From Thermoleophilaceae bacterium (GTDB lineage: Bacteria > Actinomycetota > Thermoleophilia > Solirubrobacterales > Thermoleophilaceae): a DNA stretch of 46,802 nt. The stretch lies in assembly GCA_030447905.1 (NCBI GenBank), contig JAUJNZ010000012.1, positions 1 through 46,802 of the forward strand, in the 5' to 3' direction. Made by a program: the position numbers and the translations under genes. Under the pieces are notes generated by a model that was given only the letters and a program-made list of their open reading frames with translations, had not been told where the DNA came from and did no database searches. Of this stretch, positions 1-46,802 are shown one piece after another (position 1 is the first letter of the stretch; each line of letters begins with the position of its first letter).

Positions 1-1
1 C

Positions 2-61
2 CACGCCCACAAGACCGAGTTCGCCGAGCTCGGCTGGATGGGCTTCTTCGAGGTGGCCTGA
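2..61 (+). CDS. C-terminal end of a multicopper-oxidase-like protein (partial)
   Basis: Only the last 19 codons are inside the window. They read HAHKTEFAELGWMGFFEVA and stop with TGA at 59-61. The His-x-His start and the GWMGFFEV ending resemble the closing segment of bacterial multicopper oxidases and copper nitrite-reductase-like proteins, where a His in this stretch binds type 1/3 copper. The stop overlaps the ATG of the ZIP-like permease by one base, so the two are probably co-transcribed. The assignment rests on a short tail and is tentative. Confidence 0.5.
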   Translation, partial: HAHKTEFAELGWMGFFEVA

Positions 62-1284
62 TGGAGGCCGGCAGCCACTCCGAGCCTCGAGGCCGGACAG
101 CACGCGACCGGATCGCCCGGCTGCCCACCTGGGCGCTCGGGCTCGTTCCCCTGGCCGTGATCGCGGCTGCGCTCGTCGCCCTGCTCACCGTAGGGGGAGA
201 CACTCTCGGCGAGCGCCGGGGCCCGCCGGTCGAGGACCTCGCCGTCGAGCAGACGGTCCTGCGACCGAACCAGATCGAGCTCACGCTACGCAACGCCGGT
301 CCCGACCCCGTCGAGGTGGCGCAGGTGTTCGTTAACGACGCCTACGTCGATTACACGACCGGGACCCAGCAGGTGGGGCGACTCGACGCTCAGAAGCTGA
401 CGCTCGACTATCCGTGGCAGGAGGGCTCGCCCCTGCTCGTGACCTTGCTCACCTCCTCAGGGGCCACCATCGAGCATGAGGTCGACGTAGCGGTCGCGAC
501 CCCCGAGGCGGACGGGGGCTTCTACGGGCTGATGGCCCTGCTGGGCATCTACGTCGGGGTCATCCCCGTGGCGCTGGGGATGCTTTTCCTGCCCTTCCTG
601 GGCCGGGTGCGCGAAAACTGGATCCGCGTCTTCATGGCCGCCACGGTCGGCCTGCTCGGCTTCCTCGCCGTCGATGCCTACCTCGAGGGCACGGAGATCG
701 CCGAGGAGAGCACCGGCGCCTTTGGCGGCGTCGAGCTCCTATTCATCGGCGCGGCCCTCGCGTACTTCGCGCTGGTGGCCCTTGACCGCTACCTGCACAG
801 GCGACGTGAGCGCGCCGAGGGCGCCGGTGCGGGCGCCTTCCAGCTCTCGCTGCTCGTGGCGATCGGTATCGGCCTGCACAACCTCGGCGAGGGCCTTGCG
901 ATTGGAGCGGCCTACGCTCTCGGCGAGCTCGCCCTCGGCGCCTTTCTGGTGTTCGGCTTTGCGCTTCACAACACGACCGAGGGGCTCGCGATCGTCGCGC
1001 CGCTCGCCAACCGGACCAGGCCCTCGCTCGCGCGCCGGGCGGCGCTCGGCCTGATCGCCGGCGCGCCGGCGATCCTCGGCGCCTTCATCGGCGCTTCGGC
1101 CTACAACCCCGAGGTCACGGCCCTCCTGCTCGGGGTCGGGATCGGCGCGATAATCCAGGTGATCGTCCAGCTCGTCCCGGCGATGCGCGACCGCGCCGGG
1201 CGCGCCCTCTATCCGGCGAGTGTCGGCGGCATCCTCGGAGGCGTCGCCGTCCTCTACGTGACCGGGCTGCTCCTAAGCGTCTGA
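61..1284 (+). CDS. ZIP-family divalent metal permease with extracytoplasmic beta domain
   Basis: 407 aa. A membrane anchor near residues 24-44 is followed by a roughly 100-residue soluble beta-rich segment (about 58-145) that looks like an immunoglobulin/cupredoxin-like fold. Then come about seven or eight hydrophobic segments. The ZIP signatures are clear: HNLGEG at about 273-278 and HNTTEG at about 303-308, the paired His/Glu motifs on helices 4 and 5 that form the binuclear metal site. ZIP proteins import Zn, Fe or Mn; the substrate cannot be read from the sequence. The ATG overlaps the preceding TGA, and a DtxR-type regulator remnant follows 2 bp after the stop, consistent with metal-responsive control. 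The N-terminal soluble domain is unusual for a ZIP and may receive metal from the upstream copper-protein-like gene product. Confidence 0.85.
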   Translation: MEAGSHSEPRGRTARDRIARLPTWALGLVPLAVIAAALVALLTVGGDTLGERRGPPVEDLAVEQTVLRPNQIELTLRNAGPDPVEVAQVFVNDAYVDYTTGTQQVGRLDAQKLTLDYPWQEGSPLLVTLLTSSGATIEHEVDVAVATPEADGGFYGLMALLGIYVGVIPVALGMLFLPFLGRVRENWIRVFMAATVGLLGFLAVDAYLEGTEIAEESTGAFGGVELLFIGAALAYFALVALDRYLHRRRERAEGAGAGAFQLSLLVAIGIGLHNLGEGLAIGAAYALGELALGAFLVFGFALHNTTEGLAIVAPLANRTRPSLARRAALGLIAGAPAILGAFIGASAYNPEVTALLLGVGIGAIIQVIVQLVPAMRDRAGRALYPASVGGILGGVAVLYVTGLLLSV

Positions 1285-1286
1285 CG

Positions 1287-1824
1287 GTGGCCGCCCAGCG
1301 GGCCCCCCTCTCCGAGTTCAGCGAGGCCGTCCAGGACTATGCCAAGGCGCTCGAGGGGCGCGGCGGGGGTGCGGTGGCGACGAACGCTTTCCCCGACCGC
1401 CTCGGCGTGAGAGCCGGATCGGCCTCCGCCATGGTCAAGAAGCTCTGCTCGCGCGGCCTGGCGAGGCACGTTCCGTACGGAGGGGCCCGGCTGACCGACG
1501 ACGGCCGGCGAGTGGCCCTTGAGGTCCTGCGCCACCACATGCTGCTCGAGCGCTATCTGAGCGATGAGCTCCAGGTCCCGTGGGAGGGGGTGCACGCTGA
1601 GGCGGAGGTGCTCGAGCACGTGCTCTCCGAGGAGCTCGAGGAGCGGATCGCGGCCAAGCTGGGCCACCCCACCGTCGACCCTCGCGGCGATCCGATTCCC
1701 GGCCCGCAGGGCGAGACCGAGGATGTGGCGACGCGCGCGCTCGCTGACGGTGCGTATCGGCGGCCAAGAGCATGCCTTCGGGGAGGAGCTGGCGCACGCG
1801 GTTCGCGTGACTTCGGCCTCATGA
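1287..1824 (+). pseudogene. Degraded DtxR/MntR-family metal regulator with internal deletion
   Basis: The GTG start at 1287 is 2 bp after the ZIP gene. The first about 150 codons closely match the intact regulator at 2400-3104: a winged-helix domain, then the H-x-EAEVLEHVLSEELEER metal-binding/dimerisation helix. After ATRALAD (about position 1750) the match jumps directly to the last about 25 residues of the intact copy, which continue in another frame (VRIGGQEHAFGEELAHAVRV) and end at TGA 1822-1824. About 47 residues, roughly the linker and most of the FeoA/SH3-like C-terminal domain, have been deleted and the frame was lost. Read in the original frame, the protein runs on without homology to 2267, across the haem c gene on the other strand. 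A truncated DNA-binding protein could still be made. Confidence 0.8.
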
Positions 1825-1919
1825 GCCGGAGGGCAGCCCTTCCCCCCGAGGCGTGCGCGGTCAGCGGTTCCCGGTCGGCTGCGGCTCAGGCCCTTCGGCG
1901 AGCGCCCGTCGGAGCTTCA

Positions 1920-2282
1920 TCAGCGGCCCCCGGCCCCAGCCAGCAGCTCGACGAGCGCGTCGAGCTGCTGAGCGCTCAGGCGCTCGCGGTAGTTCGTCGG
2001 CATGAGCGGCCCATATCCCGGCGCCAGCTCGGCCCTCGGGTCGAGGATCGCCCGGCGGACGTAGTCTGGGCTCTTGCCGCGCAGGCTCTGGTCGAGGTCC
2101 GGCCCGACGCCCCCCGAGGTGCCGGCGGCCGCGAGGCTGTGACACGACCCGCAGCCGCTGCTCTCAAAGACCTGGCGGCCGTCGGCTCGCCCCGGCCCGC
2201 CGCACCCCGAGAGGGCCACCGAGCCGGCGACGAGCAGGGCCGCCGCCCAGCGAGTCAAGTTCGCTAAACTTTGTCTAGCCAC
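1920..2282 (-). CDS. Small cytochrome c lipoprotein
   Basis: 120 aa from a GTG at 2282. A short signal peptide ends in a lipobox (LSGC, Cys27), so the protein is probably anchored outside the membrane. CGSCH at residues 44-48 is the haem c attachment motif, and PLMP with Met94 supplies the likely sixth haem ligand; together they make a class I monohaem cytochrome. The mature part is about 90 residues, normal for this class. The gene is convergent with the broken regulator and divergent from the intact one. A TTG at 2258 would give a tighter signal peptide (about 112 aa) and leave the palindromes at 2257-2308 upstream, so the start is uncertain. It probably shuttles electrons for a copper oxidase or the respiratory chain; the partner is not shown. 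Confidence 0.85.
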   Translation of the reverse strand: MARQSLANLTRWAAALLVAGSVALSGCGGPGRADGRQVFESSGCGSCHSLAAAGTSGGVGPDLDQSLRGKSPDYVRRAILDPRAELAPGYGPLMPTNYRERLSAQQLDALVELLAGAGGR

Positions 2283-2308
2283 GGCATGGAGTTTATAGCG
2301 CCAAACTC
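2257..2308. promoter_or_regulatory. Cluster of palindromes between divergent cytochrome c and DtxR genes (candidate operator)
   Basis: Three A/T-rich inverted repeats stand out in GC-rich DNA: AAGTT-N5-AACTT (2257-2271), the overlapping GCTAAAC-TTT-GTCTAGC (2263-2279, one mismatch) and GAGTTT-N8-AAACTC (2289-2308). DtxR/MntR-family regulators bind such palindromes, and an intact family member starts 92 bp downstream. Assignment as its operator is inference. Confidence 0.4.
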
Positions 2309-2399
2309 GGTTTGCAAGCCGGCCGTCGCCTTCGAGCCGGTTGGCCGGGGGCGCGATCCTCTAGGTGACCGGCCCGCTCGTCGCGGGTAAGAGGAGTCG

Positions 2400-3104
2400 A
2401 TGGCGGCCGCAGCAGCCCACCACGGCCCCCGGCGCGACGAGAGCTCGCAGACCGACACGGTTGAGGACTACGCCAAGGCGATCTACTCTCTCGAGCAGCG
2501 CGGCGATGGCGCCGTTACGACCAGCGCACTCGCCGAGCGCCTGGGGGTGACGGCGGGGTCCGCGTCGAGCATGGTGAAGAGGCTGGCCGAGCAGGGACTG
2601 GTCGAGCACGCTCCCTACGGGGCAACGAGGCTCACCGACAGCGGCCGCCGCGTGGCGCTCGAGGTACTCCGCCACCACCGGCTGCTGGAGCGCTACCTCA
2701 GCGATGAGCTCGGCGTTCCATGGGATCGCGTCCACGAGGAGGCGGAGGTCCTCGAGCATGTGCTCTCCGAGGAGCTCGAGGAGCGGATAGCCACGAAGCT
2801 CGGCCACCCCGCACACGACCCGCATGGCGATCCGATCCCGACCCGGGGCGGAGAGGTCGAGGAGGGCCTGACGCGGTCGCTCGCCGACCTCGAGCCCGGA
2901 GACCGCGCCACCCTCGCGAGGGTGTCCGACTCGGACCCCGCAATGCTTCGCTACCTGGCCGAACGCGATCTCTGCCCGGGCGCCGAGATCTGCGTCGAGG
3001 ACAAGCAGCCCTTCGGAGGGCCGCTGTTCGTGCGGGTCGGGGACCGCCGGCACGTGCTGGGCAGCGCGCTGGCGCAGGCGATGCGAGTCGGGATCGAGCC
3101 TTGA
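2400..3104 (+). CDS. DtxR/MntR-family metal-dependent transcriptional repressor
   Basis: 234 aa, ATG at 2400 with GAGGAG 4 bp upstream. Residues about 20-85 form a winged helix (SALAERLGVTAGSASSMVKR is the recognition region). Residues about 85-145 form the metal-binding and dimerisation domain, with the characteristic VHEEAEVLEH stretch. Residues about 160-230 form the FeoA/SH3-like third domain. The family represses metal uptake genes when loaded with Fe or Mn. It heads a run of genes (HMA-like protein, small protein, P-type ATPase, small protein, cupredoxin) with overlapping or very close ends, so it likely controls its own metal-transport operon and perhaps the divergent cytochrome through the palindromes upstream. 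It is the intact parent or sister of the degraded copy at 1287. The cognate metal is not determined. Confidence 0.9.
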   Translation: MAAAAAHHGPRRDESSQTDTVEDYAKAIYSLEQRGDGAVTTSALAERLGVTAGSASSMVKRLAEQGLVEHAPYGATRLTDSGRRVALEVLRHHRLLERYLSDELGVPWDRVHEEAEVLEHVLSEELEERIATKLGHPAHDPHGDPIPTRGGEVEEGLTRSLADLEPGDRATLARVSDSDPAMLRYLAERDLCPGAEICVEDKQPFGGPLFVRVGDRRHVLGSALAQAMRVGIEP

Positions 3105-3658
3105 CCGAGCGAGCCCTGAGCGGAGTCGACGAGGCGAGGATCCTCAGCGTCGTTCCCGGTCGAGTGCGCCTGAAGGTGTTCGGCCGACGCCGAACGCCGG
3201 AGGAGCTTGAGCGAGTCACGGCGGCTCTCGATGCCCTTACCGGCGTCAACGCCGTCCAGACGAGCTCGCTGACCGGGAGCGTCCTGGTCCGCCATGACGC
3301 GGCCGGCACGGGCATCGACGACCTTCGGACCGCGCTCGAACGCCTGGGGCTCACCTTGGTATATGGGGAATCCTCCGAGCGTGCGCAGGGAACGCCCGCT
3401 CGGTGGGTGGTGGAGGCGGCCGAAGGGGTGAATTCTCGGGTCGGGCGGAGATTGGGCGGGTCCGACCTTCGGCTGCTCTTTCCCGCCGCGCTCGGCGTGC
3501 TGTCCCTCCGTCAAGCCACGCGCGATGCTCCCGGGCTCGACCAGGCGCCGTGGTACTTACTGGCCTGGTATGCGTTCGACAGCTTCCTCAAGCTGAACGA
3601 CGGCGAAGCGCCGCGCGGCCCAGTCGAGGACCTTCCGCCCGAGCATCACGCTACGTAA
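3101..3658 (+). CDS. HMA2-like protein with C-terminal hydrophobic segments
   Basis: 185 aa from a TTG at 3101 that overlaps the repressor stop by 4 bp (TTGA). Residues about 14-75 look like a heavy-metal-associated ferredoxin-like fold (VPGRVRLKVFGRR, then a second strand TGSVLVRHD) but lack the metal-binding CxxC. This is the HMA2 type often found beside P-type ATPases. The C-terminal third has two hydrophobic stretches (LFPAALGVL and WYLLAWYAFDSFLKL), suggesting membrane association. The same VxGRLRLRV pattern occurs at the N-terminus of the ATPase two genes downstream, so this protein may dock with or regulate it. Direct metal transfer is unlikely without cysteines. Confidence 0.7.
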   Translation: MTERALSGVDEARILSVVPGRVRLKVFGRRRTPEELERVTAALDALTGVNAVQTSSLTGSVLVRHDAAGTGIDDLRTALERLGLTLVYGESSERAQGTPARWVVEAAEGVNSRVGRRLGGSDLRLLFPAALGVLSLRQATRDAPGLDQAPWYLLAWYAFDSFLKLNDGEAPRGPVEDLPPEHHAT

Positions 3659-3673
3659 GCCAAGGAGGAGCGA

Positions 3674-3964
3674 GTGGACGAAAAGGCGATCGCTTTCGCC
3701 GGCGCAGTGGCGGCGGCCACCGTGCTCGGTCGCCGCCTGCGCCCGGCCGCGAAGACGGCGATGAAGGGTTATCTCTGGATGGTCGACGCGACCGCCGACG
3801 CGCGGAGAAGCGTCTCTGACCTCTACGCCGAGGCACAGGCGGAGCACCGGGTCGCGGCGCCCGGTGCCGACCACGTTGCGACCGGGTCACCCGCCGCAGC
3901 GGACGTCACCGAGCAGCGCCCCTACACGGGAGGCTCGCGCGTCCCGGAGGGCACCGGTGGCTGA
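3674..3964 (+). CDS. Small P-ATPase-associated protein (paralogue of the one at 6246)
   Basis: 96 aa, GTG at 3674 with AAGGAGGAG just upstream. It has a short hydrophobic N-terminal segment (AFAGAVAAATVLG), then a basic helix AAKTAMKGYLWMVDATAD and the acidic motif DLYAEAQAE. The same helix pair, AKTAMK followed by VQDIYAEAESE, occurs in the small gene directly after the ATPase, so the two are paralogues that flank it. Similar small proteins (DUF5132-like, from memory) accompany CtpC-type ATPases. They are likely membrane-associated accessory subunits. No enzymatic motif is visible. Confidence 0.65.
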   Translation: MDEKAIAFAGAVAAATVLGRRLRPAAKTAMKGYLWMVDATADARRSVSDLYAEAQAEHRVAAPGADHVATGSPAAADVTEQRPYTGGSRVPEGTGG

Positions 3965-3967
3965 GCT

Positions 3968-6253
3968 TTGGCCTCCGGCGAACGGCGATCGCCGATGCTT
4001 GGGCTGCGTCGTGACGGCGGACCCGACTTGACCGTTAGCGTCGCCGAGCCGAGGAAGTCACCTCTCCCGGCCGTCGAGCCCGCTCCCATCCCCGAGACGG
4101 AGCTCGTCCACGCAGTGGCGGGCCGGCTCCGACTCCGCGTGCCGACGATCGCCGCCGATCCGGCGTACGCGGACAGGCTCGCCGGGCTGATCGGCTCCGA
4201 GCAGGATGTCCTCGGCGTTCGCGTGAGCCGCCCCGCCGCATCGATCGCCGTCCGATACCGCCCCTCGGTTGGCGACGCGGCGCTTCGCAGCCGCCTTGAA
4301 CAGCATGTTCGATCCGCGCGCGGCACAGCCCTCTCCGGCGGGCGGAAGGATGATCGACCGGGCGTAGGCGAGGGCCGGTGGCGAGGACTGGGCCTTCCCG
4401 CGATCACCGCAGGCCTCGCCCTCCTGGGCGGTCCGCTCGGCTTCGCAGTTCCCGCGCCGCTCATCGCCGGCGCCGTGGCCGTCGCGGCCCTCCCCATCGC
4501 CCGGCGCGCGGTTCACAGCGTGAGGGTCGAGCGCAAGCTCAACATCGACGTGCTCGACATGACCGCGATCACTCTCACGACGATGCGTGGGTCGTACCTG
4601 GCGCCCGCGGTGATGATCAGCCTCGTCGAGATCGGCGAGGCGATCCGCGAGCGCACGGCAAGGGCCTCGAGACGCGAGGCGCTCGACCTGCTCGGCTCGA
4701 TGGCGCACTCGGTGTGGCTCGAGCGGGGCGGGGACCGCCAGCAGGTCCCCATCGACCGAGTCGCGGCCGGCGACACGGTCGTCGTCTACCCGGGAGACCG
4801 TATCCCCGTCGACGGCCGCATCCTCGACGGAAGGGGCCTGATCGACGAGCACCAGCTGACCGGCGAGGCGATGCCCGTCCTGCGGGAGGAGGGCGAGCGG
4901 GTCTACGCCTCGACCCTCATGCGGGAGGGACATCTCCATATCGGCGTCGAGCAGGTAGGTGACGAGACCCGAGCGGGTCGGATCATCCGCCTGATGCAGG
5001 ACGCGCCGGTACACGACACGCGGATCGAGGACTACGCCGCGAAGGTGGCCGACAGGGCCGTCCTGCCCGCCTTTCTCCTCTCCGGCGCCGTGTTGCTCGC
5101 CACCCGCAACCCCGCTCGCGCAGCGTCGATCCTGATCACCGACCTGATGACCGGGATTCGGGTCTCGGTGCCGACGGCGGTCCTCGCCGCTCTGACGAGT
5201 GCCGCCCGCCAGGGGATCCTGATTCGCAGCGGGCGAGCGCTCGAGCAGCTCGCGGGCGTCGACGCCGTGGTCTTCGACAAGACCGGCACGCTCACGCGGG
5301 GCCAGCCGACCGTGGCCGCGGTAGAGGCCGTCGACGACGAGATGCCGTCGGCGGACGTGCTCGCCCTCGCCGCCACCGCCGAGCAGCGCCTCACGCATCC
5401 CGTGGCCGAGGCGGTCGTACGTTACGCCCGCGAGCGCGGTGTGAGCCCCGGTCGGCGCCACGGATGGCGCTATGAGATCGGTCTCGGCGTGCGGGCGATC
5501 ATCGAGGGTAGGACGGTCCTGGTCGGAAGCGACAGGCTCCTCGAGCAGGAGGGAATCGACCTCGACCGGCTGCCCCCACCGGCGGCCGGGGGCGGCTCGC
5601 GCATCTACGTCGCAGCCGACGGCAGGCTATGCGGCGCGATGACCTATATCGACCCGCCGCGACCCGAGAGCGAGGCCGTGGTAGCGGCGCTCTCCGAGTC
5701 ACACGGAATCGAGGTTCACATGCTCACCGGCGACAAGTCTCACACCGCCCGAGCCGTGGCCGAGTCGATCCGGATCGATCGGGCGAACACGCACGCCGAG
5801 CTCTTTCCCGAGGAGAAGGCGGAGGTCGTCCGGGGGCTGCGGGCCGCGGGCAAGACGGTCGCCTTCGTCGGCGACGGGGTCAACGACCTACCGGCGCTCG
5901 CCTACGCCGACATTGCCGTGTCGTTCGGGGGCGCGACCGACGTCGCCCGCGAGACCGCCGACGTCGTGCTGATGGACGACGATCTGCGCGGCCTGCCGCA
6001 CGCCATCGACTCTGCCCGACACGCCCTGCGGCTCGTTCGCCAGAACATCGGCATCGTCGCCGGCACCAACCTCGGCGCAATCGGCTTGGCGGCCGCGGGC
6101 TCGCTCGGGCCCGTGGCCGCGGCGGTCATCCACAACGGATCGACGATAGTCGCGGGCGCCAATGGTCTGCGACCTCTGGCCGAGCCTGCGGGGAAGGCGT
6201 CCGAGAGCTCAAGACGAGGGTGGCCGATGATCGAGGAGGAGAGGCATGGCTGA
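3968..6253 (+). CDS. Heavy-metal P-type ATPase, CtpC-like, without a CPC motif
   Basis: 761 aa, TTG at 3968 (an internal ATG at 3995 is possible). The N-terminal HMA-like fold (HAVAGRLRLRV, about residues 44-95) has no CxxC. The P-type core is complete: TGEAMPV at about 298, the phosphorylated Asp in DKTGTLT at about 437, the HP dipeptide of P1B pumps at about 477, and GDGVNDLPAL at about 635. The helix that normally carries CPC/SPC reads TGIRVSVPTAVLAAL: the proline is kept but no Cys flanks it. It therefore resembles the non-CPC group around CtpC-type Mn or other metal exporters rather than Cu/Ag or Zn/Cd pumps. It lies in an operon with a DtxR/MntR regulator and two small paralogues. The direction is probably export; the substrate is unknown. 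Confidence 0.85.
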   Translation: MASGERRSPMLGLRRDGGPDLTVSVAEPRKSPLPAVEPAPIPETELVHAVAGRLRLRVPTIAADPAYADRLAGLIGSEQDVLGVRVSRPAASIAVRYRPSVGDAALRSRLEQHVRSARGTALSGGRKDDRPGVGEGRWRGLGLPAITAGLALLGGPLGFAVPAPLIAGAVAVAALPIARRAVHSVRVERKLNIDVLDMTAITLTTMRGSYLAPAVMISLVEIGEAIRERTARASRREALDLLGSMAHSVWLERGGDRQQVPIDRVAAGDTVVVYPGDRIPVDGRILDGRGLIDEHQLTGEAMPVLREEGERVYASTLMREGHLHIGVEQVGDETRAGRIIRLMQDAPVHDTRIEDYAAKVADRAVLPAFLLSGAVLLATRNPARAASILITDLMTGIRVSVPTAVLAALTSAARQGILIRSGRALEQLAGVDAVVFDKTGTLTRGQPTVAAVEAVDDEMPSADVLALAATAEQRLTHPVAEAVVRYARERGVSPGRRHGWRYEIGLGVRAIIEGRTVLVGSDRLLEQEGIDLDRLPPPAAGGGSRIYVAADGRLCGAMTYIDPPRPESEAVVAALSESHGIEVHMLTGDKSHTARAVAESIRIDRANTHAELFPEEKAEVVRGLRAAGKTVAFVGDGVNDLPALAYADIAVSFGGATDVARETADVVLMDDDLRGLPHAIDSARHALRLVRQNIGIVAGTNLGAIGLAAAGSLGPVAAAVIHNGSTIVAGANGLRPLAEPAGKASESSRRGWPMIEEERHG

Positions 6254-6503
6254 GCGGGGCGAGCGGAGATCCGAGCTTTGGAGAGGGGGGCGTAGGGGCG
6301 CGGGCTGGGCCCTCGGCTTCGTATCGGTGCTGGGACTCGGGTCGGTCCTGAGCCGCGGAGCGCAAGCGACCGCGAAGACGGCGATGAAGGCCGGCCTCAG
6401 AGCTCGTGCGGCCGGCGCAGAGGCCATGGAGCGCGTGCAGGACATCTATGCCGAGGCGGAGAGCGAATATGCGGCTGAGACCCTCTCGCGGGATGAGGCG
6501 TAG
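6246..6503 (+). CDS. Small P-ATPase-associated protein (second paralogue)
   Basis: 85 aa. The ATG at 6246 has GAGGAGAGG upstream and lies 8 bp inside the ATPase 3' end, implying translational coupling. One hydrophobic segment (GWALGFVSVLGLGSVLS) precedes AKTAMKAGLRARAAGAEAME and VQDIYAEAESEY, which align with the helix and acidic motif of the 96-aa protein before the ATPase. Two copies flanking one pump suggest a conserved accessory role such as assembly or regulation at the membrane. Function otherwise unknown. Confidence 0.65.
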   Translation: MAERGERRSELWRGGRRGAGWALGFVSVLGLGSVLSRGAQATAKTAMKAGLRARAAGAEAMERVQDIYAEAESEYAAETLSRDEA

Positions 6504-6516
6504 GGGGTCCGGGTCT

Positions 6517-6960
6517 ATGGTACGCCTCCTCGCTTGGATCTCTCGAGAGCGCGAGTCGCATCCGCTGCTCAGGCCATCGGCGCTTGCCCTGGTGGGGGCG
6601 GCCGCCCTCGTCGGTTGCGGCGGAGCGGCGAAGGACGGAGGTCGGGCGGTTACGGTGGCGCCGGGACGCTCGGTGGAGATCGTAGGCGACGAGTTCTCCT
6701 TCGATCCAAAGACCCTGCTCGTCGAGCCGGCTAGAGCGGGCGGCGGGGCATCCGTGCAGATACGCCTCAAAAACCAAGGGGCGCTCGCGCACAACCTGAG
6801 GGTCTTTGAGGGCGGCCGTGAGGTCGGAGGAACGCCGACGTTCGAAGGCGGGACGACCCGGTCGACCGCGCTTTCGCTCAAGCCTGGGGACTACCGCTTC
6901 GTCTGTACCGTCGGCAACCACGCCGAACGCGGGATGGTGGGCGAGCTGACGGTCAGGTGA
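6517..6960 (+). CDS. Cupredoxin (plastocyanin-like) lipoprotein
   Basis: 147 aa from ATG 6517; an in-frame ATG at 6493 would overlap the previous gene. A hydrophobic signal segment ends at LVGC (Cys34), a lipobox. The rest is a cupredoxin domain with a full type 1 copper set: His92 in ALAHNL, then Cys130, His135 and Met140 in the loop CTVGNHAERGM. It should act outside the membrane as a one-electron carrier or copper-binding protein. With the cytochrome c at 1920 and the copper-oxidase-like tail at the window start, it suggests a small copper/haem electron-transfer set next to metal transport. It is the last gene of the plus-strand run. Confidence 0.85.
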   Translation: MVRLLAWISRERESHPLLRPSALALVGAAALVGCGGAAKDGGRAVTVAPGRSVEIVGDEFSFDPKTLLVEPARAGGGASVQIRLKNQGALAHNLRVFEGGREVGGTPTFEGGTTRSTALSLKPGDYRFVCTVGNHAERGMVGELTVR

Positions 6961-7269
6961 GCTGACGATCTCCGTTTGAAGCTCCGGCGACGCGACCGGT
7001 CTTCGTTTGCCTGTACAAGACGATCAGCGTTCGTCCGCTCCTGAGGAGTGGGAGGAGCTCTGAGCTTGGCGCCTCGTCCGCCGGCTCGTCCCCGGCTGCC
7101 CCAGCCGCCCGACCCTTCGAAAACGAGCCACCATGATGCGGCCCCGCGAGGTCTTCCTCTGCGGTCACCCGCCGATCTCACGAGCGCGTGTCGCCCGGAT
7201 GGCGGCGCAGAGTCGGTCGGGCGCCGACACGCAGATCCGCCGCGGACGCTCACGCCGACGGCCATAGGT
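6961..7269. other. Intergenic region, no gene seen
   Basis: Between convergent gene ends. Frames in both directions are open by chance but give Arg/Pro-rich sequence with no family resemblance. No clear hairpin with a T-run is present. Confidence 0.5.
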
Positions 7270-8541
7270 CTAGGCCCGGCGCTCCATCGACTCGGCGTGG
7301 ACACCGAACCCCTCCGCCCGCGCGAGCACAGCCCCCGCCTTCGCGAGCTCGGCCGCCGCCCCGCCCGCAAGCGTCACGCGCGCCATCCTCCGCCGGAAGG
7401 TCGCCACCGACAGGGCGCTGGCATAGCGGGCTGCCCCGCCCGTGGGCAGCACGTGGTTAGACCCCGCGACGTAGTCGCCAAAGGCGGTGCCCGCGTCGCG
7501 GCCGACGAACAGCGCGCCCGCCGAGCGCACTCCCCCCGCCAGGGCCTCGACCTCGCTCCCGACGACCTCGAGATGCTCCGGCGCGATCAGGTCCCCCACG
7601 GCCAGAGCGGCACTCGGGTCGGGGGCCCGGACGAGCGCGAGCGGCGGCGCGTCGACGGCCGGCTCGCTCGCCGAGGCCGCCTCGACCGTCCGCTCGACCT
7701 CGTCGAGCAGAGCGGCATCGTCGCTGACGAGCGCCAGCAGGCTTCCCGGCCCGTGCTCGGACTGGGCGAGCAGGTCGAGGGCGACGAGCCGCGCGTCGGC
7801 CTCCGCCCCGGCCACGACCACGAGCTCGCTCGGCCCCGCGATCCCGTCGATCCCGACCTGTCCCACGACCTGTCGCTTCGCCTCCTGCACCCAGGCGCTG
7901 CCCGGCCCGACGATCACGTCGGCGGCCGGGACCAGGTCCGTCCCGTGGGCGAGCGCGGCGATCGCCTGCGCCCCGCCGATGCGGTAGACGTCGTCGACCC
8001 CACACAGCCCGCAGGCGCCGAGGATGACCGGATGGGCCTCTCCGTCCCGCCCGGGCGGCGCGCAGACCGCGAGCTCCTCGACGCCGGCCACGCGTGCCGT
8101 GACCGCGCACATCACGACCGTCGATGCATAGGGCGCCCGTCCGCCGGGCACGTAGGCGGCCGCGCGCCGGAGCGGAAGCTCGGCGATCTCCACCTGCTGG
8201 CCTTGGGGGAGGGACACCATCGCCCCCTCGCGCAGCGACGCGCGCGCCACCTGCTCGACGTTGTCCATCGCCGTGCCCAGCGCGTCCGCGAGCGACGGCT
8301 CCAGAGCTCGCCTCGCGGCGTCGATCTCCTCGGCGCCGACCCGCACGCGGTCGGGCGGCACGTCGGCCCCGTCAAACCGCGCGGTCAGCTCGCGGATGGC
8401 CCCGTCGCCGCGCTCGCGCACCGCGCGCACGATCGCCCGCACGTCCGCCTCGATCTCGGGCGGCGGCGGACTCAGCGCGCGCACCGCGCCCGCGGTGCTT
8501 GCCTCCTCGCCGGACTCGGTATCGAGGCGCACGATCCGCAC
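7270..8541 (-). CDS. hisD: Histidinol dehydrogenase
   Basis: 423 aa. It oxidises L-histidinol to L-histidine in two NAD-dependent steps, the last steps of histidine synthesis, and is a cytoplasmic Zn enzyme. Family motifs are in order: YVPGGRAPYAS, VYRIGGAQAIAALAHGT, VDKI-type region here IDGIAGPSE, LLAQSEHGPGS carrying the Zn-binding Gln/His, APEHLE with the catalytic Glu/His, and AGSNHVLPTGGAARYASALS near the end. The GTG at 8541 is preceded by GAGGAGG at good distance; an upstream GTG at 8547 would overlap the hisG stop as GTGA. It is the last gene of the murA-hisZ-hisG-hisD run. Length is typical. Confidence 0.97.
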   Translation of the reverse strand: MRIVRLDTESGEEASTAGAVRALSPPPPEIEADVRAIVRAVRERGDGAIRELTARFDGADVPPDRVRVGAEEIDAARRALEPSLADALGTAMDNVEQVARASLREGAMVSLPQGQQVEIAELPLRRAAAYVPGGRAPYASTVVMCAVTARVAGVEELAVCAPPGRDGEAHPVILGACGLCGVDDVYRIGGAQAIAALAHGTDLVPAADVIVGPGSAWVQEAKRQVVGQVGIDGIAGPSELVVVAGAEADARLVALDLLAQSEHGPGSLLALVSDDAALLDEVERTVEAASASEPAVDAPPLALVRAPDPSAALAVGDLIAPEHLEVVGSEVEALAGGVRSAGALFVGRDAGTAFGDYVAGSNHVLPTGGAARYASALSVATFRRRMARVTLAGGAAAELAKAGAVLARAEGFGVHAESMERRA

Positions 8542-8543
8542 GC

Positions 8544-9218
8544 TCACCTCCTCACCTCGCGGATTCGTCCCACGATCTCGTCCATGGCCGCCGCCTTGAG
8601 CTTGTGAGCCACCGGATTGGCGATCAGCCGCGCCGTGGAGGCGACGATCTCCTCGCGCACCTCGAGGCTGTTCTCGACGAGCGTGCGCCCGGTGGCGGTG
8701 AGGTCGACGATCGCGTCCACGAGGCCGGTGAGCGGGGCGAGCTCGACCGAGCCCTTGACCTCGACGATGTCGGCCTGGCGGCCCGTCTCGGTGAAGTGCC
8801 GTGCGGCGATGTGTGGGTACTTCGTGGCCACCCGCGCCAGGCCGAGCCGGCGCAGCGACTCCTCGAGGGCGTCGTCGCCCGCTCGGGCCGCCACCACCAT
8901 TCGACACTCGCCGTAGTGCAGGTCGAGCAGCTCGTAGACCTCGCGATCCCGGCTTTCGAGCAGGACGTCCTTGCCCGTGACCCCGAGGTCGGCCGCACCC
9001 CACTCCACGTAGGTCGGCACGTCGCTGGGGCGCACGGTGACGATCCGCTCGACGCCACCCCCGAGGCCCGAGCCCGAGAACAGCAGCCGCCTCGGGCTCG
9101 CGCGCACCTCGCTCGTGTCGATGCCGAGAGCGTCGAGGAGATCGAGCGTCTGACCGAACAGCGCCCCCCGGGGCACGGCCAGCGTGAGACCCATTGCGGC
9201 CGTGGCGGCTTCGCTCAC
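8544..9218 (-). CDS. hisG: ATP phosphoribosyltransferase, short-form catalytic subunit
   Basis: 224 aa. It joins ATP and PRPP in the first committed step of histidine synthesis. It has LAVPRGALFGQTLDLLD at the N-terminus, DLGVTGKDVLLE, the YPHIAARHF and VKGSVELAPLTGLVDAIVDL segments of the PRPP site, and TGRTLVEN near the end. At about 220 residues it is the short form, lacking the regulatory ACT-like domain, and therefore needs HisZ, whose gene is directly upstream. The GTG at 9218 overlaps the hisZ stop by 4 bp (GTGA). An ATG at 9194 is the alternative start and gives 216 aa. Confidence 0.95.
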   Translation of the reverse strand: MSEAATAAMGLTLAVPRGALFGQTLDLLDALGIDTSEVRASPRRLLFSGSGLGGGVERIVTVRPSDVPTYVEWGAADLGVTGKDVLLESRDREVYELLDLHYGECRMVVAARAGDDALEESLRRLGLARVATKYPHIAARHFTETGRQADIVEVKGSVELAPLTGLVDAIVDLTATGRTLVENSLEVREEIVASTARLIANPVAHKLKAAAMDEIVGRIREVRR

Positions 9219-10186
9219 AACAGGCGCTCCTCGGCCGCCTGCGCGGCGTGCACCCGCTGCAGGTCGAGGGCGATGCCGCACGCGGCGAGCGGCGTCCCGA
9301 ACCGCCCGAGCAGCTCGTCGTAGCGACCCCCTCCTCCGAGCGCGTAGCCCACCGCGGGGTCGTAGACCTCGAGCACCGCACCCGTGTAGTAGCCGAGCTC
9401 GCGCAGGAGCCCGAGGTCGAGGATCACCCGCTCGCCGGCGCCCCGCTCGGCCAGGAGCTCGTGCAGCTCCCGCAGTCCCTCGACGGCGCGCGCGACCGGC
9501 CCCCCGGCGCGGTCGAGCACCTCGGGGCCCCCGCGCAGGGATGGGAGGGTGACGAGCAGCTCCCGCGCCGCCGGGGAGAGGCCGATCGCCTCGGCGTCGA
9601 CCTCGAGGGCCACGAGGTCGCGCCGCGACAGGTGCTCGAGCAGAGGACCGCGGCGCTCGGGCGGGACCTCTAGCTCCGCCAGCAGCTCGCGCAGCAACGA
9701 GCCATCCCCGATGCCGATGCGATGACGCCGCAGTCCCGCCTCCTCGAGGGCACCGAGGACGAGCGCCACGACCTCGGCATCGCCCTCCGGTGCCCGCGGC
9801 CCGATCAACTCGATCCCGCCCTGCAGGAACTCGCGAGACTGGCCGCGCCCGCGTTCGACGGCCCGGTGGGAGTGGGCGAAGTAGCACAGGCGCACCGGCG
9901 GGCTAACGCCGCCGTAGCGGGTGGCCACGAGCCGGGCGATCGAGACGGTCATGTCGGAGCGCAGCACGAGCACCCGCCCGCGCTCGTCGAACAGCCGGTA
10001 GACCCCCGCCCGTGCCGCACGCTCGTCGCCCCGGCGCATGGTGTCCTCGTACTCCACGGACGGCGTCCACACCTCGCCGTAGCCGGCGGCGTCGAAGCTC
10101 GCTCGGAGACGGTCCGACAGCGCGCGCAGCTCGCGCATCTCGGTGGGGAGGACGTCGCGGGTCCCGGGGGGAAGCCGATCGATCAT
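9215..10186 (-). CDS. hisZ: ATP phosphoribosyltransferase regulatory subunit
   Basis: 323 aa, ATG at 10186. It resembles the catalytic core of histidyl-tRNA synthetase: LPPGTRDVLPTEMRE (motif 1 region), RSDMTVSIARLVATRY and REFLQGGIELIG (motif 2 region), and YYTGAVLEVYDP with LGGGGRYDELLGRFG (motif 3 side). It lacks the C-terminal anticodon-binding domain and is about 100 residues shorter than a HisRS, the usual HisZ situation. It pairs with short-form HisG, encoded next with a 4-bp overlap, to form the allosteric hetero-octamer. Misannotation as hisS is the main alternative, but the operon and length argue against it. Confidence 0.93.
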   Translation of the reverse strand: MIDRLPPGTRDVLPTEMRELRALSDRLRASFDAAGYGEVWTPSVEYEDTMRRGDERAARAGVYRLFDERGRVLVLRSDMTVSIARLVATRYGGVSPPVRLCYFAHSHRAVERGRGQSREFLQGGIELIGPRAPEGDAEVVALVLGALEEAGLRRHRIGIGDGSLLRELLAELEVPPERRGPLLEHLSRRDLVALEVDAEAIGLSPAARELLVTLPSLRGGPEVLDRAGGPVARAVEGLRELHELLAERGAGERVILDLGLLRELGYYTGAVLEVYDPAVGYALGGGGRYDELLGRFGTPLAACGIALDLQRVHAAQAAEERLL

Positions 10187-10223
10187 CGCTGCGGGGCCCC
10201 GGCCGCTCGCCGGGCGGCGAAGC

Positions 10224-11522
10224 CTATGCGGGTACCCGCTCGACGGCCACGCGCTCGATCCGCGCCCCGAGGTCGCGCAGGCGCTCGTCGATGCGCTCGT
10301 AGCCGCGGTCGATCTGGCGGATGTTGCCGATCTCCGACTCGCCGTCGGCACACAGCGCCGCGATGAGCAGCGCCATACCGGCGCGGATGTCGGGACTCTC
10401 CATGCGCTCGCCGTGAAGCCGGCGCGGTCCGCTCACGACCGCCCGGTGGGGATCGCAGAGCAGGACGCGCGCGCCCATGTTGATCAACTTGTCGACGAAG
10501 AACAACCGGTTTTCGAACATCTTCTCGTGGATGAGCACCATCCCGTCCGACTGGGTGGCGAGGGCGAGCGCGATGCTCGTGAGGTCGGCGGGGAAGGCGG
10601 GCCACGGGCCGTCCTCGATCTTCGAGACGGCGTCACCCGCGTCGTCCTTTATCCGCAGGCGCTGCCCCGAGGGCACGATCAGATCGCCGCCCTCGTACTC
10701 CATCCGGCACCCGAGGCGACCAAAGGCCAGGCGGGTCATCCTCAGGTCGTCGGAGTTCACGTCCTTTATGCGTAGCTCGCCGCCGGTCACCGCGGCGAGC
10801 GCCACGAAGCTGGCGATCTCGATGTAGTCGGGGCCGATGGTGTAATCGGCGCCGCCGAGCTCGGACCTCCCGTGGACGACCAGCACGTTCGAGCCGATGC
10901 CCTCGATGCGCGCGCCCATTGCGAGCAGGGTCCGAGCCAGGTCCTGGACATGGGGCTCCGAGGCGGCGTTGTGGATGACGGTCGACCCGGGCGTCAGGGC
11001 GGCGGCCATGAGGGCGTTCTCGGTTGCCATCACCGACGGCTCGTCCATGAAGAAGTCGCACGAAGACAGGCCGGCGGGGGCGTCGATGTAGTAGCGACCG
11101 TTGAGGTTGACCTCGGCCCCGAGGGCGCGGAAGGCGTCGAGGTGGGGATCGAGACGCCGGCGGCCGATGACGTCGCCGCCCGGCGGCGGCATGTGGGCTC
11201 GGCCAAAGCGGGCGAGCAGCGGTCCGGCGAGCAGGAACGAGGCGCGGATCGGCTCGCACAGGACCGGGTCGAACCCGTATGGATCGGCGTCGGCGGCACA
11301 CAGGGCGACCGTGTTCTCGTCGCGCCAGTCCCAGGCGACCCCCACCGACTCGAGCAGCCTGAGCATGGCGACGACGTCGCGGATGCGCGGCACGTTGCGC
11401 ACGACGAGCTCCTCCTCGGTGAGGAGGCTCGCCGCCAGGACGGGCAGGGCGGCGTTCTTGTTGCCGGCCGGGATGACCGTGCCGGAGAGCGGGTATCCGC
11501 CCTCGATGATGAACTTCTCCAT
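10224..11522 (-). CDS. murA: UDP-N-acetylglucosamine 1-carboxyvinyltransferase with Asp at the catalytic Cys position
   Basis: 432 aa, ATG at 11522. It transfers enolpyruvate from PEP to UDP-GlcNAc, the first committed step of peptidoglycan synthesis in the cytoplasm. It has AGNKNAALPVLAASLL near the N-terminus (Lys22/Asn23 of the PEP site), FLLAGPLLARFGRA, DYIEIASFVALAAVTGG, and PWPAFPADL. The loop that usually reads PGGCxIGxRPxDLH is here PGGDVIGRRRLDPH, placing Asp117 where fosfomycin alkylates Cys115 of E. coli MurA. Natural Asp variants (for example mycobacteria and Chlamydia) are active and fosfomycin-insensitive. It is the first gene of a four-gene run with hisZGD, an unusual pairing of cell wall and histidine genes. 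An in-frame upstream extension exists, but family alignment favours this ATG. Confidence 0.95.
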   Translation of the reverse strand: MEKFIIEGGYPLSGTVIPAGNKNAALPVLAASLLTEEELVVRNVPRIRDVVAMLRLLESVGVAWDWRDENTVALCAADADPYGFDPVLCEPIRASFLLAGPLLARFGRAHMPPPGGDVIGRRRLDPHLDAFRALGAEVNLNGRYYIDAPAGLSSCDFFMDEPSVMATENALMAAALTPGSTVIHNAASEPHVQDLARTLLAMGARIEGIGSNVLVVHGRSELGGADYTIGPDYIEIASFVALAAVTGGELRIKDVNSDDLRMTRLAFGRLGCRMEYEGGDLIVPSGQRLRIKDDAGDAVSKIEDGPWPAFPADLTSIALALATQSDGMVLIHEKMFENRLFFVDKLINMGARVLLCDPHRAVVSGPRRLHGERMESPDIRAGMALLIAALCADGESEIGNIRQIDRGYERIDERLRDLGARIERVAVERVPA

Positions 11523-11645
11523 CCTGGGGCCCTCTAGGTCGCCGGCGGCGGGGAGCGGTGAGAGAGTAGCGGAGGCCATGGCCACGGTTTCGCGCCGCCC
11601 GGGGGTCCTCCTTCCCCACGGCTAGTCTCGGGTAGCCTCGCGCGG

Positions 11646-12254
11646 ATGGACGTCTCCCGCGACGAGGCCTGGCGGCTGTTCTGCGAGTGGACGGAGTCCG
11701 ACTCGCTGCGAAAGCACGTCCTCGGCGTCGAGGCGGCGATGCGCGCCTACGCGCGCGAGGCTGGCGAGGACGAGGAGCTGTGGGCCGCGACGGGAATCCT
11801 CCACGACCTCGACTACGAGCGCTACCCCGATCCCGATATCGGACACCCCCGGATGGCGATCGAGGAGCTCGAGCGCCGCGCCTATCCGCCGGAGCTCGTC
11901 GACGCCGTCGCCGGCCACGCCGAGTACCTCGGCGTGCCACGCACGACCCCGCTCGCCAGAACCCTCTTTGCCGTCGACGAGCTTTCGGGCTTCGTCGCCG
12001 CGTGCGCGATGGTGCGCCCGGAGGGAATCCACGGCCTGACCCCGAAGTCGGTCAAGAAGAAGCTCAAGCAGCCGAGCTTCGCGGCGGGGGTCGATCGCGA
12101 GCAGGTGCGCCGCGGCGCCGACGAGCTCGGCGTGGAGTTCGACGCGCATGTGGCCCGGGTGATCGCGGCGATGGATGAGCGGGCGGGAGAGCTAGGCCTC
12201 GGGCGGGAGAGCACTGGCGGGGCGGGCCTGAGCCCGACGCCCGGGAGTGCCTAG
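11646..12254 (+). CDS. HD-domain protein (putative phosphohydrolase)
   Basis: 202 aa, ATG at 11646. HD-superfamily metal-dependent phosphohydrolases use a set of His/Asp ligands. Here these are His24 in LRKHVLGVEAAM, the HD pair at 53-54 in GILHDLDYE, His84/His91-region residues in the following helices, and Asp in AVDELSG. It resembles the HDIG family proteins of about 190 residues common in Clostridia and Actinobacteria. The substrate is unknown, and the Lys-rich patch SVKKKLKQPSF is typical of this subfamily. The C-terminal 25 residues are low complexity. It is alone on the plus strand, divergent from murA. Confidence 0.85.
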   Translation: MDVSRDEAWRLFCEWTESDSLRKHVLGVEAAMRAYAREAGEDEELWAATGILHDLDYERYPDPDIGHPRMAIEELERRAYPPELVDAVAGHAEYLGVPRTTPLARTLFAVDELSGFVAACAMVRPEGIHGLTPKSVKKKLKQPSFAAGVDREQVRRGADELGVEFDAHVARVIAAMDERAGELGLGRESTGGAGLSPTPGSA

Positions 12255-12311
12255 CGCCAGCGTCCGCCCGTCGGCGCTATCCAAGGTGGTCCATCGAGCA
12301 GAACTCAGGGA

Positions 12312-13018
12312 GATGGCCGGTCAACCGATCCGCATCATCGTCCTCGGCGCGACGAGACCGGCCAGGAGCTCCTCGACGAGGCAGTCCGCGTGCTCCCCCG
12401 ACGTGCTCGGAATCGACCTCGACCTCGAGCACCACGATCTATCTCTCCGAGCGCCGGCGGGAGACCGACAACCGCGTCGTCTCCGAGGCCGCCGAGGCCC
12501 TGCGGCGGCCCGCTTCGGCACCAAAGCCGCAACCGTGACGCCCGAGGGCAGCGACGACGTCGGCAGTCCGAACCGCCTCCTGCGCGAGCAGATCGACGGG
12601 CGGGTGATCGTCCGCACCGGACGTCGCATCCCCGGGGTGAATCCGATCGCCGGGATCCACCACCCGATCTCGGTCCCCTCTACGGGTCGATCGCCGGCGC
12701 GGAGTCGGTGCTGCTCGCCTTCGACGGCGACTACAGGGTGACGGCGGCGATGTCGGAGGCTCCCCACGGTACGGCGCCGGGCCTTCGGGGCAAGAACGTC
12801 GCGAACCGATACGATGATCCTTGCCTGCGCGCGTCCTCCACTACGTGGCCCAGGTCACCGGAGAACCGGAGCCCGAGACCGCTTCTCGAGCGATCTACGA
12901 CGCGGTGCTCGAGACGAGCGCCGCGGGCACCCGGACGCCCGACCTCGGCGGGGAGGCGTCCACGAGCGAGTTCACGGACGAGACGATCGCGCGCGTGAAG
13001 CGGAAGCTCGGGCCGTGA
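12312..13018 (+). pseudogene. icd: Decayed isocitrate dehydrogenase gene (icd remnant)
   Basis: Reading across frames recovers an isocitrate/isopropylmalate dehydrogenase: PIRIIVLG then ETGQELLDEAVRVL (frame change at about 12350), PDVLGIDLDLEHHDLSL, RRRETDNRVVSEAAEALRR, KAATVTPEGSDDVGSPNRLL, and VIVRTGRRIPGVNPIAGIHH. It then jumps to the far end: LYGSIAGAESVLLAFDGDYR, AEAPHGTAP-like (here SEAPHGTAPGLRGKNVAN), LLHYVAQVTGEPEPE and GTRTPDLGGEASTSEFTDE, stopping at 13018. At least three single-base shifts and one internal deletion of roughly 150 codons (around 12680) are needed, removing the catalytic Tyr/Lys and much of the Mg site. The product cannot be functional. Its 3' end overlaps the convergent DUF389 gene by 47 bp. 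Confidence 0.85.
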
Positions 13019-14018
13019 CCGCCTCGACCCCTTCGTCAGCGGACGCGGCCGAAGCCTGCGACCCGCCAGGCTCCGTTCTCCGCGCCCCGAGATGGCGGCG
13101 GAGGCGCACGAGGTAGAGAAGCCGCTGCAGGTAGAGGGTCGCGACGCCCGCGACCAGGATGGCTGCGAGGTTCAGCCCGAGCTGAAGCGCCGCCCCGCCC
13201 GCCTCGGGCCAGTCACCGTAGGCCGCCGCCAGCCCGAGGTTGCCGGCCGCGGGGATCGTCGCCACCGAGATCAGGACGCCGATGAGGGCCCCGGACTTGC
13301 TCGACGTGAGCGAGAGGATGCCCGCCGTCCCGGCCAGGTAGGCGACGATCACCGAGAACGCGTCCGGGTGGGAGATGAAGGCGGTCAGCGGGCGCGCCTG
13401 GTCGTCCAGCGTCTCCGGGCCGAGGCCGCTCAGGCGCAACAGCAGCGCGCCCAGGTAGGTCACGACTATCCCGACCGGGAAGCCGACGGCAAGCGCCGCG
13501 ACCGAGCGCCGCGCCAGCTCGCGGCGTCGGGCGACGAGCGCCACGCAGAAGCCGGCGATCGGGCCGAACTCCGGGCCGACGACCATCGCGCCGATGACGA
13601 GCACGGGCTGGCCGAGCAGCACGCCGACCGCGGCGATCAGCATCGCGATGACCATGAACGCCAGGAAGCTGACCGACAGCTCGGCCGACTCGGACGTCCG
13701 CTCCTCGACCTCCTCCCAGACGACCGCGTCCGAGGGGAGTCCGGCGGCCGCCTTCTCGGCGCGGCGCGCGGCCTCCGAGAGCGCGATGTCGATTTCTTCG
13801 ATCGCGATCGAGCCGTCCCGATCGATACCGAGGTCGCGCAGGTCGCCGAGGATGACGCTCGCGTCCTCGCGCGCCACGTCGCACAGGATCACGTCGCCGC
13901 TGGGCTTCCGCGCCGCGCCATGGAGGTGCACGACGTTGAGCACGCTCGGCGACGCTTCGAGCAGGTCGAGCGCTCGGTGGGCGCAGCGCGGCGGGGCGAC
14001 GATCCGCAGGTGGATCAC
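12972..14018 (-). CDS. DUF389-family membrane protein
   Basis: 348 aa, GTG at 14018. The N-terminal about 85 residues form a soluble ferredoxin-like fold (MIHLRIVAPPRCAHRALDLL). Then come five or six membrane segments, including SFLAFMVIAMLIAAVGVLLG, VLVIGAMVVGPEFGPIAGF and SGALIGVLISVATIPAAGNL. The GAMVVGPEFGP and SVATIPAAGN motifs mark the DUF389 (TIGR00341) family, whose function is unknown. The C-terminal about 40 residues are Ala/Arg-rich and run over the end of the icd remnant, so the original stop may have been lost. The start overlaps the upstream 98-aa gene by 4 bp (GTGA), indicating coupling. Confidence 0.9.
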   Translation of the reverse strand: MIHLRIVAPPRCAHRALDLLEASPSVLNVVHLHGAARKPSGDVILCDVAREDASVILGDLRDLGIDRDGSIAIEEIDIALSEAARRAEKAAAGLPSDAVVWEEVEERTSESAELSVSFLAFMVIAMLIAAVGVLLGQPVLVIGAMVVGPEFGPIAGFCVALVARRRELARRSVAALAVGFPVGIVVTYLGALLLRLSGLGPETLDDQARPLTAFISHPDAFSVIVAYLAGTAGILSLTSSKSGALIGVLISVATIPAAGNLGLAAAYGDWPEAGGAALQLGLNLAAILVAGVATLYLQRLLYLVRLRRHLGARRTEPGGSQASAASADEGVEAVTARASASRARSSRP

Positions 14019-14311
14019 GGGCCCGCTGCGGCGTGGCGCTCGAAGGGGGCGCCTTCCCCGCCCGGCTCGCAGAGGCCCGGCTCGAACCGGCGCCGGACCG
14101 CCTCCGTGATCGGGTTCTGCCGCCGCGTGGCCGTGTCGACGAAGACCTGGCGCACCTCAACCACGACGTTTCGGGTAGGGACCGATCCCTTGCGCCAGAG
14201 CCCGGTCGGCGCGATGTCGAAGTGGGTGAAGTCGTTGGCGTCGAAGCCCCCGCGCTTGAGGTCGCACGCCGAGTAGCGGACCGGCAGACGGTGGACGAAG
14301 GCCGAGGACAC
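14015..14311 (-). CDS. Hypothetical protein upstream of DUF389 gene
   Basis: 98 aa, GTG at 14311. It reads HRLPVRYSACDLKRGGFDANDF, then VVEVRQVFVDTATRRQNPITEAVRRRF. The opening is faintly like a hotdog-fold thioesterase, but the rest of such a domain is missing, so it may be a remnant. No membrane segment or Cys cluster is present. The 4-bp stop/start overlap with the DUF389 gene favours real translation. I do not recognise a family. Confidence 0.4.
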   Translation of the reverse strand: MSSAFVHRLPVRYSACDLKRGGFDANDFTHFDIAPTGLWRKGSVPTRNVVVEVRQVFVDTATRRQNPITEAVRRRFEPGLCEPGGEGAPFERHAAAGP

Positions 14312-14862
14312 CGAGACCAGCGTACCGGCGGCCGCGCTGCCTCCGGCGCGCGTTGGCCGGAGGCGACAGGTCGGCGCTGCAAGAGGGCGTGCAGCAGGGA
14401 CACGAGCGCCCGGCGCCCCTCATACGTTGTGCGAACGCATGTTCGCTTGCCTTCGGTCCTCTCGTCTCCGCCATCTTTTCCCCGAGCTTCTGGCGACGGC
14501 GTTGGAGCTCGTCACGCTCGGCGAGGTTCGTCTCGGCGTTGCGAGCGGGCCGCCCCGCTCCGGCGGCTTCCGGGGCGTCCGGCGACGCTTGCCCGCTCCG
14601 CGCAGCGGCGAACGGTCGGGTCGGGGAGCCTCGGCGTGCGGGCTGTTCGTGTTCCTCACGCCATCGGTCAGCCGGCGGAGGGATGCCTTCCTCGTGGCGG
14701 ACGCTCGAGCCTCGTGGCGTCGGCCAGCCCCGTCGCTCACCCAGCCGTCCCCTTCCGGTATCGCCACGACGAGAGCCGCCGAGTGACGCCGGTCTTCTGG
14801 CCTCCGCGCGCTCGGTCAGGAGCTCCGCGAGCGGCGGGCGGCGGGTCGGCTCTCTCGTCCGC
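14312..14862. other. 551-bp region without a supported gene
   Basis: All frames here give Arg/Ser/Pro-rich sequence with no recognisable domain. One minus-frame stretch near 14440-14520 reads like a short coiled coil (ERDELQRRRQKLGEKMAE) but has no good start or end. It contains the LexA-like box at 14432. It could be decayed coding DNA. Confidence 0.4.
14432..14445. promoter_or_regulatory. LexA/SOS-box-like palindrome
   Basis: CGAAC-GCAT-GTTCG is a perfect 5-4-5 palindrome. It matches the Gram-positive/actinobacterial LexA consensus core CGAAC-N4-GTTCG. No clear SOS gene lies beside it, so it may be an orphan or a chance match. Confidence 0.35.
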
Positions 14863-15246
14863 TCAGCTGATCTCCTCGAGCTCCCAGCCTTCGCCTCGCC
14901 GTCGCAGGACGACCCGGAGATCGCCGTCTCGAGACGCGGCGATCAGGTGGGCGCGGTCCTCGCTCACCCCGGGTCGGTCGTCGACCAGGACCAGCGAGAG
15001 GTCGTCGTAGCGCCAGTCTGGCCGCTCGGAGGCGACCGCCTCGCGGGCGGCTCGCTCGAGCCGATCACGGTCCCAGCCGCGGTCGGTGGCTCGCGCGAGC
15101 TCGAGAGCGCGGTCGGCCTCGGCGATGTGGTGGGCATACGCCGAGCGGCTGCGGCGCTGGCGGCGAAGGCTATATGCCAGTCCACCCAGGAAGAGGAGGG
15201 CGAGCGTCGCAGCGACGGCTACGAGGACGATGGCGAGCGCGGACAC
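14863..15246 (-). CDS. Hypothetical single-pass membrane protein
   Basis: 127 aa. The N-terminus is a membrane helix (ALAIVLVAVAATLALLFLGGLAYSL, about residues 3-27) followed by a basic stop-transfer RRQRRSR. A soluble part of about 95 residues contains helices rich in Arg/Glu and a short beta pattern (DDLSLVLVDDRP, DLRVVLRRRGEGWELEEIS). Base composition fits coding DNA. It lies just downstream of the rRNA operon terminator on the same strand. No family recognised. Confidence 0.6.
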   Translation of the reverse strand: MSALAIVLVAVAATLALLFLGGLAYSLRRQRRSRSAYAHHIAEADRALELARATDRGWDRDRLERAAREAVASERPDWRYDDLSLVLVDDRPGVSEDRAHLIAASRDGDLRVVLRRRGEGWELEEIS

Positions 15247-15305
15247 GAGTGGGGCAGTCTAGGGTGCGGCGCGGGGGGTCGGCGGCCGCGCCCGCCCACA
15301 GGTGA

Positions 15306-15335
15306 GAGGGAGCCGCTCCTCTGAGCGACTCCCTC
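15306..15335 (-). terminator. rRNA operon terminator hairpin
   Basis: On the minus strand a GAGGGAG/CTCCCTC stem continues through GCTC/GAGC around a short loop, starting about 10 bp after the 5S 3' end. No long T-run follows, as is common in very GC-rich genomes. Confidence 0.6.
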
Positions 15336-15344
15336 CGTCAAGGC

Positions 15345-15456
<112 letters not shown>

Positions 15457-15481
15457 AAGCGGAGGAGACCGAGCCCTTCCG

Positions 15482-15523
15482 CGCCGGGCCTTGAAAACCG
15501 CACAGTCGGCAAGTGGCAGCTGG
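15482..15523 (-). repeat. 3' arm of the 23S rRNA processing stem
   Basis: This spacer segment between 23S and 5S is largely complementary, in the transcript, to 18587-18631 in the 16S-23S spacer. Both carry the CTTGAAAACCGCAC / GTGCGGTTTTCAAG core. Such long stems bracket 23S and are cut by RNase III. Confidence 0.7.
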
Positions 15524-15536
15524 GAAAAAGAACCGT

Positions 15537-18535
<2,999 letters not shown>

Positions 18536-18586
18536 GACGGTGATCTCCACGGTCCGTACGGCAAACGCCGATGGACCGGTAAATGC

Positions 18587-18631
18587 CCAGCTTTACTACT
18601 TGCCAACGTGTGCGGTTTTCAAGGACCGGCG
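18587..18631 (-). repeat. 5' arm of the 23S rRNA processing stem, in a tRNA-free spacer
   Basis: Complementary to 15482-15523 across the 23S gene (shared core GTGCGGTTTTCAAGG). The whole 16S-23S spacer (18536-18768) is about 230 bp and contains no tRNA, as is usual in Actinobacteria. Confidence 0.7.
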
Positions 18632-18664
18632 AGGAGTGCGCCCGCCGAGGCACTCCCGGCGGCC

Positions 18665-18686
18665 GGTCTCTCAAAACTCAGCAGCG
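18665..18686 (-). repeat. 3' arm of the 16S rRNA processing stem
   Basis: The 22-nt segment with core AAAACTCAGCAGCG on the plus strand is the inverted counterpart of 20520-20541 in the leader. The two would pair over 19 or more of 22 positions in the precursor, forming the RNase III stem around 16S. Confidence 0.7.
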
Positions 18687-18765
18687 CTGACTCGGGCTCG
18701 GTCGACGTTCCAGGTGCGCCCGCGCCGCGATGGGCGACGGGCACGACTCCCTAGAAGGAGCTCCC

Positions 18766-20318
<1,553 letters not shown>

Positions 20319-20519
20319 ACCTGCTTGTTGGTCCGGCACCCTGAGGCGCCGTCTCACGGTCTTGATGGAAAGCTGTCAGTCCGCTGTGGCCGACCGAGTA
20401 CACCGTGGCCGGCCCGGACTCGACGGGTCTGACTTCTTGTTGACCGTGACCCCAGCTGGCTGGTGGGTCACGGCTTCGAACCTGAGCGCGACCGTGCTCT
20501 CTCGAGCGTCGGTCGCACA

Positions 20520-20541
20520 CGCTGCTGAGTTTTCAAAGACC
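20520..20541 (-). repeat. 5' arm of 16S processing stem / boxA-like leader element
   Basis: The transcript reads CTTTGAAAACTCAGCAGCG about 200 nt before 16S. It is complementary to 18665-18686 across the gene, and the CTTTGAAAAC part also resembles actinobacterial antitermination boxA. Confidence 0.65.
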
Positions 20542-20616
20542 GCGCGCCTCCTCGGGGCGGGGACTCCGCCCAGGCCGTCGCCCCGCGTCGACCCCTGGGG
20601 CCTTGCGGTGGACCGC

Positions 20617-21915
20617 CTAGAATAGCGCGCGGCCGGCGGTTCCGTCAACCCCAGTGGTCTCCAGGTCGCTCGCGCGGACGCCCTGCGCGCCGGTGGACTC
20701 CGCGTCGGCGTCGGGCCACCCCGATCCGCCCGCCAGGCCCGGGTCCGCCGCCGCCCGAAAGCGCTTGAAGCGACGCCTTCCGACCTGCAGCACCGCTCCC
20801 TGGAGTCGCGCGGCCGGGAGGTCGAGCTCCTCCGGGGAGAGCGGCGTTCCGTCGAGACGGACGCCGCCCTGGGCGAGCAGGCGCCGGGCGTGTCCCCGCG
20901 AGACGTCGAACTGGTCACCGATCAGCGCGGGAAGGTGAACGGGGTCCTGCTCGGGGAGCCCGACCTCCTCGATCTCGGTCGGCATCCCGCGCTCCACGTG
21001 CAACTGGTCGAATCGAGCCTCGGCCGTCTCGGCAGCCTCGGCGGCGTGGAAGCGAGCGGTCAGCTCGCGCGCCAGTGCCCGCTTTTGGGCCACCGCCGAG
21101 AGGCCGGGATCGGGCGGATGCCCGAGCAGGAGCCCGTAGTACAGCGCCATCGCCTCATCGGGCACGCGCATCAGCTTCCCGAAGACCTCCTCCGGGGGCT
21201 CGGTCACGCCGACGTAGTTGCCGAACGACTTCGACATGCGGCGGACTCCGTCGATCCCCGGAAGGATCGGCATGGTCAGGATGGCCTGCGGCGTCATCCC
21301 GTAGGCGGCCTGGATGTCGCGCCCGAGCAGCAGGTTGAACTTCTGGTCGGTGCCTCCGAGCTCGACGTCGGCGCCCACGGCCACCGAGTCAAAGCCCTGC
21401 AGGAGCGGGTAGAGCAGTTCGAGGACCGAGATCGGATCGCCGGCCTCGTACCGCTTGGCGAAGTCGTCACGCTTGAGGAGCTGGCCGACGGTGGCCGTGC
21501 GGACGAGGCGGAACAGGCCGTCCATCGGCATGTCGAGCCACTTGCCGTTGTGGCGCAGCTCGGTGAGCTCGGGATCGAGGACCTTGAGGGCCTGGCGCCG
21601 GTAGGTCTCGGCGTTGCGGTCGATCTCGGCGGGCTCGAGCTGGGGGCGCGTTGCCGAGCGCCCGCTCGGATCGCCGACGCGGGCCGTGTAGTCGCCGACG
21701 ATGAGCACGACGGTGTGCCCGAGGTCCTGGAACTCGCGCAGCTTCTGAAGGACGACGGTATGGCCGAGGTGCACATCGGGCGCGGTGGGATCGATCCCGA
21801 GCTTGACCCGCAACGGGCGCCCGAGCGCGAGCCTGCGCGCGAGCTCCCCCTCCGGCAGCGACTCGACGGCGTTGCGAAGCAGGAACTCGGCATGCCGGGA
21901 GGAAGATTCCGTCAT
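20617..21915 (-). CDS. tyrS: Tyrosyl-tRNA synthetase
   Basis: 432 aa, ATG at 21915. It charges tRNA-Tyr in the cytoplasm. It is a class I fold with HLGH (residues 49-52) as the HIGH motif, KFNLLLGRDIQ, and RMSKSFGN as the KMSKS motif. A C-terminal S4 RNA-binding domain (FDVSRGHARRLLAQGGVRLDG) is followed by about 45 residues of low-complexity tail. The HLGH and KFNLLLGR combination points to the TyrZ-like bacterial subtype. The tail overlaps the rRNA promoter. The rRNA operon lies downstream on the same strand, so read-through may add to its transcription. Confidence 0.96.
   Translation of the reverse strand: MTESSSRHAEFLLRNAVESLPEGELARRLALGRPLRVKLGIDPTAPDVHLGHTVVLQKLREFQDLGHTVVLIVGDYTARVGDPSGRSATRPQLEPAEIDRNAETYRRQALKVLDPELTELRHNGKWLDMPMDGLFRLVRTATVGQLLKRDDFAKRYEAGDPISVLELLYPLLQGFDSVAVGADVELGGTDQKFNLLLGRDIQAAYGMTPQAILTMPILPGIDGVRRMSKSFGNYVGVTEPPEEVFGKLMRVPDEAMALYYGLLLGHPPDPGLSAVAQKRALARELTARFHAAEAAETAEARFDQLHVERGMPTEIEEVGLPEQDPVHLPALIGDQFDVSRGHARRLLAQGGVRLDGTPLSPEELDLPAARLQGAVLQVGRRRFKRFRAAADPGLAGGSGWPDADAESTGAQGVRASDLETTGVDGTAGRALF
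20619..20648 (-). promoter_or_regulatory. Probable rRNA operon promoter inside the tyrS 3' end
   Basis: On the minus strand TTGACG (20648-20643), an 18-bp spacer and TATTCT (20624-20619) form a sigma-70-type promoter about 300 bp before 16S. It overlaps the last codons and stop (20617-20619) of tyrS. Predicted from consensus only; further promoters may lie in the leader. Confidence 0.6.
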
Positions 21916-22566
21916 GAGGGCAATGCTAGACTGCCGCCCTTCTCGCGGGGAGGGCACCGAGACTCCCCCGCGCAGGGCCCGGCGGTGAGTAAGCAGTCTC
22001 CCGCCAGGCGCTCGGACCACGGTCACGTGGCCCCAAGCCCAATGCCCGACTCCCCGCCCGCTACCACGTCTCGACGCGCGTTCCCGCGCTCGCCGGGAGG
22101 CGCCCCGCCACCTCCGCGCGCCGGCGAGCCCGACGAGGCGCCCCCGGCCCGCGATGGCGGCTCGAACGGTCACGACACCCCTCCGCCCTCCGTGCGAAGC
22201 ACCCGAGAGACCTGGGAGTGGGAGACCGTCGAGCGTGCCCGGCCACGCTCTCGGGCGGCCGATGGGACGGAGGCGACTGCCGAGGATGTCCAAGCCGTCG
22301 CGCGACGACCGCAACGCGCCTCCCGTGCCGAGGCCGGGCGGGTCACGCAACCGTCCGCTTCCGCCGACCCCGGCCGGTCTCGTCGCGCAGGGGCCGACAC
22401 CGGCGGCGGCGCCGCGCGCGCGACCGCCCCGACGGCCGAACGAGCCAGCGGCGGCCGCGCCCGCCGCGAGCGCGCGCTGCGCGGCCGCCTCGCCGAGCTC
22501 CAGCTCGAGGTGACCGCAGCTCCCGCATCGGGCGGCGCGGAGGTCGTCGCCCTGCGCGAGGAGCCG
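21916..22566. other. 651-bp region between divergent tyrS and PBP genes
   Basis: The plus frame of the PBP stays open back through this region (possible starts at GTG 21985 and ATG 22042). It would add about 180 Pro/Arg/Ala-rich residues with third-position GC of about 80 percent, lower than in the core gene by eye. It is either a long disordered cytoplasmic extension or an untranslated divergent promoter region. No other gene seen. Confidence 0.4.
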
Positions 22567-24822
22567 ATGACCCGGCCGGAGCCCGGCCCCCCGTCGGGCC
22601 CGCAGGTCGCTGACGGCGACGGGCGGCCCTCCGGCGGGCGAGGCGGGGGTGGCCAGCCGCCGGGCTCGGACCCGCCCACCGGAGGTCGTCGCGGGCGCCG
22701 CGGAAACGTGCGCCGAGCCACGCGGCTGCGGTGGGTCCGCGTCGGTCTCGTCCTCGCCGGGCTCGGCGTCCTGGGGATGATCTCCACGGTGTTCGGGATG
22801 ATGATGGCCGTGGCCAGCGAGCTGCCCCGGCTCGACAACCAGGCCGAGTTCCGCGCCGCCCAGAACTCCTCGCTGTTTGCCGGCAAGCGTCAGGTCGCCA
22901 AGCTCACCGGCAACAAGAACCGGATCCTCCGGGGCGAGGGCGACGTCTCCCCCATGATCGAGAACGCGGTCATCGCCATCGAAGACCGCCGCTTCTTCGA
23001 GCACGATGGCATCGACGCCCGTGGGATCGCCCGCGCCCTCTGGGCCGACGTCAAGCGGGGGGAGGCGGTCCAGGGGGCCTCGACGATCACCCAGCAGTTC
23101 GTCAAGAACGCGCTCGTCGCCCAGGAGCAGCGCACCATCTTCCAGAAGCTGCGCGAGGCCGCGCTCGCCTACCACCTCGAGCGGCAGTGGTCCAAGCGGA
23201 AGGTCCTGACCCAGTACCTCAACACGGTCTACTTCGGCAACGGCGCCTACGGCATCGAGTCGGCGGTTCGGACGTACTTCGGCAAGAGCCGCGGCGGGGT
23301 GACCCGCAACGAGAGCGCCGCCGCGGAGGTCGAGCCCCACGAGGCCGCCCTGCTGGCGGGAGTAATCGCCTCGCCGTACGCCTACGACCCGATCCAGAGC
23401 CCGAAGGCCGCGCGCCAGCGCCGCAACGTCGTGCTTGCGCGGATGCTCGAGCAGGACATGATCACCCGCGCGGAATACCGCGAGAGCATCGACGAGGCCG
23501 TCCCCGCGGAGGGCGACATCGATCCGCCCAAGCCCGACTCCGAGGTTCCCTACTTCTCGACGTGGGTGACCCAGCAGCTCGTCGAGCGCTACGGCGCCGG
23601 CAAGGTGTTCGGCGGCGGGCTCAAGGTCCAGACCACCCTCGACGCCGACCTCCAGCGGCGCGCGGAGGAGTCGGTCGCGAGCCGAATGCCCGATGGAGGA
23701 CCCACCGCCTCGCTCGTGGCCATCGAGAACAAGACCGGGGCGGTGAAGGCCATGGTCGGTGGCGACAACTTCGTCGAGGAGCCGTTCAACGTCGCCACCA
23801 ACGGACAGCGCCAGCCGGGCTCGGCGCTCAAGCCGTTCACGCTCGTGACGGCGCTCGAGCAGGGGATCAGCCCCGACCGGACCTACGCCTCGCAGAAGAA
23901 GTTCCTCGACACCGGGGACGGCGGTAAGTTCGAGGTGAACAACTACGAGGACAAGTACTCGGGGGTGACCAGCCTGCGCGGTGCCACGGCCGAGTCTGAC
24001 AACTCCGTCTTCGCCGAGCTCGGGCTCGAGGTCGGGACCAAGAACATCGCCCGCACGGCCCGGGCTATGGGGATCAGCACTCCGCTGTCGACGAACGCGG
24101 CGATGACCCTCGGCGGCCTCGAGCAGGGTGTCACGCCACTCGAGCTCGCCTACGCCTACTCGACGATCGCCAACCGCGGCCGGCGGCGGTCGGGCACGCT
24201 TGCCGCCTCGGACATGGGACCGGTGGCGATCGAGTCGGTCAAGGGCGGAGGCACGAGCGACCGCAACCGCAGTCGCGAGCGGCGCGCCTTCTCGCGTGAC
24301 ACCGGCGAGGAGGCTCGCGAGCTCTTGCGCGGGGTGATCACGTCGGGCACCGGGGCGGCGGCCGATCCGGGCACCGGCGAGTTCGTGGCGGGGAAGACGG
24401 GAACCACCGAGAACTACGGCGACGCCTGGTTCGTCGGCTTCAACGACCGCTATACGATCGCAGTCTGGGTGGGCCATCCTGACCGCATCCGCCCCATGAA
24501 GACCGAGTTCAACGGCCAGCCGGTCGCCGGTGGTACCTACCCGGCCCAGATCTGGCGGGACTTCATGCTCGCCGTCGATCGGCTCGACCAGGAGCGCAAT
24601 CCGCGGCCCGTCGTGCCGGAGGCGCCTGCCGCGCCGGGTCTCGAGACGCAGTCGACCGGCACCGAGGCGGCCTCGGGTACGGAATCTCCGGCGGGAACGG
24701 AGAGCGACTATGGAGAGCAACAGTCGTCGGATTACTCCGGGTCGGCTTCGGAGGAGTCCGAGGACTCGGTGGGCGCCGCTACCGACTCGACCGACTCGGA
24801 GGACTCCTCGGACGGTTACTGA
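22567..24822 (+). CDS. Class A penicillin-binding protein (bifunctional transglycosylase/transpeptidase)
   Basis: 751 aa from ATG 22567, which has GAGGAG 4 bp upstream; longer N-termini are possible. A Gly/Pro/Arg-rich cytoplasmic tail precedes one membrane helix (about residues 57-82). The GT51 transglycosylase domain follows (AIEDRRFFEHDGIDARGI with the catalytic Glu, then GASTITQQFVKN). Next comes the transpeptidase domain with PGSALKPF (SxxK nucleophile), AESDNSVF (SxN) and AGKTGTTE (KTG). The last about 65 residues are Ser/Glu/Asp-rich. It polymerises glycan strands from lipid II and cross-links peptides outside the membrane. It is convergent with the glycosylase gene, whose end it overlaps by 7 bp. 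Confidence 0.93.
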   Translation: MTRPEPGPPSGPQVADGDGRPSGGRGGGGQPPGSDPPTGGRRGRRGNVRRATRLRWVRVGLVLAGLGVLGMISTVFGMMMAVASELPRLDNQAEFRAAQNSSLFAGKRQVAKLTGNKNRILRGEGDVSPMIENAVIAIEDRRFFEHDGIDARGIARALWADVKRGEAVQGASTITQQFVKNALVAQEQRTIFQKLREAALAYHLERQWSKRKVLTQYLNTVYFGNGAYGIESAVRTYFGKSRGGVTRNESAAAEVEPHEAALLAGVIASPYAYDPIQSPKAARQRRNVVLARMLEQDMITRAEYRESIDEAVPAEGDIDPPKPDSEVPYFSTWVTQQLVERYGAGKVFGGGLKVQTTLDADLQRRAEESVASRMPDGGPTASLVAIENKTGAVKAMVGGDNFVEEPFNVATNGQRQPGSALKPFTLVTALEQGISPDRTYASQKKFLDTGDGGKFEVNNYEDKYSGVTSLRGATAESDNSVFAELGLEVGTKNIARTARAMGISTPLSTNAAMTLGGLEQGVTPLELAYAYSTIANRGRRRSGTLAASDMGPVAIESVKGGGTSDRNRSRERRAFSRDTGEEARELLRGVITSGTGAAADPGTGEFVAGKTGTTENYGDAWFVGFNDRYTIAVWVGHPDRIRPMKTEFNGQPVAGGTYPAQIWRDFMLAVDRLDQERNPRPVVPEAPAAPGLETQSTGTEAASGTESPAGTESDYGEQQSSDYSGSASEESEDSVGAATDSTDSEDSSDGY

Positions 24823-25481
24823 GCCGTTAGTCCCCGGGCGCCGCGCATGGCGGGCGGCCAGGGACGCGAGACGTGCGGGCTGTGCGCATCGCAGAAGCGC
24901 CACTCGAGCTCGACCGCCTTGGTGATGCCGATTCGGCGCCCGGCGGCCAGCCGCGGCGGCTCGGATTCCATTGGGGGCGGGAGGATCGCGATCGGGCCGC
25001 GGGTGAGCACCGTGCGGTTGAGATCGAGGCCGATCCCGAGCGCCTGAGTGAGCTTTCCCGGCCCCGAGCAGAGCTGCTCGGGGTGCTCGAGCCCGCGGCG
25101 CGCCCGCATGAGCTCGAGACCCTCGAGCGGCTCGAGAGCACGGACCAGGACCGCCGCCCCCACCCCCTCGGGCTCCGCCACCGCGTTCAGCAGGGCGTGG
25201 ATGCCGTAGGAGCGGTAGACGTAGGCGACGCCGGGGGGACCGAGCAGGGGTCGAGTGCGCTCGGTCTCGCCGATGAAGGCGTGGCAGGCGGCCTCCGACT
25301 CGTGGTAGGCCTCGGTCTCGACGATGCGCCCGGCGGTGTGTCCGTGGCGCAGCAGGCAGCCCACGAGGTTGCGGGCGACCACGTGCACCGAGCGCGCGTA
25401 GAAGGGAGTTCCTCGAGGATCGCGGGTGGGCGACTCGGCGGCGGCGGTCGGCACGCCGGCGGGGCTCGAGCGCCTACTCAC
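24816..25481 (-). CDS. DNA-3-methyladenine glycosylase (AAG/MPG family)
   Basis: 221 aa, GTG at 25481 overlapping the argH stop by 8 bp. It excises alkylated purines in base excision repair. AAG-family features in order: FYARSVHVVARNLVGCLLRH, ETEAYHESEAACHAFIGETER with the catalytic Glu of ETEAY, PGVAYVYRSYGIHALLN, GVGAAVLVRALEPLEGLELM, and SGPGKLTQALGI. Length matches bacterial homologues (about 200 aa). The first 25 residues are low complexity, so a slightly later start is possible. Confidence 0.93.
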   Translation of the reverse strand: MSRRSSPAGVPTAAAESPTRDPRGTPFYARSVHVVARNLVGCLLRHGHTAGRIVETEAYHESEAACHAFIGETERTRPLLGPPGVAYVYRSYGIHALLNAVAEPEGVGAAVLVRALEPLEGLELMRARRGLEHPEQLCSGPGKLTQALGIGLDLNRTVLTRGPIAILPPPMESEPPRLAAGRRIGITKAVELEWRFCDAHSPHVSRPWPPAMRGARGLTAQ

Positions 25482-26850
25482 CGTCCGTGGCCTCGAGCTC
25501 GGCTCGCGCGCGCTCGAGCTGCTCGCGCACGCGGACGAGCGCCGTCCCTCCCTCGGAGACCTTCGACTCGAGCGGAGTCCCCGCCCGGAGCACTTCGGCG
25601 ATATCGCTCGGCGCGAGCGCGGGCGCGAGAGTTCTCAGATCTTCCTCGCCGAGCTGCGAGAGGGCGACCCCGCGCTCGAGGGCGGTCCGCACGAGCCCGG
25701 CGACGACCCCGTGCGACTCGCGGAACGGCACGCCGCGTCGGACGAGCAGGTCGGCGAGGTCGGTCGCGGCCAGCAGCTCGTCCGAGGCGGCGGCGGCGAG
25801 CCGCTCACGCCGAAAGCGCGCGCCGCGCAGCATGCCGTCGGCGGCGGCGAGGCACAGCTCGAGCGTGTCGGCGGCATCGAAGAGATGCTCCTTGTCCTCT
25901 TGGAGGTCCTTGTTGTAGGTCAGCGGGAGGCCATGGAGGGCGCCGTGGAGGGCGACGAGGTGGCCGGCGATCCGCGGGGCCTTGGCCCGCAGGAGCTCGG
26001 CGGCGTCGGGGTTCTTCTTCTGGGGCATGATGCTCGATCCCGAGGCGAAGGCGTCGGCGAGCTCGCAGAACCCGAACTCCTCGCTCGACCACAGCACGAG
26101 CTCTGAGCCGAGCTGCGATAGATGGGTGGCGCAGGTGGCGGCAGCGGAGAGATAATCGAGCACGAAGTCGCGGCTCGAGACGGCGTCGATCGAGTTCTCG
26201 GCGGGGCGGTCGAAGCCGAGCTCCGAGGCCAGGCAGCGGCGGTCGGTGACGAAGTTGACCCCGGCGAGCGCCCCGGATCCGAGCGGCAGCTCGGACGTCG
26301 CCTCGAGGCAGAAGCCGAAGCGACGCCGGTCGCGGTTTAGCTTCCACAGCCAGGCCAGGAGGTGATGGGAGAGATAGACCGGCTGCGCGCGCTGGAGGTG
26401 GGTGTACGCGGGCATCGCCCAGTCGAGGTGGCCCTCGGCGAGGTCGGCGAGCGTGTTCATGAGCCCAACGAGGAGGCCGCCCGCCGCCCGCGCGCGGTCG
26501 CGCGTGAACATCGCGACGTCCGTCGCCACCTGATCGTTGCGCGAGCGAGCGGTGTGGAGCTTGCCACCGACCGGCCCGGCGATCTCGGTCAGGCGCCGCT
26601 CGATCGCCATGTGCACGTCCTCGTCGTCGGGCCGGACCGCGAAGCGACCGGCATCGAGCTCCTCGCCGACGGCCTCGAGGCCGCGCTCGAGCTCGGCGGC
26701 CTCCTCGCCGGCGATGATCCCGCAGCGCGCGAGCATGCGGGCGTGTGCGAGAGACTGGGCGAGGTCGTACGGAGCGAGCCGGATGTCGAAGGAGATCGAC
26801 GCGTTGAGGGCGCTGAAGACGGGGTCCTGGGGCTCGGCGAAGCGAGACAT
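25474..26850 (-). CDS. argH: Argininosuccinate lyase
   Basis: 458 aa, ATG at 26850. It splits argininosuccinate to arginine and fumarate, the last step of arginine synthesis. It has HTARSRNDQVATDVAMF, TPAYTHLQ-type (here MPAYTHLQRAQPVYLSHHLL), the GSSIMPQKKNPD superfamily signature, and SSRDFVLDYLSAAA around the active site. Length is typical. No other arg genes are in the window. The next gene, a DNA glycosylase, overlaps its stop. Confidence 0.97.
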   Translation of the reverse strand: MSRFAEPQDPVFSALNASISFDIRLAPYDLAQSLAHARMLARCGIIAGEEAAELERGLEAVGEELDAGRFAVRPDDEDVHMAIERRLTEIAGPVGGKLHTARSRNDQVATDVAMFTRDRARAAGGLLVGLMNTLADLAEGHLDWAMPAYTHLQRAQPVYLSHHLLAWLWKLNRDRRRFGFCLEATSELPLGSGALAGVNFVTDRRCLASELGFDRPAENSIDAVSSRDFVLDYLSAAATCATHLSQLGSELVLWSSEEFGFCELADAFASGSSIMPQKKNPDAAELLRAKAPRIAGHLVALHGALHGLPLTYNKDLQEDKEHLFDAADTLELCLAAADGMLRGARFRRERLAAAASDELLAATDLADLLVRRGVPFRESHGVVAGLVRTALERGVALSQLGEEDLRTLAPALAPSDIAEVLRAGTPLESKVSEGGTALVRVREQLERARAELEATDGE

Positions 26851-26904
26851 GCGCGGGGAGTCTACGGTCCAAGCCGGTCCGTCGGAACGCATTCCGCGCT
26901 TAGC

Positions 26905-27540
26905 ATGGATGCCGTGGGCAGCGACGAAAACTCTCCCCTGGTCCGGCCCGCGCGACCCGGGGACGAACAGGACGCCGTGGAGCTTCTGCTCGCGAGCGGA
27001 GGCGAGGTCTACCCGCGCTTCGCCGGCTCCTCGGAGGCGGCGCGCTCGCTCCTGACCGCGGCCTACCGCCGATCCGGCAACACCGCGAGCGCCGAGGTCG
27101 TGACCGTCGCCGAGCTCGACGGTCAGGTGGCCGGCGCGCTGGCCGCTTTTCCCGTCGTCGAGGGCGCCCCGCGCGCGCGCCGCTACCTGGTGCTCTCCCT
27201 GGCCCGGCTCCCGCCGTGGCGGTGGCCGCGAGCGTTACGGATGTTCCAGAGCCTCCGACCGGCGCCTCCCTCGAACGCCCTGTACGTCGACTCGCTCGCC
27301 ACCGCTCCCGACTTCAGGCGCCGGGGCGTCGCCCGGGCGTTACTCGAGCGCGCGGCCGCCGAGGCCCGGGAGCGGGGCTGCACCCACGTCGCCCTCGAGA
27401 CCGAGCTCGAGAACTCCGCCGCCCGCGCCCTCTACCGATCCGCCGGCTTCCGGGAGACCGACACGTTCCCGCCGCTCGAGCCCGGCCTGGGCGAGGGTTA
27501 CGTCTGCCTCGTCAGCGACCTGTCCCGGAGCTCAGGCTGA
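26905..27540 (+). CDS. GNAT-family N-acetyltransferase
   Basis: 211 aa, ATG at 26905. It shows the GNAT acetyl-CoA binding motif A (LYVDSLATAPDFRRRGVARALLERAAAEA), with the R-R-x-G-x-A pyrophosphate loop, and the closing motif B (SAARALYRSAGFRETDTF). The substrate is not predictable. It is divergent from argH, and its 3' end overlaps the DegT gene end by 9 bp. Confidence 0.88.
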   Translation: MDAVGSDENSPLVRPARPGDEQDAVELLLASGGEVYPRFAGSSEAARSLLTAAYRRSGNTASAEVVTVAELDGQVAGALAAFPVVEGAPRARRYLVLSLARLPPWRWPRALRMFQSLRPAPPSNALYVDSLATAPDFRRRGVARALLERAAAEARERGCTHVALETELENSAARALYRSAGFRETDTFPPLEPGLGEGYVCLVSDLSRSSG

Positions 27541-28710
27541 GCAAACCGCCAGCGCCTCGGCGAGGGCGGTGCAGACGCGGTCGGTCTCGGTGTCGCTGAG
27601 GCCGGGGAAGAAGGGCAGCGCGAGGGAGCGCCGCGCCACGTCCTCGCACACCGGGAGCTCACCCTCGAGGTGCCCGAAGCGCTCACGGTAGAAGCTCATG
27701 AGGTGGATAGCGGGCAAGTAGGGCTTCGAGTCGATTCCGCGCGCGCGTAGCGCGGCGATGGCGGCGTCGCGGTCCGCGCCGGCCGGGACCTGGACCACGT
27801 AGGCGAACGGACTGCGGCGGTCCCCTCCGGCGTCAGGGCACGGCAGCTCGAGCCCGTCGAGGGCTGCCGGGCGATCGGGGGCCGAAAGCCGCTCGGCGTA
27901 GCCGGCAGCGAGGCTGCGCCGGGCGGCGAGGAGCTCGTCGAGGCGTTCGAGCTGCGCGAGACCGAGCGCGCATGCGAGCTCCGAGAGCCGGTAGTTGTAG
28001 CCGAGGCGGTCGTGGTCGAGCCAGCTCATGTCGGGCGCGCGGCCCTGGTTTCGCTCGCTGTCGATCCGGGCCTTGGCGGCGCCGTCCGGACAGACCACCA
28101 TGCCGCCCTCCCCGGTGGTGAGCTGCTTGTTCGGGTAGAAGCCGAAAACCGCGAGGTTGCCCCGGGCGCCGACCGGGGGTCCGTCGGCGTGGTGGGCCCC
28201 GAGCGCCTCACAGGCGTCTTCGACGACGAACAGATCGTGGCCACGCGCGAGGCGCTCGAAGGCCGGGAGGTCGGCGGGGTAGCCGAAGATGTGCACCGGC
28301 AGAAGGCCGCGGGTGCGCGGACCGATCGCCGCCCCCACAGCGCCGGGGTCGAGGTTGAGCGTGCGGCGATCGATGTCGCAGAACACCGGCCGGGCTCCCT
28401 CGTAGACGATCGCGTTGGCCGAGGCCACAAAGGAGAGCGGCGTGGTAATCACCTCGTCGCCGGCCTCGACGCCCGCGGCGCGCAGGGCGAGGTGCAGCCC
28501 GGCCGTCCCGCTCGAGACCGCGGAGGCGTGCCCGACGCCGAGCCGATCGGCGAAGGCCCGCTCGAAGTCGCCGAGAAGCGGACCGAGCGAGAGCTGGCCC
28601 GAGCGCAGCGTCGTGAGCACGAGCTCCTCCTCGCGCTCGCCGACGACCGGGCGTGCGAGCGGGATCGGCGCGCCGTCCCCCTCGGCGGCCGGTCGCGCCG
28701 GTGCGGTCAC
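27532..28710 (-). CDS. DegT/DnrJ/EryC1/StrS-family aminotransferase
   Basis: 392 aa, GTG at 28710 overlapping the cimA stop by 4 bp (GTGA). It is a PLP-dependent aminotransferase of the sugar type. It has SSGTAGLHLALRAAGVEAGD, TPLSFVASANAI, VEDACEALGAHH, and FGFYPNKQLTTGEGG carrying the PLP Lys, then the SERNQGR and YNYRLSEL stretch and the SKPYLPAIH C-terminal motif. Enzymes of this family transaminate nucleotide-bound keto-sugars for surface glycans or antibiotics. Its tight coupling to a leucine/isoleucine operon is unusual: it may draw on the same amino-donor pool or simply be placed there. The exact substrate is unknown. Confidence 0.9.
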   Translation of the reverse strand: MTAPARPAAEGDGAPIPLARPVVGEREEELVLTTLRSGQLSLGPLLGDFERAFADRLGVGHASAVSSGTAGLHLALRAAGVEAGDEVITTPLSFVASANAIVYEGARPVFCDIDRRTLNLDPGAVGAAIGPRTRGLLPVHIFGYPADLPAFERLARGHDLFVVEDACEALGAHHADGPPVGARGNLAVFGFYPNKQLTTGEGGMVVCPDGAAKARIDSERNQGRAPDMSWLDHDRLGYNYRLSELACALGLAQLERLDELLAARRSLAAGYAERLSAPDRPAALDGLELPCPDAGGDRRSPFAYVVQVPAGADRDAAIAALRARGIDSKPYLPAIHLMSFYRERFGHLEGELPVCEDVARRSLALPFFPGLSDTETDRVCTALAEALAVCSA

Positions 28711-30338
28711 CGCCTTGAGGCCGCGGCGCCCTCGCTCGCTCCGCCGGCGAGCGCTCCCTCCGCCCGTCCCGACAGCATCCCGGCCTCGAGCGAGTCGACC
28801 AGTGCCTCCCAGCTCGCCTCGATCACGTTCTCGGACACTCCGATCGCTCCCCACGTGTCCACCCCGTCGCTCGTATCGAGCAGGACGCGAGTGACCGCGC
28901 CGGTGCCCTTGGCCTCGTCGAGGATGCGAACCTTGAAGTTGACGAGCTCGAGGTCGCGCAGGTGCGGGTAGGTCGCCCCGATGGCGCCCCGTAGCGCCCG
29001 GTCGAGCGCGTGGACGGGGCCGTTGCCCTCCGCGGTACGTACGTGGCGCTCGCCGTCGACCCAGATCTTGATCGTCGCCTCGGTCTCGACCCGGCCCGAC
29101 TCGCGCTTCTCGACGATCACCCGGAAGGACTCGAGCCGAAACAGCGGCTCGTAGTCGCCGGTCTCGCGCCGGATCAGGAGGTCGAACGAGCCGTCCGCGG
29201 CCTCGAACTGGTAGCCCGTCGACTCGAGGGCCTTGACGCGCTCGATCACGCGCGCCGCGGCGTCATCGGCGAGCGCGACGCCGGACTGCTCGGCGCGCGC
29301 GTGGACCGTCCCCTTCCCCGACAGCTCGGAGACGAGCAGCGCGCGGTCGTTGCCCACGTCCGCGGGCTCGACGTGCTCGAAGGTGCGCGCGTCGCGCGCC
29401 ACTCCGGCCACGTGCATCCCGCCCTTGTGGGCGAAGGCGTTGCGGCCCACGTAGGGCTGGTCGGGATTCGGCGCGACGTTGCAGATCTCGTCGACCAGAT
29501 GCGCGGTCTCGGTCAGGCGGGCCAGCCGCTCGGGCTCGACGCAGCTCAGGCCGAGCTTGAGCTGGAGCGTCGGAAGGATCGTGACCAGATTGGCGTTGCC
29601 GCAGCGCTCTCCGTAGCCGTTCATCGTCCCCTGGACCAGGCGCGCGCCCCGCTCGACGGCGGCCAGTGCGTTGGCCACCCCGCAGCCCGCGTCGTCGTGG
29701 GTGTGGATGCCGAGCGAGGGCCCACCGTTGGCGCTCCCGCCGAGCCCGCCCGCCACCGCCCCCGTCGCCTCGGCGACCTGGGTCGGCAGCGAAGAGCCGT
29801 TCGTGTCGCACAGGGTCAGGTTCTCTGCCCCTGCTCCGGCGGCGGCGCGCAGGCACCGCAGCGCGTAGGCGGCGTCGTCGCGAAAACCGTCGAAGAAGTG
29901 CTCGGCGTCATAGATCACCCGCTTTCCCCGCGCCCGCAGGAACGCCACCGATTCGGCGATCATGCGCAGGTTCTCCTCGGGATCCACGCGGGTCACCTTC
30001 TCGAGGTGGAGGCGCCAGGTCTTGCCCACCAGGGTGCACACCGGGGCGAAGCAGTCGGCGAGCAGCCTCAGGCCCGGGTCGTCCTCGGCGCTTGCGTCGC
30101 GCCGGCGGGTCATGCCGAAGGCGACGATCTCGGCGTACTCGAAGCGCTCACGCGAGAGCAGCTCGAAGAGCTCGTCCTCCTTGGGGTTCGAGCTCGGGAA
30201 GCCCGCCTCGATCAGGTGCACGCCGAGGGCGTCGAGGGCGTGGGCCACGCGCAGCTTCTCCTCGGCGGAGAGCGACATGCCCTCACCCTGCATGCCGTCG
30301 CGTAGGGTGGTGTCGTAGAGCTGGACCTGCGGGACCAT
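28707..30338 (-). CDS. cimA: (R)-citramalate synthase
   Basis: 543 aa, ATG at 30338. It condenses pyruvate and acetyl-CoA to citramalate, the threonine-independent route to isoleucine. It has the LYDTTLRDGMQGEG metal/substrate motif, GIHTHDDAGCGVANALAAVE, NGYGERCGNANLV, NAFAHKGGMHVAGV, and a C-terminal regulatory LeuA dimer domain (from about 400). Length and the GMQGEG start fit CimA rather than 2-isopropylmalate synthase LeuA, which usually has GxQxPG. The gene lies after leuB and ilvE. LeuB also serves this pathway, so the operon makes branched-chain keto acids. Confidence 0.9.
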   Translation of the reverse strand: MVPQVQLYDTTLRDGMQGEGMSLSAEEKLRVAHALDALGVHLIEAGFPSSNPKEDELFELLSRERFEYAEIVAFGMTRRRDASAEDDPGLRLLADCFAPVCTLVGKTWRLHLEKVTRVDPEENLRMIAESVAFLRARGKRVIYDAEHFFDGFRDDAAYALRCLRAAAGAGAENLTLCDTNGSSLPTQVAEATGAVAGGLGGSANGGPSLGIHTHDDAGCGVANALAAVERGARLVQGTMNGYGERCGNANLVTILPTLQLKLGLSCVEPERLARLTETAHLVDEICNVAPNPDQPYVGRNAFAHKGGMHVAGVARDARTFEHVEPADVGNDRALLVSELSGKGTVHARAEQSGVALADDAAARVIERVKALESTGYQFEAADGSFDLLIRRETGDYEPLFRLESFRVIVEKRESGRVETEATIKIWVDGERHVRTAEGNGPVHALDRALRGAIGATYPHLRDLELVNFKVRILDEAKGTGAVTRVLLDTSDGVDTWGAIGVSENVIEASWEALVDSLEAGMLSGRAEGALAGGASEGAAASRR

Positions 30339-30384
30339 CGGGGAGCGCCTTTCTGGGGTACGGGTGGACGAGTCTCGGACGGTC

Positions 30385-30414
30385 GGCGGCGACGCTGAGC
30401 GTCAGCGTGCCGCC
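30385..30414 (-). repeat. Strong hairpin between ilvE and cimA
   Basis: GGCGGC-ACGCTGA-CGC-TCAGCGT-C-GCCGCC: 13 paired bases with one bulge and a 3-nt loop. No T-run follows. It may be an attenuator, an mRNA processing site or a partial terminator in the leuB-ilvE-cimA transcript. Confidence 0.5.
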
Positions 30415-30439
30415 GTGCCCGTAATTCGCCTGGCGCCCA

Positions 30440-31372
30440 TCACACCCTCGATGGTACCTCGACCAGGTCGAGCCACTCGTGATAGCGCTCGGCCCGGCCG
30501 GTGAGCGCGTCGTCGAAGACCTCCTGCACCTCGCGGGTGATCGGCCCTCGCTCGCCACCGCCGATCGGGTGGTCGTCGATCTCGCGCACCGGCGTGAGCT
30601 CGGCCGCGGTTCCGGTCAGGAAGACCTCGTCGGCGAGCGTGAGCTCCGCCCGCGCCACGTCGCGCTCGACGACCTCGATCCCGAGATCGCGGGCAATCTC
30701 GATCACCGACTTGCGGCTGATCCCGTCGAGGATGCTCGCCGTCTGAGGAGGGGTCGAGATGACCCCGTCCTTGACCACGAACACGTTCTCCCCCGTCCCC
30801 TCGCACACGTGCCCCTGGTCGTCGAGCAGGATCGCCTCCTCGTAGCCGGCGTGCGAGACCTCGAGCTTGGCGAGCACGGAGTTCAGGTACTGGCCGCAGG
30901 CCTTCGAGTGCGGGATCAGCGAATCGGGGGAGATCCGCCGCCAGGAGGAGACCTTGGCCCGAATGCCCCGGCGCTTTCCCTCCTCGCCGAGGTAGGCCCC
31001 CCACTCCCATACCGCGATCGACACCTCGACCGGGTTCTTCAACGGGTCGAGGCCCATCGGTCCGTAGCCGCGGTAGACCAGCGGGCGGATGTAGCAGCTC
31101 TTGAGCTCGTTGCGCACGATCAGCTCATGCGTGGCCTTCCGCAGCTTTCCGAGCTGATAGGGCAGCTCCATGTAGTACAGGGCAGCCGAGCGCCTGAGGC
31201 GCTCGAGGTGCTCCTGATGGCGGAAGATCGCGGTCCCGCGCTCGGTCTCGTAGGCGCGAATGCCCTCGAACACGCCGGTTCCGTAGTGGAGGGTGTGGGT
31301 GAGGACATGGACCTTCGCCTCCTCCCAAGGGACGAACTCGCCGTTCATCCAGATCAGGTCGGCGGTGTTCAT
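30440..31372 (-). CDS. ilvE: Branched-chain amino acid aminotransferase
   Basis: 310 aa, ATG at 31372. This fold-type IV PLP enzyme interconverts leucine, isoleucine and valine with their keto acids. It has WMNGEFVPWEEAKVHVLTH, HYGTGVFEGIRAYE, PLP Lys157 in PHSKACGQYLNS, EAILLDDQGHVCEGTGENVF, and LTGTAAELTPVREID. Length is standard. It lies between leuB and cimA on the same strand, about 115 bp after leuB and 101 bp before cimA with a hairpin in that gap. Confidence 0.96.
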   Translation of the reverse strand: MNTADLIWMNGEFVPWEEAKVHVLTHTLHYGTGVFEGIRAYETERGTAIFRHQEHLERLRRSAALYYMELPYQLGKLRKATHELIVRNELKSCYIRPLVYRGYGPMGLDPLKNPVEVSIAVWEWGAYLGEEGKRRGIRAKVSSWRRISPDSLIPHSKACGQYLNSVLAKLEVSHAGYEEAILLDDQGHVCEGTGENVFVVKDGVISTPPQTASILDGISRKSVIEIARDLGIEVVERDVARAELTLADEVFLTGTAAELTPVREIDDHPIGGGERGPITREVQEVFDDALTGRAERYHEWLDLVEVPSRV

Positions 31373-31489
31373 TGCGCCGGATGATAAGGGGCGCAGGCGA
31401 AGAGTCCCCTCGGGGGCGGCCCTTCGCTGCTCGAGTCCGTTACGGACCGGCGAGACGGGCGGTCGACGGCCTAGGTCGTCGTCTGATAC

Positions 31490-32590
31490 CTAGAGCCGCT
31501 CGATCACCGCCGCGGTGGCCTCGGCGGTGGTGGCGTCCCCGCCGAGGTCAGGAGTACGCAGACCGTCGGCGAGGGCTTCGTCGATCGCCCGCTCGACGCC
31601 CTCGGCCTCCGCGGGGCGGTCGAGCCCGAACCGGAGCATCATCGCCACCGACCCGATCGTGGCGAGCGGGTTGGCGCGGCCCGTCCCCGCGATGTCGGGC
31701 GCCGAGCCATGCACGGGCTCGAACACGCCGGGGGCGTCGGTGACGCCGAGCGAGGCGCTCGGGAGCATGCCGATCGAGCCGGTGAGCATCGCCGCCTCGT
31801 CGGAGAGGATGTCGCCGAACATGTTCTCGGTGAGGATCACGTCGAAGTCGTGCGGGCGGGAGATGAGCTGCATCGCCGCGTTGTCCACGAGCATGTGCTC
31901 GAGCTCGACGTCGTCCTCGCGGGGGTCGGCCCCCTCCCCGCGGGCGGCGCGGCGCCGGTCGCCGGCGAAGCGCTCGACGGTCTCCCGCCACAGTCGGGAG
32001 GTCTCGAGCACGTTCGCCTTGTCGACGCTCGTGACCCGGCGGCGGGCAGATCGGAAAGCGACCTCGGCGATCCGCTCGATCTCGGGGACCGAGTAGGCAC
32101 AGGTGTCGAAGGCGGCGCCCGCGCCGGTCCGCCCCCGCTCGCCGAAGTAGATGCCGCCGGTTAGCTCGCGAACCACCATCAGGTCGGTGGCCTCGATCCG
32201 CTCACGCCTGAGCGGACTCGCGTCGAGCAGCGCGGGGCTCGGGCGCACGGGCCGCAGGTTGGCGTAGAGCCCGAGCCCCTTGCGCAGGCCGAGGAGACCC
32301 TGCTCGGGGCGGGGCGCGGCCGGATCGGTGGAGTCCCACTTCGGGCCCCCGACGGCACCGAGAAGGATGGCGTCGGCGATGCGACAGCCCTCGAGGGTCT
32401 CGTCGGTGAGCGCGACGCCGTGCTCGTCGATAGCGGCCCCGCCGATCGGGTGCGCCTCGACCTCGAAGTCACCGACGCGGGCGAGCACCTCAAGCGCGGC
32501 GGCGGTGACTTCTGGCCCGATGCCGTCACCGGGAAGGGCGACTACTCGAGGCTTAGAGATGGCAGCGGTCAAGCCCGCCCGATCCGGCAT
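31490..32590 (-). CDS. leuB: 3-isopropylmalate dehydrogenase
   Basis: 366 aa, ATG at 32590. It oxidatively decarboxylates 3-isopropylmalate in leucine synthesis and the methyl-malate step of the citramalate route. It has [63 protein letters not shown] (catalytic Lys/Asp side), [22 protein letters not shown], and [18 protein letters not shown]. An Arg/Glu-rich insertion of about 20 residues ([16 protein letters not shown]) after the DKANVL region is not usual. It is the first gene of the branched-chain run. Confidence 0.96.
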
Positions 32591-33188
32591 GCAGCCTCCT
32601 CCTCCGGGGCGGGAAGGCCCTCGAGCGGTTGGCTCTCACGCTCGTCGAGCTGCCGGTGCGATAAATTCTCGAGCCGCACCACTAGCGTGAGCAGAGCGTC
32701 GCCGTGGGGTCCTCTCCGTCCCCGGCCGTACCCCCAGCGAGGAGGCCTGCACGCGCAGAACCCGGGCGATCCGGAGCAGCTCGGAGTCGAGCGAGTGCTC
32801 GGTCAGGGCGAAGAGGTTGGTGCAGAAGACGTCGCCGATCGACACCATCCCCATGGAGCCGATCGGCCGGCTAGAGGATCTCGTCGGTGACCTTGCCACC
32901 GACGGCGGCGAGGAGCAAGTCGATGAGCACGTCGCCGTCCCTGGCAGATCGCTGTCGGGTGACGCCTGATCGCATAAGTCTACTTTGGCTCGGCGAGCGA
33001 GTCGGGCCGCGACGAGCCGGGCGCCTTGCGGGCACCACCCCGGCAAGCGAGCCGTCGGCTCAATCCGTCGATCACGGACGTCTTGGGCCATGTCGTGGCC
33101 CCGGCGGGATGGGAGCCGGCCCAATGGCCACTGCGCCAGCACCGGCGCGATCAGGAAGGCCGCCAGGACGGTGAGCGAGCGGGACTGC
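32591..33188. other. 598-bp region with no supported gene, possible remnants
   Basis: No frame shows a complete domain. On the minus strand a short stretch near 32760-32860 reads GSMGMVSIGDVFCTNLFALT, reminiscent of the end of a CBS domain, followed by a helical ELLRIARVLRVQAS. Another stretch near 32875-32945 reads DGDVLIDLLLAAVGGKVTDEIL. These may be debris of dead genes. Confidence 0.35.
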
Positions 33189-33965
33189 TCAGCGTTGTCG
33201 TATGGCCGCGATGTTGAGACGCACATAGTCGAAGACCGGCGGGTCGCCGAGTTGCTCGAGGACGGCGTCGACGAACGTGGCGTGAAGCTCCTCCGGGATG
33301 TACTGGAGGTGCGGCCCGAGAATCACGGTGGCCAGGAACGCACGCGGGTCGGACGGGGTGACTGGGCGCTCCGCCGTCCAGACTCCGATACCCGAGAAAC
33401 CCGCGGCCCTTAGCCGCTCGGCGGTCTCATCCGGCGTAGCAAAGTTCCACAGGTCGGTGGGCGGCCGGGAAACGTCGGCGAAGGCAGGCTGGCCATAGGT
33501 CGTTCGCACCGCCTCCCGAACCGACGCTGCGTTTCCGCACGCTCCGCACTGGGCCGCGAGTCGCCCTCCGGGGCACAGGGCGGCGTGAATGCGCTCGAAG
33601 AGACGGTTGTGATCGGGAACCCAGTGGAAGACGGCGTTCGAAAAGATCGCGTCGACCGGCGCCTCGAGCTCGAGCGTCGTGAGATCGGCGGTGCGGAGCT
33701 CGACGCGCTTCCCGAGCCTCGTTCGCGCCGCTTCGATCATCGTCGGGGAGGCGTCGACCCCGATCACTCGGCCGTGCGGGAGCCGCTCGAGCAGCAGCTC
33801 GGTGACCCGGCCGCTGCCACAGCCGGCGTCGAGCACGGTCTCGTCACCGCTCAGCGGCAGGCGAGCGAGCACCTCCCGTCCCCATGCCTCCTGCGGGTCG
33901 GCAACGCGATCGTATACGGCCGCGTCCCAGTCGCGGTCGGCTCTCGGGGCCCGCAGCGGGCTCAC
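33189..33965 (-). CDS. SAM-dependent methyltransferase
   Basis: 258 aa, GTG at 33965. It is a class I methyltransferase with motif I VLDAGCGSGRVTE (about 44-56), the acidic ribose-binding residue in VIGVDASPTMIEAA, RTADLTTLE, FSNAVFHWVPDH (motif IV) and PGGRLAAQCG. It resembles trans-aconitate methyltransferase and related small-molecule enzymes (similar length and the FHWVPDH motif), but the substrate is unproved. The start overlaps the stop of the ParA-like fragment by 4 bp (GTGA). It closes the minus-strand run that begins with the hydrogenase protease. Confidence 0.85.
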   Translation of the reverse strand: MSPLRAPRADRDWDAAVYDRVADPQEAWGREVLARLPLSGDETVLDAGCGSGRVTELLLERLPHGRVIGVDASPTMIEAARTRLGKRVELRTADLTTLELEAPVDAIFSNAVFHWVPDHNRLFERIHAALCPGGRLAAQCGACGNAASVREAVRTTYGQPAFADVSRPPTDLWNFATPDETAERLRAAGFSGIGVWTAERPVTPSDPRAFLATVILGPHLQYIPEELHATFVDAVLEQLGDPPVFDYVRLNIAAIRQR

Positions 33966-34156
33966 GCGTCCCCGAGCGGGGAAGCGACGTCAGCCCCGCC
34001 GCCGAGCCCCAGGCTGCGCGCGAGCCCCGGCATCAGGTCGGAGTCGAGGCAGAGCACGCGGTGGCCGCGGCGAGCCAGAAGGCGCGCCGCCGTCCCGGCG
34101 ACCACCGACTTGCCGACGCCGCCCTTGCCGACGACGGCCAGGCGCGCGCGCGGCGC
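33962..34156 (-). pseudogene. ParA/CooC-like ATPase fragment lacking start codon and C-terminus
   Basis: Directly after the PadR stop, and in the same frame, the sequence reads ARLAVVGKGGVGKSVVAGTA, with a deviant Walker A GKGGVGKS, then RRGHRVLCLDSDLMPGLARS, and stops at 33962. Full-length relatives have about 260 residues; only about 60 are left. The codon expected to be the start is GCG instead of GTG/ATG, and no other start lies between the PadR stop and the P-loop. It is a second, more decayed relative of the CooC-like gene at 34912-35728. Expression as a PadR read-through fusion is a remote alternative. Confidence 0.65.
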
Positions 34157-34558
34157 TCAGCGCGCTTCGGGCTCGCGGTCGCGCTCGGGGTCGAGCGCCA
34201 CGAACTCCTCGTAGCGGCCCAGGAAGGCGTCCATCAGCCGGCGCGTGCGCGCGAGCGCGAAGACGCGGCGGTGGAGGTCCTCCATCCCGGGGCGGGTGAG
34301 CTGGTAGATGCGCCGGTCGGGTCCTGTGTCCGATCGCTCCCAGGCCGAGTGCACGAGGCCGTCTCGCTCGAGCGCGCGCAGGGCGCGGTAGAGGCGGCCG
34401 GGGTCTGAGGCCCGAAAGCCGAAGGCCTCCATCCGCTCGAGCAGGTCGTAGCCGTGGGCGGGCTGCTCGCGCAAGAGCAAAAGCAGGCACGGGCGCAGGA
34501 AGTCCTTGGGCGGGGCCGGCTCGGCGCAGACCTCGGCCAGGGCGGCGTCAGTGGACAT
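34157..34558 (-). CDS. PadR-family transcriptional regulator
   Basis: 133 aa, ATG at 34558, overlapping the end of the preceding Cys-rich gene by 11 bp. The winged helix has the PadR pattern: FLRPCLLLLLREQPAHGYDL, then SDPGRLYRALRALERDGLV and RRIYQLTRPG. A C-terminal helix follows (RRLMDAFLGRYEEF). PadR proteins usually repress nearby genes in response to small molecules. Location in the maturation run suggests control of the hydrogenase locus (inference). Confidence 0.9.
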   Translation of the reverse strand: MSTDAALAEVCAEPAPPKDFLRPCLLLLLREQPAHGYDLLERMEAFGFRASDPGRLYRALRALERDGLVHSAWERSDTGPDRRIYQLTRPGMEDLHRRVFALARTRRLMDAFLGRYEEFVALDPERDREPEAR

Positions 34559-34907
34559 GGCCGACCCGGTCCTCGAGGCAGCGCGCGGCCTCCTCGGGCG
34601 AGGAGTGACACCAGCAGTCCTCGGCGCACTCGCCGTGGGCGGCGCCGGTCAGGCCGGCGAACTCGTCGGCAAACGTGCGCTTTCCGAGCTCTGCCCCGAG
34701 GTCTGTGAGCGAGTAGCCGGTCGCCTCGGAGTCGAGGTAGCCCTCGGCTAAGAAGCGCTCGAGGAAGGCCCCGAGGGTGTCTGGGGGCACGGCCAAAAAG
34801 CGCGCGAGCACCTCGGCGGAGGGCGCGTCGTCGAGGCCCTCTGCGCGCATCCAGTACATCGCCTGCAGGACCTCGTCGCGGACCCGCAGGGCCTCGAGCT
34901 CGCCCAC
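34548..34907 (-). CDS. Winged-helix-like protein with C-terminal Cys/His cluster
   Basis: 119 aa from GTG 34907, 4 bp after the CooC-like stop. Residues about 10-75 look like a winged helix (LRVRDEVLQAMYWMRAEG, SAEVLARFLAVPPDTLGAFL, EGYLDSEATGYSLTDLGAEL). The tail carries HGECAEDCWCHSSPEEAARC: His91, Cys94, Cys98, Cys100, His101 and Cys110, a likely metal or Fe-S site. I do not know a named family. Placement between a nickel-ATPase-like gene and PadR suggests a metal- or redox-sensing regulator or a nickel-handling factor. Confidence 0.6.
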   Translation of the reverse strand: MGELEALRVRDEVLQAMYWMRAEGLDDAPSAEVLARFLAVPPDTLGAFLERFLAEGYLDSEATGYSLTDLGAELGKRTFADEFAGLTGAAHGECAEDCWCHSSPEEAARCLEDRVGHVH

Positions 34908-34911
34908 CTCT

Positions 34912-35728
34912 CTAGCCTCGGGCGGGGGCGGTCTGGGCCCCGTTTGGGTGGGCGCCGGCGGCGCCGTCTTCGCCGTCGGGGCTCGCCAGCGCTGCGGCGA
35001 TCGCGGCGATCGCTGTGACCGCCGGCGCCTCGGGGCAGAAGTCAAGCGGGGAGGCCTGGGCGCGCTCGGCGTTCGGCATGCCCTCGTCGAAGGGGACCAC
35101 GCCGGCGATCTCGAGGCCGTTTCTGTCGCAGAACTCCCCCACCGCGGCGAGCCTTGGTCGTCGCGGATCTTGTTGGCCACGAGCGCCACCCGCTCGAGGC
35201 CGAGGTCTTCGCCCAGGGCGGCCATCCGCCGGCCGGTCTCAAGCGACTTGTAGTAGGGCTCGACGACGCAGAGCATCGCGTCGGCATAGCGGGCGGTCCC
35301 CCGCGACAGGTGCTCGGGGAGGCCTCGGTGTCGAGGATGCAGACCTCTCGCGGCGCGTTGGCCGCGGCCTCGATCACGCTACGGACCGTAGCGTGCATCG
35401 AGCACAGTCACCCCTTGCCGGCGTGCTGGGGGTGGGCCATCACGAGCAGCGTCACGCCGTCGGGCCCGGTGACCGAGTGGCTCTCGCACACCTCGTCGAG
35501 GGTCTTTGCGAGCTCTGCGCCCTCGTCGGTGCGCCGCAGCAGGTCGCGCGACAGCGTGGGCATCTCGCCCATGCGCTCGGCGGGGATGCCGAGCGTGAGC
35601 GCGAGGTTTGGGTTCGAGTCGCCGTCGATGGCGAGGACCCCGTGGCCCGTGCGGGCCAGCACGCGGGCCATCGTCCCCGAGATCGACGTCTTGCCCGAGC
35701 CGCCCTTGCCGGCGATCGCAAGCTTCAT
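34912..35728 (-). CDS. CooC-like nickel-insertion ATPase; candidate selenoprotein with in-frame UGA, two frameshifts
   Basis: From ATG 35728 the frame reads MKLAIAGKGGSGKTSISGTM (deviant Walker A, residues 7-14) and AIDGDSNPNLALTLGIP, typical of the CooC/MinD family. Codon 107 is TGA (35410-35408), followed by L-C-SMHATVRSVIEAA. CooC proteins bind nickel at the dimer interface through a CxC at this place (GCxC), so the UGA sits where the first Cys is expected, giving U-L-C. A SECIS-like hairpin starts 5 nt after the UGA. Further on, homology continues after two one-base losses: near 35320 (DTEAS then EHLSRGTARYADAMLCVVEP) and near 35155 (VANKIRDD then AAVGEFCDRNGLEIAGVVPF), ending at 34912. 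With both repaired it is about 270 aa, normal for the family. It is either a selenoprotein with two assembly errors or a pseudogene. It lies 10 bp after the maturation protease. Confidence 0.65.
35369..35402 (-). promoter_or_regulatory. Candidate bacterial SECIS element
   Basis: Beginning 5 nt after the UGA, the RNA can fold as CUCGAU-(G bulge)-CACGCUACG-GUC-CGUAGCGUG-AUCGAG: 15 base pairs, one bulge and a 3-nt loop whose first base is G. UGA to apical loop is 21 nt. Known bSECIS elements have a short apical loop with an early G and lie 16-37 nt from UGA, so geometry and loop agree. The coding sequence alone does not require such a perfect stem. Confidence 0.6.
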
Positions 35729-35738
35729 ACCTGCGATC

Positions 35739-36248
35739 TTAGCGCTCGCCTCGCCCCGGCGCCGAGCCCTGCGCCCGCCACTCCTCGACGACCTTGAGGA
35801 CCTGCTCGGCGGCCGCCTCGAGCGCGCCCTCGACCGCGGCCGACAATCCCGCGCCAAAGCCCTCGGCGTCTGTGGGCTGGCAGCCCACGAGGGCCACGCG
35901 GGCGGGCAGGCAGCCGAGCCCCTTGGCCATCGAGAGGACGCGCTCGGGGGTGGCCAGGTGCATGTCGGGCACGAGGTCGTAGTCTGAGACTTCGGGCTCG
36001 ATGACAAACACCGTGCCCGCCGGCGCCCCGCGGTCGACGGCGTCGACGACGATCAGGCCGTCACAGCCGGCCAGTAGCTCCTGCAGCAGCGCGATCCCCC
36101 CGATGCCCGACTCGACGACCTCGACGCCGACCGGCAGGGCCGTAAGGCGGTCGGCGACCGCGGGCCCAAAGCCGTCGTCGCCGCGCAGGACGTTTCCGAC
36201 ACAGCCGACGACGATCCGCAGCGGAGGTCTGTGGGGGCGGGTGGGCAA
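35739..36248 (-). CDS. Hydrogenase maturation protease (peptidase M52, HyaD/HycI type)
   Basis: 169 aa from TTG 36248; a TTG at 36341 would add 31 low-complexity residues, so the start is uncertain. This family trims the C-terminus of the [NiFe]-hydrogenase large subunit after nickel insertion. Its signatures are present: VVGCVGNVLRGDDGFGPAVA with the first metal-binding acidic residue, LIVVDAVDRGAPAG with the second Asp, and DMHLATPERVL with the His. A matching large subunit with a cleavable tail is encoded at 41652. It is the first gene of the minus-strand maturation run and divergent from the lipoprotein gene. Confidence 0.9.
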   Translation of the reverse strand: MPTRPHRPPLRIVVGCVGNVLRGDDGFGPAVADRLTALPVGVEVVESGIGGIALLQELLAGCDGLIVVDAVDRGAPAGTVFVIEPEVSDYDLVPDMHLATPERVLSMAKGLGCLPARVALVGCQPTDAEGFGAGLSAAVEGALEAAAEQVLKVVEEWRAQGSAPGRGER

Positions 36249-36378
36249 GCGCTTAGGCTTCGGTCTGGGCGAGCGCGTGGGGGGCGCCCCGGGGGCTCCT
36301 CTCAGGGCCCCGGGCGACCGCAGCGCGGGTCGGGGTGGCAAAACGTCGCCAGATGTAGGAAGATGTCAGGTCGAAGAG

Positions 36379-36948
36379 ATGAGACGCCTCCTTGTCCTCG
36401 CCCCCCTAGCTTTGCTTCTGGCCCTCGCCTCGGCCTGCGGCCAGGAGGAGGCCGCCGACCGCGCCGAGGCGCCCCGGCGCTATGTCGCAGACCTAGAGCC
36501 CCTAAACGGCACGAACGTCGACGGCAGCGCGAGGATGGCGCTCTCCGACGACCACCTCACCGTCGACATCGACGCGCGCGGCCTCGAGCGCTCGATCCAC
36601 GCCCAGCACATCCACGGCGTCGGCGGCTCGGCCCGCGAGGCGGCCTGCCCGGTGCCCGCAGACGACACCGACGCCGACGGCTTTGTGGGCCTCGAGGAGG
36701 GAGAGCGCGCCTACGGGCGCGACCTGCTGGCGCTCGAGCCCTTCCCCACCGTCGGCCCAAGCGGCCGCCTCGACTGGGACCTGACCGTAGACGTCGACCC
36801 CCGCGAGCTCGGGCCGCTCGAGCGCCGGGTGCTCGTACTGCGCGGCCGCTCGGCCAACCTGGACGGAAGGGAGGGCGCCGAGTACGTGCCCGACATGCCC
36901 GTGGCCTGTGGGCGGATCGAGCCGGTCGGGGCGGTCGCAGCGAGGTGA
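36379..36948 (+). CDS. CHRD-like lipoprotein with an EF-hand-type loop
   Basis: 189 aa, ATG at 36379. The signal peptide ends at LASAC (Cys20), a lipobox. The mature protein has SIHAQHIHGVGG, like the HxxHIHG stretch of CHRD/SOD-like beta domains, and DTDADGFVGLEEG, a canonical 12-residue EF-hand calcium loop (D-x-D-x-D-G...E). It probably sits on the outer face of the membrane and binds metal. It is the first plus-strand gene of the left accessory set, 7 bp before small membrane gene B1. Role in the hydrogenase system is inferred only from position. Confidence 0.65.
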   Translation: MRRLLVLAPLALLLALASACGQEEAADRAEAPRRYVADLEPLNGTNVDGSARMALSDDHLTVDIDARGLERSIHAQHIHGVGGSAREAACPVPADDTDADGFVGLEEGERAYGRDLLALEPFPTVGPSGRLDWDLTVDVDPRELGPLERRVLVLRGRSANLDGREGAEYVPDMPVACGRIEPVGAVAAR

Positions 36949-36955
36949 GCCCGGG

Positions 36956-37204
36956 ATGATCCTGTGGTGGATCTTCGACATCGTGATCTTGGTGGTGATC
37001 GTCCCGGTGGTCGTCCTGTTGCTCACGCGCATGCTCCAGCCGGCCCTCGACGTAAAGCGGGGCGCCGACGAGCTCGCCGCAAGCGGCGACTCGCTGGTCG
37101 CCCACCTCGGCGGGGTCGATCAGCTGCAGAGGACGCGCGAGCTCGTGCGCGAGGTCGCCGTCGAGCTCGAGGGCTACGGCCAGGCCCTCGACGGGCTGCG
37201 CTAG
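36956..37204 (+). CDS. Small membrane coiled-coil protein, family B copy 1
   Basis: 82 aa, ATG at 36956. One N-terminal membrane helix (MILWWIFDIVILVVIVPVVV) is followed by a cytoplasmic helical tail: RMLQPALDVKRGADELAASG, GGVDQLQRTRELVREVAVEL. The tail aligns with the protein at 45593 (RVLRPVLEIRRYSLDILDAG, DGVDELERTRELTATVPRLV), so they are paralogues on either side of the hydrogenase. No catalytic motif. Likely a membrane-anchored scaffold or docking subunit. Confidence 0.75.
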   Translation: MILWWIFDIVILVVIVPVVVLLLTRMLQPALDVKRGADELAASGDSLVAHLGGVDQLQRTRELVREVAVELEGYGQALDGLR

Positions 37205-37213
37205 GTCGCTTTT

Positions 37214-37456
37214 ATGTCTGCGGTCGCCGTCGTCAGCATCGTCTTGGCGGTGGTGGTGATCCTCGTGCTCGCCGCCTACCTGATCGCGCTCGCCGTGATC
37301 CTCCAGCGCGTCCACGTGCGCCTGCGGGCGGTGATCTCGGCGATCGGCCAGGTCGGGCCCCGGTCAGAGGCGCTGGGCCCCGCCATCGAGACCTTGAGCC
37401 TCGAGCTCGACCAGCTGCGCCGCTCGCTGCAGCGGTTTACCCAAACCCGAAGCTAG
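37214..37456 (+). CDS. Small membrane coiled-coil protein, family D copy 1
   Basis: 80 aa, ATG at 37214, 9 bp after B1. One membrane helix (VVSIVLAVVVILVLAAYLIA) is followed by a helical tail containing AVISAIGQVGPRSEALGPAI and LELDQLRRSLQ. The pattern VxIVLxxVxxLLVVVLAxYL then E-x-LGP-x-x-E/TxNxxL is shared with the proteins at 38872 and 46158. Function unknown; see the paralogue finding. Confidence 0.75.
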   Translation: MSAVAVVSIVLAVVVILVLAAYLIALAVILQRVHVRLRAVISAIGQVGPRSEALGPAIETLSLELDQLRRSLQRFTQTRS

Positions 37457-37478
37457 CCGGCTCAAGGGACGGGCGGCC

Positions 37479-38174
37479 TTGGGCCTGCCAAGCGGCCGAG
37501 GAGATCGAGACCACCAAAGCGCCGGCGGGCTCTTTCCCTTCGCCCTGAGACAGAGGCCCCGGTGGCTCGCCGCCGCCGCCGTGGGCGCCGCGGCGGGCGC
37601 GGTCGCCCGGGGCGCAGTCTGTGGCCAGAGCACGGGCGACCGCGTCGGCTCTGAGCTCAGGCCGCCGCTGGCCTCGCCGCCGCCGCCGGCCCCCGCCCGA
37701 CCGCCCGCCGTCGCTGCGGGCTTTAGGCGCTTTTGGGCGCCGCAGGGGCGCTTTTCGATCGACTACCCAAGCGACTGGGCGCGGCTAGAGACCCCGCGCT
37801 CTGACGTAAAGCTGCTCGTCACCCGAGGCGAGGCCGCCTCGGTGCTCGTGCGCACGATCGCGCTTCGGTATCCGGTCGGGCGCTCAGACCTCGAGAACGT
37901 CGAGGCCCTCACCGACCGGATCGTCGCCTCCGGGCAGCAGGTGAGGCTCTTGGCCGAGGCGCGGCGGATCGAGCTCGGCGGCCTGCCCGGCTACTTCTAC
38001 TTCTACTCCTTCCGCGATCCAAAGACGCGCCGGCGCGGGACCCACTCCCACTACTTTCTGTTCCAGGGCTCAACGTTGATCACGATCGTCCTCCAGGCCC
38101 TGCCCGAGCGGCGCTTTGAGCGCTTTGCCCCAGACTTCGACCGGATCGCCGCGAGCTTTCGCGCCCGGCGGTGA
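37479..38174 (+). CDS. PsbP-like (Mog1/PsbP fold) exported protein
   Basis: 231 aa from TTG 37479; the start is uncertain. A hydrophobic Ala-rich segment (WLAAAAVGAAAGAVARGAV) and a Pro-rich linker precede a domain of about 140 residues. That domain begins GRFSIDYPSDWARLE and continues VKLLVTRGEAASVLVRTIAL, ELGGLPGYFYFYSF and HYFLFQGSTLITIVLQALPE, a PsbP-type pattern. In oxygenic phototrophs PsbP binds photosystem II; in other bacteria the role is unknown. It interrupts the left set of small membrane proteins, suggesting it works with them outside the membrane. Confidence 0.65.
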   Translation: MGLPSGRGDRDHQSAGGLFPFALRQRPRWLAAAAVGAAAGAVARGAVCGQSTGDRVGSELRPPLASPPPPAPARPPAVAAGFRRFWAPQGRFSIDYPSDWARLETPRSDVKLLVTRGEAASVLVRTIALRYPVGRSDLENVEALTDRIVASGQQVRLLAEARRIELGGLPGYFYFYSFRDPKTRRRGTHSHYFLFQGSTLITIVLQALPERRFERFAPDFDRIAASFRARR

Positions 38175-38297
38175 TCTGGTGGCTTGCCCAAGGCCGCGGC
38201 CGTAGTAAGATCCGGCCAGGACGCAAAACGCCGCGATCGCGTCGACGGGCCCCGGGGCCTCGAGATACGCCGGGGCTTTGCGGATCGCCGAGGAGGA

Positions 38298-38606
38298 GTG
38301 ACTGACTTGTCGTTGTTGACGATCGAGACGCTAGCCGCGCACACCGCCCAGAACCCCTATACGGGCTGGTGGGCGGGCCTCGTCATCGGCTTTGCCGTCG
38401 TCGTCGTGGTCGTGATCGTGGTCGCGCTGATCCTCACCTATGCCTCGCGCATCAGCGACCAGACCGAGGACGCGCTCGAGGCCTTCGACGCCGCCAGAGC
38501 GGGGACGAGCCCGCTGGCGCGCCTCGAGGACACAAGGAGCGCCGCCCAGGAGGTCCTCAACGCGATGCGCTCGGCCCGAGCAGCGCTTCCGGGGGCGAGA
38601 TCGTGA
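38298..38606 (+). CDS. Small membrane coiled-coil protein, family A copy 1
   Basis: 102 aa from GTG 38298; a TTG at 38307 has better spacing from AGGAGGAG. A membrane helix (GLVIGFAVVVVVVIVVALIL) is followed by a tail with ISDQTEDALEAFDAARAGTS and LARLEDTRSAAQEVLNAMRS. It aligns with the protein at 45348 (IVGQAKDITRSLDSARERTS, MFELSRTNLAVDRAARGLAR). Stop and next start overlap (GTGA). Confidence 0.75.
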   Translation: MTDLSLLTIETLAAHTAQNPYTGWWAGLVIGFAVVVVVVIVVALILTYASRISDQTEDALEAFDAARAGTSPLARLEDTRSAAQEVLNAMRSARAALPGARS

Positions 38607-38875
38607 CGGCGGTGACGATGCTCGACCCCGGCCAGGCCACCTTCTGGTGGATCGCGCTCGCGGTCGGGGCCGTCGTGGTCGGGGTGGTGGTCGTCTTGTT
38701 AGCCCTGCTCTCGCGCCTGCTAAACGACATCCGCTTCGGCGTGGCGGCCCTCGACGCGATGGCCGAGCGCATCGAGCACGGCTCAGCCGCCGGCGACCTG
38801 CGGGCCACCGCCTCGGTCCTGCGCGACATCCGCGACGAGATCCGCGTCCACGACGATCTGCTCTCCTCCCGATGA
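38603..38875 (+). CDS. Small membrane coiled-coil protein, family C copy 1
   Basis: 90 aa, GTG at 38603 overlapping the family A stop by 4 bp. A membrane helix (TFWWIALAVGAVVVGVVVVL) is followed by a helical tail (LNDIRFGVAALDAMAERIEH, ASVLRDIRDEIRVHDDLL). It is the counterpart of the protein at 45865, which starts its helix with TLWWITLGVGLVVALVVTAL. A and C are adjacent in both sets or separated only by B. Confidence 0.75.
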   Translation: MTAVTMLDPGQATFWWIALAVGAVVVGVVVVLLALLSRLLNDIRFGVAALDAMAERIEHGSAAGDLRATASVLRDIRDEIRVHDDLLSSR

Positions 38876-39135
38876 GCGCGGTCGTCCACATCGTCCTGAC
38901 GGTCGTCGAGATCCTCTTGCTGGTCGTCGTGCTCGCCGTGTACCTGGTCATCCTCGCCCGCCAGCTGCGGGCGATCGCCGACAGCATCGGGCAGCTGAGC
39001 GTGCGGGTCCAGACCACCGAGGAGCGCCTGCGCGACCTCGGTCCGGCGGCGGCGGAGGTAAACACCGCGCTCTCAGACCTGCGCTCGGGGCTCGCGCCGG
39101 TGGCCGAGAAGGCAACCCGGGCGGCCCGGGTATGA
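38872..39135 (+). CDS. Small membrane coiled-coil protein, family D copy 2
   Basis: 87 aa, ATG at 38872 overlapping the family C stop by 4 bp (ATGA). A membrane helix (VHIVLTVVEILLLVVVLAVY) is followed by a heptad-like tail (LSVRVQTTEERLRDLGPAAA, EVNTALSDLRSGLAPVAEKA). It is closest in pattern to the family D protein at 46158 (TVLIVLTLVEVTLLVVVLAG, GPRLREVNQVLEQV). Confidence 0.75.
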   Translation: MSAVVHIVLTVVEILLLVVVLAVYLVILARQLRAIADSIGQLSVRVQTTEERLRDLGPAAAEVNTALSDLRSGLAPVAEKATRAARV

Positions 39136-39163
39136 CGCGGGGCGCCTCGGTCAGGGTCAGGCG

Positions 39164-39595
39164 ATGAGCAGTCCGCTGCGCCATCCCGCCCAGTTCGCCG
39201 CCCTGGCGGTGGGGATCGTCTACTTGGCCGTGGGCCTGATCGGCTTTGCCGTCACGGGCTTTTCCGGGTGGGTGGTGGACACCCGCGAGGACATGCTCTC
39301 CTTCGACCTAAACGGCTTTCACAACATCGTCCACCTCGGGGTCGGGGCGATCCTGATCGGCGTCTCGCTCGTGCGCGAGCCCACCATCACCCAGGGGGTC
39401 CTGATCGGCGGCGGCCTCGTCTACCTGCTCGCCGCCGTGCTCGGCTTTACCGGCAACCTCGGCTCGCTTTTGTCGATCGACGGCAAGCTGGCCTCAGACA
39501 ACTTCCTCCACCTGGTGTCGGGCGCTGCGGCCGTCCTGGTCGGGCTGCTCGGCGGCGACCTGGGGGATCGCCAGGTCGAGGTCGTCCCGCCCTAG
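39164..39595 (+). CDS. DUF4383-family membrane protein
   Basis: 143 aa, ATG at 39164. Four membrane segments: FAALAVGIVYLAVGLIGFAV, NIVHLGVGAILIGVSL, GVLIGGGLVYLLAAVLGF and FLHLVSGAAAVLVGLLGG. The FDLNGFHNIVHLGVG motif is typical of DUF4383, a common actinobacterial family of unknown function. It follows the left small-protein set on the same strand. Confidence 0.8.
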   Translation: MSSPLRHPAQFAALAVGIVYLAVGLIGFAVTGFSGWVVDTREDMLSFDLNGFHNIVHLGVGAILIGVSLVREPTITQGVLIGGGLVYLLAAVLGFTGNLGSLLSIDGKLASDNFLHLVSGAAAVLVGLLGGDLGDRQVEVVPP

Positions 39596-39617
39596 GGGCG
39601 ACCCGGCGGCTTTTTTG

Positions 39618-40142
39618 GTGAGCGAAGTGGGCTTCGACGACCTGCTGAGACGGCTCGAGGCGCTCCTGGGCGAGGTCGAGGAGCTCGACGAGGCGACCAG
39701 AGCGCGGGTGTTCGAGCTCATGGACGGCTTTGACCTCATCCACCGGACCGCCCTCGGCGCCCTCGGCGAGGCCCTCGACCCCCAGACCCTCGAGCGCCTG
39801 CGCGGCTCAGACCCCGCCATCGCCTGGATGTTCGACGCCTACCGGGTCGGAGTCGACGAGCGGTCTGAGGCCGACGCCGCGCTCGAGTCGGTGCGCCCCT
39901 ACATCCACTCCCACGGCGGGAAGGTGGAGGTGCTCGAGGTCCGCGGCGGCGTCGTGCGCCTGCGCCTGTCGGGGGCGTGCTCGGGTTGCACCGCATCGGC
40001 GGTGACCCTCCAGGACGGGATCGACGAGGCGCTGCGAGAGCACCTGCCCGGCTTTGTGGCCACCGAGGTCGAAGAGGACGACGCCGAGCCCCACCCTCCT
40101 CCGAGCTCGGTCATCCTCGAGCTTCCACAGTTTCGCGGGTAA
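39618..40142 (+). CDS. NifU-like Fe-S scaffold domain protein
   Basis: 174 aa, GTG at 39618. The C-terminal half is a NifU-type domain: ALESVRPYIHSHGGKVEVLE, then LSGACSGCTASAVTL with Cys121 and Cys124, the CxxC that holds a transient cluster. The N-terminal about 75 residues are helical and acidic. It probably supplies or repairs Fe-S clusters for the hydrogenase small subunit, which needs three. It is the last gene of the left plus-strand set. A TTG at 39615 gives one extra residue. Confidence 0.85.
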   Translation: MSEVGFDDLLRRLEALLGEVEELDEATRARVFELMDGFDLIHRTALGALGEALDPQTLERLRGSDPAIAWMFDAYRVGVDERSEADAALESVRPYIHSHGGKVEVLEVRGGVVRLRLSGACSGCTASAVTLQDGIDEALREHLPGFVATEVEEDDAEPHPPPSSVILELPQFRG

Positions 40143-40237
40143 GTGGCGGACGCCGACAACCCGGCTGGGGTTTCCCCTTCCTGATCCTCCTCGCCCCGAG
40201 CGAGCCGAGCGACCGAAGCCCCCCGCCCCCTAGCCCG

Positions 40238-40771
40238 TCAAGTCCGCCCTGCGTGCTCGAGCTCGCACTCGATCAGCCCGAGCGTGGCCTGGGCCTGGCC
40301 GTAGGTGAGCTCTGAGAGCTCGAACGACTGCGGCGCGGGGTCTGGGTCGGGGACCGTCTCGAGGCGCTCGGCGTCTGGGAGCTCCTCTCGGGCCAGCTTC
40401 ATCAGGGCCTCGAACATGTCGTTGACCCGCTTGGGGAGGTCCCCGCTGGATCCCTCGAGCGAGCGCCGCAGCCGGTGGACGCGCTCGTGCAGGGAGGCGT
40501 CCTCGCAGGCGGCCTCGACCTGGGCGAGCTCGGCCCGCGCGCTGTCGCCGCGCACGTCTGAGAACGAGGGATCGAGCGCCGGGGAGTGAGGGTGGGCGGA
40601 GGGCATCTCGCTCGCCGGTCCGATGGCCGCCAGCACGCGGTCCTCAGAGCGTTCCTGCCTGGCCCGCTCGATCAGGTCGTTGACCCGCCCGGCGGTGTCC
40701 TTTCGCAGGTAGCCCTCGACCCCGTCGAGCTCTGAGCGCATGTCCCGGATTTCGGAAAGCAGGTCGGCCAT
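40238..40771 (-). CDS. Hypothetical helical protein of the hydrogenase operon
   Basis: 177 aa, ATG at 40771. Almost entirely acidic helix with long charged stretches (LLSEIRDMRSELDGVEGYLR, NDLIERARQERSEDRVLAAI, HERVHRLRRSLEGSS) and no membrane segment or Cys cluster. It lies last in the minus-strand run small subunit, large subunit, M52-like protein, this gene. It may be an assembly factor or a soluble partner of the coiled-coil membrane proteins. No family recognised. Confidence 0.65.
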   Translation of the reverse strand: MADLLSEIRDMRSELDGVEGYLRKDTAGRVNDLIERARQERSEDRVLAAIGPASEMPSAHPHSPALDPSFSDVRGDSARAELAQVEAACEDASLHERVHRLRRSLEGSSGDLPKRVNDMFEALMKLAREELPDAERLETVPDPDPAPQSFELSELTYGQAQATLGLIECELEHAGRT

Positions 40772-40837
40772 GGCTCGATACTACCCAGGCGAGGAGAGAT
40801 TAAGCACCGACGTCGCCGCCCCAGGGCTCGCGCGGCC

Positions 40838-41632
40838 CTAGGAGCCCGCCGCCGGCGCGGGGCCGCCGTCGGGCGAGGCCTCGGTCGCGATCCGCTCCTC
40901 GGGGGCCTGGAGGCGGTCGAGCTCTTCGATCAGGGTCCACCACAGGCCCCAGTCGAGCGCGGTCATGCCCTCGGGGGTGTGGCCGGCGGCGATCTCCTCT
41001 CGCAGGCGCTCGCGGAGGGAGAACGTCTTCTTCCAGCCGCCCTCGCGATCGACCGCCTCGAGCTCTGAGAGCAGGGCGCACAGGGCGCGCTCGGCGCCGG
41101 ACTCGCCGGCTTGGGCGCCCACGAGCTCTCGCAGCTGGTCTGAGAGCTCGAGCACGGGCACCCGGCGGACCTCCTCGCCCACGAGCTCTAAGGCGCGCTC
41201 GAGGCCCTCCTGGGCGGGCTCAGAGAGCGTCTCTGAGGGCTCTTGGCTTGCGGGCTCTACCTCGATCGCCACCGTGCGCTTGGGCAGGGCCCCAAGCCCC
41301 GCGGCCACCTCGAGCAGGAGGTCGATCGAGACATAGCCGACCACCGCCTCGCCGACGGCCACCTGGACCTCCTGGGCGGCGCGCTCTGTGGGCTCATAAC
41401 GGCGGCGCTCGACGGTCGCGGGCGCGCGCCCGCGCTCGGCCGCGCCGACCAGCACGAGCGCTTTGGGGCGCAGCTCCTCGAGGCGCTGGACCACGGCGAC
41501 GGCGCCGTAGGCGAGCTCCTCGACCAAGACGCCTGGGCCGAGGTCGGCTTCTGAGAGGCGCTGGGCGGCGATGCGCCCGAGGTCTAGGTCTCCCTGGTAG
41601 AGCTGGAAGACCCCGCCGACGAGGACCGTCAC
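40838..41632 (-). CDS. Degenerate hydrogenase-protease-like protein with extra C-terminal domain
   Basis: 264 aa, GTG at 41632, 19 bp after the large-subunit stop. The first about 150 residues follow the M52 maturation protease layout: VLVGGVFQLYQGDLDLGRIA in place of GxGNxLxxDDGxG, KALVLVGAAERGRAPATVER in place of the VDAxxxGxxPG strand, and a helix ending GLGALPKRTVAIEVEP like GLGCLPARVALVGCQP of the canonical protease at 35739. The second Asp and the His metal ligands of true proteases are absent. The last about 110 residues are helical (GWKKTFSLRERLREEIAAGH, ALDWGLWWTLIEELDRL) and not part of known proteases. It is probably a non-catalytic chaperone that holds the large subunit. Confidence 0.65.
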   Translation of the reverse strand: MTVLVGGVFQLYQGDLDLGRIAAQRLSEADLGPGVLVEELAYGAVAVVQRLEELRPKALVLVGAAERGRAPATVERRRYEPTERAAQEVQVAVGEAVVGYVSIDLLLEVAAGLGALPKRTVAIEVEPASQEPSETLSEPAQEGLERALELVGEEVRRVPVLELSDQLRELVGAQAGESGAERALCALLSELEAVDREGGWKKTFSLRERLREEIAAGHTPEGMTALDWGLWWTLIEELDRLQAPEERIATEASPDGGPAPAAGS

Positions 41633-41651
41633 CGACGGGCGGGCGCTTTGG

Positions 41652-43574
41652 CTACTCGGCCCCGCAGGAGCAGGTGTTTACCTCCCGCACCACCTTGCCG
41701 TGGCCGGTGGAGACGTGGGTGGTGCACGGCATGCAGGGGTCAAAGCTGCGCAGCGCGCGCAGCATGTCGACGGAGGTGAACTCGCTCGGGTCGCGCATCT
41801 GCTCGAGGATCGGGGTGTTCATCACCGCCTGCTCGTAGGGGCCGGGCTGGCCCCAGGGGTCGCGCGGCGAGGCGTTGATCGTCGAGGGGGTGCAGATCTG
41901 GTAGTTGGTGAGCTTGCCCCCCTCGATGACCGCGTGGTGGGTGAGCCAGCCCCGCCCGGCCCCCCAAAAGCCCGCCCCGATGCCCTCGCCCTTCTGGACG
42001 TGGCGGTCGAGCTCGCTCGAGTTCAGCCGGGCGACCTTGGTCTCTCCGCGGCGCATCAGCCGGTAGGCCTCGAGCAGGTTGTTGAGCCCGACGAGCTGGG
42101 AGAACAGGTAGTGGTAGGCGCGCCCGCGGTTTCGCTCGAACGCGTTCCAGACCTCGGGGACCCGCCACTCCACCTGGGTCTCGGGGGAGCGGCCCTTGGG
42201 GATCGTCATGCGGATGCCGTCGCCGGTGGCCTCGATGAAGTCGTTGGGCGGCATCTTCTGGGCCTTGGCGGTCAAAAACAGCCGCGCGTAGGCTCCGGCC
42301 TCGACGACGTTTCGGTCCCAGCGCGGGGCCGTCGAGTAGCTGTACTTGTCCTTGAAGCTCTTTTCCTGGGGCTTTGGCAGCGTGGTCTTGTTCCAGGGGT
42401 GGTAGGGGCTCAGGGGGTTTCCGAGCGGGTCGGTCTGATAGCGCATCCCGTCGCCCGATCCGTTGCCGTCGGTCCACTCCTCGTAGTAGGAGTGCTCGAC
42501 GAACTCCTCCCAGCCGATGTTGAGGTCTGACATGCGCGTGGTCACGAGCTCTCCGTCGATCATCGCCCCGGGCGTCGACCAGCGCCGCTCGCCCCACTGG
42601 TTGAAGTTCGCATACGAGGCGTCGTAGGCGTCGGGCTGGTCCCAAAAGCCCGTGTCGACGAAGTTCATCGGCAGGCTGCCGACCTCCTTGTAGCGCTCGT
42701 CGGCCGCGTAGAAGAACTCGGGGATGTCGTTCCAGACCGCCATCATCCGCTGGGCGTAGTCGAAGATCTCGCCGAGGCGGGCGTGGTACTCGTTCAGGGT
42801 CTGGAGGGTCACCGTCGAGGTCACCCCGCCCGGGATGATCGTCTGGGGGTGGGGGTACTTGCCGTGAAAGAGCACGAACATCTCGCGCGACAGGCGGGTG
42901 AACTGGATCCCCTCCTGGTAGAGCTCGCCGGTCAGCGGGGTGAGCGCGGTCATGATGTCGGCCATCGTGCGAAAGCCGTGGCGGTGTTCCCCGGGACAGC
43001 GCCAGCGCTCGGCCAGCGGCCACAGCTCTGGGTTTGTGGCCTTGACCACGGGCTCTGAGTAGTCGGGCCCGGCGAGCAGGTAGAGGTGGAGGGGGTTGTC
43101 GTAGCCCATCTCGGCCGTCTCGCCGAGGTTGCGCACGATCGTGCCCATCGGCGGGGGCGCGAGGTCGAGCGCCATCTCGACCGCGTAGGCGGCGGCGTGG
43201 GCGTGCACGCCCCCGCAGACCCCACACGCCCGCGAGGCGATGTAGGTGGCATCGCGCGGGTCGCGCCCCATGAGGATGACCTCATAGCCGCGAAACAGCG
43301 GCGCCTGGGAGTGGGCCTGGATGTAGCGGCCCTCGCGCAGGTCGGCGGTCATGTGCATGGCCATCGCCCCGGCGATCCGGGTCACGGGGTCCATGTTGAG
43401 GTCCTTGACGTGGCCGTTTCGCTCGACCAGGCGCTCGATCTGGGCGGTGCGCTGGGCCTCGGTCATGTGGACCTCGGGGCGGGCGGTCGAGACCGAGTAG
43501 GGGTCGGGAAAGCCCCCGCGCAGCTGCGCGTTGCCGGCGGAGTCGATCTCTACGGGAAGGGTCTTAAAGCACAT
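41652..43574 (-). CDS. [NiFe]-hydrogenase large (catalytic) subunit
   Basis: 640 aa, ATG at 43574, 3 bp after the small-subunit stop. It carries the Ni-Fe(CN)2CO active site that splits H2. The N-terminal L1 motif is RACGVCGGVH (Cys117, Cys120, His124) and the C-terminal L2 motif is DPCMPCTTH (Cys614, Cys617, His620). After His620 there are 20 residues ending CSCGAE, the peptide removed by the maturation protease. NMDPVTRIAG and TPLTGELYQEGIQFTRL-type segments are typical of group 1 uptake enzymes. The close relatives I recall are the actinobacterial high-affinity enzymes (1h and related), but subgroup is inference. All cysteines of the site are normal TGC/TGT codons, not UGA. Confidence 0.95.
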   Translation of the reverse strand: MCFKTLPVEIDSAGNAQLRGGFPDPYSVSTARPEVHMTEAQRTAQIERLVERNGHVKDLNMDPVTRIAGAMAMHMTADLREGRYIQAHSQAPLFRGYEVILMGRDPRDATYIASRACGVCGGVHAHAAAYAVEMALDLAPPPMGTIVRNLGETAEMGYDNPLHLYLLAGPDYSEPVVKATNPELWPLAERWRCPGEHRHGFRTMADIMTALTPLTGELYQEGIQFTRLSREMFVLFHGKYPHPQTIIPGGVTSTVTLQTLNEYHARLGEIFDYAQRMMAVWNDIPEFFYAADERYKEVGSLPMNFVDTGFWDQPDAYDASYANFNQWGERRWSTPGAMIDGELVTTRMSDLNIGWEEFVEHSYYEEWTDGNGSGDGMRYQTDPLGNPLSPYHPWNKTTLPKPQEKSFKDKYSYSTAPRWDRNVVEAGAYARLFLTAKAQKMPPNDFIEATGDGIRMTIPKGRSPETQVEWRVPEVWNAFERNRGRAYHYLFSQLVGLNNLLEAYRLMRRGETKVARLNSSELDRHVQKGEGIGAGFWGAGRGWLTHHAVIEGGKLTNYQICTPSTINASPRDPWGQPGPYEQAVMNTPILEQMRDPSEFTSVDMLRALRSFDPCMPCTTHVSTGHGKVVREVNTCSCGAE

Positions 43575-43577
43575 GGC

Positions 43578-45014
43578 TTACCTCGGGGCCTGGCCGCCGA
43601 CTTGGCGCTCCTCGGGCGGTCTCTGTGTGCCCGAAGGGTGGGAGTCGAGGGCGGGGTTCTTTGCCTCGGTCCATTGGCTGCGACTGCCCCACACCTCGGT
43701 GTCGCCCTTTGAGGTGTCGGTGGAGCGGCGCAGCTGGTCGTAGAAGCGGTGTCCGATCTCGCGCGTCCATCCGGGCTCCTCCCGCTCTGAGGAAAAGCCC
43801 GAGGGGGTGTGGTGGTGGATGTCCCACCGCGGCTCGCGGTTTAGGTGCTCGTTTGAGTACTCGCGCATCGGCCGGATGAGCGAGCCGAGCATCCGCGAGG
43901 CCATCGTCGAGACCTTGGACCCCGGCGGGGTCTTGTGGAAGGGCGTGAACTTGTCGGGAAAGCCCGGCATCGTGCAGCCGATGCAGGCGCCGCCGGCGTT
44001 CATGCAGCCCCCGACGTGGTTGATCGCCCCGCGGGAGGTGATGTTGCAGTTGACCACCGGGCCCCAGCAGCCGACCTCGACCAGGCACTCCTTGTCGCCG
44101 AACTCGTGGGCGTAGTCGCCCTCCTCGTAGTAGGCGCCGCGCACGCAGTGGCGGTGGACGGTCTCGCCGAACAGCCAGGCCGGGCGGCCGAGCTCGTCGA
44201 ACTCGGGCAGCGGGCCAAAGCCCTGCAGGAAGTAGCAGATCGCCGCGACCGTCTCGAAGAAGTTGTCGCCGATCGGCGCACAGCCGGGGACGTTGACGAC
44301 GGGGACCCCGAACGCTGAGCGGTAGCGAGAGCCGAGGAAGTCCATCAGGCTCATGGCGCCGGTGGGGTTGCCCTCCGCCGACGGGATGCCGCCCCAGGTC
44401 GCACACGTCCCGATCGCAAGCGACGCGGCGGCGTTGGGGGCCAGGCGGGCGATCCACTCGTTGGTGGTGACCGCGCGCTCGGCGCCGCCCGGGCCCCACG
44501 GCATCTCGCCCTGGCCGGCCCACCAGCCGCCGGTCTCCATCGCCTTGATCTCGTCGGTGATCGACCCCTCGAGGATGATCACATACGGGGCGTCGAGCTC
44601 GCCCTTGATCGCCCGCTCGTGGGCCTTGAGGAAGTTGGGGCCGGCCTCGAGGTTTACGACCGGGTGGTGGAGGATGACCCGCGGCAGGCCCGGGTGGGCG
44701 CCCAGAAGCAGGGCCTCGAGCGAGGGCTTCTCGGCGCCCGAGACGGCCACCGTGCAGCCGTCGCAGCTCATGCCGGCAAACCAGAACGCGTGCACTTTCT
44801 CGATCGGCCCGATCCGCGACTCGGGGCCGGCCTTGGCGTGGGGCTCGAGCAGCGTCTCCATGTCGATGCGGGCGGGCAGGCCGAAGTCGCCGACGTGCTC
44901 GGGGTCGATGGAGTGATCGGGGACCGGCCCGAGCACGTCGAGGAGCTTCTGGGCGGGCGTCTTGGGGGCGCTTCCGTTGGCTCCGTTGCGACCTCTTGAC
45001 CCTAGAATGCCCAT
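43578..45014 (-). CDS. [NiFe]-hydrogenase small (Fe-S) subunit
   Basis: 478 aa, ATG at 45014 with GAGGGA upstream. It passes electrons from the active site through three clusters. Proximal ligands: Cys84 and Cys87 in MSCDGCTVAVSG, Cys204 in GTCATWGG and Cys245 in VPGCAPIGDNF. Distal: His287, Cys290, Cys310 and Cys316. Medial: Cys337, Cys344 and Cys347, with Cys323 nearby. The CLVEVGCWGPVVNCN and ACIGCTMPGFPDKF stretches look like actinobacterial 1h enzymes, but those have Asp in CDGD where this has Cys87. There is no Tat signal and no C-terminal membrane anchor, so the enzyme should be cytoplasmic; about 110 extra C-terminal residues are hydrophilic. It leads the structural operon. Confidence 0.95.
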   Translation of the reverse strand: MGILGSRGRNGANGSAPKTPAQKLLDVLGPVPDHSIDPEHVGDFGLPARIDMETLLEPHAKAGPESRIGPIEKVHAFWFAGMSCDGCTVAVSGAEKPSLEALLLGAHPGLPRVILHHPVVNLEAGPNFLKAHERAIKGELDAPYVIILEGSITDEIKAMETGGWWAGQGEMPWGPGGAERAVTTNEWIARLAPNAAASLAIGTCATWGGIPSAEGNPTGAMSLMDFLGSRYRSAFGVPVVNVPGCAPIGDNFFETVAAICYFLQGFGPLPEFDELGRPAWLFGETVHRHCVRGAYYEEGDYAHEFGDKECLVEVGCWGPVVNCNITSRGAINHVGGCMNAGGACIGCTMPGFPDKFTPFHKTPPGSKVSTMASRMLGSLIRPMREYSNEHLNREPRWDIHHHTPSGFSSEREEPGWTREIGHRFYDQLRRSTDTSKGDTEVWGSRSQWTEAKNPALDSHPSGTQRPPEERQVGGQAPR

Positions 45015-45138
45015 TTCGCTCCCTCGTTTCGCTGTCGCTTTGACCGCATCCGGTCGCTCTGACCCACAGCTGCTCTATGCATGGTACATATAGTCGGCAG
45101 GAGGCGGGTACAGACCGCCTAGCAAAGCTTAGGAGGAG
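45015..45138. promoter_or_regulatory. Divergent hydrogenase promoter region with GACC/GGTC repeats
   Basis: The only A/T-richer spot in the locus. It separates the structural operon (minus) from the right small-protein set (plus). Repeated half-sites occur: GACC-N6-GGTC (45042-45055) and GGTC-N5-GACC (45052-45064), followed by TATGCATGGTACATATA near 45076-45092, which could hold -10 elements for either strand. TAGGAGGAG at 45130-45138 is the ribosome binding site for the plus-strand gene. Regulator not known; PadR in the same locus is a candidate. Confidence 0.4.
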
Positions 45139-45345
45139 ATGATGGCAAAGACCTTCACGTGCCGCGATGCCGGGCTTGTGGGGTGTGGCTTTCGGGCCAG
45201 CGGGCAGACCGAGGACGAGGTGGTAACCAAGGCCGTCGCCCACGCGCGCCAGCGCCACGGGGTCGACCTCACCCAGGCAAAGACCCTCGAGCGCTACGCG
45301 CGCAGCGCGATCCGCGAGGACTCGGGCCGGCGCGGAGGCAGATAG
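45139..45345 (+). CDS. DUF1059-family small protein
   Basis: 68 aa, ATG at 45139 (or 45142), strong ribosome site TAGGAGGAG. It begins AKTFTCRDAGLVGCGFRASG and continues TEDEVVTKAVAHARQRHGVD. The paired Cys/His (Cys near 8, Cys near 16, His near 35, His near 40) pattern is that of DUF1059, a small possible zinc-binding fold of unknown role. It opens the right accessory operon, divergent from the hydrogenase structural genes. Confidence 0.8.
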   Translation: MMAKTFTCRDAGLVGCGFRASGQTEDEVVTKAVAHARQRHGVDLTQAKTLERYARSAIREDSGRRGGR

Positions 45346-45347
45346 CC

Positions 45348-45596
45348 GTGGCCGTCCAGATCGGGTGGATCGTCGGCTGGTCGGTCGGCGCGCTCGTCGT
45401 CGTGATCGCCGCCGTCCTGCTGCTCATGATCATCGGCCTCGGCCTGCGGATCGTCGGCCAGGCCAAGGACATAACCCGCTCGCTCGACTCCGCGCGCGAG
45501 CGCACCTCGCCGATGTTCGAGCTGTCTAGGACCAACCTGGCCGTCGACCGCGCGGCGCGCGGGCTGGCCCGCACGCGCGAGGAGCAGGAGCGATGA
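45348..45596 (+). CDS. Small membrane coiled-coil protein, family A copy 2
   Basis: 82 aa, GTG at 45348, 2 bp after the DUF1059 stop. A membrane helix (GWIVGWSVGALVVVIAAVLL LMI) is followed by a helical tail (RIVGQAKDITRSLDSARERT, LSRTNLAVDRAARGLARTRE). Paralogue of 38298. Stop overlaps the next ATG by 4 bp. Confidence 0.75.
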   Translation: MAVQIGWIVGWSVGALVVVIAAVLLLMIIGLGLRIVGQAKDITRSLDSARERTSPMFELSRTNLAVDRAARGLARTREEQER

Positions 45597-45868
45597 CCCC
45601 GCTCGCCGTCTCCACCGCCGGGGCCATCCTGTCCATCGTCGGCCTCGTGCTCGGGGTCGTCATCCTGGGGGTCGTCGTCGGCCTGTTCAACCGGGTCCTG
45701 CGCCCGGTGTTAGAGATCCGCCGCTACTCGCTCGACATCCTCGACGCCGGCCTGGCGATCACCCGCAACCTCGACGGGGTCGACGAGCTCGAGCGCACCC
45801 GCGAGCTCACCGCCACCGTGCCCCGGCTGGTCCCCGACCTCGAGCAGCTCGAAGGGAGCCCGCGATGA
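45593..45868 (+). CDS. Small membrane coiled-coil protein, family B copy 2
   Basis: 91 aa, ATG at 45593 overlapping the family A stop (ATGA). A membrane helix (ILSIVGLVLGVVILGVVVGL) is followed by a tail RVLRPVLEIRRYSLDILDAG and NLDGVDELERTRELTATVPR. The VDELERTREL segment is almost the same as VDQLQRTREL in the protein at 36956, the best evidence that the two sets share ancestry. Confidence 0.78.
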   Translation: MTPLAVSTAGAILSIVGLVLGVVILGVVVGLFNRVLRPVLEIRRYSLDILDAGLAITRNLDGVDELERTRELTATVPRLVPDLEQLEGSPR

Positions 45869-46161
45869 GCGCGACGGAAGCGATGCCGGAGATCCTCGCG
45901 ATCACCCAAAACCAGACGCTGTGGTGGATCACCCTCGGCGTCGGGCTCGTGGTGGCGCTCGTGGTCACCGCGCTGCTCGAGGCGCTGCGCCAGACCGTGG
46001 TCAAGGTCAAAGACTCAGTCGAGGTGCTGTGGACGATGGGCACCCGCCTGGCCCAGAACACCTCGACCACCTACGTGCTCGACAACACCAAGCAGCGGGG
46101 GGGCGAGCTGCTCGCAGAGCTCGAGCGCCGCCGCCCGCCGGCCGAAAGGAGCCGACCGTGA
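45865..46161 (+). CDS. Small membrane coiled-coil protein, family C copy 2
   Basis: 98 aa, ATG at 45865 overlapping the family B stop by 4 bp. A membrane helix (LWWITLGVGLVVALVVTALL) is followed by an amphipathic tail (QTVVKVKDSVEVLWTMGTRL, DNTKQRGGELLAELERRRPP). Counterpart of 38603. Stop overlaps the next GTG. Confidence 0.75.
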   Translation: MSATEAMPEILAITQNQTLWWITLGVGLVVALVVTALLEALRQTVVKVKDSVEVLWTMGTRLAQNTSTTYVLDNTKQRGGELLAELERRRPPAERSRP

Positions 46162-46460
46162 ACACCGTCCTCATCGTCCTGACCCTGGTCGAGGTCACCC
46201 TGCTGGTCGTCGTCTTGGCCGGCTACCTGATCGCGATCGCCGGGACCCTCCACCAGGTCTCTAAGACCCTCGGCCTCGTCACCTTCGGCGTGCGGGCGAT
46301 CGACAAGCAGACCGAGCCGATCGGCCCGCGCCTGCGCGAGGTAAACCAGGTGCTCGAGCAGGTCGCCGGCGCGCTCGACGTCGGGTCGCGAGCCGACGGG
46401 GGCTCCTCGCAGGCCCCGGACGCGCCGCCGGCGCGGCCCGGGCCCGAGGCGCGCTGGTAG
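46158..46460 (+). CDS. Small membrane coiled-coil protein, family D copy 3
   Basis: 100 aa, GTG at 46158 overlapping the family C stop by 4 bp (GTGA). A membrane helix (VLIVLTLVEVTLLVVVLAGY) is followed by the tail KTLGLVTFGVRAIDKQTEPI and GPRLREVNQVLEQVAGALDV, then a Pro/Ala-rich end. Its last codons TGG TAG begin the GGTA repeat, so repeat length change by slippage could alter the stop. Paralogue of 37214 and 38872. Confidence 0.75.
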   Translation: MNTVLIVLTLVEVTLLVVVLAGYLIAIAGTLHQVSKTLGLVTFGVRAIDKQTEPIGPRLREVNQVLEQVAGALDVGSRADGGSSQAPDAPPARPGPEARW

Positions 46461-46479
46461 GTAGGTAGGTAGGTAGGTA
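46456..46479 (+). repeat. (GGTA)6 tetranucleotide repeat across a stop codon
   Basis: Six perfect GGTA units. They begin in the last sense codon (TGG) and stop (TAG) of the family D gene. A 4-bp repeat can change length by slippage. Confidence 0.9.
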
Positions 46480-46506
46480 GGGGGTCGGGCGGGGTGGCGG
46501 GGGGCA
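46480..46506 (+). other. G-run cluster, G-quadruplex candidate
   Basis: GGGGG-TC-GGG-C-GGGG-TGGC-GGGGGG directly follows the GGTA repeat. It has at least four G-runs with loops of 1-4 nt, the usual criterion for a G-quadruplex on the coding strand just after the operon end. It may act in termination. Confidence 0.5.
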
Positions 46507-46621
46507 GGAGACGGTTAGGGGATCCGGGGCGATCCTCGGTCCGCACGCCGCCCCCCGGCGACGCCTGACGCGGACCAGCGGTCGCCGCACAGCGCCGGCC
46601 CCAAACTGACCGAACTCAAAT

Positions 46622-46642
46622 GCCTACCCGCCGGAGGTAGGC
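46622..46642. repeat. Inverted repeat GCCTACC-N7-GGTAGGC
   Basis: A perfect 7-bp stem with a 7-nt loop. It shares the GGTAGG word with the tetranucleotide repeat 150 bp upstream. No T-run, so terminator function is doubtful. Confidence 0.4.
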
Positions 46643-46802
46643 GGCGAGAGCGCGGCTCGACGCCGCTGGGTCGTTGCACAGGCGGGGTGGCAGAGCGGGC
46701 CGCGTCGCCGATGCGGACCAACTACCTACCGAGTCCGGCCGTCGAGCGGCGGACGCACGGCCCCGGAACTTCTTCCCTCTCCCCTCGGGGCCGAGGGCTG
46801 GC

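Follow-up and report, generated by a model that had tools for sequence, protein, structure and literature searches.

CooC has been described as using ATP to insert nickel into CO dehydrogenase (PMC9164220). An inventory of May 2026 covers 119 families and subfamilies of prokaryotic selenoproteins (PMC13188914); it includes no ATPase of the CooC, MinD or ParA type, and what comes closest is a CobW-related selenoprotein with a UxxC motif. The window, by which we mean the whole stretch of 46,802 nucleotides of Thermoleophilaceae DNA that was analysed, contains a CooC-type gene with an in-frame UGA codon at the position of a metal-binding cysteine. The initial annotation had proposed that this is a new kind of selenoprotein, and nothing like it is found among the 119 families. 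Nor did we find a CooC-type selenoprotein in published selenoproteome lists or the wider literature, as covered by open-licence papers, and an orthologue matched no selenoprotein-specific model in NCBIfam 2026. Our best reading of the sequences is that the selenocysteine (Sec) form of CooC would represent a selenoprotein family not described before, in which a Sec-ligated ATPase inserts nickel during the maturation of hydrogenase.

The protein is related to CooC1 of Carboxydothermus hydrogenoformans. The family profile aligned with CooC1 (3KJE) over its whole length (E 7e-31), making this nickel ATPase the closest solved structure by sequence, in keeping with the original assignment of the gene as a CooC-type nickel ATPase. 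In that alignment the Sec column fell on Cys112 of CooC1 and the next cysteine on Cys114, so the UGA does take the place of the first Cys of the CxC motif, giving U-L-C, as had been claimed. We take Cys112 and Cys114 of CooC1 to be metal ligands at the dimer interface. An AlphaFold2 model of an orthologue (pLDDT 80, pTM 0.80) also had 3KJE as its best fold match (E 7e-16, TM 0.72), and the ATPase-type HypB of Thermococcus (5AUQ, 3VX3) was among the other fold matches. The deviant Walker A motif (GKGGxGKT) is present, and the metal motif, which is CxC in the Cys relatives, is U-x-C in the window gene, with the UGA codon as its first ligand. The orthologue in locus L061 gave no match to TIGR00073, the model for GTPase-type HypB. 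The protein is very probably a metal chaperone. The features of the locus are collected in Table 1.

Table 1. Positions in the window of the CooC-type gene, its internal features and its neighbours.
Feature	Position	Strand	Remarks
Small conserved gene, 119 aa	34548..34907	-	Directly downstream of CooC; weak winged-helix repressor match; cluster in 39 loci
CooC-type P-loop ATPase gene	34912..35728	-	About 272 codons when UGA is counted as Sec and both 1-nt frameshifts are bridged; Pfam CbiA/ParA-type domain; 3KJE best PDB relative
Second 1-nt frameshift, window copy	35151..35153	-	Base present in C20 copy, which is without a G in next GGGGG run
CCCC run, first 1-nt frameshift	35316..35319	-	One base fewer than frame of relatives; both contig copies
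bSECIS-like hairpin	35369..35402	-	Conserved core 35375-35395; 6 bp + bulged G + 9 bp, loop GUC
UGC codon, second Cys of motif	35402..35404	-	Aligned with Cys114 of CooC1
In-frame UGA, candidate Sec codon, first Cys of CxC metal motif (G-U-L-C)	35408..35410	-	Aligned with Cys112 of CooC1
Deviant Walker A GKGGSGKT	35687..35710	-	Translation; kept in two alignments of relatives
Hydrogenase maturation protease (HycI/HyaD type)	35739..36341	-	PF01750, TIGR00072 over cut-off
NifU-like domain protein	39615..40142	+	PF01106; kept in related hydrogenase loci, cluster in 18 loci
Weak hydrogenase-protease-like protein	40838..41632	-	TIGR00072 below cut-off; kept beside large subunit, cluster in 24 loci
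[NiFe]-hydrogenase large subunit, group 1h-like, Cys form (DPCMPC)	41652..43574	-	PF00374; best PDB match 5AA5
[NiFe]-hydrogenase small subunit	43578..45014	-	PF14720, PF01058

The gene lies on the minus strand, with its ATG at 35728 and its stop at 34912. Its product begins with MKLAIAGKGGSGKTS and around the UGA it reads LLVMAHPQHAGKG-UGA-LCSMHATVRSVIEAAANAPREVCILDTEAS; the codon is in frame between MKLAIAGKGGSGKTS...HPQHAGKG and LCSMHATVRSVIE. The in-frame UGA at 35410-35408 on the minus strand of a CooC-like sequence was thus correctly reported, but the description of that sequence as otherwise continuous was not, for two 1-nt deletions lie downstream of the UGA. The frame switches twice before the stop at 34912, at the CCCC run at 35319-35316, where EASP is followed by EHLSRG in another frame, and near 35152. 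Two frameshifts in addition to the UGA are what might be expected of a decaying pseudogene in which all three lesions are random damage. Several observations make this very unlikely. Another contig from this genome (C20, locus L046) is 99.9% identical across 6.2 kb, and at the second site the two contigs differ in their indels as sequencing errors would: the C20 copy lacks the window's deletion and has another 1-nt deletion in the adjoining GGGGG run. These differing indels are likely to be assembly errors, at least one of the two frameshifts being a likely sequencing error. The deletion in the CCCC run is common to both copies; it could be genuine, or an error made systematically at homopolymers. 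CooC relatives have intact frames, and the protein segment past the first frameshift is 93% identical to their consensus, so the window protein does not look decayed. FdhA-like matches of the same genome (G000:C19:11961-14107) are likewise split between frames and have no in-frame TGA, which suggests further indel errors in this assembly. Even if the window copy were broken, intact orthologues such as those in L061 and L066 have the same UGA.

The window contig (C2) and C20 have 33965-42896 in common at an identity of at least 99.9%. The match stops at 33965, where a second CooC paralogue is shortened to about 48 residues in the window, and a 2-kb segment of C20 with a TPR gene is missing from the window between 40157 and 40218. 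The window contig may thus far be read as chimeric or as a strain variant.

Dozens of homologues have UGA at this codon, which is more than chance would produce. In a search of 61 genomes, most close homologues from the genus and family had a single TGA at this place and other homologues had an open frame; in the alignment, the column is otherwise an invariant Cys (GULCSMHATVR vs GCLCSMHATVR). A wider scan took in the GTDB species representatives and 232 genomes of the order. It found UGA forms in the Actinomycetota (Thermoleophilia, Rubrobacteria and Acidimicrobiia), in Chloroflexota and Thermomicrobia, where they were mostly GUNC, and also in Acidobacteriota (GUMC, GULC), Verrucomicrobiota (GUMC), Armatimonadota, SAR324 (GUAC) and one Rhizobiaceae MAG; the named loci are all from MAGs, and the phylum labels, taken from the MAG records, depend on binning. 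The presence of UGA at the same codon across phyla shows that it is not a local mutation and is a further argument against random damage to a dying gene. Cys forms, too, came from several of the phyla that have UGA forms. In relatives this very codon is thus either UGA or a Cys codon, and their genes contain almost no stops elsewhere. On a quick tree the first ligand changed between U and C at least 14 times, so conversions have been repeated.

The restriction of UGA to a column where homologues have Cys would, by itself, fit equally well with a UGA that is read as cysteine by an opal-reading tRNA-Cys, or is otherwise reassigned, the protein then being an ordinary Cys-type CooC. The Cys-codon homologues, however, use ordinary TGC or TGT at this column, and the genome is equipped to make selenoproteins: selA (505 bits), selB, selD and a tRNA-Sec (selC) with the anticodon tca were all found above curated cut-offs. 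The machinery also goes with the Sec form beyond this genome. Within the order, selB or tRNA-Sec was present in 10 of 11 Sec-CooC genomes vs 92 of 232 genomes overall (p 5e-4), and among 40 genomes reached via the loci, selA or tRNA-Sec was present in 21 of 25 with Sec-CooC vs 6 of 15 with Cys-CooC (p 0.006). A Sec marker was not found in 4 of the 25 distant Sec-CooC MAGs, nor in one incomplete genome of the order. Reading the UGA as cysteine would, moreover, need no downstream RNA structure, yet the Sec forms have a covarying hairpin after the UGA that is missing from the Cys-codon forms. We consider cysteine decoding to be highly improbable, slightly more so than pseudogene decay, and Sec is almost certainly what the UGA encodes, to judge from this comparative evidence.

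The hairpin is present as the initial annotation described it: 15 bp with one bulged G and a 3-nt loop beginning with G, starting 5 nt past the UGA (CUCGAU-(G)-CACGCUACG / GUC / CGUAGCGUG-AUCGAG). Its folding energy is -26.8 kcal/mol (z -3.7 vs dinucleotide shuffles, 1 of 200 of which was at least as good). Minimum-free-energy z scores against synonymous shuffles separated the Sec forms (mean -0.84) from the Cys forms (mean +0.03) modestly (p 3e-4), and for this reason the specific hairpin was tested instead. The shared core begins 12 nt past the UGA and consists of nine potential pairs and a 3-nt loop with G first. As a null we recoded the same proteins 500 times, drawing synonymous codons at the frequencies found in the genes themselves. 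Of the seven inner core pairs, a mean of 6.02 was formed in 49 Sec sequences, vs 4.10 +/- 0.13 in the synonymous-codon null, and none of the 500 recodings did as well; the corresponding mean for 31 Cys sequences was 3.84 vs 3.77 in the null (169 of 500). Among 19 diverse Sec sequences, four pairs showed compensatory changes on both sides (C-G/U-A, G-C/A-U, U-A/C-G and A-U/G-C) and the covariation score dropped when the partners were slid, the structure having been taken from the tested sequences themselves, which are related. Relatives with UGA have thus kept the hairpin, with base changes that compensate each other, whereas relatives with Cys do not have it. Fewer pairs are seen in the common register in Rubrobacter, SAR324 and some others. 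Rfam, searched up to an E value of 10, returned no SECIS element; its library may or may not include a general bacterial SECIS model. One Cys form with a TGT codon (L093:1303-1869) keeps the 3' arm CGTAGCGTG and most of the hairpin pairs; this remnant might be a trace of a reversion from Sec to Cys.

UGA codons are not confined to the first ligand in this family. Paralogues have UGA at the second Cys (CxU: GCQUCG in L059, PCPUCG in L046) or at both ligands (UxU: GUNUG in L119, GUTUCG in L088, GUPUCA in L118; coordinates L119:9337-9903, L088:1032-1577 and L118:6294-6851, respectively). A GULG subgroup has retained the UGA and lost the second Cys; its members include L047:9138-9707, L060:5682-6251, L062:4252-4821 and L056:8805-9371. 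The genome from which the window comes has three distinct UGA-bearing CooC genes, its near-identical copy aside: the window gene, C22:18137 (GULG) and C20:87472 (PCPUCG). Any Sec codon acts as a stop without selenium and yields the full protein with it. The UGA could on that ground be a regulated stop that gives a 106-residue P-loop fragment when selenium is lacking and the whole protein when it is available, the gene serving mainly as a selenium sensor. Against this, Cys forms without any UGA occur, and the residue is the metal ligand itself, which suggests chemistry and not regulation; we find a sensor role barely credible and keep to Sec as a candidate metal ligand.

The locus agrees with its earlier description as a hydrogenase locus, with the gene adjoining a [NiFe]-hydrogenase and its maturation protease. 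The CooC-type gene comes after the HycI-type protease gene and is on the same strand as the hydrogenase subunits at 41652-45014. The large subunit matched 5AA5 with 454 bits, the next PDB match having 180; 5AA5 is the group 1h enzyme, of the actinobacterial type, from Cupriavidus necator. The neighbours scanned in the window are hydrogenase genes, with no CODH family reported among them, and the window protein is classed as a CooC-type ATPase and not as a CODH maturation factor. The 119-aa gene adjoins CooC in many loci. By a hand count, about 20 of 27 long Sec-CooC loci contain hydrogenase, hyp or hydrogenase-protease genes, although not all do, and many have a transporter with a family-5 solute-binding protein. 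In SAR324 the operon order is hypF-hypC-SIS-SIS-hypD-hypE-like (AIR-synthase-type)-CooC(Sec)-solute-binding protein of a transporter. Pfam scans of ORFs found no neighbouring hyp genes in L128 and L081. No GTPase-type hypB exceeded the cut-off in the window's own genome or in the other Sec-CooC genomes of the same family, a negative to be read with the incompleteness of MAGs in mind; in two genomes of the order (G058 and G217) Sec-CooC and hypB occur together. In another genome a weak hypB-family match below the cut-off (G137:C8:14443-15018) has one in-frame TGA and is possibly, from its sequence, another Sec-containing G3E GTPase.

A Sec-containing ATPase of this kind might serve a client other than hydrogenase, such as Ni-CO dehydrogenase or another nickel enzyme, or have a redox function. 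CooC1 itself serves CO dehydrogenase (PMC9164220), hydrogenase genes are absent from some of the Sec-CooC stretches examined, and a paralogue with a lone Sec (GULG) exists. Against this, most of the long Sec-CooC loci have hydrogenase, hyp or hydrogenase-protease genes and several have a nickel/peptide-type ABC transporter; Sec-CooC closes the hyp operon in SAR324; and hypB was not found in the window's genome despite its hydrogenase. Another client is in our judgement unlikely, although far less so than the other alternatives considered here, and the hydrogenase is probably the recipient of the nickel. We infer this delivery from CooC1, from the neighbourhood and from the absence of a GTPase-type HypB in the window's genome. 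The hydrogenase neighbourhood, the SAR324 hyp operon and the lack of hypB together suggest that the ATPase may take on HypB's nickel-inserting role in these bacteria.

The proposal of a Sec-containing CooC-type ATPase is therefore supported, Sec insertion itself and nickel delivery to hydrogenase being the parts that we infer. None of the three outcomes that the initial annotation had named as refuting it was seen. Taken as a whole, it is very likely that this is a selenoprotein gene and that its product is an ATPase of the CooC type (MinD/ParA class) whose first interface metal Cys is predicted to be Sec and which would insert nickel for hydrogenase maturation. In such a scheme, SelB, Sec-tRNA and the hairpin just past the codon would recode the UGA. 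A pair of monomers would form a Ni(II) site from their two U-x-C motifs (U-x-C / U-x-C), and the binding and hydrolysis of ATP would load or release nickel into the large subunit of the [NiFe]-hydrogenase encoded nearby, before its maturation by the adjoining protease. The advantage of Sec over Cys may, speculatively, lie in a softer and more easily re-reduced nickel ligand in oxygen-exposed soil bacteria. A bolder proposal is that widespread Sec-ligated nickel ATPases (UxC, CxU and UxU) replace GTPase HypB in maturing the group-1h hydrogenases of soil bacteria and help to keep the Sec trait where formate dehydrogenases are Cys forms; we regard the case for and against it as evenly balanced.

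Should the main reading be correct, the selenoproteome gains a family in which Sec is a metal-delivery ligand and not a catalytic redox residue, selenium use becomes tied to hydrogenase maturation, and there is an answer to how hydrogenases are loaded with nickel where the GTPase HypB is not found. With the natural U/C, C/U and U/U versions, the benefit of Sec relative to Cys in handling nickel could be tested directly. The Sec-CooC genes are also ones that ordinary annotation would end early at the UGA.

Among described systems, CooC1 (PDB 3KJE/3KJG/3KJH/3KJI), the nickel ATPase of CO dehydrogenase maturation, resembles the window protein in its full-length sequence, its fold, its deviant Walker A motif and the place of its CxC motif; the window gene differs in having a UGA/Sec codon for the first Cys and a [NiFe]-hydrogenase and its protease as neighbours. 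The ATPase-type HypB of Thermococcus kodakarensis (5AUQ, 3VX3, 5AUN) is likewise a MinD-class ATPase that delivers nickel to [NiFe]-hydrogenase and is a precedent for a HypB that is not a GTPase, although its fold match to the window-family model is weaker than that of CooC1; we know of no report of Sec in this protein. GTPase-type HypB (TIGR00073) has the function proposed here, insertion of nickel into the hydrogenase large subunit, but belongs to another NTPase class. The [NiFeSe]-hydrogenases, enzymes of hydrogen metabolism, also bind nickel through Sec, but have it in the active site of the enzyme, whereas in the window the large subunit is a Cys form (DPCMPC) and the Sec is predicted in the maturation ATPase. 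The CobW-related selenoprotein (NF041053; PMC13188914) is, like the window protein, a P-loop NTPase from a family of metal chaperones and is listed with Sec in what is otherwise a Cys motif (UxxC), but CobW, whose motif is CxCC, is a GTPase of the G3E class (PMC9164220), and so differs in NTPase class from the CooC-type protein described here.

Follow-up and report, generated by a model that had tools for sequence, protein, structure and literature searches.

How is a cytoplasmic [NiFe]-hydrogenase that has neither a Tat signal nor a membrane anchor held at the membrane? Atmospheric H2 and CO are oxidised by soil bacteria, a process that is a major sink of the two gases and that supports desert life. 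The question is raised by a locus in a 46,802-nucleotide stretch of DNA (termed the window; contig JAUJNZ010000012.1 of GenBank assembly GCA_030447905.1, from a Thermoleophilaceae bacterium), in which genes for tiny predicted membrane proteins flank such a hydrogenase on both sides. In Methylacidiphilum, membrane association seems essential for the high affinity of the group 1h enzyme, for which no anchor is known, and how an anchorless cytoplasmic group 1h enzyme is held at the membrane is an acknowledged gap (PMC7174314). We propose, with a probability of roughly 0.6, that the small proteins form a hetero-oligomeric membrane stalk by which trace-gas dehydrogenases of the cytoplasm would be tethered close to the quinone pool.

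The hydrogenase and its class

Neither an RR motif nor a membrane-like segment was found in the large subunit (41652 to 43574, minus strand; PF00374) or the small subunit (43578 to 45014, minus strand) of the hydrogenase, with peak KD19 values of 1.01 and 1.12, respectively, in agreement with the earlier note, which had described the enzyme as devoid of a Tat signal and membrane anchor. No cytochrome b gene was detected in the hydrogenase operon. By tree analysis, the group 1h references (HofG/HhyL) formed a clade of their own (support 100) and the window large subunit was placed in the sister clade (support 99); membership of the window enzyme in group 1h was thus rejected. Large-subunit identity to group 1h was 37-40%, and the nearest structural relatives of the window enzyme were of group 1h (5AA5, 343 bits). 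With the exception of one long-branch row, all large subunits encoded beside the small membrane proteins (hereafter, the cassette) grouped in this sister clade, which most likely corresponds to the group 1l/1m hydrogenases, as read from a tree that includes no named HylL reference and does not separate 1l from 1m. The placement next to 1h and the range of taxa agree with group 1l (HylSL), and group 1m may apply instead. Groups 1l and 1m are desert and Antarctic soil hydrogenases of a clade near 1h (PMC8528921, PMC9561532).

The small subunit carries a C-terminal extension (residues ~400-478; 43581 to 43817, minus strand) with a VPSGW..FYD..R motif that is kept in the clade and absent from group 1h; the extension is a candidate docking element. 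Single-chain structure modeling of this subunit gave a mean pLDDT of 60 and no usable fold for the extension.

Several neighbors of the two structural genes recur at other loci of this hydrogenase type. These include a conserved operon protein of 264 aa (40838 to 41632, minus strand; 60 of 80 loci) and a NifU-domain Fe-S protein (39615 to 40142, plus strand; PF01106, 75.9 bits; 46 of 80 loci) that is the counterpart of HhyE/HucE and a candidate electron relay. A DUF4383 membrane protein (39164 to 39595, plus strand; PF14325, 59.7 bits) is found again at the related loci L105, L108 and L109, and a small DUF1059 protein, the gene of which separates the hydrogenase genes from the right set of cassette genes (45139 to 45345, plus strand; PF06348, 50.7 bits), is present at 22 of 41 actinobacterial loci. 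The minus strand also encodes a HycI-type hydrogenase maturation protease (35739 to 36341; PF01750, 57.6 bits) and a P-loop ATPase of CooC/MinD type that belongs to the hydrogenase operon and has an in-frame TGA (34548 to 36007).

Nine small genes in two sets

All nine small open reading frames that had been noted (80-102 aa, plus strand) were recovered. The left set consists of B1 (36956 to 37204, 82 aa; HMM E 4e-24), D1 (37214 to 37456, 80 aa), A1 (38298 to 38606, 102 aa), C1 (38603 to 38875, 90 aa) and D2 (38872 to 39135, 87 aa), and the right set of A2 (45348 to 45596, 82 aa), B2 (45593 to 45868, 91 aa), C2 (45865 to 46161, 98 aa) and D3 (46158 to 46460, 100 aa). Pairing of the proteins into families A to D was above chance when ~17,000 open reading frames were searched, with A1 retrieving A2 at 2e-7, B1 retrieving B2 at 2e-9, C2 retrieving C1 at 4e-4, and D3 retrieving D2 at 7e-9 and D1 at 2e-5. 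The 4-bp overlaps reported for the right set all hold (A2/B2, B2/C2 and C2/D3), and overlaps of the same length occur in the left set (A1/C1 and C1/D2), where B1 and D1 are separated by 9 bp. At other loci a 4-bp overlap was likewise the commonest junction between neighboring cassette genes (116 of 223 pairs). When the four right-set genes were compared to the nearest relative, L013, third codon positions were the most variable and dN was below dS; therefore, these genes are translated. The whole block recurs, identical, on a second contig of the same assembly; true duplication of the block on contigs C2 and C20 was rejected, as identical copies probably represent assembly redundancy.

Five single-span subunits

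The usual cassette was found to be composed of five subunits, arranged as A-C-D plus B-D. By sequence, the D protein that follows B (D_B) and the D protein that follows C (D_C) are separate ancient paralogs, and for this reason the subunits are counted as five. The earlier proposal of four families thus stands in that A, B, C and D are a real set, and is amended in that D splits in two. In the window, D1 scored as D_B (51.4 bits versus 35.5 for D_C), and D2 and D3 as D_C (79.7 versus 43.3 and 96.9 versus 76.1 bits for D_B, respectively), such that the left set fills all five slots (B1-D1 and A1-C1-D2) and the right set lacks D_B. The left set, once taken for a shuffled copy of the right, has instead the order that is canonical in most Actinobacteria (A-C-D plus B-D), and the A-B-C-D order of the right set is a Thermoleophilia variant. 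Nor is the PsbP-like gene between the left-set halves (37479 to 38174, plus strand; PF01789, 31.7 bits, E 2e-7) a chance insert as had been supposed, for it recurs beside cassettes at seven other loci (L105, L106, L108, L109, L117, L126 and L128). Family A is absent from many acidobacterial sets and some sets of Chloroflexota; therefore, not every subunit is essential.

Analysis of 54-126 homologs per family predicted, as the earlier note had, one N-terminal membrane helix and a helical cytoplasmic part for each protein. Lys/Arg residues numbered ~0.3-0.8 before the membrane helix and 2.4-2.7 after it, an excess that places the C-terminus in the cytoplasm (N-out/C-in). The cytoplasmic helix of each family is amphipathic, with a periodicity of 103-106 degrees that was as strong in only 0-1 of 2000 shuffles. 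For protein C2, a continuous helix of 81 residues (8-88) was predicted by single-chain modeling with a mean pLDDT of 83.5; at 1.5 A per residue, its overall length would be ~120 A. Families A, B and C are paralogous, as judged by hhalign probabilities of 97.9-99.1%, and C and D were linked at 94.9%. In line with the impression that no such set had been described, nothing meaningful was detected in Pfam, NCBIfam or PDB. Strong PDB matches of the D profile to designed coiled coils, tropomyosin and similar proteins were set aside, as these reflect heptad composition. Likeness of D to DUF948 (PF06103) was 16.5-16.6 bits against a cut-off of 37.2, and A, B and C showed nothing. The proteins were not found in the group 1l/1m papers examined; an earlier mention in Antarctic-soil or CO dehydrogenase (CODH) papers is possible.

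Linkage of the cassette to the hydrogenase

Cassettes were detected at 75 of 81 loci of this hydrogenase type, in eight phyla (Actinobacteriota, Chloroflexota, Thermomicrobiota, Acidobacteriota, Gemmatimonadota, Myxococcota, Verrucomicrobiota and Pseudomonadota). Four of the six loci that lack it are at contig ends, and two actinobacterial loci (L046 and L047) were without it. By contrast to this hydrogenase type, none of seven group 1h loci had a cassette. Among 396 Actinomycetota genomes, family C was present in all 21 that bear the hydrogenase versus 16 of the 375 scored as lacking it (Fisher p 3e-25, a value that ignores the kinship of the genomes), and the co-occurrence that the earlier note proposed to test is supported. 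Cultivable hosts with a single hydrogenase set include strains of Modestobacter, Pseudonocardia and Geodermatophilus. Outside the Actinobacteria, including Chloroflexota and Gemmatimonadota, the cassette often has the small-subunit gene on one side and the large-subunit gene on the other, all on one strand.

This placement bears on the idea that the cassette is an assembly platform, which recruits maturation ATPases (CooC-type, and CoxD/CoxE-like MoxR and VWA proteins) to insert or activate the metal centers and stays outside the working enzyme. CooC-type ATPase genes accompany the hydrogenase at most loci, and CoxD-/CoxE-like genes adjoin the cassettes of both this enzyme (L109, L111 and L112) and the CODH described below. 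However, the cassette sits between two structural genes and not with maturation genes outside the Actinobacteria, and in true group 1h operons maturation genes occur without a cassette, such that a platform role is considered improbable.

The same cassette adjoins form I CO dehydrogenase

The same five genes were found to adjoin form I aerobic CODH at 17 loci, usually without this hydrogenase. This linkage of cassette and CODH is new here. The partner CoxL is of form I based on scores of 1208-1229 bits against the TIGR02416 cut-off of 991 and, at 7 loci, the active-site loop AYRCSFR. Slot profiles for D_B and D_C that had been trained on hydrogenase loci only placed 36 of 36 D proteins at the CODH loci in the right slot. 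Among the Actinomycetota, 16 genomes scored cassette-positive and hydrogenase-negative, and 12 of these have the cassette at a CODH locus (11 near coxL and one beside coxG at a contig end). Chance class-wide occurrence of C-like proteins was rejected, as all 7 class-mates with C and without the 1l-type hydrogenase have C beside CoxL. The source genome of the window has no CODH, and most CODH genomes (44 of 55) are without a cassette near CODH; recruitment to form I CODH apparently took place twice within the Actinobacteria.

Thus, the module is not specific to the hydrogenase as had been assumed. Wide occurrence without a hydrogenase had been viewed as evidence against the partnership; the families do occur in this manner, yet most such genomes have the cassette at CODH, and because CODH, like the hydrogenase, is a trace-gas dehydrogenase of the cytoplasm, the finding strengthens the idea.

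For some cassettes, no trace-gas enzyme was found in the stretch that was examined: L127, L113 and L114 (A-C-D only), L138 (glycolate-oxidase-like genes ~5 kb away) and L117 (at a contig end, with RuBisCO genes). Such cassettes, few in number, together with the sub-threshold similarity of D to DUF948 (16.5 bits versus 37.2), would be consistent with generic membrane or stress proteins of a DUF948-like kind, which accompany aerobic-starvation genes and make no contact with an enzyme. This explanation is very improbable, however, when set against the strict five-slot make-up kept across unrelated enzymes, the 21 of 21 co-occurrence and the location between structural genes.

A putative membrane stalk

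Each of A, B, C, D_B and D_C is probably a single long helix, of which one part spans the membrane and the rest extends into the cytoplasm. The cytoplasmic helices may join via their hydrophobic faces into a hetero-oligomeric stalk, made up of an A-C-D_C module and a B-D_B module, which would hold a trace-gas dehydrogenase at the inner face of the membrane beside the quinone pool. Such a stalk would take the place that HucM has in Huc and that the Tat signal and cytochrome b have in classical uptake hydrogenases. Across many phyla it would serve the hydrogenase of group 1l type, and within the Actinobacteria it would have been recruited to form I CODH. Tethering of the anchorless hydrogenase by the cassette is plausible, and the stalk may have a role in electron or quinone transfer. 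In a broader view, the stalk would be a single ancient coiled-coil hetero-pentamer that spans the membrane and acts as a general, exchangeable plug, coupling unrelated cytoplasmic enzymes ([NiFe]-hydrogenase and Mo-Cu CODH) to the quinone pool; the chances of this view appear about even.

In a stronger form of the stalk, the helices would be a hydrophobic tube that leads menaquinone out of the membrane to the small-subunit Fe-S chain. The amphipathic cytoplasmic helices, the lack of cytochrome b in the hydrogenase operon and the predicted length of the C helix (~120 A) fit such a conduit, and HucM in group 2a Huc is a tube of this kind that moves menaquinone over 94 A (PMC10017518). Profile searches revealed no relation to HucM, however, and a conduit would be redundant at CODH loci with coxG, the product of which is already a proposed menaquinone carrier (PMC13240472). 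We consider the conduit doubtful. The gene coxG is often present at CODH cassette loci, in many of which it adjoins the cassette, and this favors a tether or platform as the role common to both enzymes.

If the broader view of an exchangeable stalk is correct, the cassette would represent a new class of membrane subunit in respiration, one that lacks cofactor-binding cytochromes. The gene set is small and genetically tractable, almost always accompanies one major hydrogenase type and also occurs with CODH. Membrane attachment of enzymes of the 1h/1l kind is made directly testable by a named gene set, and the cassette is a marker that parts the 1l-type enzyme from 1h.

Comparison with known systems

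The cassette was compared to HucM of the group 2a Huc of Mycobacterium smegmatis, which is similarly a helical coiled coil on a high-affinity, oxygen-insensitive [NiFe]-hydrogenase without cytochrome b and associates with the membrane via helices. HucM differs in that it is one protein of ~188 aa, a homotetramer that is peripheral at the membrane, whereas the cassette encodes five paralogs, each 80-100 aa long and with a predicted membrane span, and is also found beside CODH. The likeness to HucM drawn in the earlier note has no counterpart in sequence by profile search: a HucM chain was absent from the PDB matches of the A, B and C profiles and from the best 60 of 185 coiled-coil matches of the D profile. 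DUF948 proteins have, like the cassette proteins, one N-terminal membrane helix and a coiled coil, and D is weakly similar to them. CoxG resembles the proposed stalk in that it links CODH with both the membrane and the quinone pool but differs in its lipid-binding fold (PF06240) and lack of a single-span helix; no coxG was detected at the hydrogenase loci scanned for this gene. Group 1h enzymes (Hhy; HofGK of Cupriavidus necator) are likewise cytoplasmic and have a NifU-type Fe-S gene in the operon. They differ in that their operons contain DUF5947 and DUF6084 genes and lack A to D, and their small subunit stops short of the C-terminal extension. The group 1l/1m hydrogenases occur in the same phyla and habitats as the cassette clade (PMC8528921, PMC9561532).

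Small membrane proteins of the cassette

All nine short genes described by the earlier note were found in the window, with a left set of B1-D1 (starts at 36956 and 37214) and A1-C1-D2 (38298, 38603 and 38872) and a right set of A2-B2-C2-D3 (45348, 45593, 45865 and 46158). When the proteins were searched directly, their sorting into families proved significant, at 2e-7 for A, 2e-9 for B, 4e-4 for C, and 7e-9 and 2e-5 for D. When compared to Pfam and NCBIfam, 0/9 of the proteins scored above cut-off, and the DUF948 match of family D was sub-threshold. Each protein has a single N-terminal membrane helix with positive charge behind it, predicting an N-out/C-in topology, and an amphipathic helix (periodicity of 103-106 degrees) as its second part; family C was predicted to form a single helix spanning residues 8 to 88. 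As judged by hhalign, A, B and C are paralogs (97.9-99.1%), and C and D probably are (94.9%).

The D protein after C (D_C) was found to differ from that after B (D_B). Half of the D proteins linked to hydrogenase served to train profiles which, scored against gene position, correctly classed 75 of the 78 withheld D proteins from hydrogenase loci and 36/36 of those at aerobic CO dehydrogenase (CODH). Because these two D proteins are distinct, the ancestral set is one of five subunits: A, C, D_C, B and D_B.

Variants were observed among the loci of other genomes (L numbers). In six loci of several phyla (L061, L075, L080, L082, L087 and L090), family C ends in CPxCPxC, which could make the cytoplasmic tip a binding site for a metal or Fe-S centre. 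Longer relatives (~250-410 aa) with repeated IN..A.(S/E)IN heptads, C-terminal Cys pairs and an apparently reversed topology (C-terminus outside) occur in sets at L105 (10986-13554), L106 (9420-11899), L108 (4091-7192) and L109 (16726-19100), adjoining or near a short cassette.

Linkage to a hydrogenase clade

Between the two sets, the window encodes a [NiFe]-hydrogenase on the minus strand, with a large subunit of 640 aa and a small subunit of 478 aa; the window is contig C2 of a 2.58 Mb assembly, and an identical second copy of this cassette/hydrogenase block was detected on contig C20. As the earlier note had stated, the enzyme is without Tat signal or anchor (0 twin-arginine motifs, 0 membrane helices). 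Of the solved structures, the nearest is that of the group 1h protein HofK from Cupriavidus (5AA5; 343 bits), with large-subunit identity to named group 1h members at just 37-40%. When outgroups were included in a large-subunit tree, the seven references of group 1h formed a single clade (support 100), and its sister (support 99) held all cassette-linked large subunits except the long-branch L126. This sister clade spans Actinobacteriota, Chloroflexota, Acidobacteriota and others, carries a conserved C-terminal small-subunit extension (VPSGW...FYD..R) absent in group 1h, and fits published group 1l (HylL), possibly with 1m (PMC8528921, PMC9561532), the two groups not being told apart here.

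The cassette was near the hydrogenase in 75 of 81 loci with a small subunit of this clade (80 from genome contigs plus the window); of the other six, four were truncated at a contig end and two (L046, L047) were genuine. Outside Actinobacteria the structural genes enclose the cassette (small subunit-(A)-C-D-B-D-large subunit), with Acidobacteria mostly C-D-B'-D followed by the small subunit. In most Actinobacteria A-C-D is divergent from the small subunit with B-D several kb off; the Thermoleophilia order is A-B-C-D. Both arrangements occur together in L034 and in the window, and L026 has two A-B-C-D sets. By contrast, the cassette was absent at 7/7 true group 1h loci, where annotated loci have NifU-DUF5947-DUF6084 genes in its stead. 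Among 396 Actinomycetota genomes, family C was present in 21/21 with the hydrogenase (p 3e-25, genomes counted as independent), a co-occurrence test of the kind that the earlier note had suggested; among 131 Chloroflexota genomes it was present in six, at this hydrogenase in five.

Three loci (L109, L111, L112) each have a single cassette for two divergent small/large pairs in tandem and carry CoxD- and CoxE-like genes within the hydrogenase operon. At L130 (G303:C13), an intact A-C-D adjoins two hydrogenase gene pairs split into many frames, an apparent decay or assembly error.

An in-frame TGA in the CooC-type ATPase

The CooC-type ATPase gene of the hydrogenase operon (34548-35728, minus strand) has an in-frame TGA at 35410-35408, exactly at the Cys of homologs (HAGKG-[TGA]-LCSMHATVR). 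This codon is TGA in 10 copies (window, L014, L015, L016, L028, L030, L032, two in L108, and L110) and TGC/TGT in 29, with a conserved hairpin, CACGCTACGGTNCGTAGCGTG, ~15 nt 3' of the TGA in most copies. The ATPase is probably an undescribed selenoprotein, since SelB scored above cut-off in 3/3 TGA genomes tested and below it in one TGC genome. The L108 copy is in one frame throughout; the window copy has two frame changes downstream of the TGA (34548-35408, minus strand), likely assembly indels because the RuBisCO large subunit on contig C19 of this genome (G000:C19:256092-257014) is also divided between two frames.

Linkage to CO dehydrogenase

The earlier note regarded occurrence of the families without hydrogenase as evidence against the association. 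Such genomes were scored (16 of the 396), but 12 of them have the cassette at CODH: CoxL was within ~9 kb of family C in 11, and in the twelfth (L115) the cassette adjoins coxG at a contig end. L116, a candidate cassette without hydrogenase, was rejected as a hydrogenase set truncated at a contig end; L113, L114 and L117 make up the remainder of the 16. In the window's class, all seven genomes with family C but not this hydrogenase have A-C-D-B-D, all five genes, near coxM-coxS-coxL; in other actinobacterial families (L119-L125) the order is coxMSL-coxG-B-D-A-C-D. CoxL of three scanned copies scored 1208-1229 bits (cut-off 991), and the form I motif AYRCSFR was present at seven cassette loci. 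Two genomes (G087, G124) have two cassettes each, one at or near a hydrogenase contig and another at CODH. CODH was absent from the window's genome.

In a concatenated tree, CODH cassettes formed two clades nested in the actinobacterial hydrogenase cassettes, with two changes of partner enzyme (0/500 shuffles as low). The left set of the window falls close to the CODH clade of Thermoleophilia (weak support, 81). Related sets have PsbP-like and DUF4383 neighbours at hydrogenase and CODH loci alike, so the original partner of the left set may have been either enzyme.

Other cassettes had no trace-gas enzyme in the stretch examined: L113 and L114 (A-C-D only), L127 (B-D-A-C-D adjoining Mrp/Mbh-type antiporter genes) and L138 (A-C-D-B'-D, ~5 kb from glycolate-oxidase-like genes). 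Further partner enzymes are possible for these four. At L117 (960-3903, contig end), RuBisCO genes are several kb from the cassette and a PsbP-like gene; this and the RuBisCO of the window's genome are consistent with atmospheric chemosynthesis.

Proposed role and comparison with HucM

Hydrogenases of the Hhy/Huc-like kind and Mo-CODH are cytoplasmic, have no membrane subunit and pass electrons to the quinone pool, and these traits are the common denominator of the two partners. Composition, predicted topology, linkage and paralogy were shown by the sequence analysis; the five helices would bundle into a stalk, at whose cytoplasmic end the enzyme would dock. As a function common to both enzymes, tethering is more likely than quinone transport, because coxG, encoding a proposed menaquinone carrier (PMC13240472), is often present in cassette-bearing CODH loci. 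A quinone path through the cassette may nevertheless apply to the hydrogenase.

No membrane module common to H2- and CO-scavenging enzymes was described in the limited literature searched. The likeness to a HucM scaffold drawn by the earlier note stood in part. No sequence relation to the cassette families was found for HucM, the stalk protein of the group 2a hydrogenase Huc (family D being judged on 60 of 185 coiled-coil matches listed), and HucM is homotetrameric and peripheral (PMC10017518), unlike the cassette. Its working place, however, is comparable to that of the cassette.
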